From Chitinophaga pinensis (lineage in GTDB: Bacteria > Bacteroidota > Bacteroidia > AKYH767-A > OLB10), in contig CALQOD010000007.1 in NCBI GenBank assembly GCA_943332105.1, positions 1 through 47,908 on the forward strand: DNA of 47,908 nucleotides, read 5' to 3'. Within the stretch, counting starts at the first letter, position 1, and each line of letters starts with the position of its first letter. The translations under genes were made by a program, and so were the position numbers. The notes below the pieces were generated by a model, which was not told where the DNA came from, did not search any database, and worked only from the letters and a program-made list of their open reading frames with translations. Shown one piece after another: positions 1-47,908 of the stretch.

Positions 1-14
1 ATTCAAACCTAGTT

Positions 15-611
15 ATGGCAATTTACGAATTCAACGGATATGTTCCTGTAGTGCATGAATCATCTTTCGTACATCCACTAGCGATAGTCACAGGTAACGT
101 AATTATTGGTAAGGATGTTTATATTGCTCCTGGCGCAGCTGTTCGTGGCGACTGGGGTGAAATAATCATTGAAGATGGCTGTAATGTTCAGGAGAATTGC
201 ACGCTGCATATGTTTCCAGGACAAAAGGTGATTTTGAGGAAAGGAGCTCATATCGGTCATGGAGCAATCATACATGGAGCTGAAATAGGTGAGAATGTTT
301 TAGTCGGTATGAATGCTGTTGTTATGGACAGAGTAGTAATTAATAAAAATGCAATCATAGGTGCTCTTTGTTTTGTTCCTGAAGGAATGAGCATTCCCGA
401 AAGAAGTATTGCTGTTGGTAATCCTGCTAAGATCATTAAAGAAATGTCGGATGAAATGATTGAATGGAAAACAAAAGGAACTGCTTTATACCAACGGTTG
501 CCTTCTGAATTGCATGCAACACTAAAAGAATGCGAACCTTTGAGAATTATTTCCGAAAATAGGCCGAAGCAGCAAGAAATTTATAAAACATGGAATGTTA
601 CCAAAAAATAA
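15..611 (+). CDS. PaaY / gamma-carbonic-anhydrase-like hexapeptide-repeat protein
   Basis: This 198-residue protein is built almost entirely of left-handed beta-helix hexapeptide repeats (roughly residues 17-145, with triplets such as IIGKDVYIAPGAAVRG and ENVLVGMNAVV). The family's metal-site histidines are present in LHMF, HIGHGAIIHG and nearby. The family covers gamma-carbonic anhydrases and PaaY, a thioesterase-like accessory of phenylacetate degradation; the C-terminal extension after the helix fits PaaY better than a plain carbonic anhydrase. A TAG lies 3 bases before the ATG, so an upstream gene may end just at the window edge, and paa genes would be the expected neighbours, but none is visible. 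The next gene follows after 4 bases, so it opens an apparent operon. The assignment to PaaY rather than another family member is by overall pattern only. Confidence 0.8.
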   Translation: MAIYEFNGYVPVVHESSFVHPLAIVTGNVIIGKDVYIAPGAAVRGDWGEIIIEDGCNVQENCTLHMFPGQKVILRKGAHIGHGAIIHGAEIGENVLVGMNAVVMDRVVINKNAIIGALCFVPEGMSIPERSIAVGNPAKIIKEMSDEMIEWKTKGTALYQRLPSELHATLKECEPLRIISENRPKQQEIYKTWNVTKK

Positions 612-615
612 TATT

Positions 616-1713
616 ATGCGATTATTTTTTTCTCTATTAATTTTTTTTAGTTGTATTTCGCAATTTTCCTTTTCTCAAACGCCAGTTATTTTACGTGTTA
701 AATCTGAAGAGCAGGACGATACTTTAGGCGTTGATATTGTTCACGACTTAATGCAGATCACTTACGATGCGATCAAAGATGGTAGAATTCAACTTTGGGA
801 TTCACATAAAAAAGAAGTTTCAATTTCATTTAAATCGCTTATCGAAATTGAGAAAAACTCATCTATAAACTTTGTTGATCAGCAAATGATGTACGTTTAT
901 GAAGTTTGGTATTTTGAAAAGAAAAAATTGTTTAGTCAGACCCAAGGCTTTATGTTTTCAAGTAGGTTACCAAATGGAGAGTCTGTTCTTTTTGGATATG
1001 TTGAATATGAACCATTAAAGAATATTATCGCTACTGCTAGTCCACGAATTAATGCAAATGGTGATTGCTATTTAAATCTAAATAATTACCTGAGCAAGAA
1101 AAAATACAATTATCAGATTTTGCAATTTGGAGATAAAGTAATTGATAATATTACAGACTCTAAATTGCTTAAAGAGAATTTTATCGGATTAAATGAATTC
1201 AATTTTGACCCACTTGCGAAAGATACCGTTGAGTCGAAATATATTGAAACGTTAATCTCGAAGTCAGATAAAATGTTAGGTTCAAAGGCAAATTCATCGC
1301 TTGATTTTATCTTGTCTTTAACAAATTATTTCCATCAAAATCTTGAGGTATTATATAATTTATCAGGAAACGACGCAGATAATAAATTAGGGAACGGGGA
1401 TTGGAAAATAACTTCAATTACTTTTGTCGAAATATGGCACAAAAAAAATGATGTGGTGAACTCAACACCCCTATGGATGTTAGTTGATATTGATAATAAA
1501 GTAATCGATACTCTTTGGATGGACAACTTAGTTAACTGGGATTTTAATGTTCAAGGTGTGCAATGGTTGGATTTTCTTCGTAGTAAGAATTATTTATATT
1601 TAATAACAAAAATCAATTCCGATCTTATACCTCTTGAAAAAGCAATAAAATATCAAAAGGGATTGTATAATCATAAATGGAATAACCTTATTAATTTTGT
1701 CGAAAATTATTAA
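616..1713 (+). CDS. Exported protein of unknown function (weak GldN/PorN resemblance)
   Basis: The 365-residue product starts with a signal peptide (MRLFFSLLIFFSCISQFSFS, cleavage near SFSQ). I prefer the ATG at 616 over one at 595, because the latter overlaps the upstream gene and puts seven polar residues before the signal peptide. No domain is certain. The middle shows a YEVWYFEKKK stretch followed by a chain ending in EYEPLKN, and an early GRIQLWD stretch; together these faintly recall the GldN/PorN family of T9SS ring proteins, which have a W-F-D-K core and an acidic-plus-PL segment. The resemblance is by eye and could be chance. It sits 4 bases after the PaaY-like gene and 12 bases before the phosphohexomutase gene, so it is co-transcribed with housekeeping genes rather than with porK/L/M. 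Confidence 0.75.
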   Translation: MRLFFSLLIFFSCISQFSFSQTPVILRVKSEEQDDTLGVDIVHDLMQITYDAIKDGRIQLWDSHKKEVSISFKSLIEIEKNSSINFVDQQMMYVYEVWYFEKKKLFSQTQGFMFSSRLPNGESVLFGYVEYEPLKNIIATASPRINANGDCYLNLNNYLSKKKYNYQILQFGDKVIDNITDSKLLKENFIGLNEFNFDPLAKDTVESKYIETLISKSDKMLGSKANSSLDFILSLTNYFHQNLEVLYNLSGNDADNKLGNGDWKITSITFVEIWHKKNDVVNSTPLWMLVDIDNKVIDTLWMDNLVNWDFNVQGVQWLDFLRSKNYLYLITKINSDLIPLEKAIKYQKGLYNHKWNNLINFVENY

Positions 1714-1725
1714 AAAAATAAAATC

Positions 1726-3132
1726 ATGTCGAAAATAAAATTTGGAACTGATGGTTGGAGAGCAATTATCGCAGAAGAATTTACTGTAGAAAATGTAGCG
1801 CGTGTAGCAGAAGGTACTGCATTGTGGTTACTAAAACAAAAAAACAATCCTGGTATAATTCTCGGACACGACTGTCGCTTTGCAGGTGAGCTTTTTTGTA
1901 ATACAATTGCAAAAGTAATGTGCGCAAAGGGTGTTTCGGTAACTATGTCTAAAGGATTTGTATCAACTCCTATGGTATCATTAGGTACTGTTAAAGAAAA
2001 CAAAGATTTAGGTATAATAATTACTGCAAGTCATAATCCTCCCGAGTATAATGGATTTAAATTAAAAGGTTCCTTTGGGGGGCCATTGTTGCCAGCTCAT
2101 GTTGCAGAAATTGAAGAGCTTATTCCTGATCAATGTAGCATTGATTATTCAAAAATCGAATTAGATAAATCACAAGCTGATGGATTGCTTTCTTATATTG
2201 ATTTAGAAACAATGTATTGTGATCATGTGGAGGCTAACTTTGATATGAGTCTGATTAAAAACAGCGGACTTCATTTAGCTTATGATGCAATGTATGGCTC
2301 TGGTCAAAATGTAATCAAACGTATGTTGCCAGATATTACTATGCTGCATTGTGATTATAATCCTTCCTTTATGGGTCAGGCTCCAGAGCCTATTCACAAA
2401 AACCTAACAGAATTTTCTGAACTAATTAAGAATGCCAAGAACATTGACTCTGGATTAGTGACTGATGGAGATGCTGATCGTATTGGATTTTATGATTCTC
2501 AAGGTAATTTTGTCGATTCACACCATCTTATTTTACTATTGATTCATTATTTGTACAAGTACAAAGGAATGAGAGGGAAAGTGGTTACTGCCTTCTCAAC
2601 GACACCTAAAGTTGCAAAGCTTTGTGCACATTACGGCATCGAAATGGAAACCGTGAAAATCGGATTTAAATACATCGCTGAAATTATGATTAAAGAGGAT
2701 GTATTGCTAGGTGGTGAGGAGTCAGGAGGAATTGCAATAAAAGGCCATATACCTGAGCGAGATGGGATTTGGATGGGTTTAACGCTATGGGAGTTTATGG
2801 CGAAGAGTGGAAAAACATTGAATGATTTAATCAATGAAGTTTATGAGATTGTTGGACCTTTTTCATTTGAAAGAAATGACTTGCATTTAAAAGAGGAATT
2901 AAAACAATCAATCCTTAAAAACTGTTTAAATTCAAACTATACATCCTTTGGAGAATATAAGATTGTAAGAACTGAAGACTTGGATGGATTTAAATATTTC
3001 TTCGAAAACGGCGATTGGTTAATGATTCGTGCCTCTGGAACAGAGCCTGTATTGCGTACATACGCCGAATCTAGTTCGCGTGAAGCGGCCTTCGCTATAT
3101 TGAATGCTGCAAAGGCAACATTATTCAACTAA
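1726..3132 (+). CDS. Phosphoglucomutase/phosphomannomutase family protein
   Basis: This 468-residue cytoplasmic enzyme belongs to the alpha-D-phosphohexomutase superfamily, which moves phosphate between C1 and C6 of hexose phosphates to feed sugar-nucleotide synthesis. All four active-site signatures are present: the phosphoserine loop TASHNP (Ser102), the magnesium loop DGDADR (Asp247, Asp249, Asp251), the sugar-binding GGEESGG (329-335) and the phosphate-binding RASGTEP (435-441). The length is normal for the family. The start is ATG, 12 bases after the preceding stop. The sequence does not tell glucose from mannose or glucosamine specificity, although GEESGG with RASGTEPV is typical of Bacteroidota phosphogluco/phosphomannomutases. 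Confidence 0.93.
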   Translation: MSKIKFGTDGWRAIIAEEFTVENVARVAEGTALWLLKQKNNPGIILGHDCRFAGELFCNTIAKVMCAKGVSVTMSKGFVSTPMVSLGTVKENKDLGIIITASHNPPEYNGFKLKGSFGGPLLPAHVAEIEELIPDQCSIDYSKIELDKSQADGLLSYIDLETMYCDHVEANFDMSLIKNSGLHLAYDAMYGSGQNVIKRMLPDITMLHCDYNPSFMGQAPEPIHKNLTEFSELIKNAKNIDSGLVTDGDADRIGFYDSQGNFVDSHHLILLLIHYLYKYKGMRGKVVTAFSTTPKVAKLCAHYGIEMETVKIGFKYIAEIMIKEDVLLGGEESGGIAIKGHIPERDGIWMGLTLWEFMAKSGKTLNDLINEVYEIVGPFSFERNDLHLKEELKQSILKNCLNSNYTSFGEYKIVRTEDLDGFKYFFENGDWLMIRASGTEPVLRTYAESSSREAAFAILNAAKATLFN

Positions 3133-3136
3133 CCGT

Positions 3137-4057
3137 ATGTATTTACGAAAAGTGATTAAAATTAAAAGCATCATATTTTTTATGGTGCTTTCCTTTTATG
3201 TTACCAGTTCGTTTGCTCAGCAAGATTCAATAAGTTTTAACAAAAGAAAAAAGCTAATATGGACTGGTAGCGCTGTTGCGTTTGCTGGAGGCATGACTGG
3301 CCTGTATCAGTTATGGTATAAAGATTACCCACAATCGTCTTTTCATTTTTTTAATGATAACAGAGAATGGCAAAAGCAAGATAAGCTTGGACATACAGGG
3401 ACAGCCTATTACATTTCTAAATGGACAGGTGATTTGTATACTTTTGCTGGTTATGAAAATAATAAAGCGGCACTTTTAGGAGCATTAACTGGATTCGGTT
3501 TTCAATTCACAATAGAAATGTTCGATGGTTTTAGTAGTCAGTGGGGATTTTCTGTTGGCGACATAGCTGCCAATACAATTGGTGCAGGATTGTATTATAC
3601 CCAACAAATAGGATGGAAGGACCAGTTAATAAAATACAAAATGTCTTATCATATTACTGAATATCCGGCTTATAATCCATCCCTCTTAGGTGAGAACAAA
3701 GTGCAAAGAGTATTTAAAGATTATAATGGCCAGACCTATTGGCTTTCCTTTAATTTAAAGGGTTTGGTTTTGCAGAATAAAAAATTCCCTGAATGGTTAA
3801 ATCTTGCTGTTGGGTATAATGCTAGTGGAATGACAGGCGCTGTAAAAAATCGAACTGCTTATAACGGTTATGTAATACCGCAATTTGAAAGAACGAATTG
3901 TTTTATTCTTTCGCCTGATATTGATATCACAAAAATAAAGTCAAATAGTAAAGCAATTAATTTTTTAAAGGAAGCGTTTGGATTTATTAAAGTACCTATG
4001 CCCGCTATACGTATTAAAAACAATGGAAGCATTGACGCAACTCCATTTTATTTTTAG
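3137..4057 (+). CDS. DUF2279-like exported protein
   Basis: The 306-residue product has an N-terminal signal sequence (ending SSFAQ) and a central segment with the hallmarks of DUF2279 (YfiM-like) proteins: DKLGHTGTAYYISK, a GFQFTIEMFDGFSSQWGFS region and SVGDIAANTIGAGL. These proteins are predicted to sit in the envelope; their function is unknown. An ATG at 3104 would overlap the mutase gene by 29 bases and place a polar peptide before the signal, so the ATG at 3137, four bases after the mutase stop, is chosen. The C-terminal half (about residues 190-306) is beta-rich and may form a barrel-like or periplasmic domain. Its stop codon abuts the stop of the convergent gene with no gap. Confidence 0.78.
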   Translation: MYLRKVIKIKSIIFFMVLSFYVTSSFAQQDSISFNKRKKLIWTGSAVAFAGGMTGLYQLWYKDYPQSSFHFFNDNREWQKQDKLGHTGTAYYISKWTGDLYTFAGYENNKAALLGALTGFGFQFTIEMFDGFSSQWGFSVGDIAANTIGAGLYYTQQIGWKDQLIKYKMSYHITEYPAYNPSLLGENKVQRVFKDYNGQTYWLSFNLKGLVLQNKKFPEWLNLAVGYNASGMTGAVKNRTAYNGYVIPQFERTNCFILSPDIDITKIKSNSKAINFLKEAFGFIKVPMPAIRIKNNGSIDATPFYF

Positions 4058-4786
4058 TTAATTCTTTTTAGGTTTTCGATCCGGGTTTTCATGAAAGTAA
4101 AATCGAAAATCAATTGTTAAATAATCACCTTGCAATGTTGTTTTTCCAGTTGAGGTAGGAAGTTTTGTAAAATCGCGCTCTGGATAGTATTCAACTAGTG
4201 TATTATAGATAGATGATAATGATCGATGGTAGCTTGCGCCAAAATAGTAGGTGCCTTTTTTGCCATTTCGATATTCCCATCCAAGATTGGCTAATACACC
4301 AGTATTGATTTTATTTTTTCTTGCAGAATATTGTAGCATGTAAGTTGGTTCGTAGGTAAAAACATCAGACGGAAATATATCTATAGATCCACCCATTGCA
4401 GCACTCATCCAGATTTTTTTATCTAGCTGAATATAAATTAATGCGCTTAGAGGAATCTCATATCCAATAATTGAAAAATCACTTTTAGATATAAATGTGG
4501 TGTCAATTAATGTTAAATCATAATTTCTTTTTACATATAAAATTCCTGACTCAATGGTAAATGTATTTGATATGCCTCTGCGAACCAAAACACCAGTGCT
4601 ATATCCTGAATGTTGCGCTAGATTGAACAAAATAGAATTGTTTTCAAAATCTTTCGGACCTGTTCTGAAATAGCTACTAGAAAAAATTGGTCGGTAGCAA
4701 AATCCAAATTGTGTTGTGTTAATTTGAGCATTGCTAAGTAAAGCCTGGAAGCATAAAAATATCAAAATACTTAATCGCTTTTTCAT
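4058..4786 (-). CDS. Outer-membrane beta-barrel protein (PorT-like fold), function unknown
   Basis: A 242-residue exported protein with a signal peptide (MKKRLSILIFLCFQALLSNA) followed by alternating hydrophobic/polar beta strands, typical of the small eight-stranded barrels common in Bacteroidota. Strand-like features include GYSTGVLVRRG, TIESGILYVKR and YLTIDFRFYF near the end; a short basic tail follows the last strand. I recognise no ligand-binding motif. It is a single-gene unit, converging on the DUF2279-like gene with no gap between the stop codons. Calling it a barrel is inference from sequence texture. Confidence 0.7.
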   Translation of the reverse strand: MKKRLSILIFLCFQALLSNAQINTTQFGFCYRPIFSSSYFRTGPKDFENNSILFNLAQHSGYSTGVLVRRGISNTFTIESGILYVKRNYDLTLIDTTFISKSDFSIIGYEIPLSALIYIQLDKKIWMSAAMGGSIDIFPSDVFTYEPTYMLQYSARKNKINTGVLANLGWEYRNGKKGTYYFGASYHRSLSSIYNTLVEYYPERDFTKLPTSTGKTTLQGDYLTIDFRFYFHENPDRKPKKN

Positions 4787-4885
4787 ATCGCAAAAATGAA
4801 AAAAATAAATCAGTAATTGGAGTGTAACGCTAAGTATAATTAAATTCTAAATGACTATATCTACAATCTATGGACGCATAAAAAA

Positions 4886-4910
4886 AGAGCCGTTACAAAG
4901 TAACGGCTCT
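4886..4910 (-). terminator. Intrinsic terminator of the esterase-like gene
   Basis: A perfect 11-bp stem (AGAGCCGTTAC with GTAACGGCTCT) with a 3-base loop lies 20 bases downstream of the minus-strand esterase-like gene. On the minus strand it is followed by a T run, formed by the A run at 4880-4886. Confidence 0.9.
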
Positions 4911-4930
4911 TGAAGTTAAAAGATTATTAA

Positions 4931-6475
4931 TTAATTGAAGATTAATTTTCCACTTGCTTCTCCCTTATCAAATATTGTTTTGATAATATAAATTCCGGAC
5001 TCTAGTTTATTTCTTTCAATTGTAAACTGACGATTATTAACACCTTCAACATTCATAATTAAATTACCAACGATGTCATAAATTTTGACATTTCTGATTT
5101 CACCAGCTAATGCATCTGCATAAATTGTACTTGATGATAAAGCTGGATTTGGGCTGACGCGAACATTAGAAGATAAGTTTTCAATGTAGTTAATTCCTGT
5201 TGTTAGATTTAAACAAGTAACGATACGCGGATTAACATAACCCATAATTGTATCAATATAAGCCGTCGCTTTTGCTTTCGACATATCAAGATTCGTCAAT
5301 AACGCATTTTGATAAACTAGTGTTCCCTGAGCTGCAGGGTAACCAAAATACTGAGCTACTGCAACAGTAGTTGTTGAATCATACCAATCCCATGGACCTG
5401 ATTGAGGGTTGGTAGCTGTAAAGAATGGATACATTCCTTCAATTCCTCCATTTACCGATTCAGCATAAATTGACAACGGGTCATTGAAATTAGCATTTAA
5501 CATACAATTATTATTACCTAAAGCTTGTGCTAACTGAGCAACAACAGAACTACCAGATACATCAACAACAAAATCGCCAGTAGTAGGAACGATTACAGCA
5601 CCGTTTCCATAGGGAGTAAAAGGTTCACTTACAACATGAAAAGATGCCGTTGGCGGATCGCCAGCTTCAATCCAAGAAGAATCTCCTATGGCGCCACCTA
5701 TATTAATGACGAAGTTTACTTTTGAAGAATAACCAGGATTGTTATTCGGGTTGTTTAACGGAGGAATACCACCAAATCCTTCAAAGTCGCCAATTAATCC
5801 CTGATTTACATAGCTCTGACCTGCAACGAATCCATATGATACATTGTTAGTTTGAGCTAAGAATTTAGGTAAATTAATCTCCTGAGTTTTGTCAACAGAA
5901 CCACATGCTAAAGCAACATAGCCACCGCTTCCATATCCACCCATAATTATTTTGTTTGTATCAATGCCGTAAGTAGATGCATTTGCTTTGAAAAAACGAA
6001 CACTTGCTCTCGCATCCTGCATAGCACGATAAACAGCTTGTAATAATGTACCTGTTCTGATATCTTGTCCAGTAGCCCCTGTAGCAGAAGGATTCCAGCC
6101 CAAACGATAAGCAACTGCAGCAACTACATAGCCTCTTCTTGCAAGTTCATTACAAGTATATACGATATTACTATCTCTCTTGCCACCATTAGGTGATCCA
6201 TTTATTACAGGAGGCAAAAAGCTGCCTGTATGTAACATAATTACAAGCGGACGCTGTGATAGTGGATCAACAGCACCAGCAGGCTGGTAGATGTCTGTTT
6301 TTAAATCGACAGCAACAGGGGTTCCTGTTAGTACTTGAATATTGTTAGCATAAATGACATCAGGAGTAACCGATGCTGATGGGAATATCGGCGACAAATA
6401 TCTCTGTGCCATAACACCTTGAAAGCATATGGCTTGCGTGGTGATTACAATTAGAATTTGTAGAAATTTTTTCAT
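4931..6475 (-). CDS. T9SS-exported esterase-like alpha/beta hydrolase, catalytic His not found
   Basis: The 514-residue product has a signal peptide (MKKFLQILIVITTQAICFQG), an alpha/beta-hydrolase core and a C-terminal T9SS type A sorting domain (about residues 435-514: VSPNPA, NVKIYDIVGN, LESGIYIIK, KLIFN). The core has an oxyanion-type LHTGSF (His82) and a nucleophile elbow GGYGSGGY (Ser183). I count only two histidines in the whole protein, His82 and His280 in SFHVVSE, so no histidine occupies the usual place after the acid; Glu284 sits where an Asp would be expected. It may be a degenerate or atypical esterase. The frame can be extended to a GTG at 6511, but the ATG at 6475 begins a clean signal peptide. 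Related proteins are annotated as carboxylesterases; the substrate is unknown. Confidence 0.85.
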   Translation of the reverse strand: MKKFLQILIVITTQAICFQGVMAQRYLSPIFPSASVTPDVIYANNIQVLTGTPVAVDLKTDIYQPAGAVDPLSQRPLVIMLHTGSFLPPVINGSPNGGKRDSNIVYTCNELARRGYVVAAVAYRLGWNPSATGATGQDIRTGTLLQAVYRAMQDARASVRFFKANASTYGIDTNKIIMGGYGSGGYVALACGSVDKTQEINLPKFLAQTNNVSYGFVAGQSYVNQGLIGDFEGFGGIPPLNNPNNNPGYSSKVNFVINIGGAIGDSSWIEAGDPPTASFHVVSEPFTPYGNGAVIVPTTGDFVVDVSGSSVVAQLAQALGNNNCMLNANFNDPLSIYAESVNGGIEGMYPFFTATNPQSGPWDWYDSTTTVAVAQYFGYPAAQGTLVYQNALLTNLDMSKAKATAYIDTIMGYVNPRIVTCLNLTTGINYIENLSSNVRVSPNPALSSSTIYADALAGEIRNVKIYDIVGNLIMNVEGVNNRQFTIERNKLESGIYIIKTIFDKGEASGKLIFN

Positions 6476-6561
6476 AGATAGTGTTTTTAGGTTTTGTGTA
6501 AAAATAAGCACTTAATGTGATTTTCATAGTATTGTAAAAAAAACTTATGATGATTTTTATC

Positions 6562-6594
6562 TTTGAGATTACATCAGGGAAAATTGTAAATTTG
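6562..6594 (+). promoter_or_regulatory. Promoter of the type B T9SS cargo gene
   Basis: A -33 element TTTG (6562-6565), a 21-base spacer and a -7 element TAAATTTG (6587-6594) match the Bacteroidota sigma consensus. Only four bases separate the -7 box from the ATG at 6599, so transcription probably begins at or next to the start codon. Confidence 0.65.
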
Positions 6595-6598
6595 AGCA

Positions 6599-8263
6599 AT
6601 GAATTTAACTGGCATTAGTTTTAATTTTAAAGTTGTTGGACTAATGGCCGCCTTAACAGTTCTATCCGCTAAAGTTTATTCTCAGTGTATTACTGTATTT
6701 CCATTTTCAGAAAATTTTGAAGCCTCGAATGGTAATTGGTCAAGTTCCGGTGTTAACAATGATTGGTCATGGGGTACACCGAATAAACTGAATATTAATG
6801 CAGCTGCAGCTGGAAGCAAATGTTGGATAAGTGGTAATTTGACAGGGAATTCTTACAATGGTGGTCAGAAATCTTATATCGAAAGTCCCTGTTTTGATTT
6901 TACATCTTTAGTAAATCCTATAATTAAATTTTCAATTTACTGGGATACCGAAAGACAATACGACGGTGGTAATTTACAATTCTCAATTAATAATGGTCTT
7001 ACATGGTCTAATTTAGGAAGTGCGAATGATCCTGTAGATTGTTATAATAAAAACTGGTTTAATAGTTCAAATATCACAAATATTAGCACACTTGCTTCTC
7101 CATCGAATGGTTGGTCCGGCACTTTGCAGAATAGTGCTGGTGGCTGTTTAGGTGGAAATGGAAGTGGACAATGGTTGGAGGCCTCGCATTGTTTAGGTTT
7201 TCTTGCTGGAAAACCTTCTGTTAAATTTCGATTTACTTTTGGATCCGGAACTTCTTGCAATAGCTTTGATGGTATTGCTATCGACCAGTTTTTTATTGGT
7301 GAAATTCAAGATCCTATTTATGATTTCATATTTAATTGTCTTAGTACTGGTACTGTCGATTTTATTGCCAGCTCATCGGATTGCCCGGCGCAGTATTCAT
7401 GGGATTTTAATGATTTGAACTCATCAAATAATACAGCCACAGGAATTTCTGTTTCTCATGATTTTTCAGGGCCCGGAAGTTATTATGTTGTGCTTACAAT
7501 TACTTATCCATGCATTGGAACCAGAACAATTAACAAACAAATAATCATTCCTGATTTAGTTGTTGCAACAACGGATGTAACTTGTATTAATGATTCAAAC
7601 GGTACTGCAACCGCCGCTGTTAGTTTAGTAAGTAATCCAATTATAAAATGGTTGCCTTCGGGAGGTTCTGGATTAAGTATCGATAGCTTGGTGCCTGGAC
7701 AATATTACGTAACACTAATTGGTGCAGCAGCAGTTTGCGATGCAACAGTGCCATTTACAATTGGAGTGGGACCGAATGCAAATCCTAAAGTTAATATCGG
7801 TGGTTCAATAAAGATTTGCCCTGGCGATGCAGTAAAACTCGATGCGGGTACTTTTGAAAAGTATCTTTGGAATACAGGCGATACATCATCGTATATTATT
7901 GCAACAGATTCCGGCTATTACTCTGTATTAGTTGAAAATTCAGCTGGTTGTAAGGCTTCTGATTCAGCAGAGATTATCGTGGGCTGTGGTTATTCTGTTT
8001 GGCTTCCTTCTGCTTTTTCTCCTGATGAAGATGGGGTTAATGATATTTTCAAAGGTTATGGATTTGATGTTGTCGAATATCACCTAATTATTTTTAATCG
8101 TATGGGACAAATGGTTTTTGAAACGTATGATTTGAATAAAGGATGGGATGGTAATGAAGAGGGTTATCCTTCTCCTATTGGTATTTACGGATATAGCGTC
8201 ACTTATAAATTTTCCGGAAATGATAGTATTAGAAAAAGAAGTACCTTAACTTTAATCCGTTAA
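6599..8263 (+). CDS. T9SS type B (gliding-motility C-terminal) secreted protein with PKD-like domain
   Basis: The 554-residue protein has an N-terminal export signal, a beta-sandwich region resembling MAM/CUB-like domains (about 30-235, PFSENFEASNGNW, WNWG-type motifs), a PKD-like domain (about 245-320, with YSWDFND), an Ig-like segment (about 395-465, ending KASDSAEI), and the CHU_C gliding-associated C-terminal domain (about 470-554: LPSAFSPDEDGVND, LIIFNRMGQMVFE, GWDGN, GIYGYSV). That tail is the T9SS type B sorting signal, so the mature protein should be exported across the outer membrane. The first lipoprotein of the MbnP type follows after 14 bases, so the two are probably co-transcribed. 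The ligand or surface role is unknown; adhesin-like is a guess. Confidence 0.9.
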   Translation: MNLTGISFNFKVVGLMAALTVLSAKVYSQCITVFPFSENFEASNGNWSSSGVNNDWSWGTPNKLNINAAAAGSKCWISGNLTGNSYNGGQKSYIESPCFDFTSLVNPIIKFSIYWDTERQYDGGNLQFSINNGLTWSNLGSANDPVDCYNKNWFNSSNITNISTLASPSNGWSGTLQNSAGGCLGGNGSGQWLEASHCLGFLAGKPSVKFRFTFGSGTSCNSFDGIAIDQFFIGEIQDPIYDFIFNCLSTGTVDFIASSSDCPAQYSWDFNDLNSSNNTATGISVSHDFSGPGSYYVVLTITYPCIGTRTINKQIIIPDLVVATTDVTCINDSNGTATAAVSLVSNPIIKWLPSGGSGLSIDSLVPGQYYVTLIGAAAVCDATVPFTIGVGPNANPKVNIGGSIKICPGDAVKLDAGTFEKYLWNTGDTSSYIIATDSGYYSVLVENSAGCKASDSAEIIVGCGYSVWLPSAFSPDEDGVNDIFKGYGFDVVEYHLIIFNRMGQMVFETYDLNKGWDGNEEGYPSPIGIYGYSVTYKFSGNDSIRKRSTLTLIR

Positions 8264-8277
8264 ACTGAAAACATAAA

Positions 8278-9057
8278 ATGAAGAATTATTTAAAGCATCT
8301 TATTAATTTGTCATTACTTATTCTTATTGCTGGATGCGGCAAAGATGAAATGAGTGATTCAAACGGTAATACTATTTTACCAGGAGTGCTTAACGTGGAG
8401 TTTTTAAATAGAGTAGATACTTCTAGTTTAGATATTACAGGCAATACTAATTATTTAAACTCAGCTGGAGAGGAGTATTCTGTGAATGTTTTTAAGTATT
8501 ACCTTTCTAACATTCGATTAATAAAACCGGATAGTTCTCGCTATTATCTGCCGGATACCTATTGGTTAATGGATGCCGGTAAACCGCTGTCGTTATTAAA
8601 TAATTTAAATAATGTTGCTGCCGGTAAATACATCGGGATTGAATTCATGATTGGTGTAGACAGTACTACTCTTTCCAAAGGAGTACAAGGTGGAGCGCTT
8701 GATCCGAGTAATGGAATGGTTTGGAGCTGGTCAACAGGTTATATTTTTGTAAAAATGGAAGGGCGTTGTCCTTTGGCAGGAACGGATAGTTTATTCCAAT
8801 ATCATATTAGTGGTTATCATGATTATGATGGAACCAATTCATTAAGGTGGTCAACACTGTATTTTAATGGCCAGTCGATAGAGGTAAATAAGTCGTTAAA
8901 CACGAAAATTCAAATTAAAACTGACGTTCAGGAGTTCTTTAAAAATCCGAGTGATTTAAGTATTGCGGATATTCCTAATGTAACGTTGCCAGGTCATCTT
9001 CCTCCAATTATTGCAGATAACTACAAAGACATGTTTTCCTTTGTAAAGAAATACTAG
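8278..9057 (+). CDS. mbnP: MbnP-family copper-binding lipoprotein, paralogue 1
   Basis: The 259-residue protein is a lipoprotein (lipobox LIAGC, Cys20, followed by an acidic GKDE) of the MbnP family. Family features are FKYYLSNI (about 72-79), GKYIGIEFMIGVDS (116-129), GALDPSNGMVWSWSTGY (139-155) and FQYHISGY (173-180). In methanotroph MbnP one conserved Trp is oxidised to kynurenine by MbnH, enabling copper binding; Trp149 and Trp151 of the WSW motif are the obvious candidates here. Unlike the second paralogue, its C-terminus ends MFSFVKKY and lacks the HIH triad. It lies in the operon of the upstream T9SS cargo rather than in the mbnH operon. Family membership is by recognised motifs; copper binding is inferred. 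Confidence 0.85.
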   Translation: MKNYLKHLINLSLLILIAGCGKDEMSDSNGNTILPGVLNVEFLNRVDTSSLDITGNTNYLNSAGEEYSVNVFKYYLSNIRLIKPDSSRYYLPDTYWLMDAGKPLSLLNNLNNVAAGKYIGIEFMIGVDSTTLSKGVQGGALDPSNGMVWSWSTGYIFVKMEGRCPLAGTDSLFQYHISGYHDYDGTNSLRWSTLYFNGQSIEVNKSLNTKIQIKTDVQEFFKNPSDLSIADIPNVTLPGHLPPIIADNYKDMFSFVKKY

Positions 9058-9098
9058 AATTGTTTGATTTATGTCAGGATTACTAATTATTTAAAACA

Positions 9099-9130
9099 TT
9101 GTGATTGTACTTTTGTTAGATTTATATTTG
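9099..9130 (+). promoter_or_regulatory. Promoter of the Cys-protein/mbnP/mbnH operon
   Basis: A -33 TTG (9099-9101), a 21-base spacer and a -7 TATATTTG (9123-9130) precede the small Cys-rich gene by 12 bases. It separates the mbnH operon from the first MbnP-type gene. Confidence 0.62.
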
Positions 9131-9142
9131 TAAAACTTAATT

Positions 9143-9514
9143 ATGCAAGTGTTTAAAAACAATATTGTGATTATGCTAACGCTCTTGGTTTTTTTATCGA
9201 GTGCTAGCAAAACATTATTGTTAGTAGATTTTTTTATTAACCGCGATTATATTGCTAATAACCTTTGCGAAAAGAAAGAGCTTAAAAATAACTGTTGCAA
9301 AGGATATTGTCAATTAACCAAGCAATTAAAGCAAGAAGAAAAGCGCGAGTCATCAAATACAGTTATTGAGCAAAAGCTAGAATTTGTTTCCGAATTAAAT
9401 ATGCTGGAAGGATTAACATTTTTTTTCTTTTTTATCCAAAAAATCAATCATGTTAAAATAGTTTCATTGAGTATTGGTTTCTTGAGTAATAATTTTCAAC
9501 CTCCAAGGTTATAG
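9143..9514 (+). CDS. Small membrane protein with a Cys-rich CCxGxC motif, probably metal-related
   Basis: A 123-residue protein with an N-terminal hydrophobic segment (about residues 8-27), a charged region carrying C-(x9)-CCKGYC (about residues 42-57) and then LTKQLKQEE, and a second hydrophobic segment (about 92-112, with a run of Phe) ending in FQPPRL. Small proteins of this shape, with a C-x-G-x-C motif followed by a K-Q-L helix and a Pro-Pro tail, recur beside copper-related receptors and lipoproteins in Bacteroidota; I recall this as a pattern and do not know a named family. The cysteines could bind Cu(I). It heads the operon with the second MbnP, MbnH and a barrel protein. Confidence 0.75.
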   Translation: MQVFKNNIVIMLTLLVFLSSASKTLLLVDFFINRDYIANNLCEKKELKNNCCKGYCQLTKQLKQEEKRESSNTVIEQKLEFVSELNMLEGLTFFFFFIQKINHVKIVSLSIGFLSNNFQPPRL

Positions 9515-9575
9515 TTGCTATCTATTTACAAATTTGAAAATTAAATCAAAATCAAAATCAAAAAAAAACAATTAA

Positions 9576-10373
9576 ATGAAAAATAAATTTTTAAATATGT
9601 TAATGATTGCATTTGTTGCAATCTCTATTGTTTCATGTGATGACGATGAAACAACTCCGCCATCTAACAATGGAACTACAACTTACAATTCAGGTTCTGT
9701 TGGACTTAATTTTGAAAATATTGCAGGTAGTGTTTTCTTAGACCCAACTGGAGCTACTAATTATGTAAATGCTGCTGGCGAAACATTCTCGGTTACTAAT
9801 TTCAAGTATTATGTATCCAACGTTAAGTTAATAAAAGATGATGGTACTAAGTATGAAGTGCCTAATTCTTATTTTTTAATTGATGCGAATGATACTAACT
9901 CATTAATAGCCGAGTTATCTAATATCCCTGGTGGAAAGTATACAGGAATTGAATATATGATTGGTGTTGATAGTGCGCGTAATGTTTCTGGTTCGCAAAC
10001 AGGTGCCTTAGATCCTGTAAACGGAATGTTCTGGAGTTGGAATCAAGGCTATATTTTTATGAAATTAGAAGGACAATCCTCAGCATCATCTAATAACTCT
10101 TTTGTTTATCATATTGGTGGATTTTCTGGAGCTTATAGCGCTCTAAGAACAGTTTCAATTGATTTTACACCTTCGATATTGATTGTTGATGGAGGAAAAC
10201 GTGAGGCCGAGATCCACATCTTAACTGACGTATTGGAAATATTCAAAAATCCAAACAATATTTCAATCGCGAATTCTTCAACAATAATGGGCGTTGGTAT
10301 TTCGTCTTCGAATGTTGCAAACAATTATGCGGATATGTTCTCATTTGATCATATTCATAACGACCCTTTATAA
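9576..10373 (+). CDS. mbnP: MbnP-family copper-binding lipoprotein, paralogue 2
   Basis: The 265-residue protein is a lipoprotein (lipobox SIVSC, Cys21, followed by DDDE, a charge pattern typical of surface-exposed Bacteroidota lipoproteins). It shows the full MbnP pattern: FKYYVSNVKLI (76-86), GGKYTGIEYMIGVDS (119-133), GALDPVNGMFWSWNQGY (143-159; Trp153 and Trp155), FVYHIGGF (176-183) and a C-terminal MFSFDHIHND. The HIH near the end is missing from the first paralogue and could contribute metal ligands. MbnH, encoded 54 bases downstream, would oxidise one Trp to kynurenine by analogy with methanotrophs. A three-fold short AATCAA repeat lies just before the start; no Shine-Dalgarno sequence is seen. 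Confidence 0.88.
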   Translation: MKNKFLNMLMIAFVAISIVSCDDDETTPPSNNGTTTYNSGSVGLNFENIAGSVFLDPTGATNYVNAAGETFSVTNFKYYVSNVKLIKDDGTKYEVPNSYFLIDANDTNSLIAELSNIPGGKYTGIEYMIGVDSARNVSGSQTGALDPVNGMFWSWNQGYIFMKLEGQSSASSNNSFVYHIGGFSGAYSALRTVSIDFTPSILIVDGGKREAEIHILTDVLEIFKNPNNISIANSSTIMGVGISSSNVANNYADMFSFDHIHNDPL

Positions 10374-10384
10374 AAACAAAGTTG

Positions 10385-10417
10385 ATCCTGCGGATGTAGA
10401 TAGTATTTTCGCAGGAT
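10385..10417 (+). other. Hairpin between the second mbnP and mbnH
   Basis: ATCCTGCG (10385-10392) pairs with CGCAGGAT (10410-10417), giving 8 bp with a 17-base loop, followed by TTTATTATA directly before the mbnH start. It may act as a partial terminator or an mRNA 3'-end stabiliser that lowers enzyme output relative to its substrate protein. Confidence 0.55.
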
Positions 10418-10426
10418 TTATTATAA

Positions 10427-11455
10427 ATGAAAGTAGATCTTAAATATAAATTGTTTTTACTGTTGTCATTTATTGTGACAATACAAGCTTGTGTGCCTGA
10501 TGTAGAACCGCCTGTAACAAAACCGTTGTTTTATCAGCCCGATGGGTTTCCTCCCACTTCCGGACAATTGGTAAACAATCCTGTTACGTATTACGGATTT
10601 AGTTTGGGTAAGAAATTATTCTATGATCCAATCTTATCGTTAGATAGTACCATATCATGTGGCAGTTGTCATCAACAATTTGCAGCTTTTGCACATTTAG
10701 ATCATAAGCTTAGTCATGGCATTAATGATTTGGAAGGGACGCGAAACGCACCTCCGCTCTTTAATTTAGCCTGGCATTCAAATTTTTTCTGGGATGGTGG
10801 TTCTTCACATATTGATATGCAGCCTATCGGGCCAATTACAAATCCTGTTGAGATGAATGAAAGTTTACTTAACGTCTTGGTTAAGCTTCGTAGGTCGACA
10901 TATTACCCTGCGTTATTTAAAAAGGCTTTTGGTAGCGATTCTATTACAACACAAGCTATGACAAGGGCATTAGCTCAGTTTATGTCATCGTTGATTTCAG
11001 CCAATTCTAAATACGATCAGGTTAAAACCGGGACCGCAACATTCACCGTTGATGAGCAAAATGGATATACGCTATTTAAGTCAAAGTGTGAAAGCTGTCA
11101 TAAGGAACCATTAATGACCGATTTGAATTTCCGTAATAATGGATTAGATCTTCACTTCGCTGATGCAGGCCGTGCAAGAATTACGTTACAACCAAGCGAT
11201 TCTGGTAAATTCAAAGTTCCATCACTCAGGAATGTGGCTGTTACGTATCCTTACATGCATGACGGTCGACTGAATTCGTTGAGCAAAGTGATTGACCATT
11301 ACAGATCAGGAATTATCCAAAGCAGCACCATTGATCCGTTATTAACAGGCGGTAATATGTCAATTACAGACGCAGAAAAACAGCAATTATTACTTTTCTT
11401 AAACACACTTACAGATCCAGCTTTCCTAAACGATAAACGATTTAGCGAAAAGTAA
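10427..11455 (+). CDS. mbnH: MbnH/MauG-like dihaem c-type oxidase (cytochrome c peroxidase family), lipoprotein
   Basis: The 342-residue protein carries two haem c sites, CGSCH (78-82) and CESCH (221-225), plus family motifs FFWDGG (120-125) and YMHDGRLNSL (276-285), which place it in the bacterial dihaem peroxidase/MauG superfamily. It is probably lipidated: TIQAC puts Cys22 at a lipobox-like site. Location directly after an MbnP gene identifies it as MbnH, which uses peroxide or oxygen-derived equivalents to convert an MbnP Trp to kynurenine. The length matches MbnH-type proteins. The next gene starts 3 bases after its stop, so the barrel protein is translationally linked. A generic cytochrome c peroxidase is the alternative; the neighbour is the main discriminator. 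Confidence 0.87.
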   Translation: MKVDLKYKLFLLLSFIVTIQACVPDVEPPVTKPLFYQPDGFPPTSGQLVNNPVTYYGFSLGKKLFYDPILSLDSTISCGSCHQQFAAFAHLDHKLSHGINDLEGTRNAPPLFNLAWHSNFFWDGGSSHIDMQPIGPITNPVEMNESLLNVLVKLRRSTYYPALFKKAFGSDSITTQAMTRALAQFMSSLISANSKYDQVKTGTATFTVDEQNGYTLFKSKCESCHKEPLMTDLNFRNNGLDLHFADAGRARITLQPSDSGKFKVPSLRNVAVTYPYMHDGRLNSLSKVIDHYRSGIIQSSTIDPLLTGGNMSITDAEKQQLLLFLNTLTDPAFLNDKRFSEK

Positions 11456-11458
11456 AAA

Positions 11459-12397
11459 ATGAAAAAATATATTTTGATTTTAGGCATTGTATGTCTAAGT
11501 TTTGTCACCCACGCTTGTGATGTTTGCGGATGCTATACTGGTGTTTTACCTTATGAAAGTAAAAATTCAATAAGCATTTATTCGCGCTATAGAGCATTTA
11601 AAAACGAATTCTTTGTAGGAAGTAATAAATGGTTTCCTGAGGGCAGTGTGTTTAAAACAGAGCATTCTTCTACAGCAGAAAAGGTTTCTAGTTACGAGGT
11701 GTTTCGAGCTATTGAACTCCGTGGTCGTTGGTTTTTCAAGCCCAAATGGGAGTTAGATATAAATGTACCTTATTTGCAAAATATAGAGGTTGAAGGAATT
11801 CAAAAAAATGCAGTGCAGGGCATTGGTGATATATCATTTAATGTATTGCATCACGTTGTTTCAGATAATTGCGATCATCAATTTAAAAACCGATTATTAT
11901 TAGGAGCTGGAATCAAACTTCCTACAGGTAGAAATGATTTTACTTTAAGCAATGGACAGCGTGCAGCATTTTATAACCAACCTAGCACAGGGTCTCTCGA
12001 TTATAACTTTATGGCCAATTATGCTGCAGGCTATAAGAAGCTTGGTTGTTCTGTCTCTACTAATTTTAGAGGCAATTCTACGAATTCATTTAATGAACGA
12101 CTGGCCTCTGTTGTAAATGTATCTTCGATGGTGTTTTATAAATGGAATGTTAGCAATCAATTATTAGTTGTGCCTTCTGTGATAAATACATTTGAAAAAA
12201 CGAAAGGGGTTAGAATAGGCGATGCCTTACAAAATGGAACATCTATGCAATTGATGATGATGGGCACAGGACTACAATTTATTTATAAAAGCATCGCATT
12301 AGATTCTCAATTGTTATTGCCAGTAGATGAGCCAAAATCTTTAAACAGCCAGCAGTCGACCGTGCGAATTGTTATTGGGTTAAGTTATAATATATAA
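11459..12397 (+). CDS. Outer-membrane beta-barrel protein with an N-terminal CDVCGC motif
   Basis: The 312-residue protein has a signal peptide ending FVTHA, after which the mature chain probably starts CDVCGC (residues 20-25). The rest alternates as transmembrane beta strands: WELDINVPYLQN, GIGDISFNVLHHV, RLLLGAGIKLPTG and a final IVIGLSYNI. Barrel proteins of this general type are often annotated as transporters or MetA-pathway-like porins. The triple Cys at the mature N-terminus is a plausible periplasmic Cu(I) site feeding or receiving metal from the barrel. The start codon follows the MbnH stop by three bases. Substrate and direction of transport are unknown; the copper link rests on the Cys motif and the neighbours. 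Confidence 0.8.
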   Translation: MKKYILILGIVCLSFVTHACDVCGCYTGVLPYESKNSISIYSRYRAFKNEFFVGSNKWFPEGSVFKTEHSSTAEKVSSYEVFRAIELRGRWFFKPKWELDINVPYLQNIEVEGIQKNAVQGIGDISFNVLHHVVSDNCDHQFKNRLLLGAGIKLPTGRNDFTLSNGQRAAFYNQPSTGSLDYNFMANYAAGYKKLGCSVSTNFRGNSTNSFNERLASVVNVSSMVFYKWNVSNQLLVVPSVINTFEKTKGVRIGDALQNGTSMQLMMMGTGLQFIYKSIALDSQLLLPVDEPKSLNSQQSTVRIVIGLSYNI

Positions 12398-12518
12398 ATT
12401 AATGCCCATAGTTAAGAATGAAAAAGAAGTTTTTAATATTTTATAAATTTAAAAATATATCGGTGAAATATATTAGCACATATTAACATTGTGTTGTAAA
12501 TAAGTGGATAGACGGGTA

Positions 12519-12556
12519 GTTAGTCATAGCTAGAATAGAGGGTACTTTTGACTAAC
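12519..12556 (+). promoter_or_regulatory. -7 element inside an inverted repeat before the 883-residue gene
   Basis: TACTTTTG (12543-12550) matches the -7 consensus 17 bases before the ATG, but no good -33 element is seen. GTTAGTCA (12519-12526) and TGACTAAC (12549-12556) form an inverted repeat that brackets the core promoter and could be an operator. The rest of the 170-base intergenic region (12398-12567) is AT-rich and shows nothing I can name. Confidence 0.4.
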
Positions 12557-12567
12557 CATCCTGATAA

Positions 12568-15219
12568 ATGAAGAAAGTACTTCTCTCGTCAATAATTTCA
12601 GTAATAATACTTGTAGCTGTTGCGGGCATATTTATTTATTATCAGTATTACAGAAATGAATCAACCAGTCTTTATGAAGCCATACCTGCAGATGTTGCCT
12701 GGGTAATTTCAGTTGATCCAACAACTGGCGATTTAAAGCGACTAGCTAATACAGGTTTTTTTAATAATCATGATTCTATTGAAGTACTTGATGATTGGTA
12801 TCGATCATTAATATCATTAGACTCTGCCGTTGTAAAGAATAATTCGTTACGAGCAGTATTTAAAACATACCCATTGGTTGTTTCTGGCCATGTAACAGGC
12901 CCCTATACATTCAGTCAGATTTATTATTTGAGATTAAACAATACAAACCCTGATGGCGAAGCTGATCAGTTAGTGATGGGATTGCTAGGTCTTAAAGTAA
13001 AGAAGGAAACACGGAATTACAATGGAACTGAAATTAGAGAGGTAAGGCTAGATAGCAATCGGATATTTACATGGTCAGTTTCTAAAGGAGTTTTTATTGG
13101 AAGCTTTACTCCTTATTTAGTGGAGGATGCTATCAGACAGCAAAAATATATTAAGAGTACTTCGCCTGCTGTTAAGTTAATGGGTTTTGTTGATACCAAT
13201 AGAAAAAATCTGGTGATAGGTATTCATTATAATGGTTTTCATAAATGGGTAATGACTCAGTTGAACACTTTGTCTGGTATAAAATTGGAGCCATTACAGC
13301 GTGTCGGAGAATGGTCTATCGCTAAGTTGAATATTAAGTCTGATTGTATAACGTTTCAAGGTACAACAATTGTTGATGGGGCGAATCAATTTCTTTCATT
13401 ATTTAAAGATCAGAAAAGTGTTCCACTTAATGTATTTAAAATATTGCCTTCTAGAACTGCAGCAGTAGTTGCTTGGGGTATAAGTAGTCCATCTGCATGG
13501 CTCAACGATTTTTCTAATTACATGAAGGAAAATAATTATAACATTTCATCTAACAATAAAGAATATTTCCAAGATTGGATGGGTAATGAAGTTTCATTAA
13601 TTGTAACGGAGCCAATGTCCGAAGCAAATAATAACAATTATTTTGCAGCGGTTGCTGTTAATAATATTTCCCTTTGTCAAAATAAAATGTCGGCTATTTC
13701 GGAGCAAAATAATAGTGCTAAACCACTAGAAGAAATTTATAATGGAATATCAATACGAAAATTAAAGAAATCGGATTTGATTCCTTCTGTATTAGGCCCT
13801 CTTTTTAGCAAACTAACTGGGTGTTATTATTGCATAATCAAAGGTTATTTTATTGCGTCTAATCAGGTTTCTTCACTGCGTGGATTTATTAATGATAATC
13901 AGAGTAAAAATCTATTAGTAGATCAACCACGATTTAAAACAATTACCAATCAGGTGCATCCATTTGGAAATCTATATTTTTATGCAAGCTTTCCTCAATC
14001 AGAAAAAATATTTAAGTCGATTGCTGCCCCAGGCTGGCTCGACTGGCTAACACAGTATGGTAATAAAGTGAAAGGATGGAATGGATTGGCATTAAATATT
14101 GCATCTTCGAATGGTGTTTTTAATACAACTGGATGCATAAGTTATTTCAACAAGGTATCTCAAGGGCCTCATGCAATCTGGGATTATAGATGTGACACTA
14201 CTATTATTGCGGGTCCTTTTATCCCGAAACTAGATCATGATATATTATTTGTTCAAGATGCTAATTTAGATTTAATAGCTGTTGGACGCGATGGAGTAAT
14301 GAAGTGGAAAAAGGCAATTGATAGCGAAATAAAAGGCGAAATAAAAGGTGTCGATTTCTATAACAATGGCAGTGTACAATATTTGTTTAATTCACTTGGT
14401 AAGATTTACCTTTTAGATTCTATTGGTAATAATGTTGGGAATTATCCAATTCAATTACCTGATACTGCTTCAACAGGCGTTTCAGTCTTTCAATTAAACT
14501 ATAATAGCAATGCACAATTTTTTGTTTGCTGTAGAAATATGTCAATTTATGGCTATGAACTTTCTGGAATTCCATTGATAAATTATCAAACAGTAACATT
14601 AACATCAAGTATTAAAACACCTGTTTGGCTTTCTGTGTATGGTAAAAAACGTTATATAACAGCAGTTGATGTTACAGGAATTTGTTTTTTTATATCACCA
14701 TTAGGAGAAAAAAAGCTAAGGTTGGATGAAACAATTGGAAAGCCAGCAATCAACAGAATATTTGAATCAAAGGACACTTCTACTGTGTTTATTTGGGAAA
14801 CAAGTGGTGGCGTTTTGAAAAAAGCTAAAGGATCGGGATTTTCTTCAATATTTTTTAAGGCAGAAACAGAAACAATTAAAGATATTTATCTAGGACAAAA
14901 AAGCAACAATGTATTTATTGCTGGTTACGACAAGCAAAATATTTCAGGTTTTAAAATTGACGGAACGATTCTTTTTAATTATTCACTTCCCGCAGATGTA
15001 CTTGTAAAGGATATATCTATAATGATTGACAATATCGACTGTTATGTGTCTTTTATGGATGCTAATACCAATAAATTGTACTTAGTTGATAATAATGGTA
15101 AACTTTGCAAAGGATTTCCTGTTTCTGGTAATTCACTTCCTAAGGATGTTTCATCTACAAATCTTGAGTTTGTGTTTAAGTCTGGTGAAAATTCATTTAG
15201 CTTATACAAGATAGATTAA
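12568..15219 (+). CDS. Large membrane-anchored protein of unknown function with a C-terminal propeller-like region
   Basis: The 883-residue protein begins with a single hydrophobic segment (about residues 5-25, VLLSSIISVIILVAVAGIFIYY) that looks like a signal anchor, leaving a large periplasmic part. Residues of about 35-540 carry no motif I recognise; they include a start resembling proteins beginning 'IPADVAWVISVDP', a pattern seen in DUF3352-like envelope proteins. From about residue 555 to the end, repeated segments (DANLDLIAVGRDG, SLGKIYLLDSIGN, VTGICFFISPLGEKK, DNNGKLCKGFPVSG) resemble beta-propeller blades of the PQQ/WD type. It stands alone between the copper block and a convergent small gene. 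No function is proposed. Confidence 0.85.
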   Translation: MKKVLLSSIISVIILVAVAGIFIYYQYYRNESTSLYEAIPADVAWVISVDPTTGDLKRLANTGFFNNHDSIEVLDDWYRSLISLDSAVVKNNSLRAVFKTYPLVVSGHVTGPYTFSQIYYLRLNNTNPDGEADQLVMGLLGLKVKKETRNYNGTEIREVRLDSNRIFTWSVSKGVFIGSFTPYLVEDAIRQQKYIKSTSPAVKLMGFVDTNRKNLVIGIHYNGFHKWVMTQLNTLSGIKLEPLQRVGEWSIAKLNIKSDCITFQGTTIVDGANQFLSLFKDQKSVPLNVFKILPSRTAAVVAWGISSPSAWLNDFSNYMKENNYNISSNNKEYFQDWMGNEVSLIVTEPMSEANNNNYFAAVAVNNISLCQNKMSAISEQNNSAKPLEEIYNGISIRKLKKSDLIPSVLGPLFSKLTGCYYCIIKGYFIASNQVSSLRGFINDNQSKNLLVDQPRFKTITNQVHPFGNLYFYASFPQSEKIFKSIAAPGWLDWLTQYGNKVKGWNGLALNIASSNGVFNTTGCISYFNKVSQGPHAIWDYRCDTTIIAGPFIPKLDHDILFVQDANLDLIAVGRDGVMKWKKAIDSEIKGEIKGVDFYNNGSVQYLFNSLGKIYLLDSIGNNVGNYPIQLPDTASTGVSVFQLNYNSNAQFFVCCRNMSIYGYELSGIPLINYQTVTLTSSIKTPVWLSVYGKKRYITAVDVTGICFFISPLGEKKLRLDETIGKPAINRIFESKDTSTVFIWETSGGVLKKAKGSGFSSIFFKAETETIKDIYLGQKSNNVFIAGYDKQNISGFKIDGTILFNYSLPADVLVKDISIMIDNIDCYVSFMDANTNKLYLVDNNGKLCKGFPVSGNSLPKDVSSTNLEFVFKSGENSFSLYKID

Positions 15220-15235
15220 TAGAGCTTAGTAAAGA

Positions 15236-15544
15236 TTAAATAGAGTCGAAGCATTTATATAATGTGTTAATTAATTTTTGCTCTTCTTGATTTTTCAGAT
15301 TTTTATTAATAAACCATGTTTTTTTAAGCTCAGATTTAATATCAATGGTTGTTTGATTTTCGTTTATGTGATTAATCTTTATTTGAACGTGTATTTCAGG
15401 TTTTAAAAATTGTTTCTTAGAGGTGGCTATGATTATACCATTGGTTTCATCATATTCATTGACTACAAAATCTCTTCGTTCTAGTGCCTTTAAACTGACT
15501 TTACAGACTTCATCTTTGTTATAAAAAAAAGATATTTTGCTCAT
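15236..15544 (-). CDS. Small cytoplasmic protein of unknown function
   Basis: A 102-residue protein without signal peptide or membrane segment. It has a mixed alpha/beta look: an initial helix-like segment (VCKVSLKALERRDF), beta strands (IIIATSKKQ, EIHVQIKINHI, TTIDIKSELK) and a C-terminal helix, recalling small ligand-binding or DUF1499/polyketide-cyclase-like folds; this is only an impression. A -7 box TAAATTTG lies on the minus strand at 15573-15566, 21 bases before the ATG. It converges on the 883-residue gene with a 16-base gap. Confidence 0.65.
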   Translation of the reverse strand: MSKISFFYNKDEVCKVSLKALERRDFVVNEYDETNGIIIATSKKQFLKPEIHVQIKINHINENQTTIDIKSELKKTWFINKNLKNQEEQKLINTLYKCFDSI

Positions 15545-15620
15545 ATGAAAGAGTTTATTTCAAAACAAATTTATTCAAATTTTTTAAATAGAAAATATTC
15601 ATAGTAATTATTAAACATAT

Positions 15621-15656
15621 AAAAAGGGCAGACTCCGATAGGAGTCTGCCCTTTTT
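15621..15656 (-). terminator. Strong intrinsic terminator after the OmpA gene
   Basis: A perfect 16-bp stem (AAAAAGGGCAGACTCC with its complement) and a GATA loop lie 22 bases downstream of the minus-strand OmpA gene. The A/T ends make it potentially bidirectional. Confidence 0.92.
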
Positions 15657-15677
15657 ATTATTTATAAACTAGATCTT

Positions 15678-17216
15678 TTATTTTATAGAGAAGTCAACTC
15701 TTCTATTCATAGAGTTTAATTTAACGGCAATTGGGTCTTTAGATCCTTTAGTTTCTGTAGAAACGCGAGATGCATCGATGCCGAAATTCTTAACTAAGAT
15801 TTCTTTAACGTTCTCTGCACGACGGCCTCCCAACCTTTGATTCTCGTTGTCGCTTCCAGTAACATCACAGTTTCCAATAATGATAAGTTTAACAGAAGAG
15901 TTCGCCTTCATCATCTTAGCAATTGTAAAGATACGGTCGTTATATATAGATTTAACTGCTGGTGAGCCTAAGTCGAAGAATATTGAAGGCATATAACCTG
16001 CACCTGCGCCATTTGAGCCATTAACTCCATCTTTACCATGTTCACCTGGTTTTGCAATTGTAAGTCCTTGAAAGTTAACCAATGATCCACTTTGAGTAGA
16101 TGGCTCCAGATCTTTTGAATCTGCAACACCATCCCCATCTGTATCGATTTCTTGTCCATTAGCATCTACTTTAGCTCCTTTAGCTGTGTATGGATCAGCG
16201 TCTTTTGAGTCTGCTACACCGTCGCCATCAGTATCTACGGTTGTTCCATCACCATAAACTTTTGTTCCTTCTGGAGTTGCATTGTCTTTATCAAATAAGT
16301 CAGAAACTCCATCTTTATCTTTGTCACCTGAAAGGATATTTACTTTCTCTTTTAAGTCGGAGATGTCATTGTAAACAACTTCCATTGGGTTAACCCATTC
16401 CATCGGTTTAGTTTTCTTCCCAAGGGTGTAAGATACCATCGCATTTACCATGTAGTAACTATCGTACTCAGAGAATGTTTTTGTAGTAGCATCAACATTA
16501 TCAGTAAAAGTTTTACGGTATTCAGCAGCTAAACCAATATCGATCTTACCGATTTTGTATTTAAAACCTAACGATAATGGTAACATTAATTCAGTAGTGC
16601 TACCAGAAGTTCTTAATACAGTACCTGGAGTTACTGTAACAGCAGTAGCAGAATCCAATCCTACAATTACACTTGTTGAACCATCTAAAGTCACTTTACC
16701 ATCAAAATTGAACATTCCAGCGCCTAATGTTGCAACCATATGGAAATTCTTATTTCTATTTAAGAAGCTAATATTTCCGAAGTTGTAGGTCATTTCTAAA
16801 GCTGCCTCGTACATATTACTTTCATATTTGTCAGGGAATAAGTTCGGGGTAGGTGGCGTATTAGGATTTGCTGGATTAGGAGGAAGCCACGTCCCTTTTG
16901 AATTGTATAAATATTCGTTATCATAAGCTTCAAACTTCGATAATAGACCACTTGCTCTTAAACCAATTGAATGAGTTAATTGGTAATTAACCATTAACCC
17001 GTAACCTAAGTTCAGATTTTGTTGATCAATCATTCTTGAATTGTTTTGAGGACCTTTTAATAAGTCACCGCTAAGATGCGTTAACCCTAACTTTAGTCCT
17101 ACAGAAACACGATCAAAATCTTTTTTATTAGGAAGTCCACCACCAGTAGTAGTCTGGGCGTAAGAAGCTCCAGTAATAAATAAGCAAAATGCTATTAGTA
17201 AATGCTTAGTTTTCAT
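15678..17216 (-). CDS. OmpA-family outer-membrane protein with thrombospondin type 3 repeats
   Basis: The 512-residue protein has a signal peptide (ends ASYAQ), an N-terminal barrel (about 30-275), a Ca2+-binding-type stretch of three thrombospondin type 3-like repeats (about 290-375: DKDKDGVSDLFD, DTDGDGVADSKD twice), a short glycine-rich linker (about 395-415), and an OmpA C-terminal peptidoglycan-binding domain (about 415-512) with the anchoring residues in IIGNCDVTGSDNEN and LGGRRAENV. It links the outer membrane to the cell wall. The last two repeats are also near-identical at the nucleotide level around 16110-16250. A perfect terminator follows, so it is a strong, single-gene unit. Confidence 0.93.
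   Translation of the reverse strand: MKTKHLLIAFCLFITGASYAQTTTGGGLPNKKDFDRVSVGLKLGLTHLSGDLLKGPQNNSRMIDQQNLNLGYGLMVNYQLTHSIGLRASGLLSKFEAYDNEYLYNSKGTWLPPNPANPNTPPTPNLFPDKYESNMYEAALEMTYNFGNISFLNRNKNFHMVATLGAGMFNFDGKVTLDGSTSVIVGLDSATAVTVTPGTVLRTSGSTTELMLPLSLGFKYKIGKIDIGLAAEYRKTFTDNVDATTKTFSEYDSYYMVNAMVSYTLGKKTKPMEWVNPMEVVYNDISDLKEKVNILSGDKDKDGVSDLFDKDNATPEGTKVYGDGTTVDTDGDGVADSKDADPYTAKGAKVDANGQEIDTDGDGVADSKDLEPSTQSGSLVNFQGLTIAKPGEHGKDGVNGSNGAGAGYMPSIFFDLGSPAVKSIYNDRIFTIAKMMKANSSVKLIIIGNCDVTGSDNENQRLGGRRAENVKEILVKNFGIDASRVSTETKGSKDPIAVKLNSMNRRVDFSIK
16105..16330 (-). repeat. Thrombospondin type 3 repeat coding segment
   Basis: Three Asp-rich repeats of the DxDxDGxxD type are encoded in tandem; the two DTDGDGVADSKD copies are closely similar in DNA, which is typical of such calcium-binding linkers and a possible site of length variation. 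Confidence 0.7.
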
Positions 17217-17310
17217 TTATGTTTTTTTTTGATTATTGATGCAATAATAATTAAAAATCAAATACAAATTGGTTCGGAAAGATAATTTAATTATTGATTA
17301 ACAGTCTCGT

Positions 17311-17961
17311 TTATAGTGTTTTTTGGATTTTACGAAAGCCAATATTGTTCTCGTTTTGGATTAACTCCAATAAAAATCGCAAATCAGAGGAGTTCTCAAT
17401 AAAATCAATTTCATCACTTTCTACAAACAAAACAGGTATAGAGGGAGATTCAGTTAAATGCTGATGATATTGTTTGGAAATACGGTCAAGGTATCCAGAT
17501 GGTATGTTTTGCTCGTAGGTTCTTCCTCTTATGCTAATGTTCTTTTGAAGTTCTTCAGTTGACTTATTCAAATATAGTATAAGGTCAGGTTGGCGTAGGT
17601 TTTTGTTTATCAATTCGAAGAACTTTCTAAATAAATCTAATTCATTACCCTTTAAGTTCACATTTGCAAATAACATCGATTTTTCAAACAAATAGTCTGA
17701 TATAAGTACCTTATTATTTTTAATTGAGGACTCCTGCCTTGCCTTTAGTTGCTGGTAGCGCTCCGCCAAAAACGACATTTCTAAAGGAAATGCAAATCGA
17801 TCCGGATTTTCATAAAATTGAGGAAGAAAGGTGTTATCGGCAAATTCTTCTAAAACTAAATCAGTATTATAGATACCAGAAAATATCTTGGCAAGGGATG
17901 TTTTGCCCGCGCCAATATTTCCTTCGATTGCTATGTATGAATAGGGTAGTGAAGATTTCAT
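17311..17961 (-). CDS. Deoxynucleoside kinase
   Basis: The 216-residue protein has the P-loop EGNIGAGKTS (residues 13-22), a substrate-binding EEF (about 38-40), the ERYQQ motif (about 67-71) and a lid-type GRTYEQNIP (about 145-153), all characteristic of the dCK/dGK/TK2-type deoxynucleoside kinases that phosphorylate salvaged deoxynucleosides. The length is normal. It starts one base after the folK stop, so the two are translated from one mRNA, an arrangement common in Bacteroidota. Whether it prefers deoxyadenosine, deoxyguanosine or a pyrimidine cannot be read from the sequence. Confidence 0.9.
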   Translation of the reverse strand: MKSSLPYSYIAIEGNIGAGKTSLAKIFSGIYNTDLVLEEFADNTFLPQFYENPDRFAFPLEMSFLAERYQQLKARQESSIKNNKVLISDYLFEKSMLFANVNLKGNELDLFRKFFELINKNLRQPDLILYLNKSTEELQKNISIRGRTYEQNIPSGYLDRISKQYHQHLTESPSIPVLFVESDEIDFIENSSDLRFLLELIQNENNIGFRKIQKTL

Positions 17962-17962
17962 A

Positions 17963-18451
17963 CTATTCTTTTTCCAATTTTGTTACTTGTGAATCGTCTT
18001 TGCAAGCTTTTAATAAGTCTGCTATCGACATTCGATATACCGGATGAATAAAATTAGGGATTATTTCGTTTAATGGTATTAGTGTAAATTTTCGCAAATG
18101 TAATCGAGGATGTGGAATAACAAGGTTGTTGGTGATAACTTCTAAGTCATTGTAAAACAAAATGTCAATATCAATATTTCGGGGACCATTTGCAATTATT
18201 CTAGACCTTCCGAGCTCAAATTCGATTTTTGATGTTTGCGATAACAATTCGATAGGTGCTAATGCTGTTTCAAAAACAATCACTTGGTTTAAGAAATCGT
18301 TTTGCTTAGAATACCCCCATGCGGCCGTTTTATAAAGGGAAGATTTATTCATAAGCCTTCCGCATTTTTTTTCGAGCGCATTCAGTGTTTCAATAAAAGT
18401 GCTTTCGCAGTTTCCAATATTACAACCTAAAAGCAATGTTACTACATTCAT
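17963..18451 (-). CDS. folK: 2-amino-4-hydroxy-6-hydroxymethyldihydropteridine pyrophosphokinase
   Basis: A 162-residue cytoplasmic enzyme of folate synthesis that transfers pyrophosphate from ATP to 6-hydroxymethyl-7,8-dihydropterin. The PROSITE-type signature GPRNIDIDILFY (about residues 90-101), which supplies the magnesium-binding aspartates, is intact, as are the N-terminal LLLGCNIGN and the IPHPRLHLRKFTLIPL segment. Its length is typical for the family. A -7 box (TAATTTTG, minus strand 18464-18457) sits five bases before the ATG. It is followed by the deoxynucleoside kinase gene. Confidence 0.95.
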   Translation of the reverse strand: MNVVTLLLGCNIGNCESTFIETLNALEKKCGRLMNKSSLYKTAAWGYSKQNDFLNQVIVFETALAPIELLSQTSKIEFELGRSRIIANGPRNIDIDILFYNDLEVITNNLVIPHPRLHLRKFTLIPLNEIIPNFIHPVYRMSIADLLKACKDDSQVTKLEKE

Positions 18452-18456
18452 ATTTG

Positions 18457-18464
18457 CAAAATTA
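18457..18464 (-). promoter_or_regulatory. -7 element of folK
   Basis: TAATTTTG on the minus strand fits TAnnTTTG and lies five bases before the folK ATG, so the mRNA would be leaderless or nearly so. No convincing -33 element is visible. Confidence 0.45.
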
Positions 18465-18509
18465 GTTTTATTTATAAAATGAACTAATTTAGCAATTCAA
18501 AATCAAGTT

Positions 18510-19025
18510 GTGCCAAATAAAGCCGTCGCCCATAGTTTATTGCTTGTGTTTTTAATGCAATTCTTTGGTATGTCAGCAATGTATTTTTCGCAGCGCTACG
18601 CCTTCAAGCAATCAGCTATTAACTTTATTGATTCACGTATTGAACAGCAATTTACTGTTTTGAAATTAACCGCATTGGAATTTCAATTAGCACAGTTTGA
18701 TGAGGAGGAGCTATTCATCAACGGACAGTTATTCGATATTATTGATAAGAAGTTTGATAATGGCTATGCGGTTGTTAAAGTTTATCGTGATATTGGAGAA
18801 GAATCATTATTAAAAAAGACAATCGATTGGTTTGATTCTTCCGGATCTAGTCATTCATCTTTACCTAAATTGATTTTAAAAACATTTTTTAATCCAATTG
18901 TGATTGAAAACAGTCATTCACTTTGCTTTTATGTTTATCCTTTGCGTTCGATTTATTCGAATCGTCATTTAATTTCTTTATCAGTTTTTATTAAGCCAGC
19001 AATCCTACCACCATTATTTTGTTGA
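18510..19025 (+). CDS. Small membrane-anchored protein preceding a TonB-dependent receptor
   Basis: The 171-residue protein starts with GTG; no in-frame ATG is available before the hydrophobic segment, and the first internal Met lies inside it. Residues of about 8-25 form a membrane anchor or signal, followed by a soluble domain with strands and helices (FTVLKLTALEFQLAQF, EEELFINGQLFDIIDK, YAVVKVYRDIGEE) and a tail ending AILPPLFC. It shares with the Cys-rich protein of the mbnH operon the N-terminal anchor and Pro-Pro tail and is similarly placed ahead of an uptake-type gene. The receptor starts 43 bases downstream with no terminator between them. I do not recognise a named family. Confidence 0.72.
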   Translation: MPNKAVAHSLLLVFLMQFFGMSAMYFSQRYAFKQSAINFIDSRIEQQFTVLKLTALEFQLAQFDEEELFINGQLFDIIDKKFDNGYAVVKVYRDIGEESLLKKTIDWFDSSGSSHSSLPKLILKTFFNPIVIENSHSLCFYVYPLRSIYSNRHLISLSVFIKPAILPPLFC

Positions 19026-19068
19026 AGTAAATTATTAATTAAATTAATTAATTCTTAAATCCAACAAA

Positions 19069-21279
19069 ATGAAAAACAAAAATATCTGGAGCTTATTGCT
19101 CCTGCTTTCAGTATGCACATTATCGTACGGTCAAAAAGATAGCGTTCAAAAAAGTATTAATCTTGATGGTGTTACCATCTTAGTAAATAAAACTCCTGAA
19201 ACAATAAAGAACGTAACTCAGGAGGTTAAGGTATTTACAAAAGAGAATATCGAATCATGTAATCCTTCTTCTACAGCAGATCTTCTTGCTCAAAAAGGTC
19301 TACAAGTACAAATGAGTCAGCAGGGGGGTGGAAGCCCAACTTTACGTGGTTTTGAAGCTAGCCGAATAGTATTGATGATTGATGGTGTTCGAATGAATAA
19401 TCTGATTTATCGTGCTGGTCATTTACAAGATATCATTAAAACAGATGTGAATTTATTAGACAGAGTAGAAGTTTTATACGGTCCATCGTCAAACATATTT
19501 GGAAGTGATGCATTGGGCGGAGTAATAAACTTATCTACTAAAAAAGCTATGTTTTCAGATATCGCTGATAAAAATGAAATGCATGTTTCTTTCTTGTCAA
19601 AATATGCTTCGGCTAATAATGGAATTACAAATCATATCGATTTTAATTATGGGACCTTAAGATTTGCTTCATTAACATCGTTTTCTATAAGCCAGTTTGG
19701 CGATTTACGAGGAGGGTCAAATCAGAATCCGTTTTATAATGGTAGTTATGGAGAACGACCATATTATGTTGAAACAAATAATGGAGTTGATTCAATTATG
19801 AAAAATGAAGATCGTTTTAAGCAAGTAGGAACTGCATATAACCAGATTGATTTTATACAGAAGTTTTCATGGAAGCAAAATGCTAACACAACTCATTATT
19901 TGAACTTTCAGTATTCAACAACTAATGACGTGCCTCGCTATGATCGATTAACGGATGTTAGTGGAGGGAGTTTGAAATATGCTGAATGGTATTATGGTCC
20001 GCAATCGCGATTGATGGCTGCTTATTCAATGAATAATGTAAAACAAAACAGATGGGCTCAATTGTATCATATAGGTTTTAGCTATCAGGCCCTAGAAGAA
20101 AGTCGACATAGCAGAAGTTATAAAACTAGCAATCGTAATAATCGAATTGAAAATGTTGGTGTGTTAGGATTTGATTTGTATGCACAACATACTGATAAAA
20201 AAAACAAGTTAATAATTGGTGTGGATGGCCAGTTGAATTCATTAAAATCAATAGCGAACAAGACTAATATTGTTAACGGAATATCAACACCGTTAGACAC
20301 TCGTTATCCTGATGGTGATAATAAAATGAATTATTTGGGATTATATGTTTCTCATATTCACACGCTTTCTACTACTACCACTATTTCGGAAGGAATGCGC
20401 GTTGGTTATTCTTCTTTAAAGTCTACCTTAATAGATACTGCATTGTTATTTCATTTGCCATATACGAGCATTGAGCAACAAACGCCTGTTTATTCTGCCT
20501 CAATAGGATTCATACATCGACCTTCTGACGCAACTAAGTTATCTTTTACAATTGCTACAGGATTTAGAGTTCCTAACGTAGATGATATGTCGAAAATTTT
20601 TGGCTCATCAAGCGGAAATGTAATTGTTCCTAATAAGGATTTGAAACCAGAACAAACAATAAACTATGAATTGGGCTTTACGCAATCATTGGGAAGTAAA
20701 ACTACTTGGGAGAATTATTTGTACTATACATCAATTAAAGATATTGCGGTAGTAGATAAATTTACTTTTAACGGGCAGGATACAATTTTGTATGATGGAG
20801 ATTTAAGTCAGGTGTTAGCAAATCAGAATAAGCAGCAAGGTTATATTTACGGAATCAGTTCAAATTTAACTTCCATCTTAGATAATCATTTTACTTTTCA
20901 AACAGGTATCAATTACACGTACGGCCGTTTGAAAACAGATTCAGTGGATAGTCCTTTAGATCATATTCCTCCGTTCCAAGCGCGTATTTCTTTAAAATAT
21001 CAAGCAGAGAAATTCAGCACCATGTTTTACGTTAATTATAATGGCGCCAAGGAATTGAAAGATTATCTGTTAAATGGAGAAGACAATGAGCAATATGCTA
21101 CTCCTGACGGAATGCCTGCATGGATAACATTAAACCTTAGTGCATCGTATAAGATTCACAAGAATATTGATATAAATTTCGCAATTGAAAATATATTGGA
21201 TACACAATACCGTGTTTTTGCAAGTGGCATGAATGGAGTTGGAAGGAACTTTATTTTTTCAGTTCGAGGTAATTTCTAA
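19069..21279 (+). CDS. TonB-dependent outer-membrane receptor (haem/siderophore-like)
   Basis: The 736-residue protein has a signal peptide (ends TLSYG), a plug domain (about 45-165) with STADLLAQKGLQVQMSQ, GGGSPTLRGFEASRI, VLMIDGVRMNN and VEVLYGPSSNIFGSDALGGVINL, then a 22-strand-type barrel ending in a terminal Phe (FSVRGNF). The wording of the plug (RGFEASRIVLMIDGVRMNNLIYRAGHLQ) is typical of the haemoglobin/transferrin-type receptor family in Bacteroidota; other substrates, including copper complexes or cobalamin, cannot be excluded. There is no SusD partner, so glycan import is unlikely. A small membrane protein precedes it in the same apparent operon, and a strong terminator follows. 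Confidence 0.9.
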   Translation: MKNKNIWSLLLLLSVCTLSYGQKDSVQKSINLDGVTILVNKTPETIKNVTQEVKVFTKENIESCNPSSTADLLAQKGLQVQMSQQGGGSPTLRGFEASRIVLMIDGVRMNNLIYRAGHLQDIIKTDVNLLDRVEVLYGPSSNIFGSDALGGVINLSTKKAMFSDIADKNEMHVSFLSKYASANNGITNHIDFNYGTLRFASLTSFSISQFGDLRGGSNQNPFYNGSYGERPYYVETNNGVDSIMKNEDRFKQVGTAYNQIDFIQKFSWKQNANTTHYLNFQYSTTNDVPRYDRLTDVSGGSLKYAEWYYGPQSRLMAAYSMNNVKQNRWAQLYHIGFSYQALEESRHSRSYKTSNRNNRIENVGVLGFDLYAQHTDKKNKLIIGVDGQLNSLKSIANKTNIVNGISTPLDTRYPDGDNKMNYLGLYVSHIHTLSTTTTISEGMRVGYSSLKSTLIDTALLFHLPYTSIEQQTPVYSASIGFIHRPSDATKLSFTIATGFRVPNVDDMSKIFGSSSGNVIVPNKDLKPEQTINYELGFTQSLGSKTTWENYLYYTSIKDIAVVDKFTFNGQDTILYDGDLSQVLANQNKQQGYIYGISSNLTSILDNHFTFQTGINYTYGRLKTDSVDSPLDHIPPFQARISLKYQAEKFSTMFYVNYNGAKELKDYLLNGEDNEQYATPDGMPAWITLNLSASYKIHKNIDINFAIENILDTQYRVFASGMNGVGRNFIFSVRGNF

Positions 21280-21294
21280 TAAAAATGAATGACA

Positions 21295-21326
21295 AAAAAA
21301 TCCCCGAGGAAACTCGGGGATTTTTT
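21295..21326. terminator. Bidirectional terminator between the receptor and DPP IV genes
   Basis: AAAAAATCCCCGAG pairs with CTCGGGGATTTTTT across a GAAA tetraloop, 14 bp in all, between two convergent genes. Both strands end in a T run, so it can serve both. Confidence 0.93.
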
Positions 21327-21327
21327 G

Positions 21328-23499
21328 TTATAAATTATTAATGATAAAATTGGTCATCTTAGTATAAAGATGTAATCGCACACCATCTCCATAAATACCA
21401 TGGTTTCGATTTGGATAAATAAACAAATCAAATTGTTTGTTGTTTTTTACCAAGGCATTGATAAAGTCCATTGAGTTTTGCATATGCACATTATCATCTG
21501 AAGACCCGTGAATCAATAATAAATTCCCTTTTAAATCTTTTGCATAAGTAGTAGGGGAGTTTTTATCATAGCCATCAGCATTTTCCTGCGGTGTTTGCAA
21601 GTATCTTTCAGTGTAAATATTATCATAATATCTCCAATTAGTAACAGGTGCTACAGCAATACCTGCTTTAAATTGAGTATGCACCTTTGTCATTAAAAGT
21701 GATGTCATGTAACCTCCGAAACTCCATCCCCAAACACCCATGCGGCTATTTTCAACGTACGGTAATGCTTTAATGTAATTTGATCCTGAGATCTGATCAT
21801 CTACTTCTAATTTCCCTAAATCTTTATAGATGCAATTTGCCCATTCTAATCCTCTGCCTGGCGTGCCTCTGTTTTCAATACTGGCAATAATGTACCCTCT
21901 TTGAGCAAGCATCTGATGCCATAAATAATTGGGGCCATCCCAATCGTTAGTTACTGTTTGTACACCTGGACCGCCATAAACATTAATTAATACGGGATAT
22001 CTTAATGTTGAATCAAAATCGGGAGGATAAATCATCCAACCATAAAACTCAAGTCCGTATTTATTTTTAAAAGTAAACTCTTTGATTTTTCCTAATTTGA
22101 ATTCTTGTAGAGCTGCTTTTAAGTTTCGATTATCTTCTAAAACCCGAATTATTTTACCTGTATTATTAATTACAGAACAAGTATATGGCTTTCCATAAGC
22201 TGAGTGGGTGTCAATAAAATATTCAAATCCACTGCTGAATGATGCACTATGAGTACCTTTTTCAGGACTTAAATTTGTTTTATTTCCATTGGCATTAATA
22301 GCGAAAACATATCGTTCGGTAGGACTTAATTCTGTTGATAGATAATAAAAAGTTTTTTTTGCTTCATCATATCCGTAGTAAGTGGAAACCTCAAAATTTC
22401 CTTTTGTGATTTGTTTAATTAATGTTCCATCGGTGGCGTAAAGGTAAATATGATTAAAACCGTCACGCGTTGATGTCCATATAAACTGTTTCCCATTCTT
22501 TAAAAATGTCAAGTCGTTGGTTATTTCAATGAATGAATTATTATCTTCTTTAATAACAGCTTTTGATGAATTATCTGATACATTGCAGAATAATAACTCT
22601 AAATGACTTTGATGTCGGTTTAATGTTTGAACACTTAAAATATTTGAATTTTCTGTCCATTTTATACGCGGAATATATTCGCGCTCTTTACCAGTATTGA
22701 TCAACTTACTTTGATTTGTGTTTAAATCATAAACATAAATTTCCACTTTCGAATTTTCTTCACCTGCTTTAGGATATTTATATTTTTCTTCTTTAGGATA
22801 AAGCTCTCCGTAATAAGTTAGGTTAAACTCCTTAACATTGCTTTCATCAAATTTATAGTAGGCTATTTTCTTTCCGTCAGGTGACCATACATAGGCAACA
22901 TCCATACTGAATTCTTCTTCATAAACCCAATCAGTAGCCCCATTAATAATAGCATTTTTCATTCCGTCTGTTGTGATGGCGAATTCTTTTTTTGATGATA
23001 AATCATAAACAAACAGGTTGTTCTCTTTCACATAAGCTACTTGTTTATTGTCGGGCGAAAATTGACAATACATTACTTTTTCTTGCTGCGTAATTTTTGA
23101 AATTTGTTTTGAAATGCGATTAAAAACGTAGTAATCTGATTTGCTCGAATGACGATAAATAGCTTCCGTATTTGCTGATAGTAAAATCATATTTTCATCG
23201 CTGCTGAATTGATAATCACTGATGGTAATTGTATCACCATTATAAACCAGGTCGTTTTCAGTTAGAATTGTTTCCAATGCTTTCCCATCTTTAAAAGCAT
23301 ATTTCACAATTTGAAAATTAGGTGCATAGACTAAATTTGAATAATACTCACCATTGCTCATTGAATTGAATCCACTTACCGTTTGAGCATATAATTTTCT
23401 GCTATTCCATATATCATCTAATTGAAGAAATCCTTTTTGTGAAAAGGAGTTGTGTGTTGTTGATGTTAATAGAAGCAATATTGTTAAAATCTTTTTCAT
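21328..23499 (-). CDS. Dipeptidyl peptidase IV (S9B)
   Basis: The 723-residue exported peptidase has a signal peptide (MKKILTILLLLTSTTHNSFS), an N-terminal beta-propeller (about 30-470) containing the substrate-N-terminus-binding DWVYEEEF, and a C-terminal alpha/beta-hydrolase domain with the serine motif GWSFGGYMT, Asp in HGSSDDNVH and His in NRNHGIYG. It removes X-Pro dipeptides from peptides in the periplasm or at the surface and supports peptide use. The start at 23499 begins the signal peptide; the longer reading frame begins only with TTG. A -7 box TACATTTG lies on the minus strand at 23531-23524. Length and motifs are those of the Bacteroidota DPP IV. Confidence 0.95.
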   Translation of the reverse strand: MKKILTILLLLTSTTHNSFSQKGFLQLDDIWNSRKLYAQTVSGFNSMSNGEYYSNLVYAPNFQIVKYAFKDGKALETILTENDLVYNGDTITISDYQFSSDENMILLSANTEAIYRHSSKSDYYVFNRISKQISKITQQEKVMYCQFSPDNKQVAYVKENNLFVYDLSSKKEFAITTDGMKNAIINGATDWVYEEEFSMDVAYVWSPDGKKIAYYKFDESNVKEFNLTYYGELYPKEEKYKYPKAGEENSKVEIYVYDLNTNQSKLINTGKEREYIPRIKWTENSNILSVQTLNRHQSHLELLFCNVSDNSSKAVIKEDNNSFIEITNDLTFLKNGKQFIWTSTRDGFNHIYLYATDGTLIKQITKGNFEVSTYYGYDEAKKTFYYLSTELSPTERYVFAINANGNKTNLSPEKGTHSASFSSGFEYFIDTHSAYGKPYTCSVINNTGKIIRVLEDNRNLKAALQEFKLGKIKEFTFKNKYGLEFYGWMIYPPDFDSTLRYPVLINVYGGPGVQTVTNDWDGPNYLWHQMLAQRGYIIASIENRGTPGRGLEWANCIYKDLGKLEVDDQISGSNYIKALPYVENSRMGVWGWSFGGYMTSLLMTKVHTQFKAGIAVAPVTNWRYYDNIYTERYLQTPQENADGYDKNSPTTYAKDLKGNLLLIHGSSDDNVHMQNSMDFINALVKNNKQFDLFIYPNRNHGIYGDGVRLHLYTKMTNFIINNL

Positions 23500-23523
23500 A
23501 ATGTTGAAAATTAATGAGGTATA

Positions 23524-23567
23524 CAAATGTAATAATTTGCGCAATAGTATTTTATTATTTAAATTTG
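23524..23567. promoter_or_regulatory. Divergent promoters of the DPP IV gene and the DUF4412-like gene
   Basis: On the plus strand, TTTG (23536-23539), a 20-base spacer and TAAATTTG (23560-23567) form a near-ideal promoter 18 bases before the ATG at 23586. On the minus strand, TACATTTG (23531-23524) is a -7 box for DPP IV, without a clear -33 element. The two promoters lie back to back. Confidence 0.68.
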
Positions 23568-23585
23568 CTTAATACATAAAGTCAA

Positions 23586-24218
23586 ATGAAATCCAAGTTT
23601 TTTTTATTTAGCATCATAATGGTGATGTTCAGTTCTATAATCTTTGCCCAAATAAAAGAAGGTAAGATTCAATATAGAATATCCTATCCTAGTTTGGATT
23701 TGCCAGCAGCTCAAAAAGCTATGCTTCCTTCTGAAAGCGTGTGTTATTTTTCTAATAATAATTGCCGCAGTGAAAGCAATGGTATTATGGGGATGAAGAT
23801 GGTTACCATCTGCGCTAAAGGGGAAACGACAATGTTGATAGATGTAATGGGTAAAAAAATTGCGATGAATCCTCTTGATAATCAATCTGTAAAAACAAAA
23901 ACTCCAACAATAACTTATTCAGATGAAACCAAGAACATTGCAGGATTTGTTTGTAAGAAAGCAACAATGGTTTTTGATGAGACTAAGAAGATGATTGTTT
24001 GGTGTGCAGAAGGTATTACTGGAGGCGGTAGCTGGGGAGGTGATTTCGATAATTTGAAAGGTGCTCCGTTAGAGTATACGGCAGATTTAAATGGCATGTC
24101 AATGACAATGATTGCGAGTAAGGTTTCAGACGAAAAGGTTGGCAAAAAAATGTTTGAAATCCCATCAGATTATAAATCCATGACTATGGAAGAATTGCAA
24201 AAACAATTTAAACAATAA
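23586..24218 (+). CDS. Exported DUF4412/GLPGLI-like protein
   Basis: The 210-residue product has a signal peptide (ends SIIFAQ) and then the pattern KEGKIQYRISYP, a run of short strands, VMGKKIAMNP, TKNIAGFVCKKATM and MIVWCAEG, with a C-terminal helix. That layout recalls the DUF4412 and GLPGLI families of exported Bacteroidota proteins, in which a beta-sandwich reads '...I.Y.....' followed by '...I.G..C.KA...'. Function unknown. The SdpI-like gene begins nine bases after it. Confidence 0.72.
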   Translation: MKSKFFLFSIIMVMFSSIIFAQIKEGKIQYRISYPSLDLPAAQKAMLPSESVCYFSNNNCRSESNGIMGMKMVTICAKGETTMLIDVMGKKIAMNPLDNQSVKTKTPTITYSDETKNIAGFVCKKATMVFDETKKMIVWCAEGITGGGSWGGDFDNLKGAPLEYTADLNGMSMTMIASKVSDEKVGKKMFEIPSDYKSMTMEELQKQFKQ

Positions 24219-24227
24219 GTTTTTTCC

Positions 24228-24590
24228 ATGAATATTTTACTCCTATTTTGCTCATTTATTGTTCTGATTATTTTTACCGTTGGTGTAAAATTAAATCAGC
24301 GTCCTAGTGAATATGGTGGCTTTGGATTTAAAACAAAAGTTTCTCTTCGTAGTGAAGAAACTTGGCGTGATGGCAATATAACATTTGGACGATGTTTGAT
24401 GATGATTGCTCCCTTGCAGATTGCTGTTTTGGTAATAACAGAAAGATATTTACCTAATCATCCTTACCGTATTTTCGCAGTGCTAGCCATAACTACCATA
24501 GTTTCTGTATTGATAGCATACCTTTTGACGCAGAAAAAATTACGAACCATTTATTTCAAAGATGGTAAGCGTCGCCCTAATTCTTTTTAA
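24228..24590 (+). CDS. SdpI-like integral membrane protein
   Basis: The 120-residue protein has three hydrophobic segments (about 2-20, 56-76 and 84-102) and the SdpI-type motif YGGFGFKTKVSLRSEETWRDGN between the first and second. SdpI is an immunity protein against the SdpC toxin in Bacillus, but most family members are of unknown function. It follows the DUF4412-like gene by nine bases and so is co-transcribed. A small stem-loop overlaps its stop codon. Length fits the short members of the family. Confidence 0.78.
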   Translation: MNILLLFCSFIVLIIFTVGVKLNQRPSEYGGFGFKTKVSLRSEETWRDGNITFGRCLMMIAPLQIAVLVITERYLPNHPYRIFAVLAITTIVSVLIAYLLTQKKLRTIYFKDGKRRPNSF

Positions 24591-24596
24591 TTAGGG
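24575..24596 (+). other. Stem-loop overlapping the SdpI-like stop codon
   Basis: CCCTAATT pairs with AATTAGGG over a CTTTTT loop; the stop codon lies inside it. No T run follows, so it is not a standard terminator. It could stabilise the 3' end or act as a weak stop before the M61 gene. Confidence 0.35.
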
Positions 24597-24611
24597 ATTA
24601 AACAATTTATT

Positions 24612-24619
24612 TACATTTG
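24612..24619 (+). promoter_or_regulatory. -7 element of the M61 peptidase gene
   Basis: TACATTTG is located 16 bases before the M61 ATG. No TTTG is found at the expected -33 distance, so the promoter may be weaker or use an activator. Confidence 0.45.
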
Positions 24620-24635
24620 CTCAAAATATTGGTGA

Positions 24636-26408
24636 ATGAAAAATTTTGCATTGTTAGTTTTTACTTGTTTGGCTATAAGTTCAAACATTTTTGCTCAAGA
24701 ATATACTGTCGATTTCCCGCATCCAGAAACCCATTATGCGCATGTGAAAGTGTGTTTTAGAAATTGGAAAGGCGGCCAAATGGATATTCATTTACCGGTT
24801 TGGGCACCGGGATCCTATTTAGTAAGAGAATTTTCTAAGAATGTAGAATCGTATAAAGCGTTTAACGCAATAGGTGAACAATTGTCTGTAAGCAAAACAA
24901 GAAAAAATATCTGGACAGTTAATGCTGAGAGGGGAGATGTTAATTTTGAATATGATGTTTATGCAAATGAGCTTTCTGTACGAACAAGCTTTATCGACGC
25001 AGAACATGCATACTTAAATGGAACAAGTGTATTTGTTTTTGTTAAAGAATATCTTTCTAAAAAGGCTACTATAAATATTAACTTGCCTACTAATTGGAAA
25101 ACTATTTCTGTAGCATTAGACAAAGACCCATATAAGGGAAATGTTTTTGTTGCTGATAATTATGATGTCCTTGTAGATGCTCCTTTTGAAATTGGGAATC
25201 ATCATGTGTTCTCATTTACTTCTTGTGGAGTAAATCATGAAGTGGCCATGTTTGGTAAAGCGACCTATAATGAAGATCAGTTGAAAAAAGATATGGCCGT
25301 AATTACCGAGCAATCATTAAATGTTTTTGGTGGGCCACATCCTTGTAAAAATTATTTGTTTATTATTCATAATCTTAATAATGGAGGCGGCGGTTTAGAA
25401 CATAAAAATTCCACTACTCTTCAAACAGAAAGAAATGGATATTCCGGAGATGATTACAAAAGTTTTTTGACGCTGGTAGCGCATGAGTATTTTCACTTGT
25501 GGAATGTAAAGCGCATGCGTCCTAAAGCACTTGGTCCATTTGATTATGATAATGAAAATTACACCAATCTACTTTTTGTTTCAGAAGGATTTACAGCTTA
25601 CTATGAAGACTTAATAGTTTTTAGAAGTGGATTTTATACGCGACAAGAGTTTTTGCAAAAAATAGCGAACTCCTTTTCCTATACCGATAATCAATTAGGA
25701 GCAGCAATTCAACCATTAAATGAAGCTAGTTTTGATGCTTGGATTAAGTACTATCGCCCTAATGAAAATTCAAACAATAGTACAGTAAGTTATTATTCAA
25801 AAGGGGCCGCAATTGCCGCTTCTTTGGATATGATTATTCGTGCTAAAACCAATGGTAAAAAATCGTTGGATGATGTTATGCAAGTGTTGTATCAAACTTA
25901 TTTTTTAGGATATAATCGTGGCTTTACAGATGCAGAGTTTAAAGATGCCGTTAGTCAGATAGCAGGTCAGAATATGAATTACTTTTTCAGTAAGTATGTA
26001 AACGATACCCAGCAAATACCTTTCGATACAATTACTCAGGAAATAGGTCTTTCACTGGAAGATAATTTTGCTGACGAGGAGAAAGTTTATTTAGGGATTA
26101 ATATGCAGAGTGGTAAGAATACAATTGCATCTATAGAAAGAAGCTCTCCGGCGTGGTTAGCAGGATTAAATGTAGGGGATGAAGTAATTGCCATCAACGA
26201 TTATCGCTTTACTGGAGATCTGAATGAGAGCATGTCATTAGTAAAAATTAATGATGAAGTAAAAATAATGATTTCGCGCGGAGGAAATATAAAATCCTTT
26301 ATAATGAGATGCACGAATACTCCCTATTTGGATTATTTTATTGAACTAACGGAAGGCCTAACCGAAAATCAGAAAAGAATATTAAAAGGATGGCTCGGCG
26401 AGTTTTAA
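24636..26408 (+). CDS. M61 family metallopeptidase with PDZ domain (glycyl aminopeptidase-like)
   Basis: The 590-residue exported protein has a signal peptide (ends SNIFAQ), an N-terminal beta domain (about 25-200), a catalytic domain with the zinc site HEYFH (283-287) and a downstream Glu ligand in FVSEGFTAYY (Glu317), and a C-terminal PDZ domain (about 480-575: NMQSGKNTIASIERSSPAWLAG, GDEVIAIN). M61 peptidases of this architecture cleave N-terminal Gly and Ala from peptides in the periplasm. The length is standard. The stop codon abuts that of the convergent OmpA-type gene with no gap. Confidence 0.93.
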   Translation: MKNFALLVFTCLAISSNIFAQEYTVDFPHPETHYAHVKVCFRNWKGGQMDIHLPVWAPGSYLVREFSKNVESYKAFNAIGEQLSVSKTRKNIWTVNAERGDVNFEYDVYANELSVRTSFIDAEHAYLNGTSVFVFVKEYLSKKATININLPTNWKTISVALDKDPYKGNVFVADNYDVLVDAPFEIGNHHVFSFTSCGVNHEVAMFGKATYNEDQLKKDMAVITEQSLNVFGGPHPCKNYLFIIHNLNNGGGGLEHKNSTTLQTERNGYSGDDYKSFLTLVAHEYFHLWNVKRMRPKALGPFDYDNENYTNLLFVSEGFTAYYEDLIVFRSGFYTRQEFLQKIANSFSYTDNQLGAAIQPLNEASFDAWIKYYRPNENSNNSTVSYYSKGAAIAASLDMIIRAKTNGKKSLDDVMQVLYQTYFLGYNRGFTDAEFKDAVSQIAGQNMNYFFSKYVNDTQQIPFDTITQEIGLSLEDNFADEEKVYLGINMQSGKNTIASIERSSPAWLAGLNVGDEVIAINDYRFTGDLNESMSLVKINDEVKIMISRGGNIKSFIMRCTNTPYLDYFIELTEGLTENQKRILKGWLGEF

Positions 26409-28334
26409 TTATCTACCTAAGATTACAAATTCAGTTCTTCTGTTTTTAGCCATACTTGATTCTGATGTATTATCAGAAATTGGTTTTGTTGCGCCAAATC
26501 CTTTTGAAGTTAATCTGCTTTTATCGATTCCCTGCTCTGATAAATAGTTTGCAACTGCGTTAGCTCTTTCTTCGGATAATTTTTGATTTTCAATTGGATT
26601 TCCTGCATTGTCAGTATGTCCTTCTATAGATACTTTAAGTGATTTATTTATTTTCAAATAATCTGAAAAATCCTCAATAATATCTTTGTCTTGTTGATTC
26701 AATTCGCTTGAATTAGTACTGAATAAAATATTGTTCAGCTGATATGGTTTTCCAATTTCAATTTTTTTCACTTCAACATTTACTTTTTTGGGTTGGTTAA
26801 GTGTCGTGTCTTTCTTTGAAAAATATTGAGAGTTGTATGCCAATCCTTCTTTTTTTACTGTAAGAATATAGTCGTCATCAAATGCAACAACCGATGCATA
26901 CTTACCAGTGATGCTATCAACTTTTACTTCTACAGTTTCTTTGGTCTTAACATTTTTTAATTCAATTCTCGCATTCACTAATTCTGATTTATCGCCTTCA
27001 ACTTCTCCTTTTAGAAATAATACTTTATCAGGTTTAACAGTTTCTGGCAATTCAAATTCATAGATATCATAGCCACCAACACCTTTCAAACTATTTGAAG
27101 CAAAGTATCCTTTTTTTCCATCCGTACTTACAAAAAAACCAACTTCATCTGCTTCCGTATTTATTGGATAACCAACATTGGTTGGTTCAGACCAGGTGCC
27201 ATCGCTTTTTAATTTACACATGTATATATCAAAGCCTCCCATTCCTGGTAAATTATCAGAACTAAAATAAAAAGTTCGATTATCAGGATGCATAAAGGGG
27301 GTTTTTTCATTCCCTATTGTATTAATCGATTTAGGTAGTTTAGCTGAAGCCGTCCATCCTGACCCCAATAATTTCGTAGTCATATAAATATCACTTGTCT
27401 TATTTACTGCATCGCGATAGCTAACGAAATAGAGCGTCTTTCCATTTGGTGCAATGCTTGGCTGACTATCCCAATATTTTGCATCATTTACCAAAGGACT
27501 CACGCTTTCAGGTTCAGACCATTGGCCGTTAATATTTTCGCAAGTGTAGATATCAAAGTTGCCACCTTTGTTTACAGTAAAGAATAAAGATTTATTATCA
27601 ACGCTAATTGATGCGCCGCCTTCATTACCGCTTGATGATTTATTAAATGGTAAAGGCAGGGCTTCGCCTTTTGTAAAAACACCATCTTTCTTTTCGGCCA
27701 TCATGAACTTCTCTACATTACTAACTGTAACGGCACCTTTTCGATTTTCATCAAATCTGCGAGTAAAAAAGCAAAGATCATTATCAGGCGAAATGATAGC
27801 GAGGTATTCAGGATCTCCTGTTGAAACACTCTTTAATGCAGTTGGATTAAATGGAACTGGGTTCATCATTAGTTTGGCCCTTACTTTTTTGAGCACGGCA
27901 TCAGCCGCATATTCCTCTCGTAGGTTGCCAAAGCTTAAATATTCGTCATATATTCTGATACACTCTTTATATCGTTTTTGATTGTAATAATACTCTCCTA
28001 AATGATAATAGGCATCGGCAGAGGCATCTGGACAAAATCGAATCAGTGCTTCATAAGCTGAGGCCATCTCATCATCTTTATGTGACTGAAGCGCAATATC
28101 ACCATATAACCACCATGCATTACCGTTAGTAGAATCTTCCTCAAGTGCTTTGATTAATAGCTCTTTCATTTTTACAAATGACTCTCGCGATTGATGAGCT
28201 CGTTCAGCGTCTTCTAAGTACTTGGTTGATTTTTTAACTGTTGAAGGCTTACAGGATATTGGATTTTGACTAAAAGCAGGTGTTAAAAGGGCGGTGGCCA
28301 ACAAACCAAGTAAGGCAAAATATTTTTTTTTCAT
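26409..28334 (-). CDS. PorE-like protein: TPR, PD40 propeller, regulatory-like domain and OmpA domain
   Basis: The 641-residue exported protein has a signal peptide (MKKKYFALLGLLATALLTPAFS), TPR-like helices (about 35-150), PD40/WD40-like propeller repeats (about 180-430, e.g. NGKTLYFVS, DNRTFYFSSDNLPGMGGFDIYM), a carboxypeptidase-regulatory-like beta domain (about 435-525), and a C-terminal OmpA domain (about 530-641) with the peptidoglycan ligands in IEGHTDNAGNP and LSEERANA. This domain order is that of PorE, the T9SS component tied to the cell wall, but Bacteroidota carry several paralogues with the same order. A lipobox is not evident, whereas P. gingivalis PorE is lipidated. The ATG at 28334 is favoured over an upstream TTG. 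Confidence 0.88.
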   Translation of the reverse strand: MKKKYFALLGLLATALLTPAFSQNPISCKPSTVKKSTKYLEDAERAHQSRESFVKMKELLIKALEEDSTNGNAWWLYGDIALQSHKDDEMASAYEALIRFCPDASADAYYHLGEYYYNQKRYKECIRIYDEYLSFGNLREEYAADAVLKKVRAKLMMNPVPFNPTALKSVSTGDPEYLAIISPDNDLCFFTRRFDENRKGAVTVSNVEKFMMAEKKDGVFTKGEALPLPFNKSSSGNEGGASISVDNKSLFFTVNKGGNFDIYTCENINGQWSEPESVSPLVNDAKYWDSQPSIAPNGKTLYFVSYRDAVNKTSDIYMTTKLLGSGWTASAKLPKSINTIGNEKTPFMHPDNRTFYFSSDNLPGMGGFDIYMCKLKSDGTWSEPTNVGYPINTEADEVGFFVSTDGKKGYFASNSLKGVGGYDIYEFELPETVKPDKVLFLKGEVEGDKSELVNARIELKNVKTKETVEVKVDSITGKYASVVAFDDDYILTVKKEGLAYNSQYFSKKDTTLNQPKKVNVEVKKIEIGKPYQLNNILFSTNSSELNQQDKDIIEDFSDYLKINKSLKVSIEGHTDNAGNPIENQKLSEERANAVANYLSEQGIDKSRLTSKGFGATKPISDNTSESSMAKNRRTEFVILGR

Positions 28335-28469
28335 TGCTGAAAGCGATACACTACAAATATTCAATCAAAACAGATAACTATTTTTTGTAATGAATTATTG
28401 TTTCAACAATAGGAAGTTTATAAAGTAGTAATGTTTATCATCCTAAATCGTTACAAATCTGAAAAAGAA

Positions 28470-28500
28470 CAACCAGGCAACTTTTAGTTTTACCTGGCTG
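28470..28500 (-). terminator. Terminator of the choice-of-anchor B gene
   Basis: Read on the minus strand, CAGCCAGGTAA pairs with TTGCCTGGTTG (11 bp including G-U pairs) over a 9-base loop and is followed by TTCTTTTT. The G-U pairs hide it when read on the plus strand. It lies 22 bases after the stop codon. Confidence 0.75.
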
Positions 28501-28521
28501 TAATATTTCTAAGTAGAATCT

Positions 28522-30876
28522 TTATTCTTTCACCAACTTCATTGTATTTGAATTTCCATTTGAAGAAATTAATTGAAGTGTATAAATTCCTGATGTTAAT
28601 TCCTGACCTATATTCAAATAATTATTTACGCCTTCTAACTGTCTTTTTTCAACTACTTTGCCTAGTGCATCATACACTAATAATGTACTTTTTCCTCCTA
28701 AGTTATTTACAACATTTACCTGCGTATTGTTTGCAAATGGATTAGGATGAGCAGATATAGAAGCAATTGGAGCTTCAGTGGATTGAATACCTGTAAGGTT
28801 GCTTATTACGAAGTTGTCTAACCCGCCTTCGACAATATTAAAAGTAGGACCTGGATCGCTGATGTTTACAAAAAGTCTCATAGTAGAAGTAAGTGGAAGT
28901 AAACTGCCGATCTGATAGGTTTGATTCAACCAAGTACTTTGACTAGGCTGACCAGCATAAGTACGCTCTAACAATACAGTTGTAAATCCATTGGTCAAGA
29001 AAATACTCATCGTATCGTCTGGTGCACCATTAGTAAATCCACCATTGAAAAACCAACGTTTATAGCTTAGCGATGCATTAGAGTTGGTAGATAAGTCAAA
29101 TATGGGCGAAGTTAGAATGGTTGCGCCCTGATCAACATCATTATCCCAAGCGTTACCGCCACCATTGTCTGTTACATAGCATTGATCACCACAATCGCCT
29201 AAAACATCGGTCCCAGGATTAGCAATTGCATTCATGTAATTAGTTTGTATCGGTACACCTCGTTCCCAAGCATTTGGTGATGGTCCAATCACTGTCCATC
29301 CAAAATCTAAAGAGAAATCATCATAATATCCTGGTGTTAAAGCAAAGCTTAATGGAGTAGCATCTACTTGCGAGCTTGAGCAAATTGTTTGATAACCCCA
29401 ACTGCCAACCGTAATAATGTAGTTGTCTGGATAGAATCCAACTAGATTATATTGTCCGGATGTATTAGTCGTTGCAGTTATATCAAATTGGGAGTTTTTA
29501 AAATGTATTATTGCATTTGAAATTGGCAATCCTGTTACAGCATTTGTTACAGTTCCTGTAGCCATTACTGTAGAGAAGCTTAATAGCTGTACATTTAAAT
29601 TAGTAAGTATTCCATTGTTCAAAGCAACGCCCGATATAGTTTTTGAAGTGTATCCTGCTTTAGAAAACTGAATATCATAAATTCCTGCTTGGGCTAGGCC
29701 TGTTTTATATTCTCCATTCAATTTACTTTTTTTGCTGACAGATGTGTTTAAAATCTGAATTGAAACACCGTTTAATGGCATGCCAGAAACAGAATCGGTA
29801 ACTATTCCCTCCAAATAGCATCCTCGTACATAGGTAGGCGTTAGTACAAACAGTCCGTTGTCAATATCAGAACAAACTAAATTTCCAGAAGGTAAAAATG
29901 GGTAAACTCCCCAGCAACCATTATAGCCATTTCCAGATCCTTGTGGGTAGGTATCATAAGTCCCTGTAATAATCATATTGTCTGGGCGACTAACATCAAC
30001 TATTGCAATTCCATCTTTATACCAGCTAATAATTTCATAGTCATTTAAAGTATGCGTATTATGAATAATAGAACCTGAGCCAGGCGTTGTCTGAATTTTA
30101 TCTAATTCAATAATGTTATTCAGGTCTGATACATCATAAGCTGCCAGGTATGAATCACTCACTTCATCAGTAGTAAACAAAACATTACCTGCATCATTAA
30201 GCCATGCATTATGAGTAAACATACTTGGTGTATTTTGACTAGTAATTAATAGTGGGTTTGATTTATTTGTTACATCCATCACTGAAAAATAACCATCATA
30301 AATATGGCAGCCATATAGCTTATTGTTTCTCACATAACCATCATGAATATATGTACCCGGAGTATGCCCAGTATAGGTAGGATTCCATGGATTCGCAAGA
30401 TCAAGAATCAACGCAGCTCCATTAAATAAATTACTACCAAATAAATAACAATAACCATCTTCAATATGCAAGGCATGAACAGTATTTATTTGATTATTGA
30501 TTGCTCCATCACCTTTGTAAAATTTCGTAGGAACAGAATCAGGCAAGTATCCAAGATTCAATATTTGAAGGCCATTGCAACATCCTTCTGTAGTTACATA
30601 AGCATAGTTCTGCCATGTTTTCACCTCTCTCCAATCTGAATTATTGCCTGTAATATTGAACTTAACAACAGGATTGGCAGGGTTCGTTACATCTACTATA
30701 GAAAGACCTGTAAAAGTTCCCACCAAAGCATATTCATTTCCTGAACTATCAATATAGCCGCCTATATTAGATAGGACGTTATTAAAAGGTAAATTAGCTC
30801 GTAAACTAACATTTAATTGAGCAAATGATTGAATGTAAAACAACAGGAGAAATCCGACTGCAAGTAGCTTTTTCAT
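28522..30876 (-). CDS. Choice-of-anchor B (LVIVD repeat) secreted protein with T9SS type A signal
   Basis: The 784-residue protein has a signal peptide (ends IQSFAQ), an N-terminal beta-propeller of LVIVD-type repeats (about 25-350: GLSIVDVTNPANP, LQILNLG, FSVMDVTNKSNP, AYDVSDLNN), two carboxypeptidase-regulatory-like beta domains (about 355-520, LEGIVTDSVSGMPLNGVS and ATGTVTNAVTGLPIS), a MAM/laminin-like sandwich (about 525-700) and a T9SS sorting domain (about 710-784: ISAHPNPF, LLVYDALGKVVE, GIYTLQL). The mature product should reach the cell surface or medium. A surface or scaffolding role is guessed; no catalytic motif is seen. No clear -7 box was found upstream. Confidence 0.9.
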   Translation of the reverse strand: MKKLLAVGFLLLFYIQSFAQLNVSLRANLPFNNVLSNIGGYIDSSGNEYALVGTFTGLSIVDVTNPANPVVKFNITGNNSDWREVKTWQNYAYVTTEGCCNGLQILNLGYLPDSVPTKFYKGDGAINNQINTVHALHIEDGYCYLFGSNLFNGAALILDLANPWNPTYTGHTPGTYIHDGYVRNNKLYGCHIYDGYFSVMDVTNKSNPLLITSQNTPSMFTHNAWLNDAGNVLFTTDEVSDSYLAAYDVSDLNNIIELDKIQTTPGSGSIIHNTHTLNDYEIISWYKDGIAIVDVSRPDNMIITGTYDTYPQGSGNGYNGCWGVYPFLPSGNLVCSDIDNGLFVLTPTYVRGCYLEGIVTDSVSGMPLNGVSIQILNTSVSKKSKLNGEYKTGLAQAGIYDIQFSKAGYTSKTISGVALNNGILTNLNVQLLSFSTVMATGTVTNAVTGLPISNAIIHFKNSQFDITATTNTSGQYNLVGFYPDNYIITVGSWGYQTICSSSQVDATPLSFALTPGYYDDFSLDFGWTVIGPSPNAWERGVPIQTNYMNAIANPGTDVLGDCGDQCYVTDNGGGNAWDNDVDQGATILTSPIFDLSTNSNASLSYKRWFFNGGFTNGAPDDTMSIFLTNGFTTVLLERTYAGQPSQSTWLNQTYQIGSLLPLTSTMRLFVNISDPGPTFNIVEGGLDNFVISNLTGIQSTEAPIASISAHPNPFANNTQVNVVNNLGGKSTLLVYDALGKVVEKRQLEGVNNYLNIGQELTSGIYTLQLISSNGNSNTMKLVKE

Positions 30877-31076
30877 GAATTGATTTTGATAATATGTTTT
30901 GGAATCGTAAATGTATTGAAAACCTTTAAATCACAAAAATGCAGATGGTCTGAATGGGCATTTTTGTAATTTGTATGCAAACTGTTAAATTATAGGTAAT
31001 GTCGTTTATTTTAATTCGATTATTTGAGTGTTCACTATTTCTTTTATTACTTTGGGGCTGTAAAAAATTTCTATTT

Positions 31077-33110
31077 ATGTATAAATTAAAAATGATTGCC
31101 GGAGTTGGATTAGCATTAGGTGTGGCTGTATCAGCTGCATTTATGTCAGATACTACTCTCTTAAAAGGAGTCGATTATAATGCAATCGATAAATCCGTTA
31201 AACCTAACGATGATTTCTACCATTTCGCAAGTGGCACTTGGCTAAAGAATAATCCTGTTCCTTCTGACCAAAGTCGTTGGGGTAGCTTTGATGTTTTAGC
31301 AGATGAAAACAATAAAAAAATCAGAACTGTTATTGAAGAAGTGGCGATTGATAAGTCGGCTGCAAAGGGTACGTTACGTCAAAAATTGCGCGACTTCTAT
31401 AACCTTGCAATAGATTCTGCAAAAGCCGACCAGCAAGGTATATCTATGATTAAGGGGGATATTGGTCGTATTTTGTCAATTAAATCTAAGGAAGAAGTAA
31501 TTCCTTGCATGGCAGAAATGACAGCCAAAGGTGTTGACAATATTTTTGGATTTTATGTTAGTCGTGATTTGAAAAACAGTTCTAAAAATGTTCTTTATTT
31601 AACACAAAGTGGTTTAGGATTGCCCGATCGTGATTATTATTTAAAGGATGATGAACGTAATTCTTCTATTCGTAAATCTTATGTTGAACATATGACAAAT
31701 ATGTTTACGCTTTTAAGCTTAAACGAGCCTGGAAAAATCGCTGATTCTATTTTGTCCTTAGAGACGAAAATCGCTAAAATATCCATGTCGAGAGTTGAAA
31801 TGCGAGACGAAGAAAAAACATACAATCCTAGGTCATTAAGTGAGATAGAAAAGATGAGTCCTGCAATAAATTGGCAGCTATACATGAAGTCAAATGGAAT
31901 TCCGGAAACAGATATAGTTGTAATAAATCAGTTAGATTATTTTACTGCAATATCATCTGTATATGAACAAACGGATGCTTCAGTTTGGAGAAATTATATT
32001 CTTTGGAAATATATCTCAGGTTGTGCATCACAGTTGAGTAGTGACTTCGTAAATGAGAGTTTTAATTTCAATGGTAAAATTTTGAATGGAACTCAGGTTA
32101 TGCGTCCTCGTTGGAAGCGCGCTGTTTCAGCATGTGATGGATCTATTGGTGAAATTGTAGGTCAGCTTTACATTCAAAAATATTTTAGTCCAGACTTGAA
32201 AACAAAAGTCAGTGCAATGGTTAAAAATATTCTTGCTACATATAAAATTCGAATTACAAAACTGGATTGGATGAGCGAAGAAACCAAAGTAAAAGCATTA
32301 GAAAAACTATCAAAGTTTAATACTAAATTAGGATACCCCGATAAGTGGAAAGATTATTCAAAATTAGAAATTAAAGATGATGCCTATGTATTAAATGTAC
32401 AACGTTCAGAAGCATTTTCATATAAAGAAAACATGGCGAAATTAGGGAAGCCAGTGGATAAATCAGAATGGCAAATGTTACCTCATCAAGTGAATGCATA
32501 TTATGATCCTACATTAAATGAAATCGTTTTCCCTGCTGCTATTATGCAACCTCCGTTTTATTACCCAGGTGCTGATGATGCTACTAACTACGGAGCATTG
32601 GGTGCTGTTATCGGACACGAAATTACTCATGGTTTTGATGATCAGGGTTCTAAATATGATGGAAATGGTAATATGTTAGATTGGTGGAGTGAAAAAGATA
32701 AATCACAGTTTGAAGAACGTTCAAAGGTTTTAATAAACTGCTTTAATAAGTACGAAGCATTGCCTGGAGAGTTTGTTAATGGCGAATTAACTATTGGTGA
32801 GAACATTGCTGATTTAGGAGGATTAAGTACTGCCTATTATGCATTACAGATGGCAAATGAAGGAATTGCATCGCCAGTTGTACAAGGATTTACTAGTGAC
32901 CAGCGTTTCTTCTTAGCATTTGCTCAAGTATGGAAACAAAATATTAAGGATGAAATGTTGCGTAAACGTTTACTAACGGACGTGCATTCACCAGCAAATT
33001 TCCGTGTACTAGGAACACTATCAAACATGACGGAGTTCTACAAAGCCTTTGGTGTAAATGAAGGTGATATGATGTATCGTGATAATAATGACAGAGCAAA
33101 GATTTGGTAA
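31077..33110 (+). CDS. pepO: M13 family endopeptidase (neprilysin/PepO-like)
   Basis: The 677-residue zinc peptidase carries the M13 signatures: the zinc helix HEITHGFDDQG (coded from 32616), the Glu ligand motif GENIADLGGL, an N-terminal PNDDFYHFASGTWLKN, and a C-terminal RDNNDRAKIW that ends in the family's conserved CxxW-like tail position. It is exported or membrane-anchored through a hydrophobic start (MYKLKMIAGVGLALGVAVSAAF) and degrades oligopeptides. An upstream ATG at 30999 is in frame and would add a second hydrophobic stretch with a WGC; I prefer 31077 because it gives a normal signal sequence, but the longer form is possible. No clear -7 box was found. A strong bidirectional terminator follows. 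Confidence 0.9.
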   Translation: MYKLKMIAGVGLALGVAVSAAFMSDTTLLKGVDYNAIDKSVKPNDDFYHFASGTWLKNNPVPSDQSRWGSFDVLADENNKKIRTVIEEVAIDKSAAKGTLRQKLRDFYNLAIDSAKADQQGISMIKGDIGRILSIKSKEEVIPCMAEMTAKGVDNIFGFYVSRDLKNSSKNVLYLTQSGLGLPDRDYYLKDDERNSSIRKSYVEHMTNMFTLLSLNEPGKIADSILSLETKIAKISMSRVEMRDEEKTYNPRSLSEIEKMSPAINWQLYMKSNGIPETDIVVINQLDYFTAISSVYEQTDASVWRNYILWKYISGCASQLSSDFVNESFNFNGKILNGTQVMRPRWKRAVSACDGSIGEIVGQLYIQKYFSPDLKTKVSAMVKNILATYKIRITKLDWMSEETKVKALEKLSKFNTKLGYPDKWKDYSKLEIKDDAYVLNVQRSEAFSYKENMAKLGKPVDKSEWQMLPHQVNAYYDPTLNEIVFPAAIMQPPFYYPGADDATNYGALGAVIGHEITHGFDDQGSKYDGNGNMLDWWSEKDKSQFEERSKVLINCFNKYEALPGEFVNGELTIGENIADLGGLSTAYYALQMANEGIASPVVQGFTSDQRFFLAFAQVWKQNIKDEMLRKRLLTDVHSPANFRVLGTLSNMTEFYKAFGVNEGDMMYRDNNDRAKIW

Positions 33111-33132
33111 TTAAAGCTAGATATTGAAAATA

Positions 33133-33166
33133 AAAAAGGGAGCAATTTTTAAATTGCTCCCTTTTT
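33133..33166. terminator. Bidirectional terminator between pepO and typA
   Basis: AAAAAGGGAGCAATTT pairs with AAATTGCTCCCTTTTT (16 bp) over a two-base loop between two convergent genes, with T runs on both strands. Confidence 0.92.
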
Positions 33167-33188
33167 GTTTTACTATTAGTATGAACGA

Positions 33189-35000
33189 TTAAATCGTTTC
33201 TTCTTTTCTGCTCATTCGCTTTCTAAGGTTTTCGTCAAGGTAAACCTTACGCATACGTAACGATTTAGGAGTAATCTCTAAATACTCGTCTTTCTCGATG
33301 TATTCCATACACTCTTCCAATGAAAACTTAACTGCTGGTGCAATTCTAACATTATCGTCGCTACCCGATGCACGCATATTACTTAGTTTCTTTGGTTCAC
33401 AAACATTAATTAATAAATCATCAGGACGAATATGCTGACCAATAACCTGCCCCGCATAAACACTTTCTGTTGCATCAATAAAGAAATATCCACGGTCTTG
33501 CATTCTGTCAATTGAATAAGGCGTTGCAATTCCATTTTCTTTAGCTAATAAAACTCCTGAAATTCTTCCTGCAATCACACCTTTCCAGGGCTCGTAGCTT
33601 TTAAAGCGGTGAGCCATAGTTACACGGCCTGCAGTTGCAGTTAATATATTACTTCGTAAACCGATTAAACCACGAGCAGGAATTTCAAACTCTAAATGCT
33701 GTAAGTCACCTTTAGGCTCCATGATTTTCAATTCTCCTTTCTTCTGTGTTACTAATTCAATTACTTTTCCTGCTACTTCTTCAGGTGTGTCTACCGTAAG
33801 GTTCTCAATTGGTTCGTAACGCTGTCCATCAATTTCTTTAGTGATTACCTGAGGTTGACCTACTTGTAATTCGTATCCCTCGCGACGCATTGTTTCAATC
33901 AAAATAGACAAGTGAAGTACACCGCGGCCATAAACTAAATATGAATCAGGGGATTCAGTATCTATAATACGCATTGCTAAGTTCTTCTCCAACTCTTTGT
34001 ATAATCGATCTCGTATATGACGAGAAGTCACAAAACGACCTTCCTTACCAAAGAAAGGACTATTGTTAATAGTAAACAACATGCACATTGTTGGTTCATC
34101 AACGGATATAGGAGTAAGGGCTTCTGGATTTTCAAAATCAGCAATGGTGTCACCAATTTCAAAATCTTCTATACCGGTAATCGCACATAAATCACCGCAT
34201 GTTATCTCTTCGGCCTTTCTACGACCTAATCCTTCAAAGACAAAAACTTCTTTGATCCTCATTTTTTTAATGGTACCATCACGCTTAACCAAGCTTACAG
34301 GCTGGTTTTCTTTTAGTGAGCCACGGCTAATACGCCCGATCGCAATACGCCCAACATATGTTGAGAAATCTAATGATGTAATTAACATCTGAGGTGTTCC
34401 TTCATAGATCGGAGGCTCAGGGAAATATTCTATAATTAAATCTAATAATGGAATCACATCTGTTGTAGGGTTTTTGTAATCATGTCCCATCCAACCATGC
34501 TTCGAAGAACCGTAAACTGTCGGGAAACCTAATTGTTCTTCCGTAGCTCCTAAATGGAAGAACAAATCAAACACTTTTTCAAGCACCTCTTCTGGTCGGC
34601 AATTTTCTTTATCTACTTTATTGATAACTAAGACCGCTTTTTTACCCATTTCTAATGCCTTGCTCAATACAAATCGTGTTTGAGGCATCGGACCTTCAAA
34701 AGCATCAACTAATAAGATAACACCATCCGCCATATTCATAACACGCTCAACTTCACCTCCAAAGTCGGCGTGACCTGGAGTATCAATGATGTTGATTTTT
34801 GTTCCCTTATAATTAACAGAAATGTTTTTTGCGATGATTGTGATACCACGTTCGCGCTCTAAATCATTATTGTCAAGAATTAAGTCACCAGTTTTTTCGT
34901 TGTCACGAAAAATTTGCGTCTGATGTAAAATTTTATCTACTAAAGTGGTTTTGCCATGATCGACATGGGCAATAATTGCAATGTTTCTGATTGATTGCAT
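33189..35000 (-). CDS. typA: Ribosome-binding GTPase TypA/BipA
   Basis: The 603-residue translational GTPase has all G motifs near the N-terminus: G1 AHVDHGKTT, G2 RERGITI, G3 DTPGHADFGGEVER and G4 NKVDKENCRP, followed by domains II, III, V and the TypA-specific C-terminal domain (YGRGVLHLSIL, RGLIGLRSNILTATAG, LRMRKVYLDENLRKR). TypA binds the 70S ribosome and assists ribosome assembly and stress growth. The length is typical. A promoter lies about 110 bases upstream on the minus strand (see separate entry), giving an unusually long leader for this window. Confidence 0.96.
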   Translation of the reverse strand: MQSIRNIAIIAHVDHGKTTLVDKILHQTQIFRDNEKTGDLILDNNDLERERGITIIAKNISVNYKGTKINIIDTPGHADFGGEVERVMNMADGVILLVDAFEGPMPQTRFVLSKALEMGKKAVLVINKVDKENCRPEEVLEKVFDLFFHLGATEEQLGFPTVYGSSKHGWMGHDYKNPTTDVIPLLDLIIEYFPEPPIYEGTPQMLITSLDFSTYVGRIAIGRISRGSLKENQPVSLVKRDGTIKKMRIKEVFVFEGLGRRKAEEITCGDLCAITGIEDFEIGDTIADFENPEALTPISVDEPTMCMLFTINNSPFFGKEGRFVTSRHIRDRLYKELEKNLAMRIIDTESPDSYLVYGRGVLHLSILIETMRREGYELQVGQPQVITKEIDGQRYEPIENLTVDTPEEVAGKVIELVTQKKGELKIMEPKGDLQHLEFEIPARGLIGLRSNILTATAGRVTMAHRFKSYEPWKGVIAGRISGVLLAKENGIATPYSIDRMQDRGYFFIDATESVYAGQVIGQHIRPDDLLINVCEPKKLSNMRASGSDDNVRIAPAVKFSLEECMEYIEKDEYLEITPKSLRMRKVYLDENLRKRMSRKEETI

Positions 35001-35109
35001 GATTGTGTATTCGCAGTTAAGTTAAGTTCGTATATTACCTCTAATCCAATCGATTGTATAAAGCGCTGAAAGTTAGAACTGTATGCTTTTCTATAGGAAA
35101 TTCGGAGTG

Positions 35110-35144
35110 CAAAGGTAAGATTTTTCTTTGGGTATGAAGCCAAA
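35110..35144 (-). promoter_or_regulatory. Promoter of typA with a leader of about 100 bases
   Basis: On the minus strand, TTTG (35144-35141), a 23-base spacer and TACCTTTG (35117-35110) match the consensus. The predicted leader down to the ATG at 35000 is about 100 bases; I see no clear stem or riboswitch in it. Confidence 0.5.
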
Positions 35145-35174
35145 AAAGAATCAGAAAATAAATTATGTAACTAT

Positions 35175-36560
35175 TTAGTGATATTGAATAACTAATTCAG
35201 TGGCCATTTGATGCGCTTGAACTCTAATCTCTGGAATTGCCGTTGATTCCCATAGGATTCCTCTTAACCCCGATCCAATTGTAAAAAGATTCTCTACTAT
35301 TTCGCCCTGCTTATTAATAATTTTTCCATCTCCTGTTGCATTAAAGCCTAAAGAAAGTGCATCTTTAGCAATCATTCCAGAAGTAAGCATGTTGTTAATT
35401 AGTGGGTTTTCTACTTTACTAATATTGCCCTCTGGACCAATGCAATTAATTATACGTTGAACTTCTTTCTTTATTATTGAATTACTTTCCTTATTAAAAA
35501 ATTCGACCGTTAAGCTTTCCTGATTTTCTTCTACTGAAATCAATTTGCCCGCATAAAGCTCAACCTGGTTTTTAGCAATTAATGCTTGTATAAAGTCATA
35601 CACTTGAAGAGGCAAACGATGTCTAAGTTTTGACCAGCGATGATTGATATGTCGCATGAATCTGTTTTTTTCTTCTATAGATAACTCTTGCCAAATTTTT
35701 TGAGTGTAAGGTCTTACAGCTTCTAATACTGGCTCATGCCATTCGGTATTGTCTATTGCTGAACGAATTCGTGCTTTTAAATTACTAAATATTTTGTGTA
35801 AGTCGGAGGGAGGAACAATATCAGAATGAGGAACTGTTACGCGCTCATTTGGATGTGGCATCGGAATAGCTCCATGTTTCGATAATACGATTATTTTATT
35901 TTTGAATCCCTGATCAATTAGGCTAATTGCAGTATCAACCATTGTTAGTCCGGCTCCAATTATAAAAACAGGTTCGTCTTGATTAATGTTTTCTACAGCT
36001 TTTTCATCCCAAGGATTGATAAAGATTCTGTCAGAGTTTTTCAAACTTGAAAGGCCCGGAAGTGTTATCGGCGGTTGATTTCCTGTACAAAGCACTGCTT
36101 TTACTCCTTCAATAGCTTGGTTGTTTTTTAATAAAACAGTAAATATATTTTCTGATTTTTTTAAATCAATAACTACATCATCGATATAGGTAAAATCAAT
36201 ATTTTTTGAATGATCAGATATTATTGAATGATATAGCTCATCGAGATAATGACCATACATTTTTCGAGGAACAAAGCACTCACCTAATGAATCAGAGTGA
36301 TATTCGCTATATTCTTGCTTTGATAAAATCCAATTCGTAAAATGATTAGTATCTTCAGTAAATGCACTCATCCTAGAAACTCTTACATTAAGCAAGTGAT
36401 TTACATTGCTAGTTGAATAAGCTATACCTCTCGCAATAGGATGACCAGTGTTTATCATCGTAATTGAAGTACGTTTTGTTGCTTTATTACAAATATTAGC
36501 AAGTAATAAAAGTCCAGAAGCACCACCTCCAATTATTATAATATCGTACCGCTTTTTCAT
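35175..36560 (-). CDS. FAD/NAD(P)-binding oxidoreductase (HpyO-like fold)
   Basis: The 461-residue protein starts with an FAD-binding Rossmann motif IIGGGASGLLLL (GGGASG at 11-16) and has a second dinucleotide site, FIIGAGLTMVDTA (about 195-207), and a NAD_binding_9-type middle (RGIAYSTSNVNHLLNV, CTGNQPP). The pattern matches the HpyO/FAD-dependent urate hydroxylase-like family that is often only called FAD/NAD(P)-binding protein. Its own promoter lies between it and the Rrf2 gene upstream, so it can be expressed separately. The substrate is unknown. No terminator is visible after it; the typA promoter region follows. Confidence 0.83.
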   Translation of the reverse strand: MKKRYDIIIIGGGASGLLLLANICNKATKRTSITMINTGHPIARGIAYSTSNVNHLLNVRVSRMSAFTEDTNHFTNWILSKQEYSEYHSDSLGECFVPRKMYGHYLDELYHSIISDHSKNIDFTYIDDVVIDLKKSENIFTVLLKNNQAIEGVKAVLCTGNQPPITLPGLSSLKNSDRIFINPWDEKAVENINQDEPVFIIGAGLTMVDTAISLIDQGFKNKIIVLSKHGAIPMPHPNERVTVPHSDIVPPSDLHKIFSNLKARIRSAIDNTEWHEPVLEAVRPYTQKIWQELSIEEKNRFMRHINHRWSKLRHRLPLQVYDFIQALIAKNQVELYAGKLISVEENQESLTVEFFNKESNSIIKKEVQRIINCIGPEGNISKVENPLINNMLTSGMIAKDALSLGFNATGDGKIINKQGEIVENLFTIGSGLRGILWESTAIPEIRVQAHQMATELVIQYH

Positions 36561-36597
36561 TTTAATTTTTAAAACTCTATGAGTTTAGTAGGATTTT

Positions 36598-36629
36598 CAA
36601 ATATACGGTAATCGCTGTGATAATTCAAA
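36598..36629 (-). promoter_or_regulatory. Promoter of the FAD-dependent oxidoreductase gene
   Basis: Minus strand: TTTG (36629-36626), a 20-base spacer and TATATTTG (36605-36598), 37 bases before the ATG. It fits the consensus very well. Confidence 0.68.
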
Positions 36630-36648
36630 ATAAAAAATACCTACAAGT

Positions 36649-37125
36649 TTATTCTTTATTTGAGCGGGGATTTTTTTTATTTGAAACCTTTTTTTTCTTT
36701 TTTAGCTCAATTTCCCTTAGTAAAATATCCTTTAAGCTGAGTTTATCCAAAATAAAACCTGTTGCTTCTCTTACTTCAGCAAAAATATTTTTCAAGCCAC
36801 AAAATGCTTCGTTTTCGCAGTCCTCACAGGGTTCATAAAAGTTTGATGAAACACAAGGTAGAAGCGCAATTGGGCCGTCAATTAATCGAACTACTCTTCC
36901 GATTGTAATTTCGCTAGGAGGTAATTTAAGTAAGTAACCACCATTTTTTCCCTGTTTACTAAACAGTATGTCATTTTTTTTTAAATCCAGTAATATGGTT
37001 TCTAAAAACTTTCTTGGGATCGATTCTGCTAATGAAATATCTGATGTGTGTACTGGAATAGTTTGATCTTGCTTGGCAATATATTCAAGCGCCTTTAGTC
37101 CGTATTTTGCTTTTTTAGATAGCAT
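36649..37125 (-). CDS. Rrf2-family transcriptional regulator with four clustered cysteines
   Basis: The 158-residue protein has an Rrf2 winged helix-turn-helix (MLSKKAKYGLKALEYIA, then IPRKFLETILLDLKKNDILFSKQGKNGGYLL) and a Cys-rich effector loop with Cys91, Cys100, Cys103 and Cys109 (LLPC, EPCEDCENEAFC). IscR and NsrR hold a [2Fe-2S] or [4Fe-4S] cluster with three Cys; the spacing here (8, 2, 5) differs but allows a metal or Fe-S site. A Lys-rich tail (KKKKK, then NKKNPRSNKE) follows and is unusual. It is transcribed divergently from the LpxD-like gene across two inverted repeats that are candidate binding sites. Confidence 0.9.
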   Translation of the reverse strand: MLSKKAKYGLKALEYIAKQDQTIPVHTSDISLAESIPRKFLETILLDLKKNDILFSKQGKNGGYLLKLPPSEITIGRVVRLIDGPIALLPCVSSNFYEPCEDCENEAFCGLKNIFAEVREATGFILDKLSLKDILLREIELKKKKKVSNKKNPRSNKE

Positions 37126-37130
37126 GCTAC

Positions 37131-37167
37131 GAATTTAATAATTCATTCCAAGAATTTGATATAATTC
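37131..37167. promoter_or_regulatory. Two inverted repeats, candidate Rrf2 operators
   Basis: GAATT-TAAT-AATTC (37131-37144) and GAATT-TGATAT-AATTC (37152-37167), with starts 21 bases (two helical turns) apart, lie between the divergent Rrf2 and LpxD-like genes. The second overlaps the -33 TTTG of the LpxD-like promoter, so binding could repress it. Confidence 0.5.
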
Positions 37168-37188
37168 AAAAATGATAAATTATCTTTG
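37155..37188 (+). promoter_or_regulatory. Promoter of the LpxD-like gene
   Basis: TTTG (37155-37158), a 22-base spacer and TATCTTTG (37181-37188). The start of transcription would fall just before or at the ATG at 37198, which supports that codon over the ATG at 37189. Confidence 0.58.
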
Positions 37189-37197
37189 ATGATAATT

Positions 37198-38124
37198 ATG
37201 AAACTTGAAAATCCAATTTCGATAGGCGAGTTGGCCAAGATGGTCGACGGAAAAGTGATAGGAGATGAGAATTCACTTGTTAAAGGAATTAATGAAATTC
37301 ATCGTGTTGAAGTAGGCGATTTGACTTTTGTTGATCATCCGAAGTATTATGATAAAGCACTTAACTCAGCTGCATCATTTGTTATTATTAATAAAATGGT
37401 AGATGCACCAGTAGGTAAATCACTTGTTTTTTCAGATGACCCATTCCGTGATTATGTTTGGCTTTGTAAAAATTATATGCCTTTTGAAGCGTCAGTTAAT
37501 GATATACATCCATCAGCTAAAATTGATGAAGGAACAATAGTTCAGCCTAATGTTAGTATTGGGCCTAATGTTATTATTGGCAAAAATTGCTTAATTCATA
37601 GTGGTGTTGTTATCTATGATCATACGGTTTTAGGAGATAATGTTGTAATTCATGCTAATACTGTTTTAGGTGCAGATGCATTTTATTTTAAACGACTACC
37701 AGGATTTTATGAGAAAATGCATTCATGTGGTCGTGTAGTAATTCATAATGATGTTGAAATTGGAGCTTCTTGCACAATAGATCGTGGTGTATCTTCTGAT
37801 ACAATCATTGGACAAGGCTGTAAACTAGATAATCAAGTGCATGTTGGTCACGATACCGTCATAGGTAAAAATTGTTTATTTGCCGCTCAAGTAGGCATTG
37901 CAGGTTGTGTAAATATTGAAGATGAAGTGACTTTATGGGGCCAAGTAGGTGTGCAAAAAGATTTAACTATTTCAAAGGGGACGGTCGTTTTAGGACAGAG
38001 TGGGGTGACTAAATCAATTAAAGCAGGAACCTATTTTGGTACTCCTGCGAAAGATGCTAGAGAGAAAATGAAAGAGCTGGCCTATTTAGGACGATTGCCG
38101 GAAATGTTAGATAAAATTCGTTAA
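37198..38124 (+). CDS. lpxD: LpxD-like UDP-3-O-acylglucosamine N-acyltransferase
   Basis: The 308-residue protein has the LpxD layout: an N-terminal uridine-binding domain ([30 protein letters not shown]) and a hexapeptide-repeat beta helix (about 100-285: [30 protein letters not shown]). In LpxD a catalytic His lies in a motif like NQVQIAHN; here the stretch reads NQVHVGHD (His215, His218), so His218 is the likely base, but the context is unusual. Bacteroidota commonly encode more than one LpxD-type protein. It would transfer a 3-hydroxyacyl chain to UDP-3-O-acylglucosamine in lipid A synthesis, or a related sugar. The phosphatase gene begins 20 bases later. Confidence 0.83.
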
Positions 38125-38144
38125 TGCATTGATGTTATATAACT

Positions 38145-39380
38145 ATGGCTAGTGAAATTGGAAATAAATCAAGTATGCAATCAGAACTGAATGTAAAAAA
38201 TCTTCAGTTACATTGGTTATTACAAATAACGAAGGCTATTAATTACGATTTACCCGCTCCGCAGTTATTTGAAGTATATCAGTCTGTTCTCAAGGAGCAT
38301 TTAAAAATTAATAAACTGATTTTATATATCCATGAACATCAATGGCACTGTATGTTAAAGTATGGAGTTTCTGAAGAATTCCATCTTGAGCTCAATGAAG
38401 AGCGCATTGCAGATATAGAAAAAATCATGACCACAGGAAGTGATATGCCTGATTGGTTGTCATCATTTGAAACTATTATTCCTGTTAATCATAATAAACA
38501 AGATTTAGCTTTTGCCTTTATCGGTTCAAGTTCGCATGAAGATATTATAAATCTTAAAGATGTAATTCCTTTTATACATACGATTACAAATATTATTGTA
38601 GTAGCTATTGAAAATAAACGACTCACTAAAGAATCTATCCGCCAAGCACAAATTGAGAAGGAACTAGAGTTAGCAGCACGAATGCAAAGTATGTTATTTC
38701 CTGCTCATATTCCTCATAATACCCGCATCGATTTAGCAGCAACCTATCTTCCACATCAGATGGTAGGAGGAGATTACTATGATTATATCGAATTAAACGA
38801 GGACGAGATATTAATCTGTTTGGCAGATGTATCTGGAAAAGGAATTTCTGCAGCACTTTTAATGTCAAATTTTCAAGCTAATTTGAATGCCAAAGCTCCA
38901 TTGTCAAAGTCGTTGATTGATTTAGTACATGATCTTAATGCTAGTGTAAATAAATCGGCAAAGGGTGAAAAATTTATCACTGTATTTTTAGCGATTATTA
39001 ATACCAAAAAAAGAGTGGTAAAATATATTAATGCAGGACATAATCCTCCCTTGATTTATAGCGGTCAAGAGTTTCATTTACTTGAAAAAGGAACTACAGG
39101 ATTAGGGATGTTCGATGAGCTTCCTTTTATTCATGAAGGTGAAGTATCATTTCAGCCCGGATCAACCTTGTTTTGCTATACAGATGGGGTAGTGGAACAA
39201 GAAAATTCTACAGGAGAAGCCTTTGGCGTTGAAATATTAATGGAATTGATTGAAAGGAATCATAAGGCAAATTCGATGAAGGATTTGCATGTGGGAGTAA
39301 TAAACTCATTCAATGATTTTAAAAAGGCTGAAGACCCAATTGATGATGTTACTTTACTTAGTTGTCGAATGCTTATTTAG
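38145..39380 (+). CDS. SpoIIE/RsbU-type PP2C phosphatase with N-terminal sensor-like domain
   Basis: The 411-residue protein has an N-terminal region (about 20-160) that resembles a GAF-type sensor, a short coiled linker (about 165-180, EKELELAARMQ) and a SpoIIE PP2C domain (about 185-411) with metal-binding Asp motifs GGDYYDY, LADVSGKGISAALLMS and CYTDGVVEQEN. This family dephosphorylates anti-sigma-factor antagonists in partner-switching pathways. It is the second gene of the LpxD-like operon. Its last 27 bases overlap the end of the convergent O-antigen ligase gene. No partner anti-sigma factor is seen in the window. Confidence 0.88.
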   Translation: MASEIGNKSSMQSELNVKNLQLHWLLQITKAINYDLPAPQLFEVYQSVLKEHLKINKLILYIHEHQWHCMLKYGVSEEFHLELNEERIADIEKIMTTGSDMPDWLSSFETIIPVNHNKQDLAFAFIGSSSHEDIINLKDVIPFIHTITNIIVVAIENKRLTKESIRQAQIEKELELAARMQSMLFPAHIPHNTRIDLAATYLPHQMVGGDYYDYIELNEDEILICLADVSGKGISAALLMSNFQANLNAKAPLSKSLIDLVHDLNASVNKSAKGEKFITVFLAIINTKKRVVKYINAGHNPPLIYSGQEFHLLEKGTTGLGMFDELPFIHEGEVSFQPGSTLFCYTDGVVEQENSTGEAFGVEILMELIERNHKANSMKDLHVGVINSFNDFKKAEDPIDDVTLLSCRMLI

Positions 39381-40823
39381 CTCCTGAGTCTCGTGCTCAG
39401 AGTAGTATATATCAAAGGCAACGATGCAGGCTATAAAGCCCCAAAACGGAACAGCTAGTTTTTCTGTGTCTAGAAAATAGTTTAATCCTCCATGAATAAT
39501 ATAGGTTACTAATCCTAAAATCAATCCTTTTATTAATATTCGCGAATTTCGATTTTTGCATTTTCGTAAAAAGGAAGATGTCCGTTGTAAAAGTACCGCA
39601 ATTATTAATATGAAGGTAACGGGCCCGAATATACCCTGTTCTGCTAAAGGACCTAAGTATTCACTATGTGATCCTCCTCCTTCAGCAAAATTAGTACTGA
39701 TACCAGAGCGCTCAGAGTACTTCTGATATTTACCATACTGAAACATATAAGTGCCTGGTCCATATCCTAAAATTGGTTTCTCTTCAAACATTCTTAAAGC
39801 ACACGACCATCTATTTAATCTCTCGATATTTGAATCGTCCGTTGAGATATTTCCGATTGACTGGACATGTTTAGTAAAATCGGTCGACGAGGTTTTATCG
39901 TTACGCTCTAGGTACATTGTGATTTGTACATGGAATAAAGCATAAGTTAAAATTACCAATCCCATACTCGTATATACTACCCAGTTTTTGGTTTTTAGAA
40001 TATAGATAAATAAGCAGGCTAAAGCGCCAGCCAATGCTACCCATGCAGCCCGTGTGTAAGAAAGAATGATGGCTGTAATTAATAATGTAGCCACAACAAA
40101 AATTAATATTCTGATCGTTTTGTTGATATTGCGTTGAATTAATAGTGCAATAATTACAGGTATGAATAATGCTATTACAGCAGCATAAGCAGTATGATCG
40201 TTGTAATAAGGAACCATAGCTATATGAGCATTTTGTTCAGTAAAACCTGCTGCTGCTTGATTTAACATCGTTAAAATACAAACTCCCAACAATGGAAGCA
40301 TATATGCCCATAAGAATTTATGAATGTTTTGCTTTTTAATAAAAAGATAAAGCAAAGAGAAGTAAAACACACTAATATAGGAATAGCGCGCTAATGTCGA
40401 TTTGATAGATACTACTGGCATTGAACTGGTCATTGTAGTTATAGTATACCAAGCTAAATGTAAAAAAATCATCCAGGTAACAGGATGTTGTAAGATGCGT
40501 TTATCAAGCCCCCCTTCTGCTAGTATTTTTATCCAAAACACTAAGAAAATTCCAAACATCAATGGTTCGGAAGGTAAACTAACGCCAATGCCTATACCCG
40601 TTTGAGATAAATTAATGGAGAAAGGTGTAACAAGTACCGCCAGATAAATAAGTAAATCGAAACGAAAGATTGCAGCAATTGTAAGGATAAGGAGGAAAGG
40701 GGTAGCCAATGCAACAATATATCCTTTAACATATCCATAGGCAGTGAAAGAAGCTATGAGGATAGTTAAGATATAAAACCAAGTTGCCCTCGATTTTTCA
40801 AGCTGAAAAAAGCCTTCTTTCAT
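39354..40823 (-). CDS. O-antigen ligase/polymerase-like membrane protein
   Basis: The 489-residue protein is almost wholly hydrophobic with about 10-12 membrane segments and, between two of them, a long periplasmic loop with RWSCALRMFEEKPILGYGPGTYMFQYGKY, which is the Wzy_C/O-antigen ligase signature (ligase-type G-x-G-P/G in a loop before the C-terminal membrane segments). It would join or polymerise surface polysaccharide units. It follows the Wzz-like gene by six bases. Ligase versus polymerase cannot be told from the sequence. Confidence 0.85.
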   Translation of the reverse strand: MKEGFFQLEKSRATWFYILTILIASFTAYGYVKGYIVALATPFLLILTIAAIFRFDLLIYLAVLVTPFSINLSQTGIGIGVSLPSEPLMFGIFLVFWIKILAEGGLDKRILQHPVTWMIFLHLAWYTITTMTSSMPVVSIKSTLARYSYISVFYFSLLYLFIKKQNIHKFLWAYMLPLLGVCILTMLNQAAAGFTEQNAHIAMVPYYNDHTAYAAVIALFIPVIIALLIQRNINKTIRILIFVVATLLITAIILSYTRAAWVALAGALACLFIYILKTKNWVVYTSMGLVILTYALFHVQITMYLERNDKTSSTDFTKHVQSIGNISTDDSNIERLNRWSCALRMFEEKPILGYGPGTYMFQYGKYQKYSERSGISTNFAEGGGSHSEYLGPLAEQGIFGPVTFILIIAVLLQRTSSFLRKCKNRNSRILIKGLILGLVTYIIHGGLNYFLDTEKLAVPFWGFIACIVAFDIYYSEHETQELNKHSTTK

Positions 40824-40829
40824 TCAGGA

Positions 40830-41798
40830 TTATTGCAACTGACTTTTTAACTTATCTCTGTACTGTTCAATATAAACAGTTGTTACAATTGCAATTAGCA
40901 TAGTAGAAAGTGTAAATAGAATCATTACAATTGCTCGCTTAGGCGAATCTTTTTTCTCGGGAACTAATGGAGGAGAAACGATATTGCGGAAATTCAATTC
41001 TTTCTTAGCATCTATTAAAGCAGATTCATAATTCTTTCTATATAAAGTGTAGGCATCACGACTATTACGAACAACTTCTTTTAATGTCATATATTCAGCA
41101 CCCTTAGCAATTAGGTTTTCATGCGCTTTTGCCATGTTAGCATTTACATTTCCAGACGCTAAAGCACGATAATATTCTCTTGAAAAACCTTCAATTTGCG
41201 ACTCAAAATCTGTAATACCTGAACTATCTCGAAGTGCGGTTAATACAGATTCTGTTGAATCTAAAATGTGCTTTTCATCTTCCATTGCTATTTTATTTAA
41301 TTCAGCCACATTTATTGCTCTTTTATGTATTAAAGAAACACCTTTGATATCCATAAAGTCAATTATACATTGACAGATACGCTGAGCCATTTTAGGATCT
41401 TCGTCAATTACGTTGATCTCAATGGCCTCATATTGATTTTTACTTATCGAAATATTTTCCTCTAATTTTTTCATCATCTCATAACGAGGGTAGCCATTAA
41501 TTGAATCGATTCCGTAATGTTTAAATAAATGAAGTTCTCTAACTAAACTATCTCTTACATCTTCTGAGTTTAATAACTGAACCATTTGTTCAGTTGGAGT
41601 TTCTTTTGAGTAAGGTGAAAGGTTTGATGGATATAAAACTGCAGATGATTTATACATCGGTTTCATGAAAATCGGAAGTGAAATAATAAATCCAGCGACC
41701 ACAGAAGCAAAAAAACAAATTAACAGATGCTTTTGCCACTTCTTAATTATTCGCAGTAAAATAATTGTATTCATTTGTCCAATTTCTGACTGACTCAT
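40830..41798 (-). CDS. Wzz/GumC-like chain-length determinant protein
   Basis: The 322-residue protein (ATG at 41798; the upstream TTG is not needed) has an N-terminal membrane segment (about 27-47, LLICFFASVVAGFIISLPIF), a periplasmic helical domain rich in charged heptads (about 60-280: MAQRICQCIIDFMDIKG, AEYMTLKEVVRNSRDAY), a P-rich motif VPEKKDSPKR typical of Wzz proteins, and a second membrane segment (about 285-310). It controls polysaccharide chain length. A -7 box TAAATTTG lies on the minus strand at 41824-41817, so this gene and the ligase gene can be expressed without the flippase gene. Confidence 0.87.
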   Translation of the reverse strand: MSQSEIGQMNTIILLRIIKKWQKHLLICFFASVVAGFIISLPIFMKPMYKSSAVLYPSNLSPYSKETPTEQMVQLLNSEDVRDSLVRELHLFKHYGIDSINGYPRYEMMKKLEENISISKNQYEAIEINVIDEDPKMAQRICQCIIDFMDIKGVSLIHKRAINVAELNKIAMEDEKHILDSTESVLTALRDSSGITDFESQIEGFSREYYRALASGNVNANMAKAHENLIAKGAEYMTLKEVVRNSRDAYTLYRKNYESALIDAKKELNFRNIVSPPLVPEKKDSPKRAIVMILFTLSTMLIAIVTTVYIEQYRDKLKSQLQ

Positions 41799-41816
41799 AG
41801 TTTTTAAATTATTTGT

Positions 41817-41824
41817 CAAATTTA
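41817..41824 (-). promoter_or_regulatory. -7 element of the Wzz-like gene
   Basis: TAAATTTG on the minus strand lies 18 bases before the ATG at 41798, in the 116-base gap after the flippase gene. No good -33 element is seen. Confidence 0.45.
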
Positions 41825-41914
41825 ATTTAAATAAAGGAGGGATTAAAATAATTAAACAGCTAAAAATCAGTATTGTTATATTATTTAAAGTGTTTTACGT
41901 TTGTTATTCGATTG

Positions 41915-43360
41915 TTATTGTTGTTCTGATTTCAATAGGCTAACAAGTTCAAAGGGCTTAATCAGTTTTAAACCGAGGGCAATTAATAAACTGATGGTAC
42001 AGCCAATCATTCCTTTTAAAAACCAGTTGTAAGGGTAGTTACTTAATGTATAAAACAGATAAAATGTGGCTCCGATGTAAAGTAGATACTTCAAGGCCAG
42101 GATTTTTTGGAATTTAAATTTAAATATTTTGTGTGCTAAAATTATTTGTAATCCCGCCGCAGTGTATTGAGTAATCATACTTGCATATGCGGCACCAAGT
42201 GACTGAAATTTTGGTATTAATATTAAGTTGAGGGCAATATTTAAAGTCATCGCTGACAATGCAATGATATTTAAATACTTTAAATTTCCGTTCGCAGTAA
42301 GCATTGTTCCGAAAATGTATACGGAACTGATAGCAAGGAAGCAGCACATTACATATTTGAAAAGATTGGAGGATTCATCAACATGTGAATGATAAAGTAA
42401 TCCCATTATATCATGACTAAAGAAAAAACAAAATCCAATTAATGCGATAGCAGGAATTGCAATAAAAGAAAAGGAAAGTTCAGCAAGTTCTTGTAGCGGC
42501 TGTTTCTTTTTTATCATATGCGAAAACATCGGCAAAAGGAGTCCGCTAAATAAAAAAGCTATCATATTCGATGCATCTAACAATCGATAACTCTGAGCAT
42601 AAATCCCGGCCTGCTCAGCCCCATTAGGTAATAATCGTTCTATCATAACAGAATCAATTCTGTTATAAAATGTCATTAATAAAATAAGTATTGCAAATGG
42701 ATAACTATGCTTTAAAACAATAAAGAAAAAGGTAGGATTCCATTGTAGTTTACGCAGTTTTGCTTTTTTGGCTACAATAAAAAAGGTGATAGCAACAGTG
42801 ATAACATACGCCAATGTTTGTGCCCAAACAAACCATTCAATTTTAAATTCACTGCCAGCAGCACGGCCCCAAATTAAAAACGAACATATAATAATCATTA
42901 CAGCTCTATCCAAAACAGATATCATACTATCTAATTTGAAAAGCTGCAGTCCCGCAATATTGGAGCGCAAATAAAGAATAAATGATATTAAGGCTTGATT
43001 TACCAACATTATTGAAAGCATCCAAATTTGAGCGCCTTGGTAGCCTAAAATAAAAGCAATTGACAAGCTTATTATTGTATAGGCAATTGCAAGTACTATA
43101 CGTAACATGATAATCCCACTCAAATGTTTTTCAAGTAGGTGGTTGTGCATTGCGATATTACGATTGTTGTAATTTGTTATTCCAACATCTAATAGTATAT
43201 TAAAAAGAAAACTTAAGTTAAATAAGGCAGCGTATAATCCGTATGATTCAGCACCAACAGTATTTTGCACAGCTCTATCAATTCCAAGAATCCAAAATGG
43301 CTTAATGAGCAAATTAAGGAAAAGCAAAAATGCCAAATTGGTGATAAATTTCTTCTGCAT
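41915..43360 (-). CDS. Oligosaccharide flippase, Wzx/MATE-like
   Basis: The 481-residue protein has 12-14 predicted membrane segments with polysaccharide-exporter features such as NLAFLLFLNLLIKPFWI, AESYGLYAALFNLSFLFNI and a C-terminal pair of hydrophobic segments. It probably flips lipid-linked sugar units across the inner membrane. I place the start at the ATG at 43360; a TTG at 43378 overlaps a -7 box (TATTTTTG, minus strand 43383-43376) and is not a likely start. It heads the polysaccharide group, but no glycosyltransferase is nearby. Confidence 0.86.
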   Translation of the reverse strand: MQKKFITNLAFLLFLNLLIKPFWILGIDRAVQNTVGAESYGLYAALFNLSFLFNILLDVGITNYNNRNIAMHNHLLEKHLSGIIMLRIVLAIAYTIISLSIAFILGYQGAQIWMLSIMLVNQALISFILYLRSNIAGLQLFKLDSMISVLDRAVMIIICSFLIWGRAAGSEFKIEWFVWAQTLAYVITVAITFFIVAKKAKLRKLQWNPTFFFIVLKHSYPFAILILLMTFYNRIDSVMIERLLPNGAEQAGIYAQSYRLLDASNMIAFLFSGLLLPMFSHMIKKKQPLQELAELSFSFIAIPAIALIGFCFFFSHDIMGLLYHSHVDESSNLFKYVMCCFLAISSVYIFGTMLTANGNLKYLNIIALSAMTLNIALNLILIPKFQSLGAAYASMITQYTAAGLQIILAHKIFKFKFQKILALKYLLYIGATFYLFYTLSNYPYNWFLKGMIGCTISLLIALGLKLIKPFELVSLLKSEQQ

Positions 43361-43375
43361 GACTTGATTCTTGTA

Positions 43376-43383
43376 CAAAAATA
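43376..43383 (-). promoter_or_regulatory. -7 element of the flippase gene
   Basis: TATTTTTG on the minus strand is 15 bases before the ATG at 43360 and supports that start. The 59 bases between the divergent flippase and rnhB genes hold no clear -33 element for either. Confidence 0.42.
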
Positions 43384-43419
43384 AACCAATTTCGGATAGT
43401 AATTAGTAATTATAGATAA

Positions 43420-44025
43420 ATGTTAGCCTTATACTATAACAAAGAAGTAATTGAAGCAGGAGTAGATGAAGCTGGTCGTGGATGCCTTGCAGGACCTGTT
43501 GTAGCCGCTGCAGTCATACTGCATCCAAAGGTGAAATTAGATTGGTACAATGTATTGAATGATTCGAAAAAACTTCCGGAAACTATGCGTGATAATTTAC
43601 GTCTATTAATTGAGAAGGAATCATTAGCATGGTCGGTGGCGGTCATTGATGCCCCTGAAATTGATAGGATAAATATCTTAAATGCAACTTACAAGGCTAT
43701 GCATAAGGCAATAGCTGGTTTAAATATTCAGCCTGAACTATTATTGATTGATGGCAACAGATTTAAAAAATATAAGACTACTGAGCATAAATCTATCGTG
43801 AAAGGTGATGGGTTGTATCTTTCTATTGCCGCTGCATCTATTTTAGCTAAGACTCACCGTGATGAGCTTATGAAAAATTTACATCTTGAATTTCCGCAGT
43901 ATGCTTGGGATCGTAATAAGGCTTATGGCACGGAAGTCCATGTTAAGGCAATAATGCAATACGGATTAACTCCTTATCATCGTAAATCTTTTCAATTAAA
44001 AGAACAGCAGCTGGCGTTGTTTTAA
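43420..44025 (+). CDS. rnhB: Ribonuclease HII
   Basis: The 201-residue enzyme cuts RNA in RNA/DNA hybrids and removes embedded ribonucleotides. The RNase HII motif VDEAGRGCLAGPVVAAAV carries Asp16 and Glu17; the other acidic ligands are Asp111 (LLIDGNRF) and Asp148 (AKTHRDEL). The substrate-recognition GRG of the first motif and the SKKL segment are intact. Length is normal. It ends one base before the stop codon of the convergent T9SS cargo gene. Confidence 0.95.
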   Translation: MLALYYNKEVIEAGVDEAGRGCLAGPVVAAAVILHPKVKLDWYNVLNDSKKLPETMRDNLRLLIEKESLAWSVAVIDAPEIDRINILNATYKAMHKAIAGLNIQPELLLIDGNRFKKYKTTEHKSIVKGDGLYLSIAAASILAKTHRDELMKNLHLEFPQYAWDRNKAYGTEVHVKAIMQYGLTPYHRKSFQLKEQQLALF

Positions 44026-44026
44026 C

Positions 44027-45322
44027 TTACTGCTTAAGAAATTTCTTTACCAACGTGTTTCCGTTTAACAAGTGTACGTTTACCATGTAAAGGCCATTCG
44101 TTAATTCAGCAACAGACAGTTCAATATCGTTGGAAGAATATTTTTGCTGAAGCATTAATTGTCCTTGTAAATTGTATAACTCAACCTTCTCAATTTGATC
44201 ATTTCCTTGAATAGTTAAAATATCGCTTGTAGGGTTTGGTGAAATTGTAATTGAGAGATTGCTAGCTTCTGATAAACTTGTGCTTGTGCTGTTGTTTGTT
44301 CGAATTATATTTATCGCTAAGCAATTATCAAAATTACGCATCAAATCAAAATAACTTCCATTTGCAAACTGAATGGAATCAAGGCTATTTTGCTGACCAT
44401 CAAAAAGAGAGGCTCCCACAATATAATCACCTGTACTGTAATAGTAGGTCATGTTATTGGGATCAATCGCAGCACCTGCATTTAGAGAATAACCAAAGCC
44501 GAATAAGGAAGCAGATGATAAAACTGTGATGGCTCCAGTTGTTGGGTTGATTTTGCCTAATCGAATGGTTGATGAGTCTAGCTGGAATGGATTAACGCTA
44601 TTGAAATAATTTGTTCTTACTAAACCGTAAAGCGCCGTATCTATACAACTGTAAGTAAAATTGTCAAAATGACTATTGGGAGGTAATTGCATTGGCGAAT
44701 TAGAGTACACATTGCCTGTATACATATCAACTCCTACAAGATTCGATCCTGTAGAATAATAATATATCATCTGATATGGATCAATCGCGCTTCCTGCTAA
44801 AGCATATCCTTGTCCAATTGAATTGGGAGAAATCTGAGTAATTGTCCCAGTAACAGTATTTATTTTTGCGAGTAATAATTGTCCTACTGTAATGTTTAAG
44901 GTTGAATCAAAATAATTTCTTCTAGCAAGGCCATACATTGTGCTGTCTCCATTGCAGAAACGAAAATTATCAAAGTAACTTATTGCTATAGGATTATTAA
45001 TTACTGCTTGATTAATTAGCTGTCCATCACGTAAATGCAATGTATTAATTTTATTTCCCGACCCTATAAACACATAGGTAGAATCATACGGATTTAGTGA
45101 AGCACCTGTCAGATTTATTCCCATTTGATAGGTGTTATTTCCTATATTGGTTACATATCCATTGGTTGTATTTATACTTCCTAAGCGAACTGTTGCAGAA
45201 TCAAAAGTTTGATTGGTATAATAGTTTTTACGAACTATTCCATAAAGGCTATTGCTGATTTGACCAACGCTAATAGTGCTATAAGCTATCAATATAGTAA
45301 ATAAGTAAAGGCTTTTTTTCAT
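44027..45322 (-). CDS. T9SS type A cargo with three internal repeats
   Basis: The 431-residue protein has a signal peptide (ends TISVGQ), then three related segments of about 105 residues, each starting YG[IL]xRxNY[YF] (about residues 28, 132 and 232), with shared GxxLGKIN- and GSAIDPxxxxYYYSTG-type strings, and a T9SS type A domain at the end (about 355-431: ITISPNPTSD, VELYNLQGQLMLQQ, NGLYMVNV). The repeats look like beta-propeller or beta-helix units. Function unknown. A -7 box TATATTTG (minus strand 45353-45346) lies 23 bases upstream. Confidence 0.86.
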   Translation of the reverse strand: MKKSLYLFTILIAYSTISVGQISNSLYGIVRKNYYTNQTFDSATVRLGSINTTNGYVTNIGNNTYQMGINLTGASLNPYDSTYVFIGSGNKINTLHLRDGQLINQAVINNPIAISYFDNFRFCNGDSTMYGLARRNYFDSTLNITVGQLLLAKINTVTGTITQISPNSIGQGYALAGSAIDPYQMIYYYSTGSNLVGVDMYTGNVYSNSPMQLPPNSHFDNFTYSCIDTALYGLVRTNYFNSVNPFQLDSSTIRLGKINPTTGAITVLSSASLFGFGYSLNAGAAIDPNNMTYYYSTGDYIVGASLFDGQQNSLDSIQFANGSYFDLMRNFDNCLAINIIRTNNSTSTSLSEASNLSITISPNPTSDILTIQGNDQIEKVELYNLQGQLMLQQKYSSNDIELSVAELTNGLYMVNVHLLNGNTLVKKFLKQ

Positions 45323-45345
45323 ATTACTTGTTTTTGTACGTTTAG

Positions 45346-45353
45346 CAAATATA
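45346..45353 (-). promoter_or_regulatory. -7 element of the repeat-containing T9SS cargo gene
   Basis: TATATTTG on the minus strand, 23 bases before the ATG. A CAA at 45370-45372 gives a TTG at a spacing of 16, which is shorter than usual. Confidence 0.45.
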
Positions 45354-45406
45354 ACAACTATTTTTAAGACAATTATACCACTAAAAATTTAGTGTGTCTA
45401 ATTGTT

Positions 45407-45414
45407 TATTTTTG
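45407..45414 (+). promoter_or_regulatory. -7 element of the GreA-like gene
   Basis: TATTTTTG ends four bases before the ATG at 45419, again implying a leaderless or nearly leaderless mRNA. It also shows that the GTG at 45392 cannot be the start. Confidence 0.5.
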
Positions 45415-45418
45415 CTTT

Positions 45419-45904
45419 ATGCCGCAGAATTTAATTTTGTCAGAAGAGGAGAAGCGAAATCTTAAATCATTGGTGCTTGAGTCGTGTTTGAGTATAAAAC
45501 GAAATCAAATTAATGAGCTGACAGAAACATTAATATCTTTAAAATCATCTGTCGAAAGTAATGAGAAAAGTTCTGCGGGTGATAAGCATGAAACAGGACG
45601 TGAAAATGCTAATCAAACGTTATTGATTTATGGTGACCAACACAGAAAGGCAATGAAAGATCTTATGGTTTTTATGATGTTAAAGCCAGATAAATTAGTT
45701 GATTTCGTTCAGTTAGGAGCTATTGTGGTTTTGAATGATTTTATTGTCTTTATTGCTGATAATTTGAACAAAGTAATGGTAGATGAAATGTCAATTAATA
45801 TACTCTCTCCAAAAGGTCCATTTGTGCAATGTATGCTCGGTAAACCAAAAGGCTTTGAGTTTCATTTTAATAACAAGGACTTTAAAATTATTGAGGTCTT
45901 TTAA
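45419..45904 (+). CDS. GreA/GreB-like elongation-factor-related protein
   Basis: The 161-residue protein has a Gre-type layout: an N-terminal coiled-coil segment (about 10-80) with the conserved SAGDKHETGRENANQ, then a compact C-terminal domain with LGAIVVLNDFIVFIADN, SINILSPKGPFVQCMLGKPKGFEF. Related Bacteroidota proteins have been annotated as 3-oxoacyl-ACP synthases, which the sequence does not support. The Gre acidic tip is not obvious, so whether it stimulates RNA cleavage is uncertain; a role at RNA polymerase is inferred. It precedes a DUF1456 gene by 15 bases. Confidence 0.78.
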   Translation: MPQNLILSEEEKRNLKSLVLESCLSIKRNQINELTETLISLKSSVESNEKSSAGDKHETGRENANQTLLIYGDQHRKAMKDLMVFMMLKPDKLVDFVQLGAIVVLNDFIVFIADNLNKVMVDEMSINILSPKGPFVQCMLGKPKGFEFHFNNKDFKIIEVF

Positions 45905-45919
45905 TAATTTTGCGAAACT

Positions 45920-46150
45920 ATGTTAACGAACAACGATATTCTTAAAAAACTACGTGTTGCACTTGAGCTTCGCGATGATGATATCATTGAGATATTAAAG
46001 CTCAGCGATTTCGAAGTTTCTAAAACTGAAATAAATGCGTTATTTCGAAAAGAGGATCATCCGAATTATCAAAAATGTGGAGATCAGCTATTGCGTAATT
46101 TTTTAAATGGATTAATCATTTATAAACGGGGCCCCATGGAGAAAAAATAA
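45920..46150 (+). CDS. Single-domain DUF1456 (YehS-like) protein
   Basis: The 76-residue protein matches DUF1456, with NNDILKKLRVALEL, SKTEINALFRKEDHPNY and CGDQLLRNFLNGL. YehS proteins usually have two such domains in about 150 residues; this one corresponds to the second. It is an intact short frame with its own stop, so it is not cut by a visible frameshift, and nothing resembling the first domain precedes it. Function unknown. It follows the GreA-like gene by 15 bases. Confidence 0.8.
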   Translation: MLTNNDILKKLRVALELRDDDIIEILKLSDFEVSKTEINALFRKEDHPNYQKCGDQLLRNFLNGLIIYKRGPMEKK

Positions 46151-46154
46151 TTGC

Positions 46155-46868
46155 TTAATTGCTTTTTTCTTCATTCAAATAAAAATAAAAATAATGCTCT
46201 TGGCATTTGCCATCTCCATTCGATTTGCTCATTGCTCTCCAGCGATTATTGTCATCTAATATATATTCTTCAATCTCATTTAAAACAGGCGAAGGCTTTT
46301 CGCTTTTTAAAACCCATACTTCGGTATTGGTTTTTGTTTTTCCTTTATAGAAGGATTTGTAAGTAATGCAATCGTTAGGGCTGTAACAAGTAGTATTTAA
46401 AAATTCATTTCCTAAAGAGTCTAATACAATGCGCTGCTCTACACTTGGAATGCTATCACCTACAAATGACCAATACACAATTTTACCTCGTAAATTAGTG
46501 TCTTTTACATGTAAAAAAGCAATCTTCATTGTGCTATCTGCTTTGAAAAGTGTGTCTGCAAAAAGCGTTTTGTTGTACTGGTAATACGATTTGTTGAACC
46601 AAACTAATCCACCTTGTTTATTGCGAGCAGTTTTTTTTGTTAATTGCCCATTTGAATTGTAATCATAAGTAATGTATAAAGTTGGCTCCGTTGGAATTTT
46701 AGAAAACTTGATTTTCTTAATCAATTGTTCTTGTCGGTTGTAAGTAGAAATCGACAATGTGTCACACGATTGATTATCGCAATCACATTTTATTTCGATG
46801 CAAGTATATTGCGCAAATCCACAAATAGAAATAAAATAAAGCAGAAAGAAGATTGCAGTTTTTTTCAT
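46155..46868 (-). CDS. Exported Cys-rich protein of unknown function
   Basis: The 237-residue protein has a signal peptide (ends CGFAQ) and a mature start with clustered cysteines (YTCIEIKCDCDNQSCDTLS). The rest reads as beta-strand repeats like those of MORN/YD-type variants: LYITYDYNSNGQLTKKTARNKQGGLVWF and YYQYNKTLFA. Two start codons are adjacent (46871 and 46868); the second is better placed relative to the -7 box TATATTTG (minus strand 46880-46873). It converges on the DUF1456 gene with a four-base gap and no terminator between the two. Confidence 0.72.
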   Translation of the reverse strand: MKKTAIFFLLYFISICGFAQYTCIEIKCDCDNQSCDTLSISTYNRQEQLIKKIKFSKIPTEPTLYITYDYNSNGQLTKKTARNKQGGLVWFNKSYYQYNKTLFADTLFKADSTMKIAFLHVKDTNLRGKIVYWSFVGDSIPSVEQRIVLDSLGNEFLNTTCYSPNDCITYKSFYKGKTKTNTEVWVLKSEKPSPVLNEIEEYILDDNNRWRAMSKSNGDGKCQEHYFYFYLNEEKSN

Positions 46869-46872
46869 CATG

Positions 46873-46880
46873 CAAATATA
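46873..46880 (-). promoter_or_regulatory. -7 element of the exported Cys-rich gene
   Basis: TATATTTG on the minus strand ends four bases before the ATG at 46868. No clear -33 is seen because the terminator hairpin of the next gene begins close by. Confidence 0.4.
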
Positions 46881-46886
46881 ATAGAT

Positions 46887-46918
46887 AAAAAAAAGGTGCC
46901 TCGCGACACCTTTTTTTT
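46887..46918 (-). terminator. Intrinsic terminator of the LamG T9SS cargo
   Basis: AAAAAAAAGGTG pairs with CACCTTTTTTTT (12 bp) over an 8-base loop; it overlaps the stop codon (46917-46919) of the minus-strand LamG gene and has T runs on both strands. Confidence 0.88.
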
Positions 46919-47908
46919 ACTTGATAAATATTTTACTCCGGAAAATATCGTTCTCCGTCATAACCATAACAAGATAAACTCCTGGAATAACTTTTTCTGT
47001 GTTGATAGTGTTACTGTTTGAAGGGGTCTTTAATTCTGTTATCATTGATCCACCACAATTGTAAATGCAGATGTTTTTTATATCGATTCCATTGTCAGCA
47101 TCAACTCTTATATAACCGTCGCCGTTATATAACTTAATTTGCTTCGTGTTGCCCATCTCTAGAATGCCAACACTGTTAACGATAACTGGATTTGATATTG
47201 CTGGACAACCAATAGAATCTGTTATTGAAACCGTATATGTGCCGTTTTGTGCCGCTGTGTAATTTTGAGCCGTTGCATTTGTTATTGGCTGACCGTTATA
47301 ATTCCATTGATAAGTATAAGCCGAAGTCGATGAAAGATTCAATCCATTAGCTGTGATAACAGGCAACGTAGTAGACCAATAAAACGGAACATTATTCGAT
47401 AATGTAATTGTATTAAAGGTTGCAATGTTTCCACTACTTGATTGATCCGACACTGTTGTTCCAGATACAATATTGAAATTCCAATAACCAACCAAACCAT
47501 TTGAAGTAGGGGAGATATGGCGATTGTATCCTGCTAATATTTCTACTTGTGGTTTTGCAATATTCCAGATGCGTACTTCATCAATTTGTCCGTTGAAGGA
47601 TCTTGTATCTGTCTGTACAACATCGCTCAAATGACCAATTCGCATCGGATAGGATGTATTAGGTTTCATCGTTCCACGGAAGTATTGAGATGCTACTTTT
47701 ATTCCATTGACAAAAAGCTTTGAAGAGTCACCATCAAAGCTAGCGGCTACATGCGTCCATGTGTTTAATGTTAATACATTAGCAGGTGATACAATAGGCT
47801 GCCAGCTCATTGAGTTTCCAAGCGTATCAACTCCACAAAATGTAAATGATAATTGTCCTGACCCACCACATCGTAAAACGAATCCTTGTTCGCCGTTTAA
47901 ACTCCAGC
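46917..47908 (-). CDS. LamG-domain T9SS type A cargo, 5' end beyond the window
   Basis: The minus-strand frame stays open to the right edge of the window, so the start of the gene is missing; a Met at 47810 is internal, since codons upstream (WSLNGEQGFVLRCGG...) continue the LamG domain. Visible parts are a LamG/concanavalin-like domain (NTWTHVAASFDGDSSKLFVNGIK, FNGQIDEVRIWNIAKP), a middle PKD/Ig-like segment (YQWNYNGQPITNATAQNYTAAQ-type pattern, then GTYTVSITDSIGC) and a T9SS sorting domain (IKLYNGDG, ICIYNCGGSMITEL, GVYLVMV). It is exported to the surface or medium and may bind carbohydrate. Confidence 0.88.
   Translation of the reverse strand, partial: WSLNGEQGFVLRCGGSGQLSFTFCGVDTLGNSMSWQPIVSPANVLTLNTWTHVAASFDGDSSKLFVNGIKVASQYFRGTMKPNTSYPMRIGHLSDVVQTDTRSFNGQIDEVRIWNIAKPQVEILAGYNRHISPTSNGLVGYWNFNIVSGTTVSDQSSSGNIATFNTITLSNNVPFYWSTTLPVITANGLNLSSTSAYTYQWNYNGQPITNATAQNYTAAQNGTYTVSITDSIGCPAISNPVIVNSVGILEMGNTKQIKLYNGDGYIRVDADNGIDIKNICIYNCGGSMITELKTPSNSNTINTEKVIPGVYLVMVMTENDIFRSKIFIK

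Follow-up and report, generated by a model that had tools for sequence, protein, structure and literature searches.

A T9SS-tailed family of esterase-like proteins without the canonical catalytic triad is paired with one TonB-dependent receptor in Bacteroidota genomes

The gene at positions 4931-6475 of the window (the whole stretch of DNA analysed, 47,908 nucleotides of Chitinophaga pinensis contig CALQOD010000007.1, assembly GCA_943332105.1) encodes a member of an old, selectively maintained family of pseudo-esterases, here called family A, whose lack of activity is predicted from its sequences. The canonical catalytic triad is absent family-wide, and the family is further marked by purifying selection, a predicted alpha/beta-hydrolase fold, a type IX secretion system (T9SS) sorting domain, and a genomic pairing with one TonB-dependent receptor. 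On balance, we think it probable that A is a T9SS-exported, maintained pseudo-esterase that acts as the extracellular partner of this one specific receptor, binding a ligand without cleaving it. Of the two readings offered in a preliminary description of this DNA, one was a pseudoenzyme serving as a secreted binder, and it is better supported than was thought at the time, in that the nucleophile is also gone, again family-wide. The features on which the argument draws are as follows.

4931..6475, minus strand: pseudo-esterase gene (family A member), stop codon included (open reading frame and alignment of 93 distinct family A sequences)
6404..6475, minus strand: probable signal peptide, residues 1-24, ending ...VMAQ (by eye from the translation)
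5186..6403, minus strand: alpha/beta-hydrolase (BD-FAE-like) domain, residues 25-430 (Pfam PF20434; model pLDDT 94; PDB esterases with Z up to 25.5)
6221..6232, minus strand: HTGS oxyanion-strand motif with His82, HGG in paralogues (His in 90 of the 93 A sequences and 29 of the 36 B sequences)
5921..5941, minus strand: altered nucleophile elbow GGYGSGG (alignments and models of families A and B)
5930-5932, minus strand: Gly182, nucleophile slot (alignments and models)
5927-5929, minus strand: Ser183, residue after the nucleophile slot (alignments and models)
5636..5638, minus strand: His280, within strand beta7, common to canonical paralogues (alignment and model)
5624..5626, minus strand: Glu284, catalytic-acid position, Asp in 91 of 93 A (alignment)
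5378..5434, minus strand: strand beta8 (MYPF) and following loop, the expected site of the catalytic histidine, with a conserved PW[ED]W there instead (models and alignment)
4940..5155, minus strand: T9SS type A sorting domain, residues 441-512 (PF18962, 3.2e-09; TIGR04183, 1.2e-08)

The open reading frame is real: it begins with an ATG at 6475 on the minus strand, remains open for 514 residues, and yields both the BD-FAE esterase-like domain and the C-terminal T9SS sorting domain by profile, as had been proposed. The BD-FAE profile matches the window protein at 1e-13, above the Pfam gathering score, and matches all 38 of the family members scanned (E 0.01), such that profile and fold match together place the protein among the BD-FAE-type alpha/beta-hydrolases. 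The sorting tail is of type A, scoring 34.8 bits against TIGR04183 (cut-off 23), and the same genome encodes the T9SS translocon protein SprA (TIGR04189, 2622.7 bits).

Matches to the window protein were found in 48 of the 61 genomes searched (its own and 60 relatives), and the aligned set divides into family A, to which the window protein belongs, and family B, a group of paralogous esterases with T9SS sorting tails. Named records contributed a further 80 loci, those with the best of 374 matches, which brings the set to 93 distinct A and 36 distinct B sequences; the two families are 41% identical over 253 columns in a profile comparison. For the tree, 47 A sequences were taken together with all 36 of B and the two elbow columns were removed; A and B fall on either side of one fully supported branch. 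Of 24 genomes sampled from the bacterial family of the window, 22 have family A.

The preliminary description had taken the nucleophile elbow, GYGSGG with Ser183, to be intact. This is one residue off, since in the alignment and in the models alike the nucleophile slot is filled by Gly182, and the serine that the GxSxG elbow of an active serine esterase would have is therefore missing. The column, which is ungapped, holds glycine in 92 of 93 A sequences and tyrosine in the remaining one, versus serine in all 36 of family B; a further six A sequences, fetched afterwards, all have glycine. The single tyrosine belongs to the second copy of a tandem pair at locus L153, a copy that also has asparagine for the acid. 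(Tandem A genes were seen at L153:7424-8923, L126 and L127.) Ser183, for its part, aligns with the alanine of the paralogues' GxSAG, directly after the nucleophile, and within family A this position is serine in 48 and threonine in 45 of the 93 sequences, with nine Ser/Thr changes on the tree. The models agree: in that of family A (pLDDT 94; model number plus 24 gives the protein number) strand beta5 (171-181) is followed by Gly182 as the turn residue and by helix C from Ser183 onwards, and in that of family B (pLDDT 91.5) beta5 (129-139) is followed by Ser140 in the turn and by the helix from 141 onwards. In addition, a profile search of solved structures aligns Gly182 with the nucleophile position of Thermogutta Est2 in entry 7bfr; the enzyme there is phosphorylated by paraoxon, and the letter X at this position was taken as the modified serine.

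As described beforehand, the window protein has only two histidines, 82 and 280, and none after 280, hence none at the usual catalytic place. Where that place lies had been drawn imprecisely, at GGIEGMYPF. In the model MYPF (348-351) is strand beta8, and the loop equivalent to the histidine loop of family B follows at about 352-366; in the B model, the histidine of the conserved HVPY motif (262) stands five residues past beta8 (252-257). An assignment of the missing histidine to Met348, suggested by sequence alignment, was dropped on the same grounds. No histidine follows beta8 in the window protein, and family A carries the PW[ED]W motif in this loop, with Trp362 in 92 and Trp364 in 91 of the 93 sequences. 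Indeed, 39 of 93 A sequences have no histidine whatsoever after residue 284, versus 0 of 36 in family B. Among the 93 aligned sequences no family-wide catalytic histidine was found: the only histidines common to family A are His82 and His280, and both also occur in B (29 and 34 of 36 sequences, respectively). Eleven of the 93 have a histidine at the column of residue 345, and in this subset an unusual catalytic arrangement is conceivable. The acid after beta7, as expected of an active serine esterase, is present in the window protein as Glu284, the only glutamate at a position that is aspartate in 91 A sequences and asparagine in one. In family B the triad columns are Ser 36/36, Asp 36/36 and His 34/36. 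A disulphide between the conserved residues Cys108 and Cys324 was also considered, and dropped because Cys108 is retained where Cys324 is missing.

The nucleophile column changes once on the tree, and the nucleophile and catalytic histidine of family A are probably missing through one ancestral loss. What remains is a maintained protein, as follows from the dN/dS of the hydrolase domain, 0.05-0.15 against six same-genus sequences (with synonymous changes near saturation for the more distant of the six), together with a set of A-specific residues conserved in at least 95% of sequences (T83, N92, S102, W127, R140, Y186, K204, D332, W362, W364, N395 and R417). Family A thus combines a triad absent across its lineage with a sequence under purifying selection, the combination expected of a pseudoenzyme.

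Clustering of the neighbours of family A genes revealed a TonB-dependent receptor of about 940 residues, with Pfam plug, barrel and carboxypeptidase-regulatory domains. Among the 80 loci with the best of 374 matches it adjoins A in 45, preceding it in 40 and following it in five, always on the same strand; of the 69 of these loci in which the sequence upstream of A exceeds 1.5 kb, 42 contain it. No copy lies in the window, but a full-length relative (57% identity) is encoded on another contig of the window's genome, at G000:C25:25287-28097, flanked on both sides by other genes. By raw counts that ignore shared ancestry, 37 of the 61 genomes have A and the receptor, two have A only (G006 and G022, 79% and 80% complete), none has the receptor only and 22 have neither, that is, the receptor is found in 37 of 39 genomes with A and in 0 of 22 without it. 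Counted in the same way across 395 genomes of the phylum, a set that like the first includes the window's genome, A occurs in seven, the receptor in the same seven, and the receptor in 0 of the other 388. The limits for presence were set after the score gaps had been seen: in the 61 genomes, E of 1e-60 or better for A (weakest 2.9e-68, next 1.6e-38) and at least 53% identity for the receptor, which leaves out distant paralogues at 35-43%; in the 395 genomes, at least 282 bits for A (next 148) and at least 983 bits for the receptor (next 483). In one genome, G016, the receptor was seen only as a 250-residue piece.

Four genomes (G008, G013, G035 and G041) lack both genes within families that usually have the pair. 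Given this joint absence and the co-occurrence in both genome sets, we read A and the receptor as a functional pair. The operon is not universal, since of the 37 genomes with both genes 19 have them adjacent and 18, including that of the window, have them on different contigs. Distances among A proteins correlate with those among receptors (r 0.92 over 38 pairs, with species divergence uncontrolled). The receptor is not a member of the SusC/RagA family by profile, as all five receptors tested score 79-126 bits against TIGR04056, for which the cut-off is 368.25, and its match to solved structures is limited to an 85-residue domain of a SusC homologue.

Other genes near A or near the receptor also deserve mention. 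At 3 of the 12 loci fetched around distant relatives of the receptor (L177:6500-8167, L178:6121-7806 and L179:6183-7733), the gene right after the receptor encodes a GDSL-type hydrolase lipoprotein, which looks as though another esterase fold had the partner role at these loci and faintly suggests that compounds bearing esters are what this receptor family handles. The window itself contains, at 8278-12397, two MbnP copper-binding-type genes (PF20243), a small open reading frame, an MbnH/MauG-like di-haem gene and then an outer-membrane-type protein. A tie between these neighbours and A was tested and set aside as not specific, with a relative of the MbnH-like gene present in 53 of 61 genomes, several of them without A, and usually elsewhere in the genome. 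At L090 (upstream of 5896), MbnP- and MbnH-like genes immediately precede the receptor, A and B, all on one strand; this is the sole such case among the 80 loci and possibly a hint at a metal or metallophore cargo. In the same-genus loci L078-L080, A is separated from the next gene by an additional one of about 196 residues, which is missing in the window (4787-4930) and in L077. Elsewhere in the window, the translation of 21328-23544 shows (by eye) GWSFGG and, late in the sequence, NHG; this S9-peptidase-like protein looks like a canonical alpha/beta-hydrolase.

Could the protein still be an enzyme? The other reading in the preliminary description was a rearranged triad built on a His280-Glu284 pair. 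These two residues and Ser183 do exist in the window protein, but we consider such a triad very improbable. His280 is no peculiarity of family A: 34 of 36 intact paralogues have it too, with another histidine in their triad. In the model His280 lies inside beta7, and it is replaced by glutamine in 6 of 93 A sequences. Glu284 is simply the ordinary acid position, and Ser183 stands outside the nucleophile position. A new catalytic arrangement acting on an ester or other substrate, built for instance from Ser/Thr183 or Asp/Glu284 with the 361-366 loop, would make sense of the retention of His82 (90 of 93), of the acid and of a hydroxyl residue at 183 (all 93 sequences have Ser or Thr), and the GDSL-type lipoproteins beside distant receptor relatives likewise hint at an ester-carrying substrate. 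Nonetheless, we think such an enzyme quite unlikely with glycine in the nucleophile slot, with conserved histidines limited to the two shared with the paralogues, and with a residue 183 that opens helix C in the model and, unlike a nucleophile, switches repeatedly between serine and threonine on the tree. As for a decaying pseudogene or a sequencing artefact of one metagenome-assembled genome, we found no point in its favour, and the same changes in 93 distinct A sequences, the low dN/dS and the reading frames without internal stops reduce its probability almost to nothing.

A different possibility is that A is indeed a pseudoenzyme and has no small ligand, being instead a cap, gate or assembly factor of the receptor, or an allosteric or scaffolding partner of esterase B. 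B lies in the same locus as A in 10 of the 80 loci, there together with the receptor, and the near-invariant A-specific residues could form an interface as well as a pocket. However, no family B member was detected in the window's genome, which has both A and the receptor, and thus a B-dependent role of A is not general; moreover, the conserved acid suggests that the old pocket is still in use. We regard this role as unlikely, though less so than any form of catalysis by the residues discussed above.

Our preferred reading, a receptor partner that binds without cutting, finds parallels in several known systems. The BD-FAE/HSL-like esterases (PF20434), such as Est2 of Thermogutta terrifontis (5ao9/7bfr) and Lip_vut4 (6nkf), have the same fold and domain as A, and Est2 superposes on the A model with Z 25.5 and an rmsd of 2.7 over 237 residues at 24% identity. 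Unlike them, A has glycine for the nucleophile serine, has lost the catalytic histidine and carries a T9SS tail, and its core is longer, with 406 residues modelled versus 260-280 for Est2. A and family B are alike in their sorting tails, but the B core is shorter (294 residues modelled) and A carries extra segments relative to it. In the neuroligins, glycine stands where the catalytic serine is expected. These proteins, glutactin and a domain of thyroglobulin are known non-catalytic alpha/beta-hydrolases, in which a hydrolase fold without a working triad is used for extracellular binding, according to PMC5943944; in contrast to A, they are animal proteins of the cholinesterase branch and have no link to a transporter. 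In plants, PMC3531792 describes a proposed descent of the gibberellin receptor GID1 from HSL-type esterases through loss of the active-site histidine, with the ligand held by the remaining triad serine and aspartate. GID1 differs from A in having retained the serine and in being a plant hormone receptor rather than an exported bacterial protein. Finally, the SusC/SusD pairs of Bacteroidota combine a TonB-type barrel with a surface partner that captures the ligand (as outlined in PMC7618045), a capture that A would perform by analogy. The A-receptor pair is nevertheless distinct, as its receptor falls under the SusC cut-off and a T9SS-tailed alpha/beta-hydrolase stands where a SusD lipoprotein would be.

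We infer the surface location of A, its contact with the receptor, its binding of a ligand and the kind of ligand. A is related to secreted esterases of the BD-FAE type; it lacks their nucleophile and catalytic histidine, while it has retained the acid and the architecture on the oxyanion side and acquired loops about the former pocket. The T9SS would export it to the cell surface, where it would most likely bind its ligand uncleaved, perhaps an ester- or acyl-bearing compound, and then pass it to the receptor or gate the receptor; a ligand-capture role of this kind is what likeness to GID1 and to the SusD lids would predict. It is tempting to go one step further and, more tentatively and with somewhat less than even confidence, to see in A a new kind of TonB-receptor partner: a triad-stripped esterase fold, delivered by the T9SS, that would act in the manner of a SusD lid, capturing a ligand with ester or acyl groups, and that in some lineages would be paired with an active B releasing or trimming that ligand.

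Among the titles and opening lines of abstracts in the open-access literature searched, no paper on family A or on such a receptor pairing was found. Binding, non-cutting alpha/beta-hydrolases are known in animals and plants, and family A, an old bacterial family, would be a further case. Its members are likely to be mistaken for ordinary esterases, because the profile that they match is that of an esterase family. The tight pairing of A with its receptor, kept even where the two genes lie apart, provides a concrete hypothesis of two-component uptake, and it suggests that a T9SS cargo protein can stand in for a surface lipoprotein as the partner of a TonB-dependent receptor.
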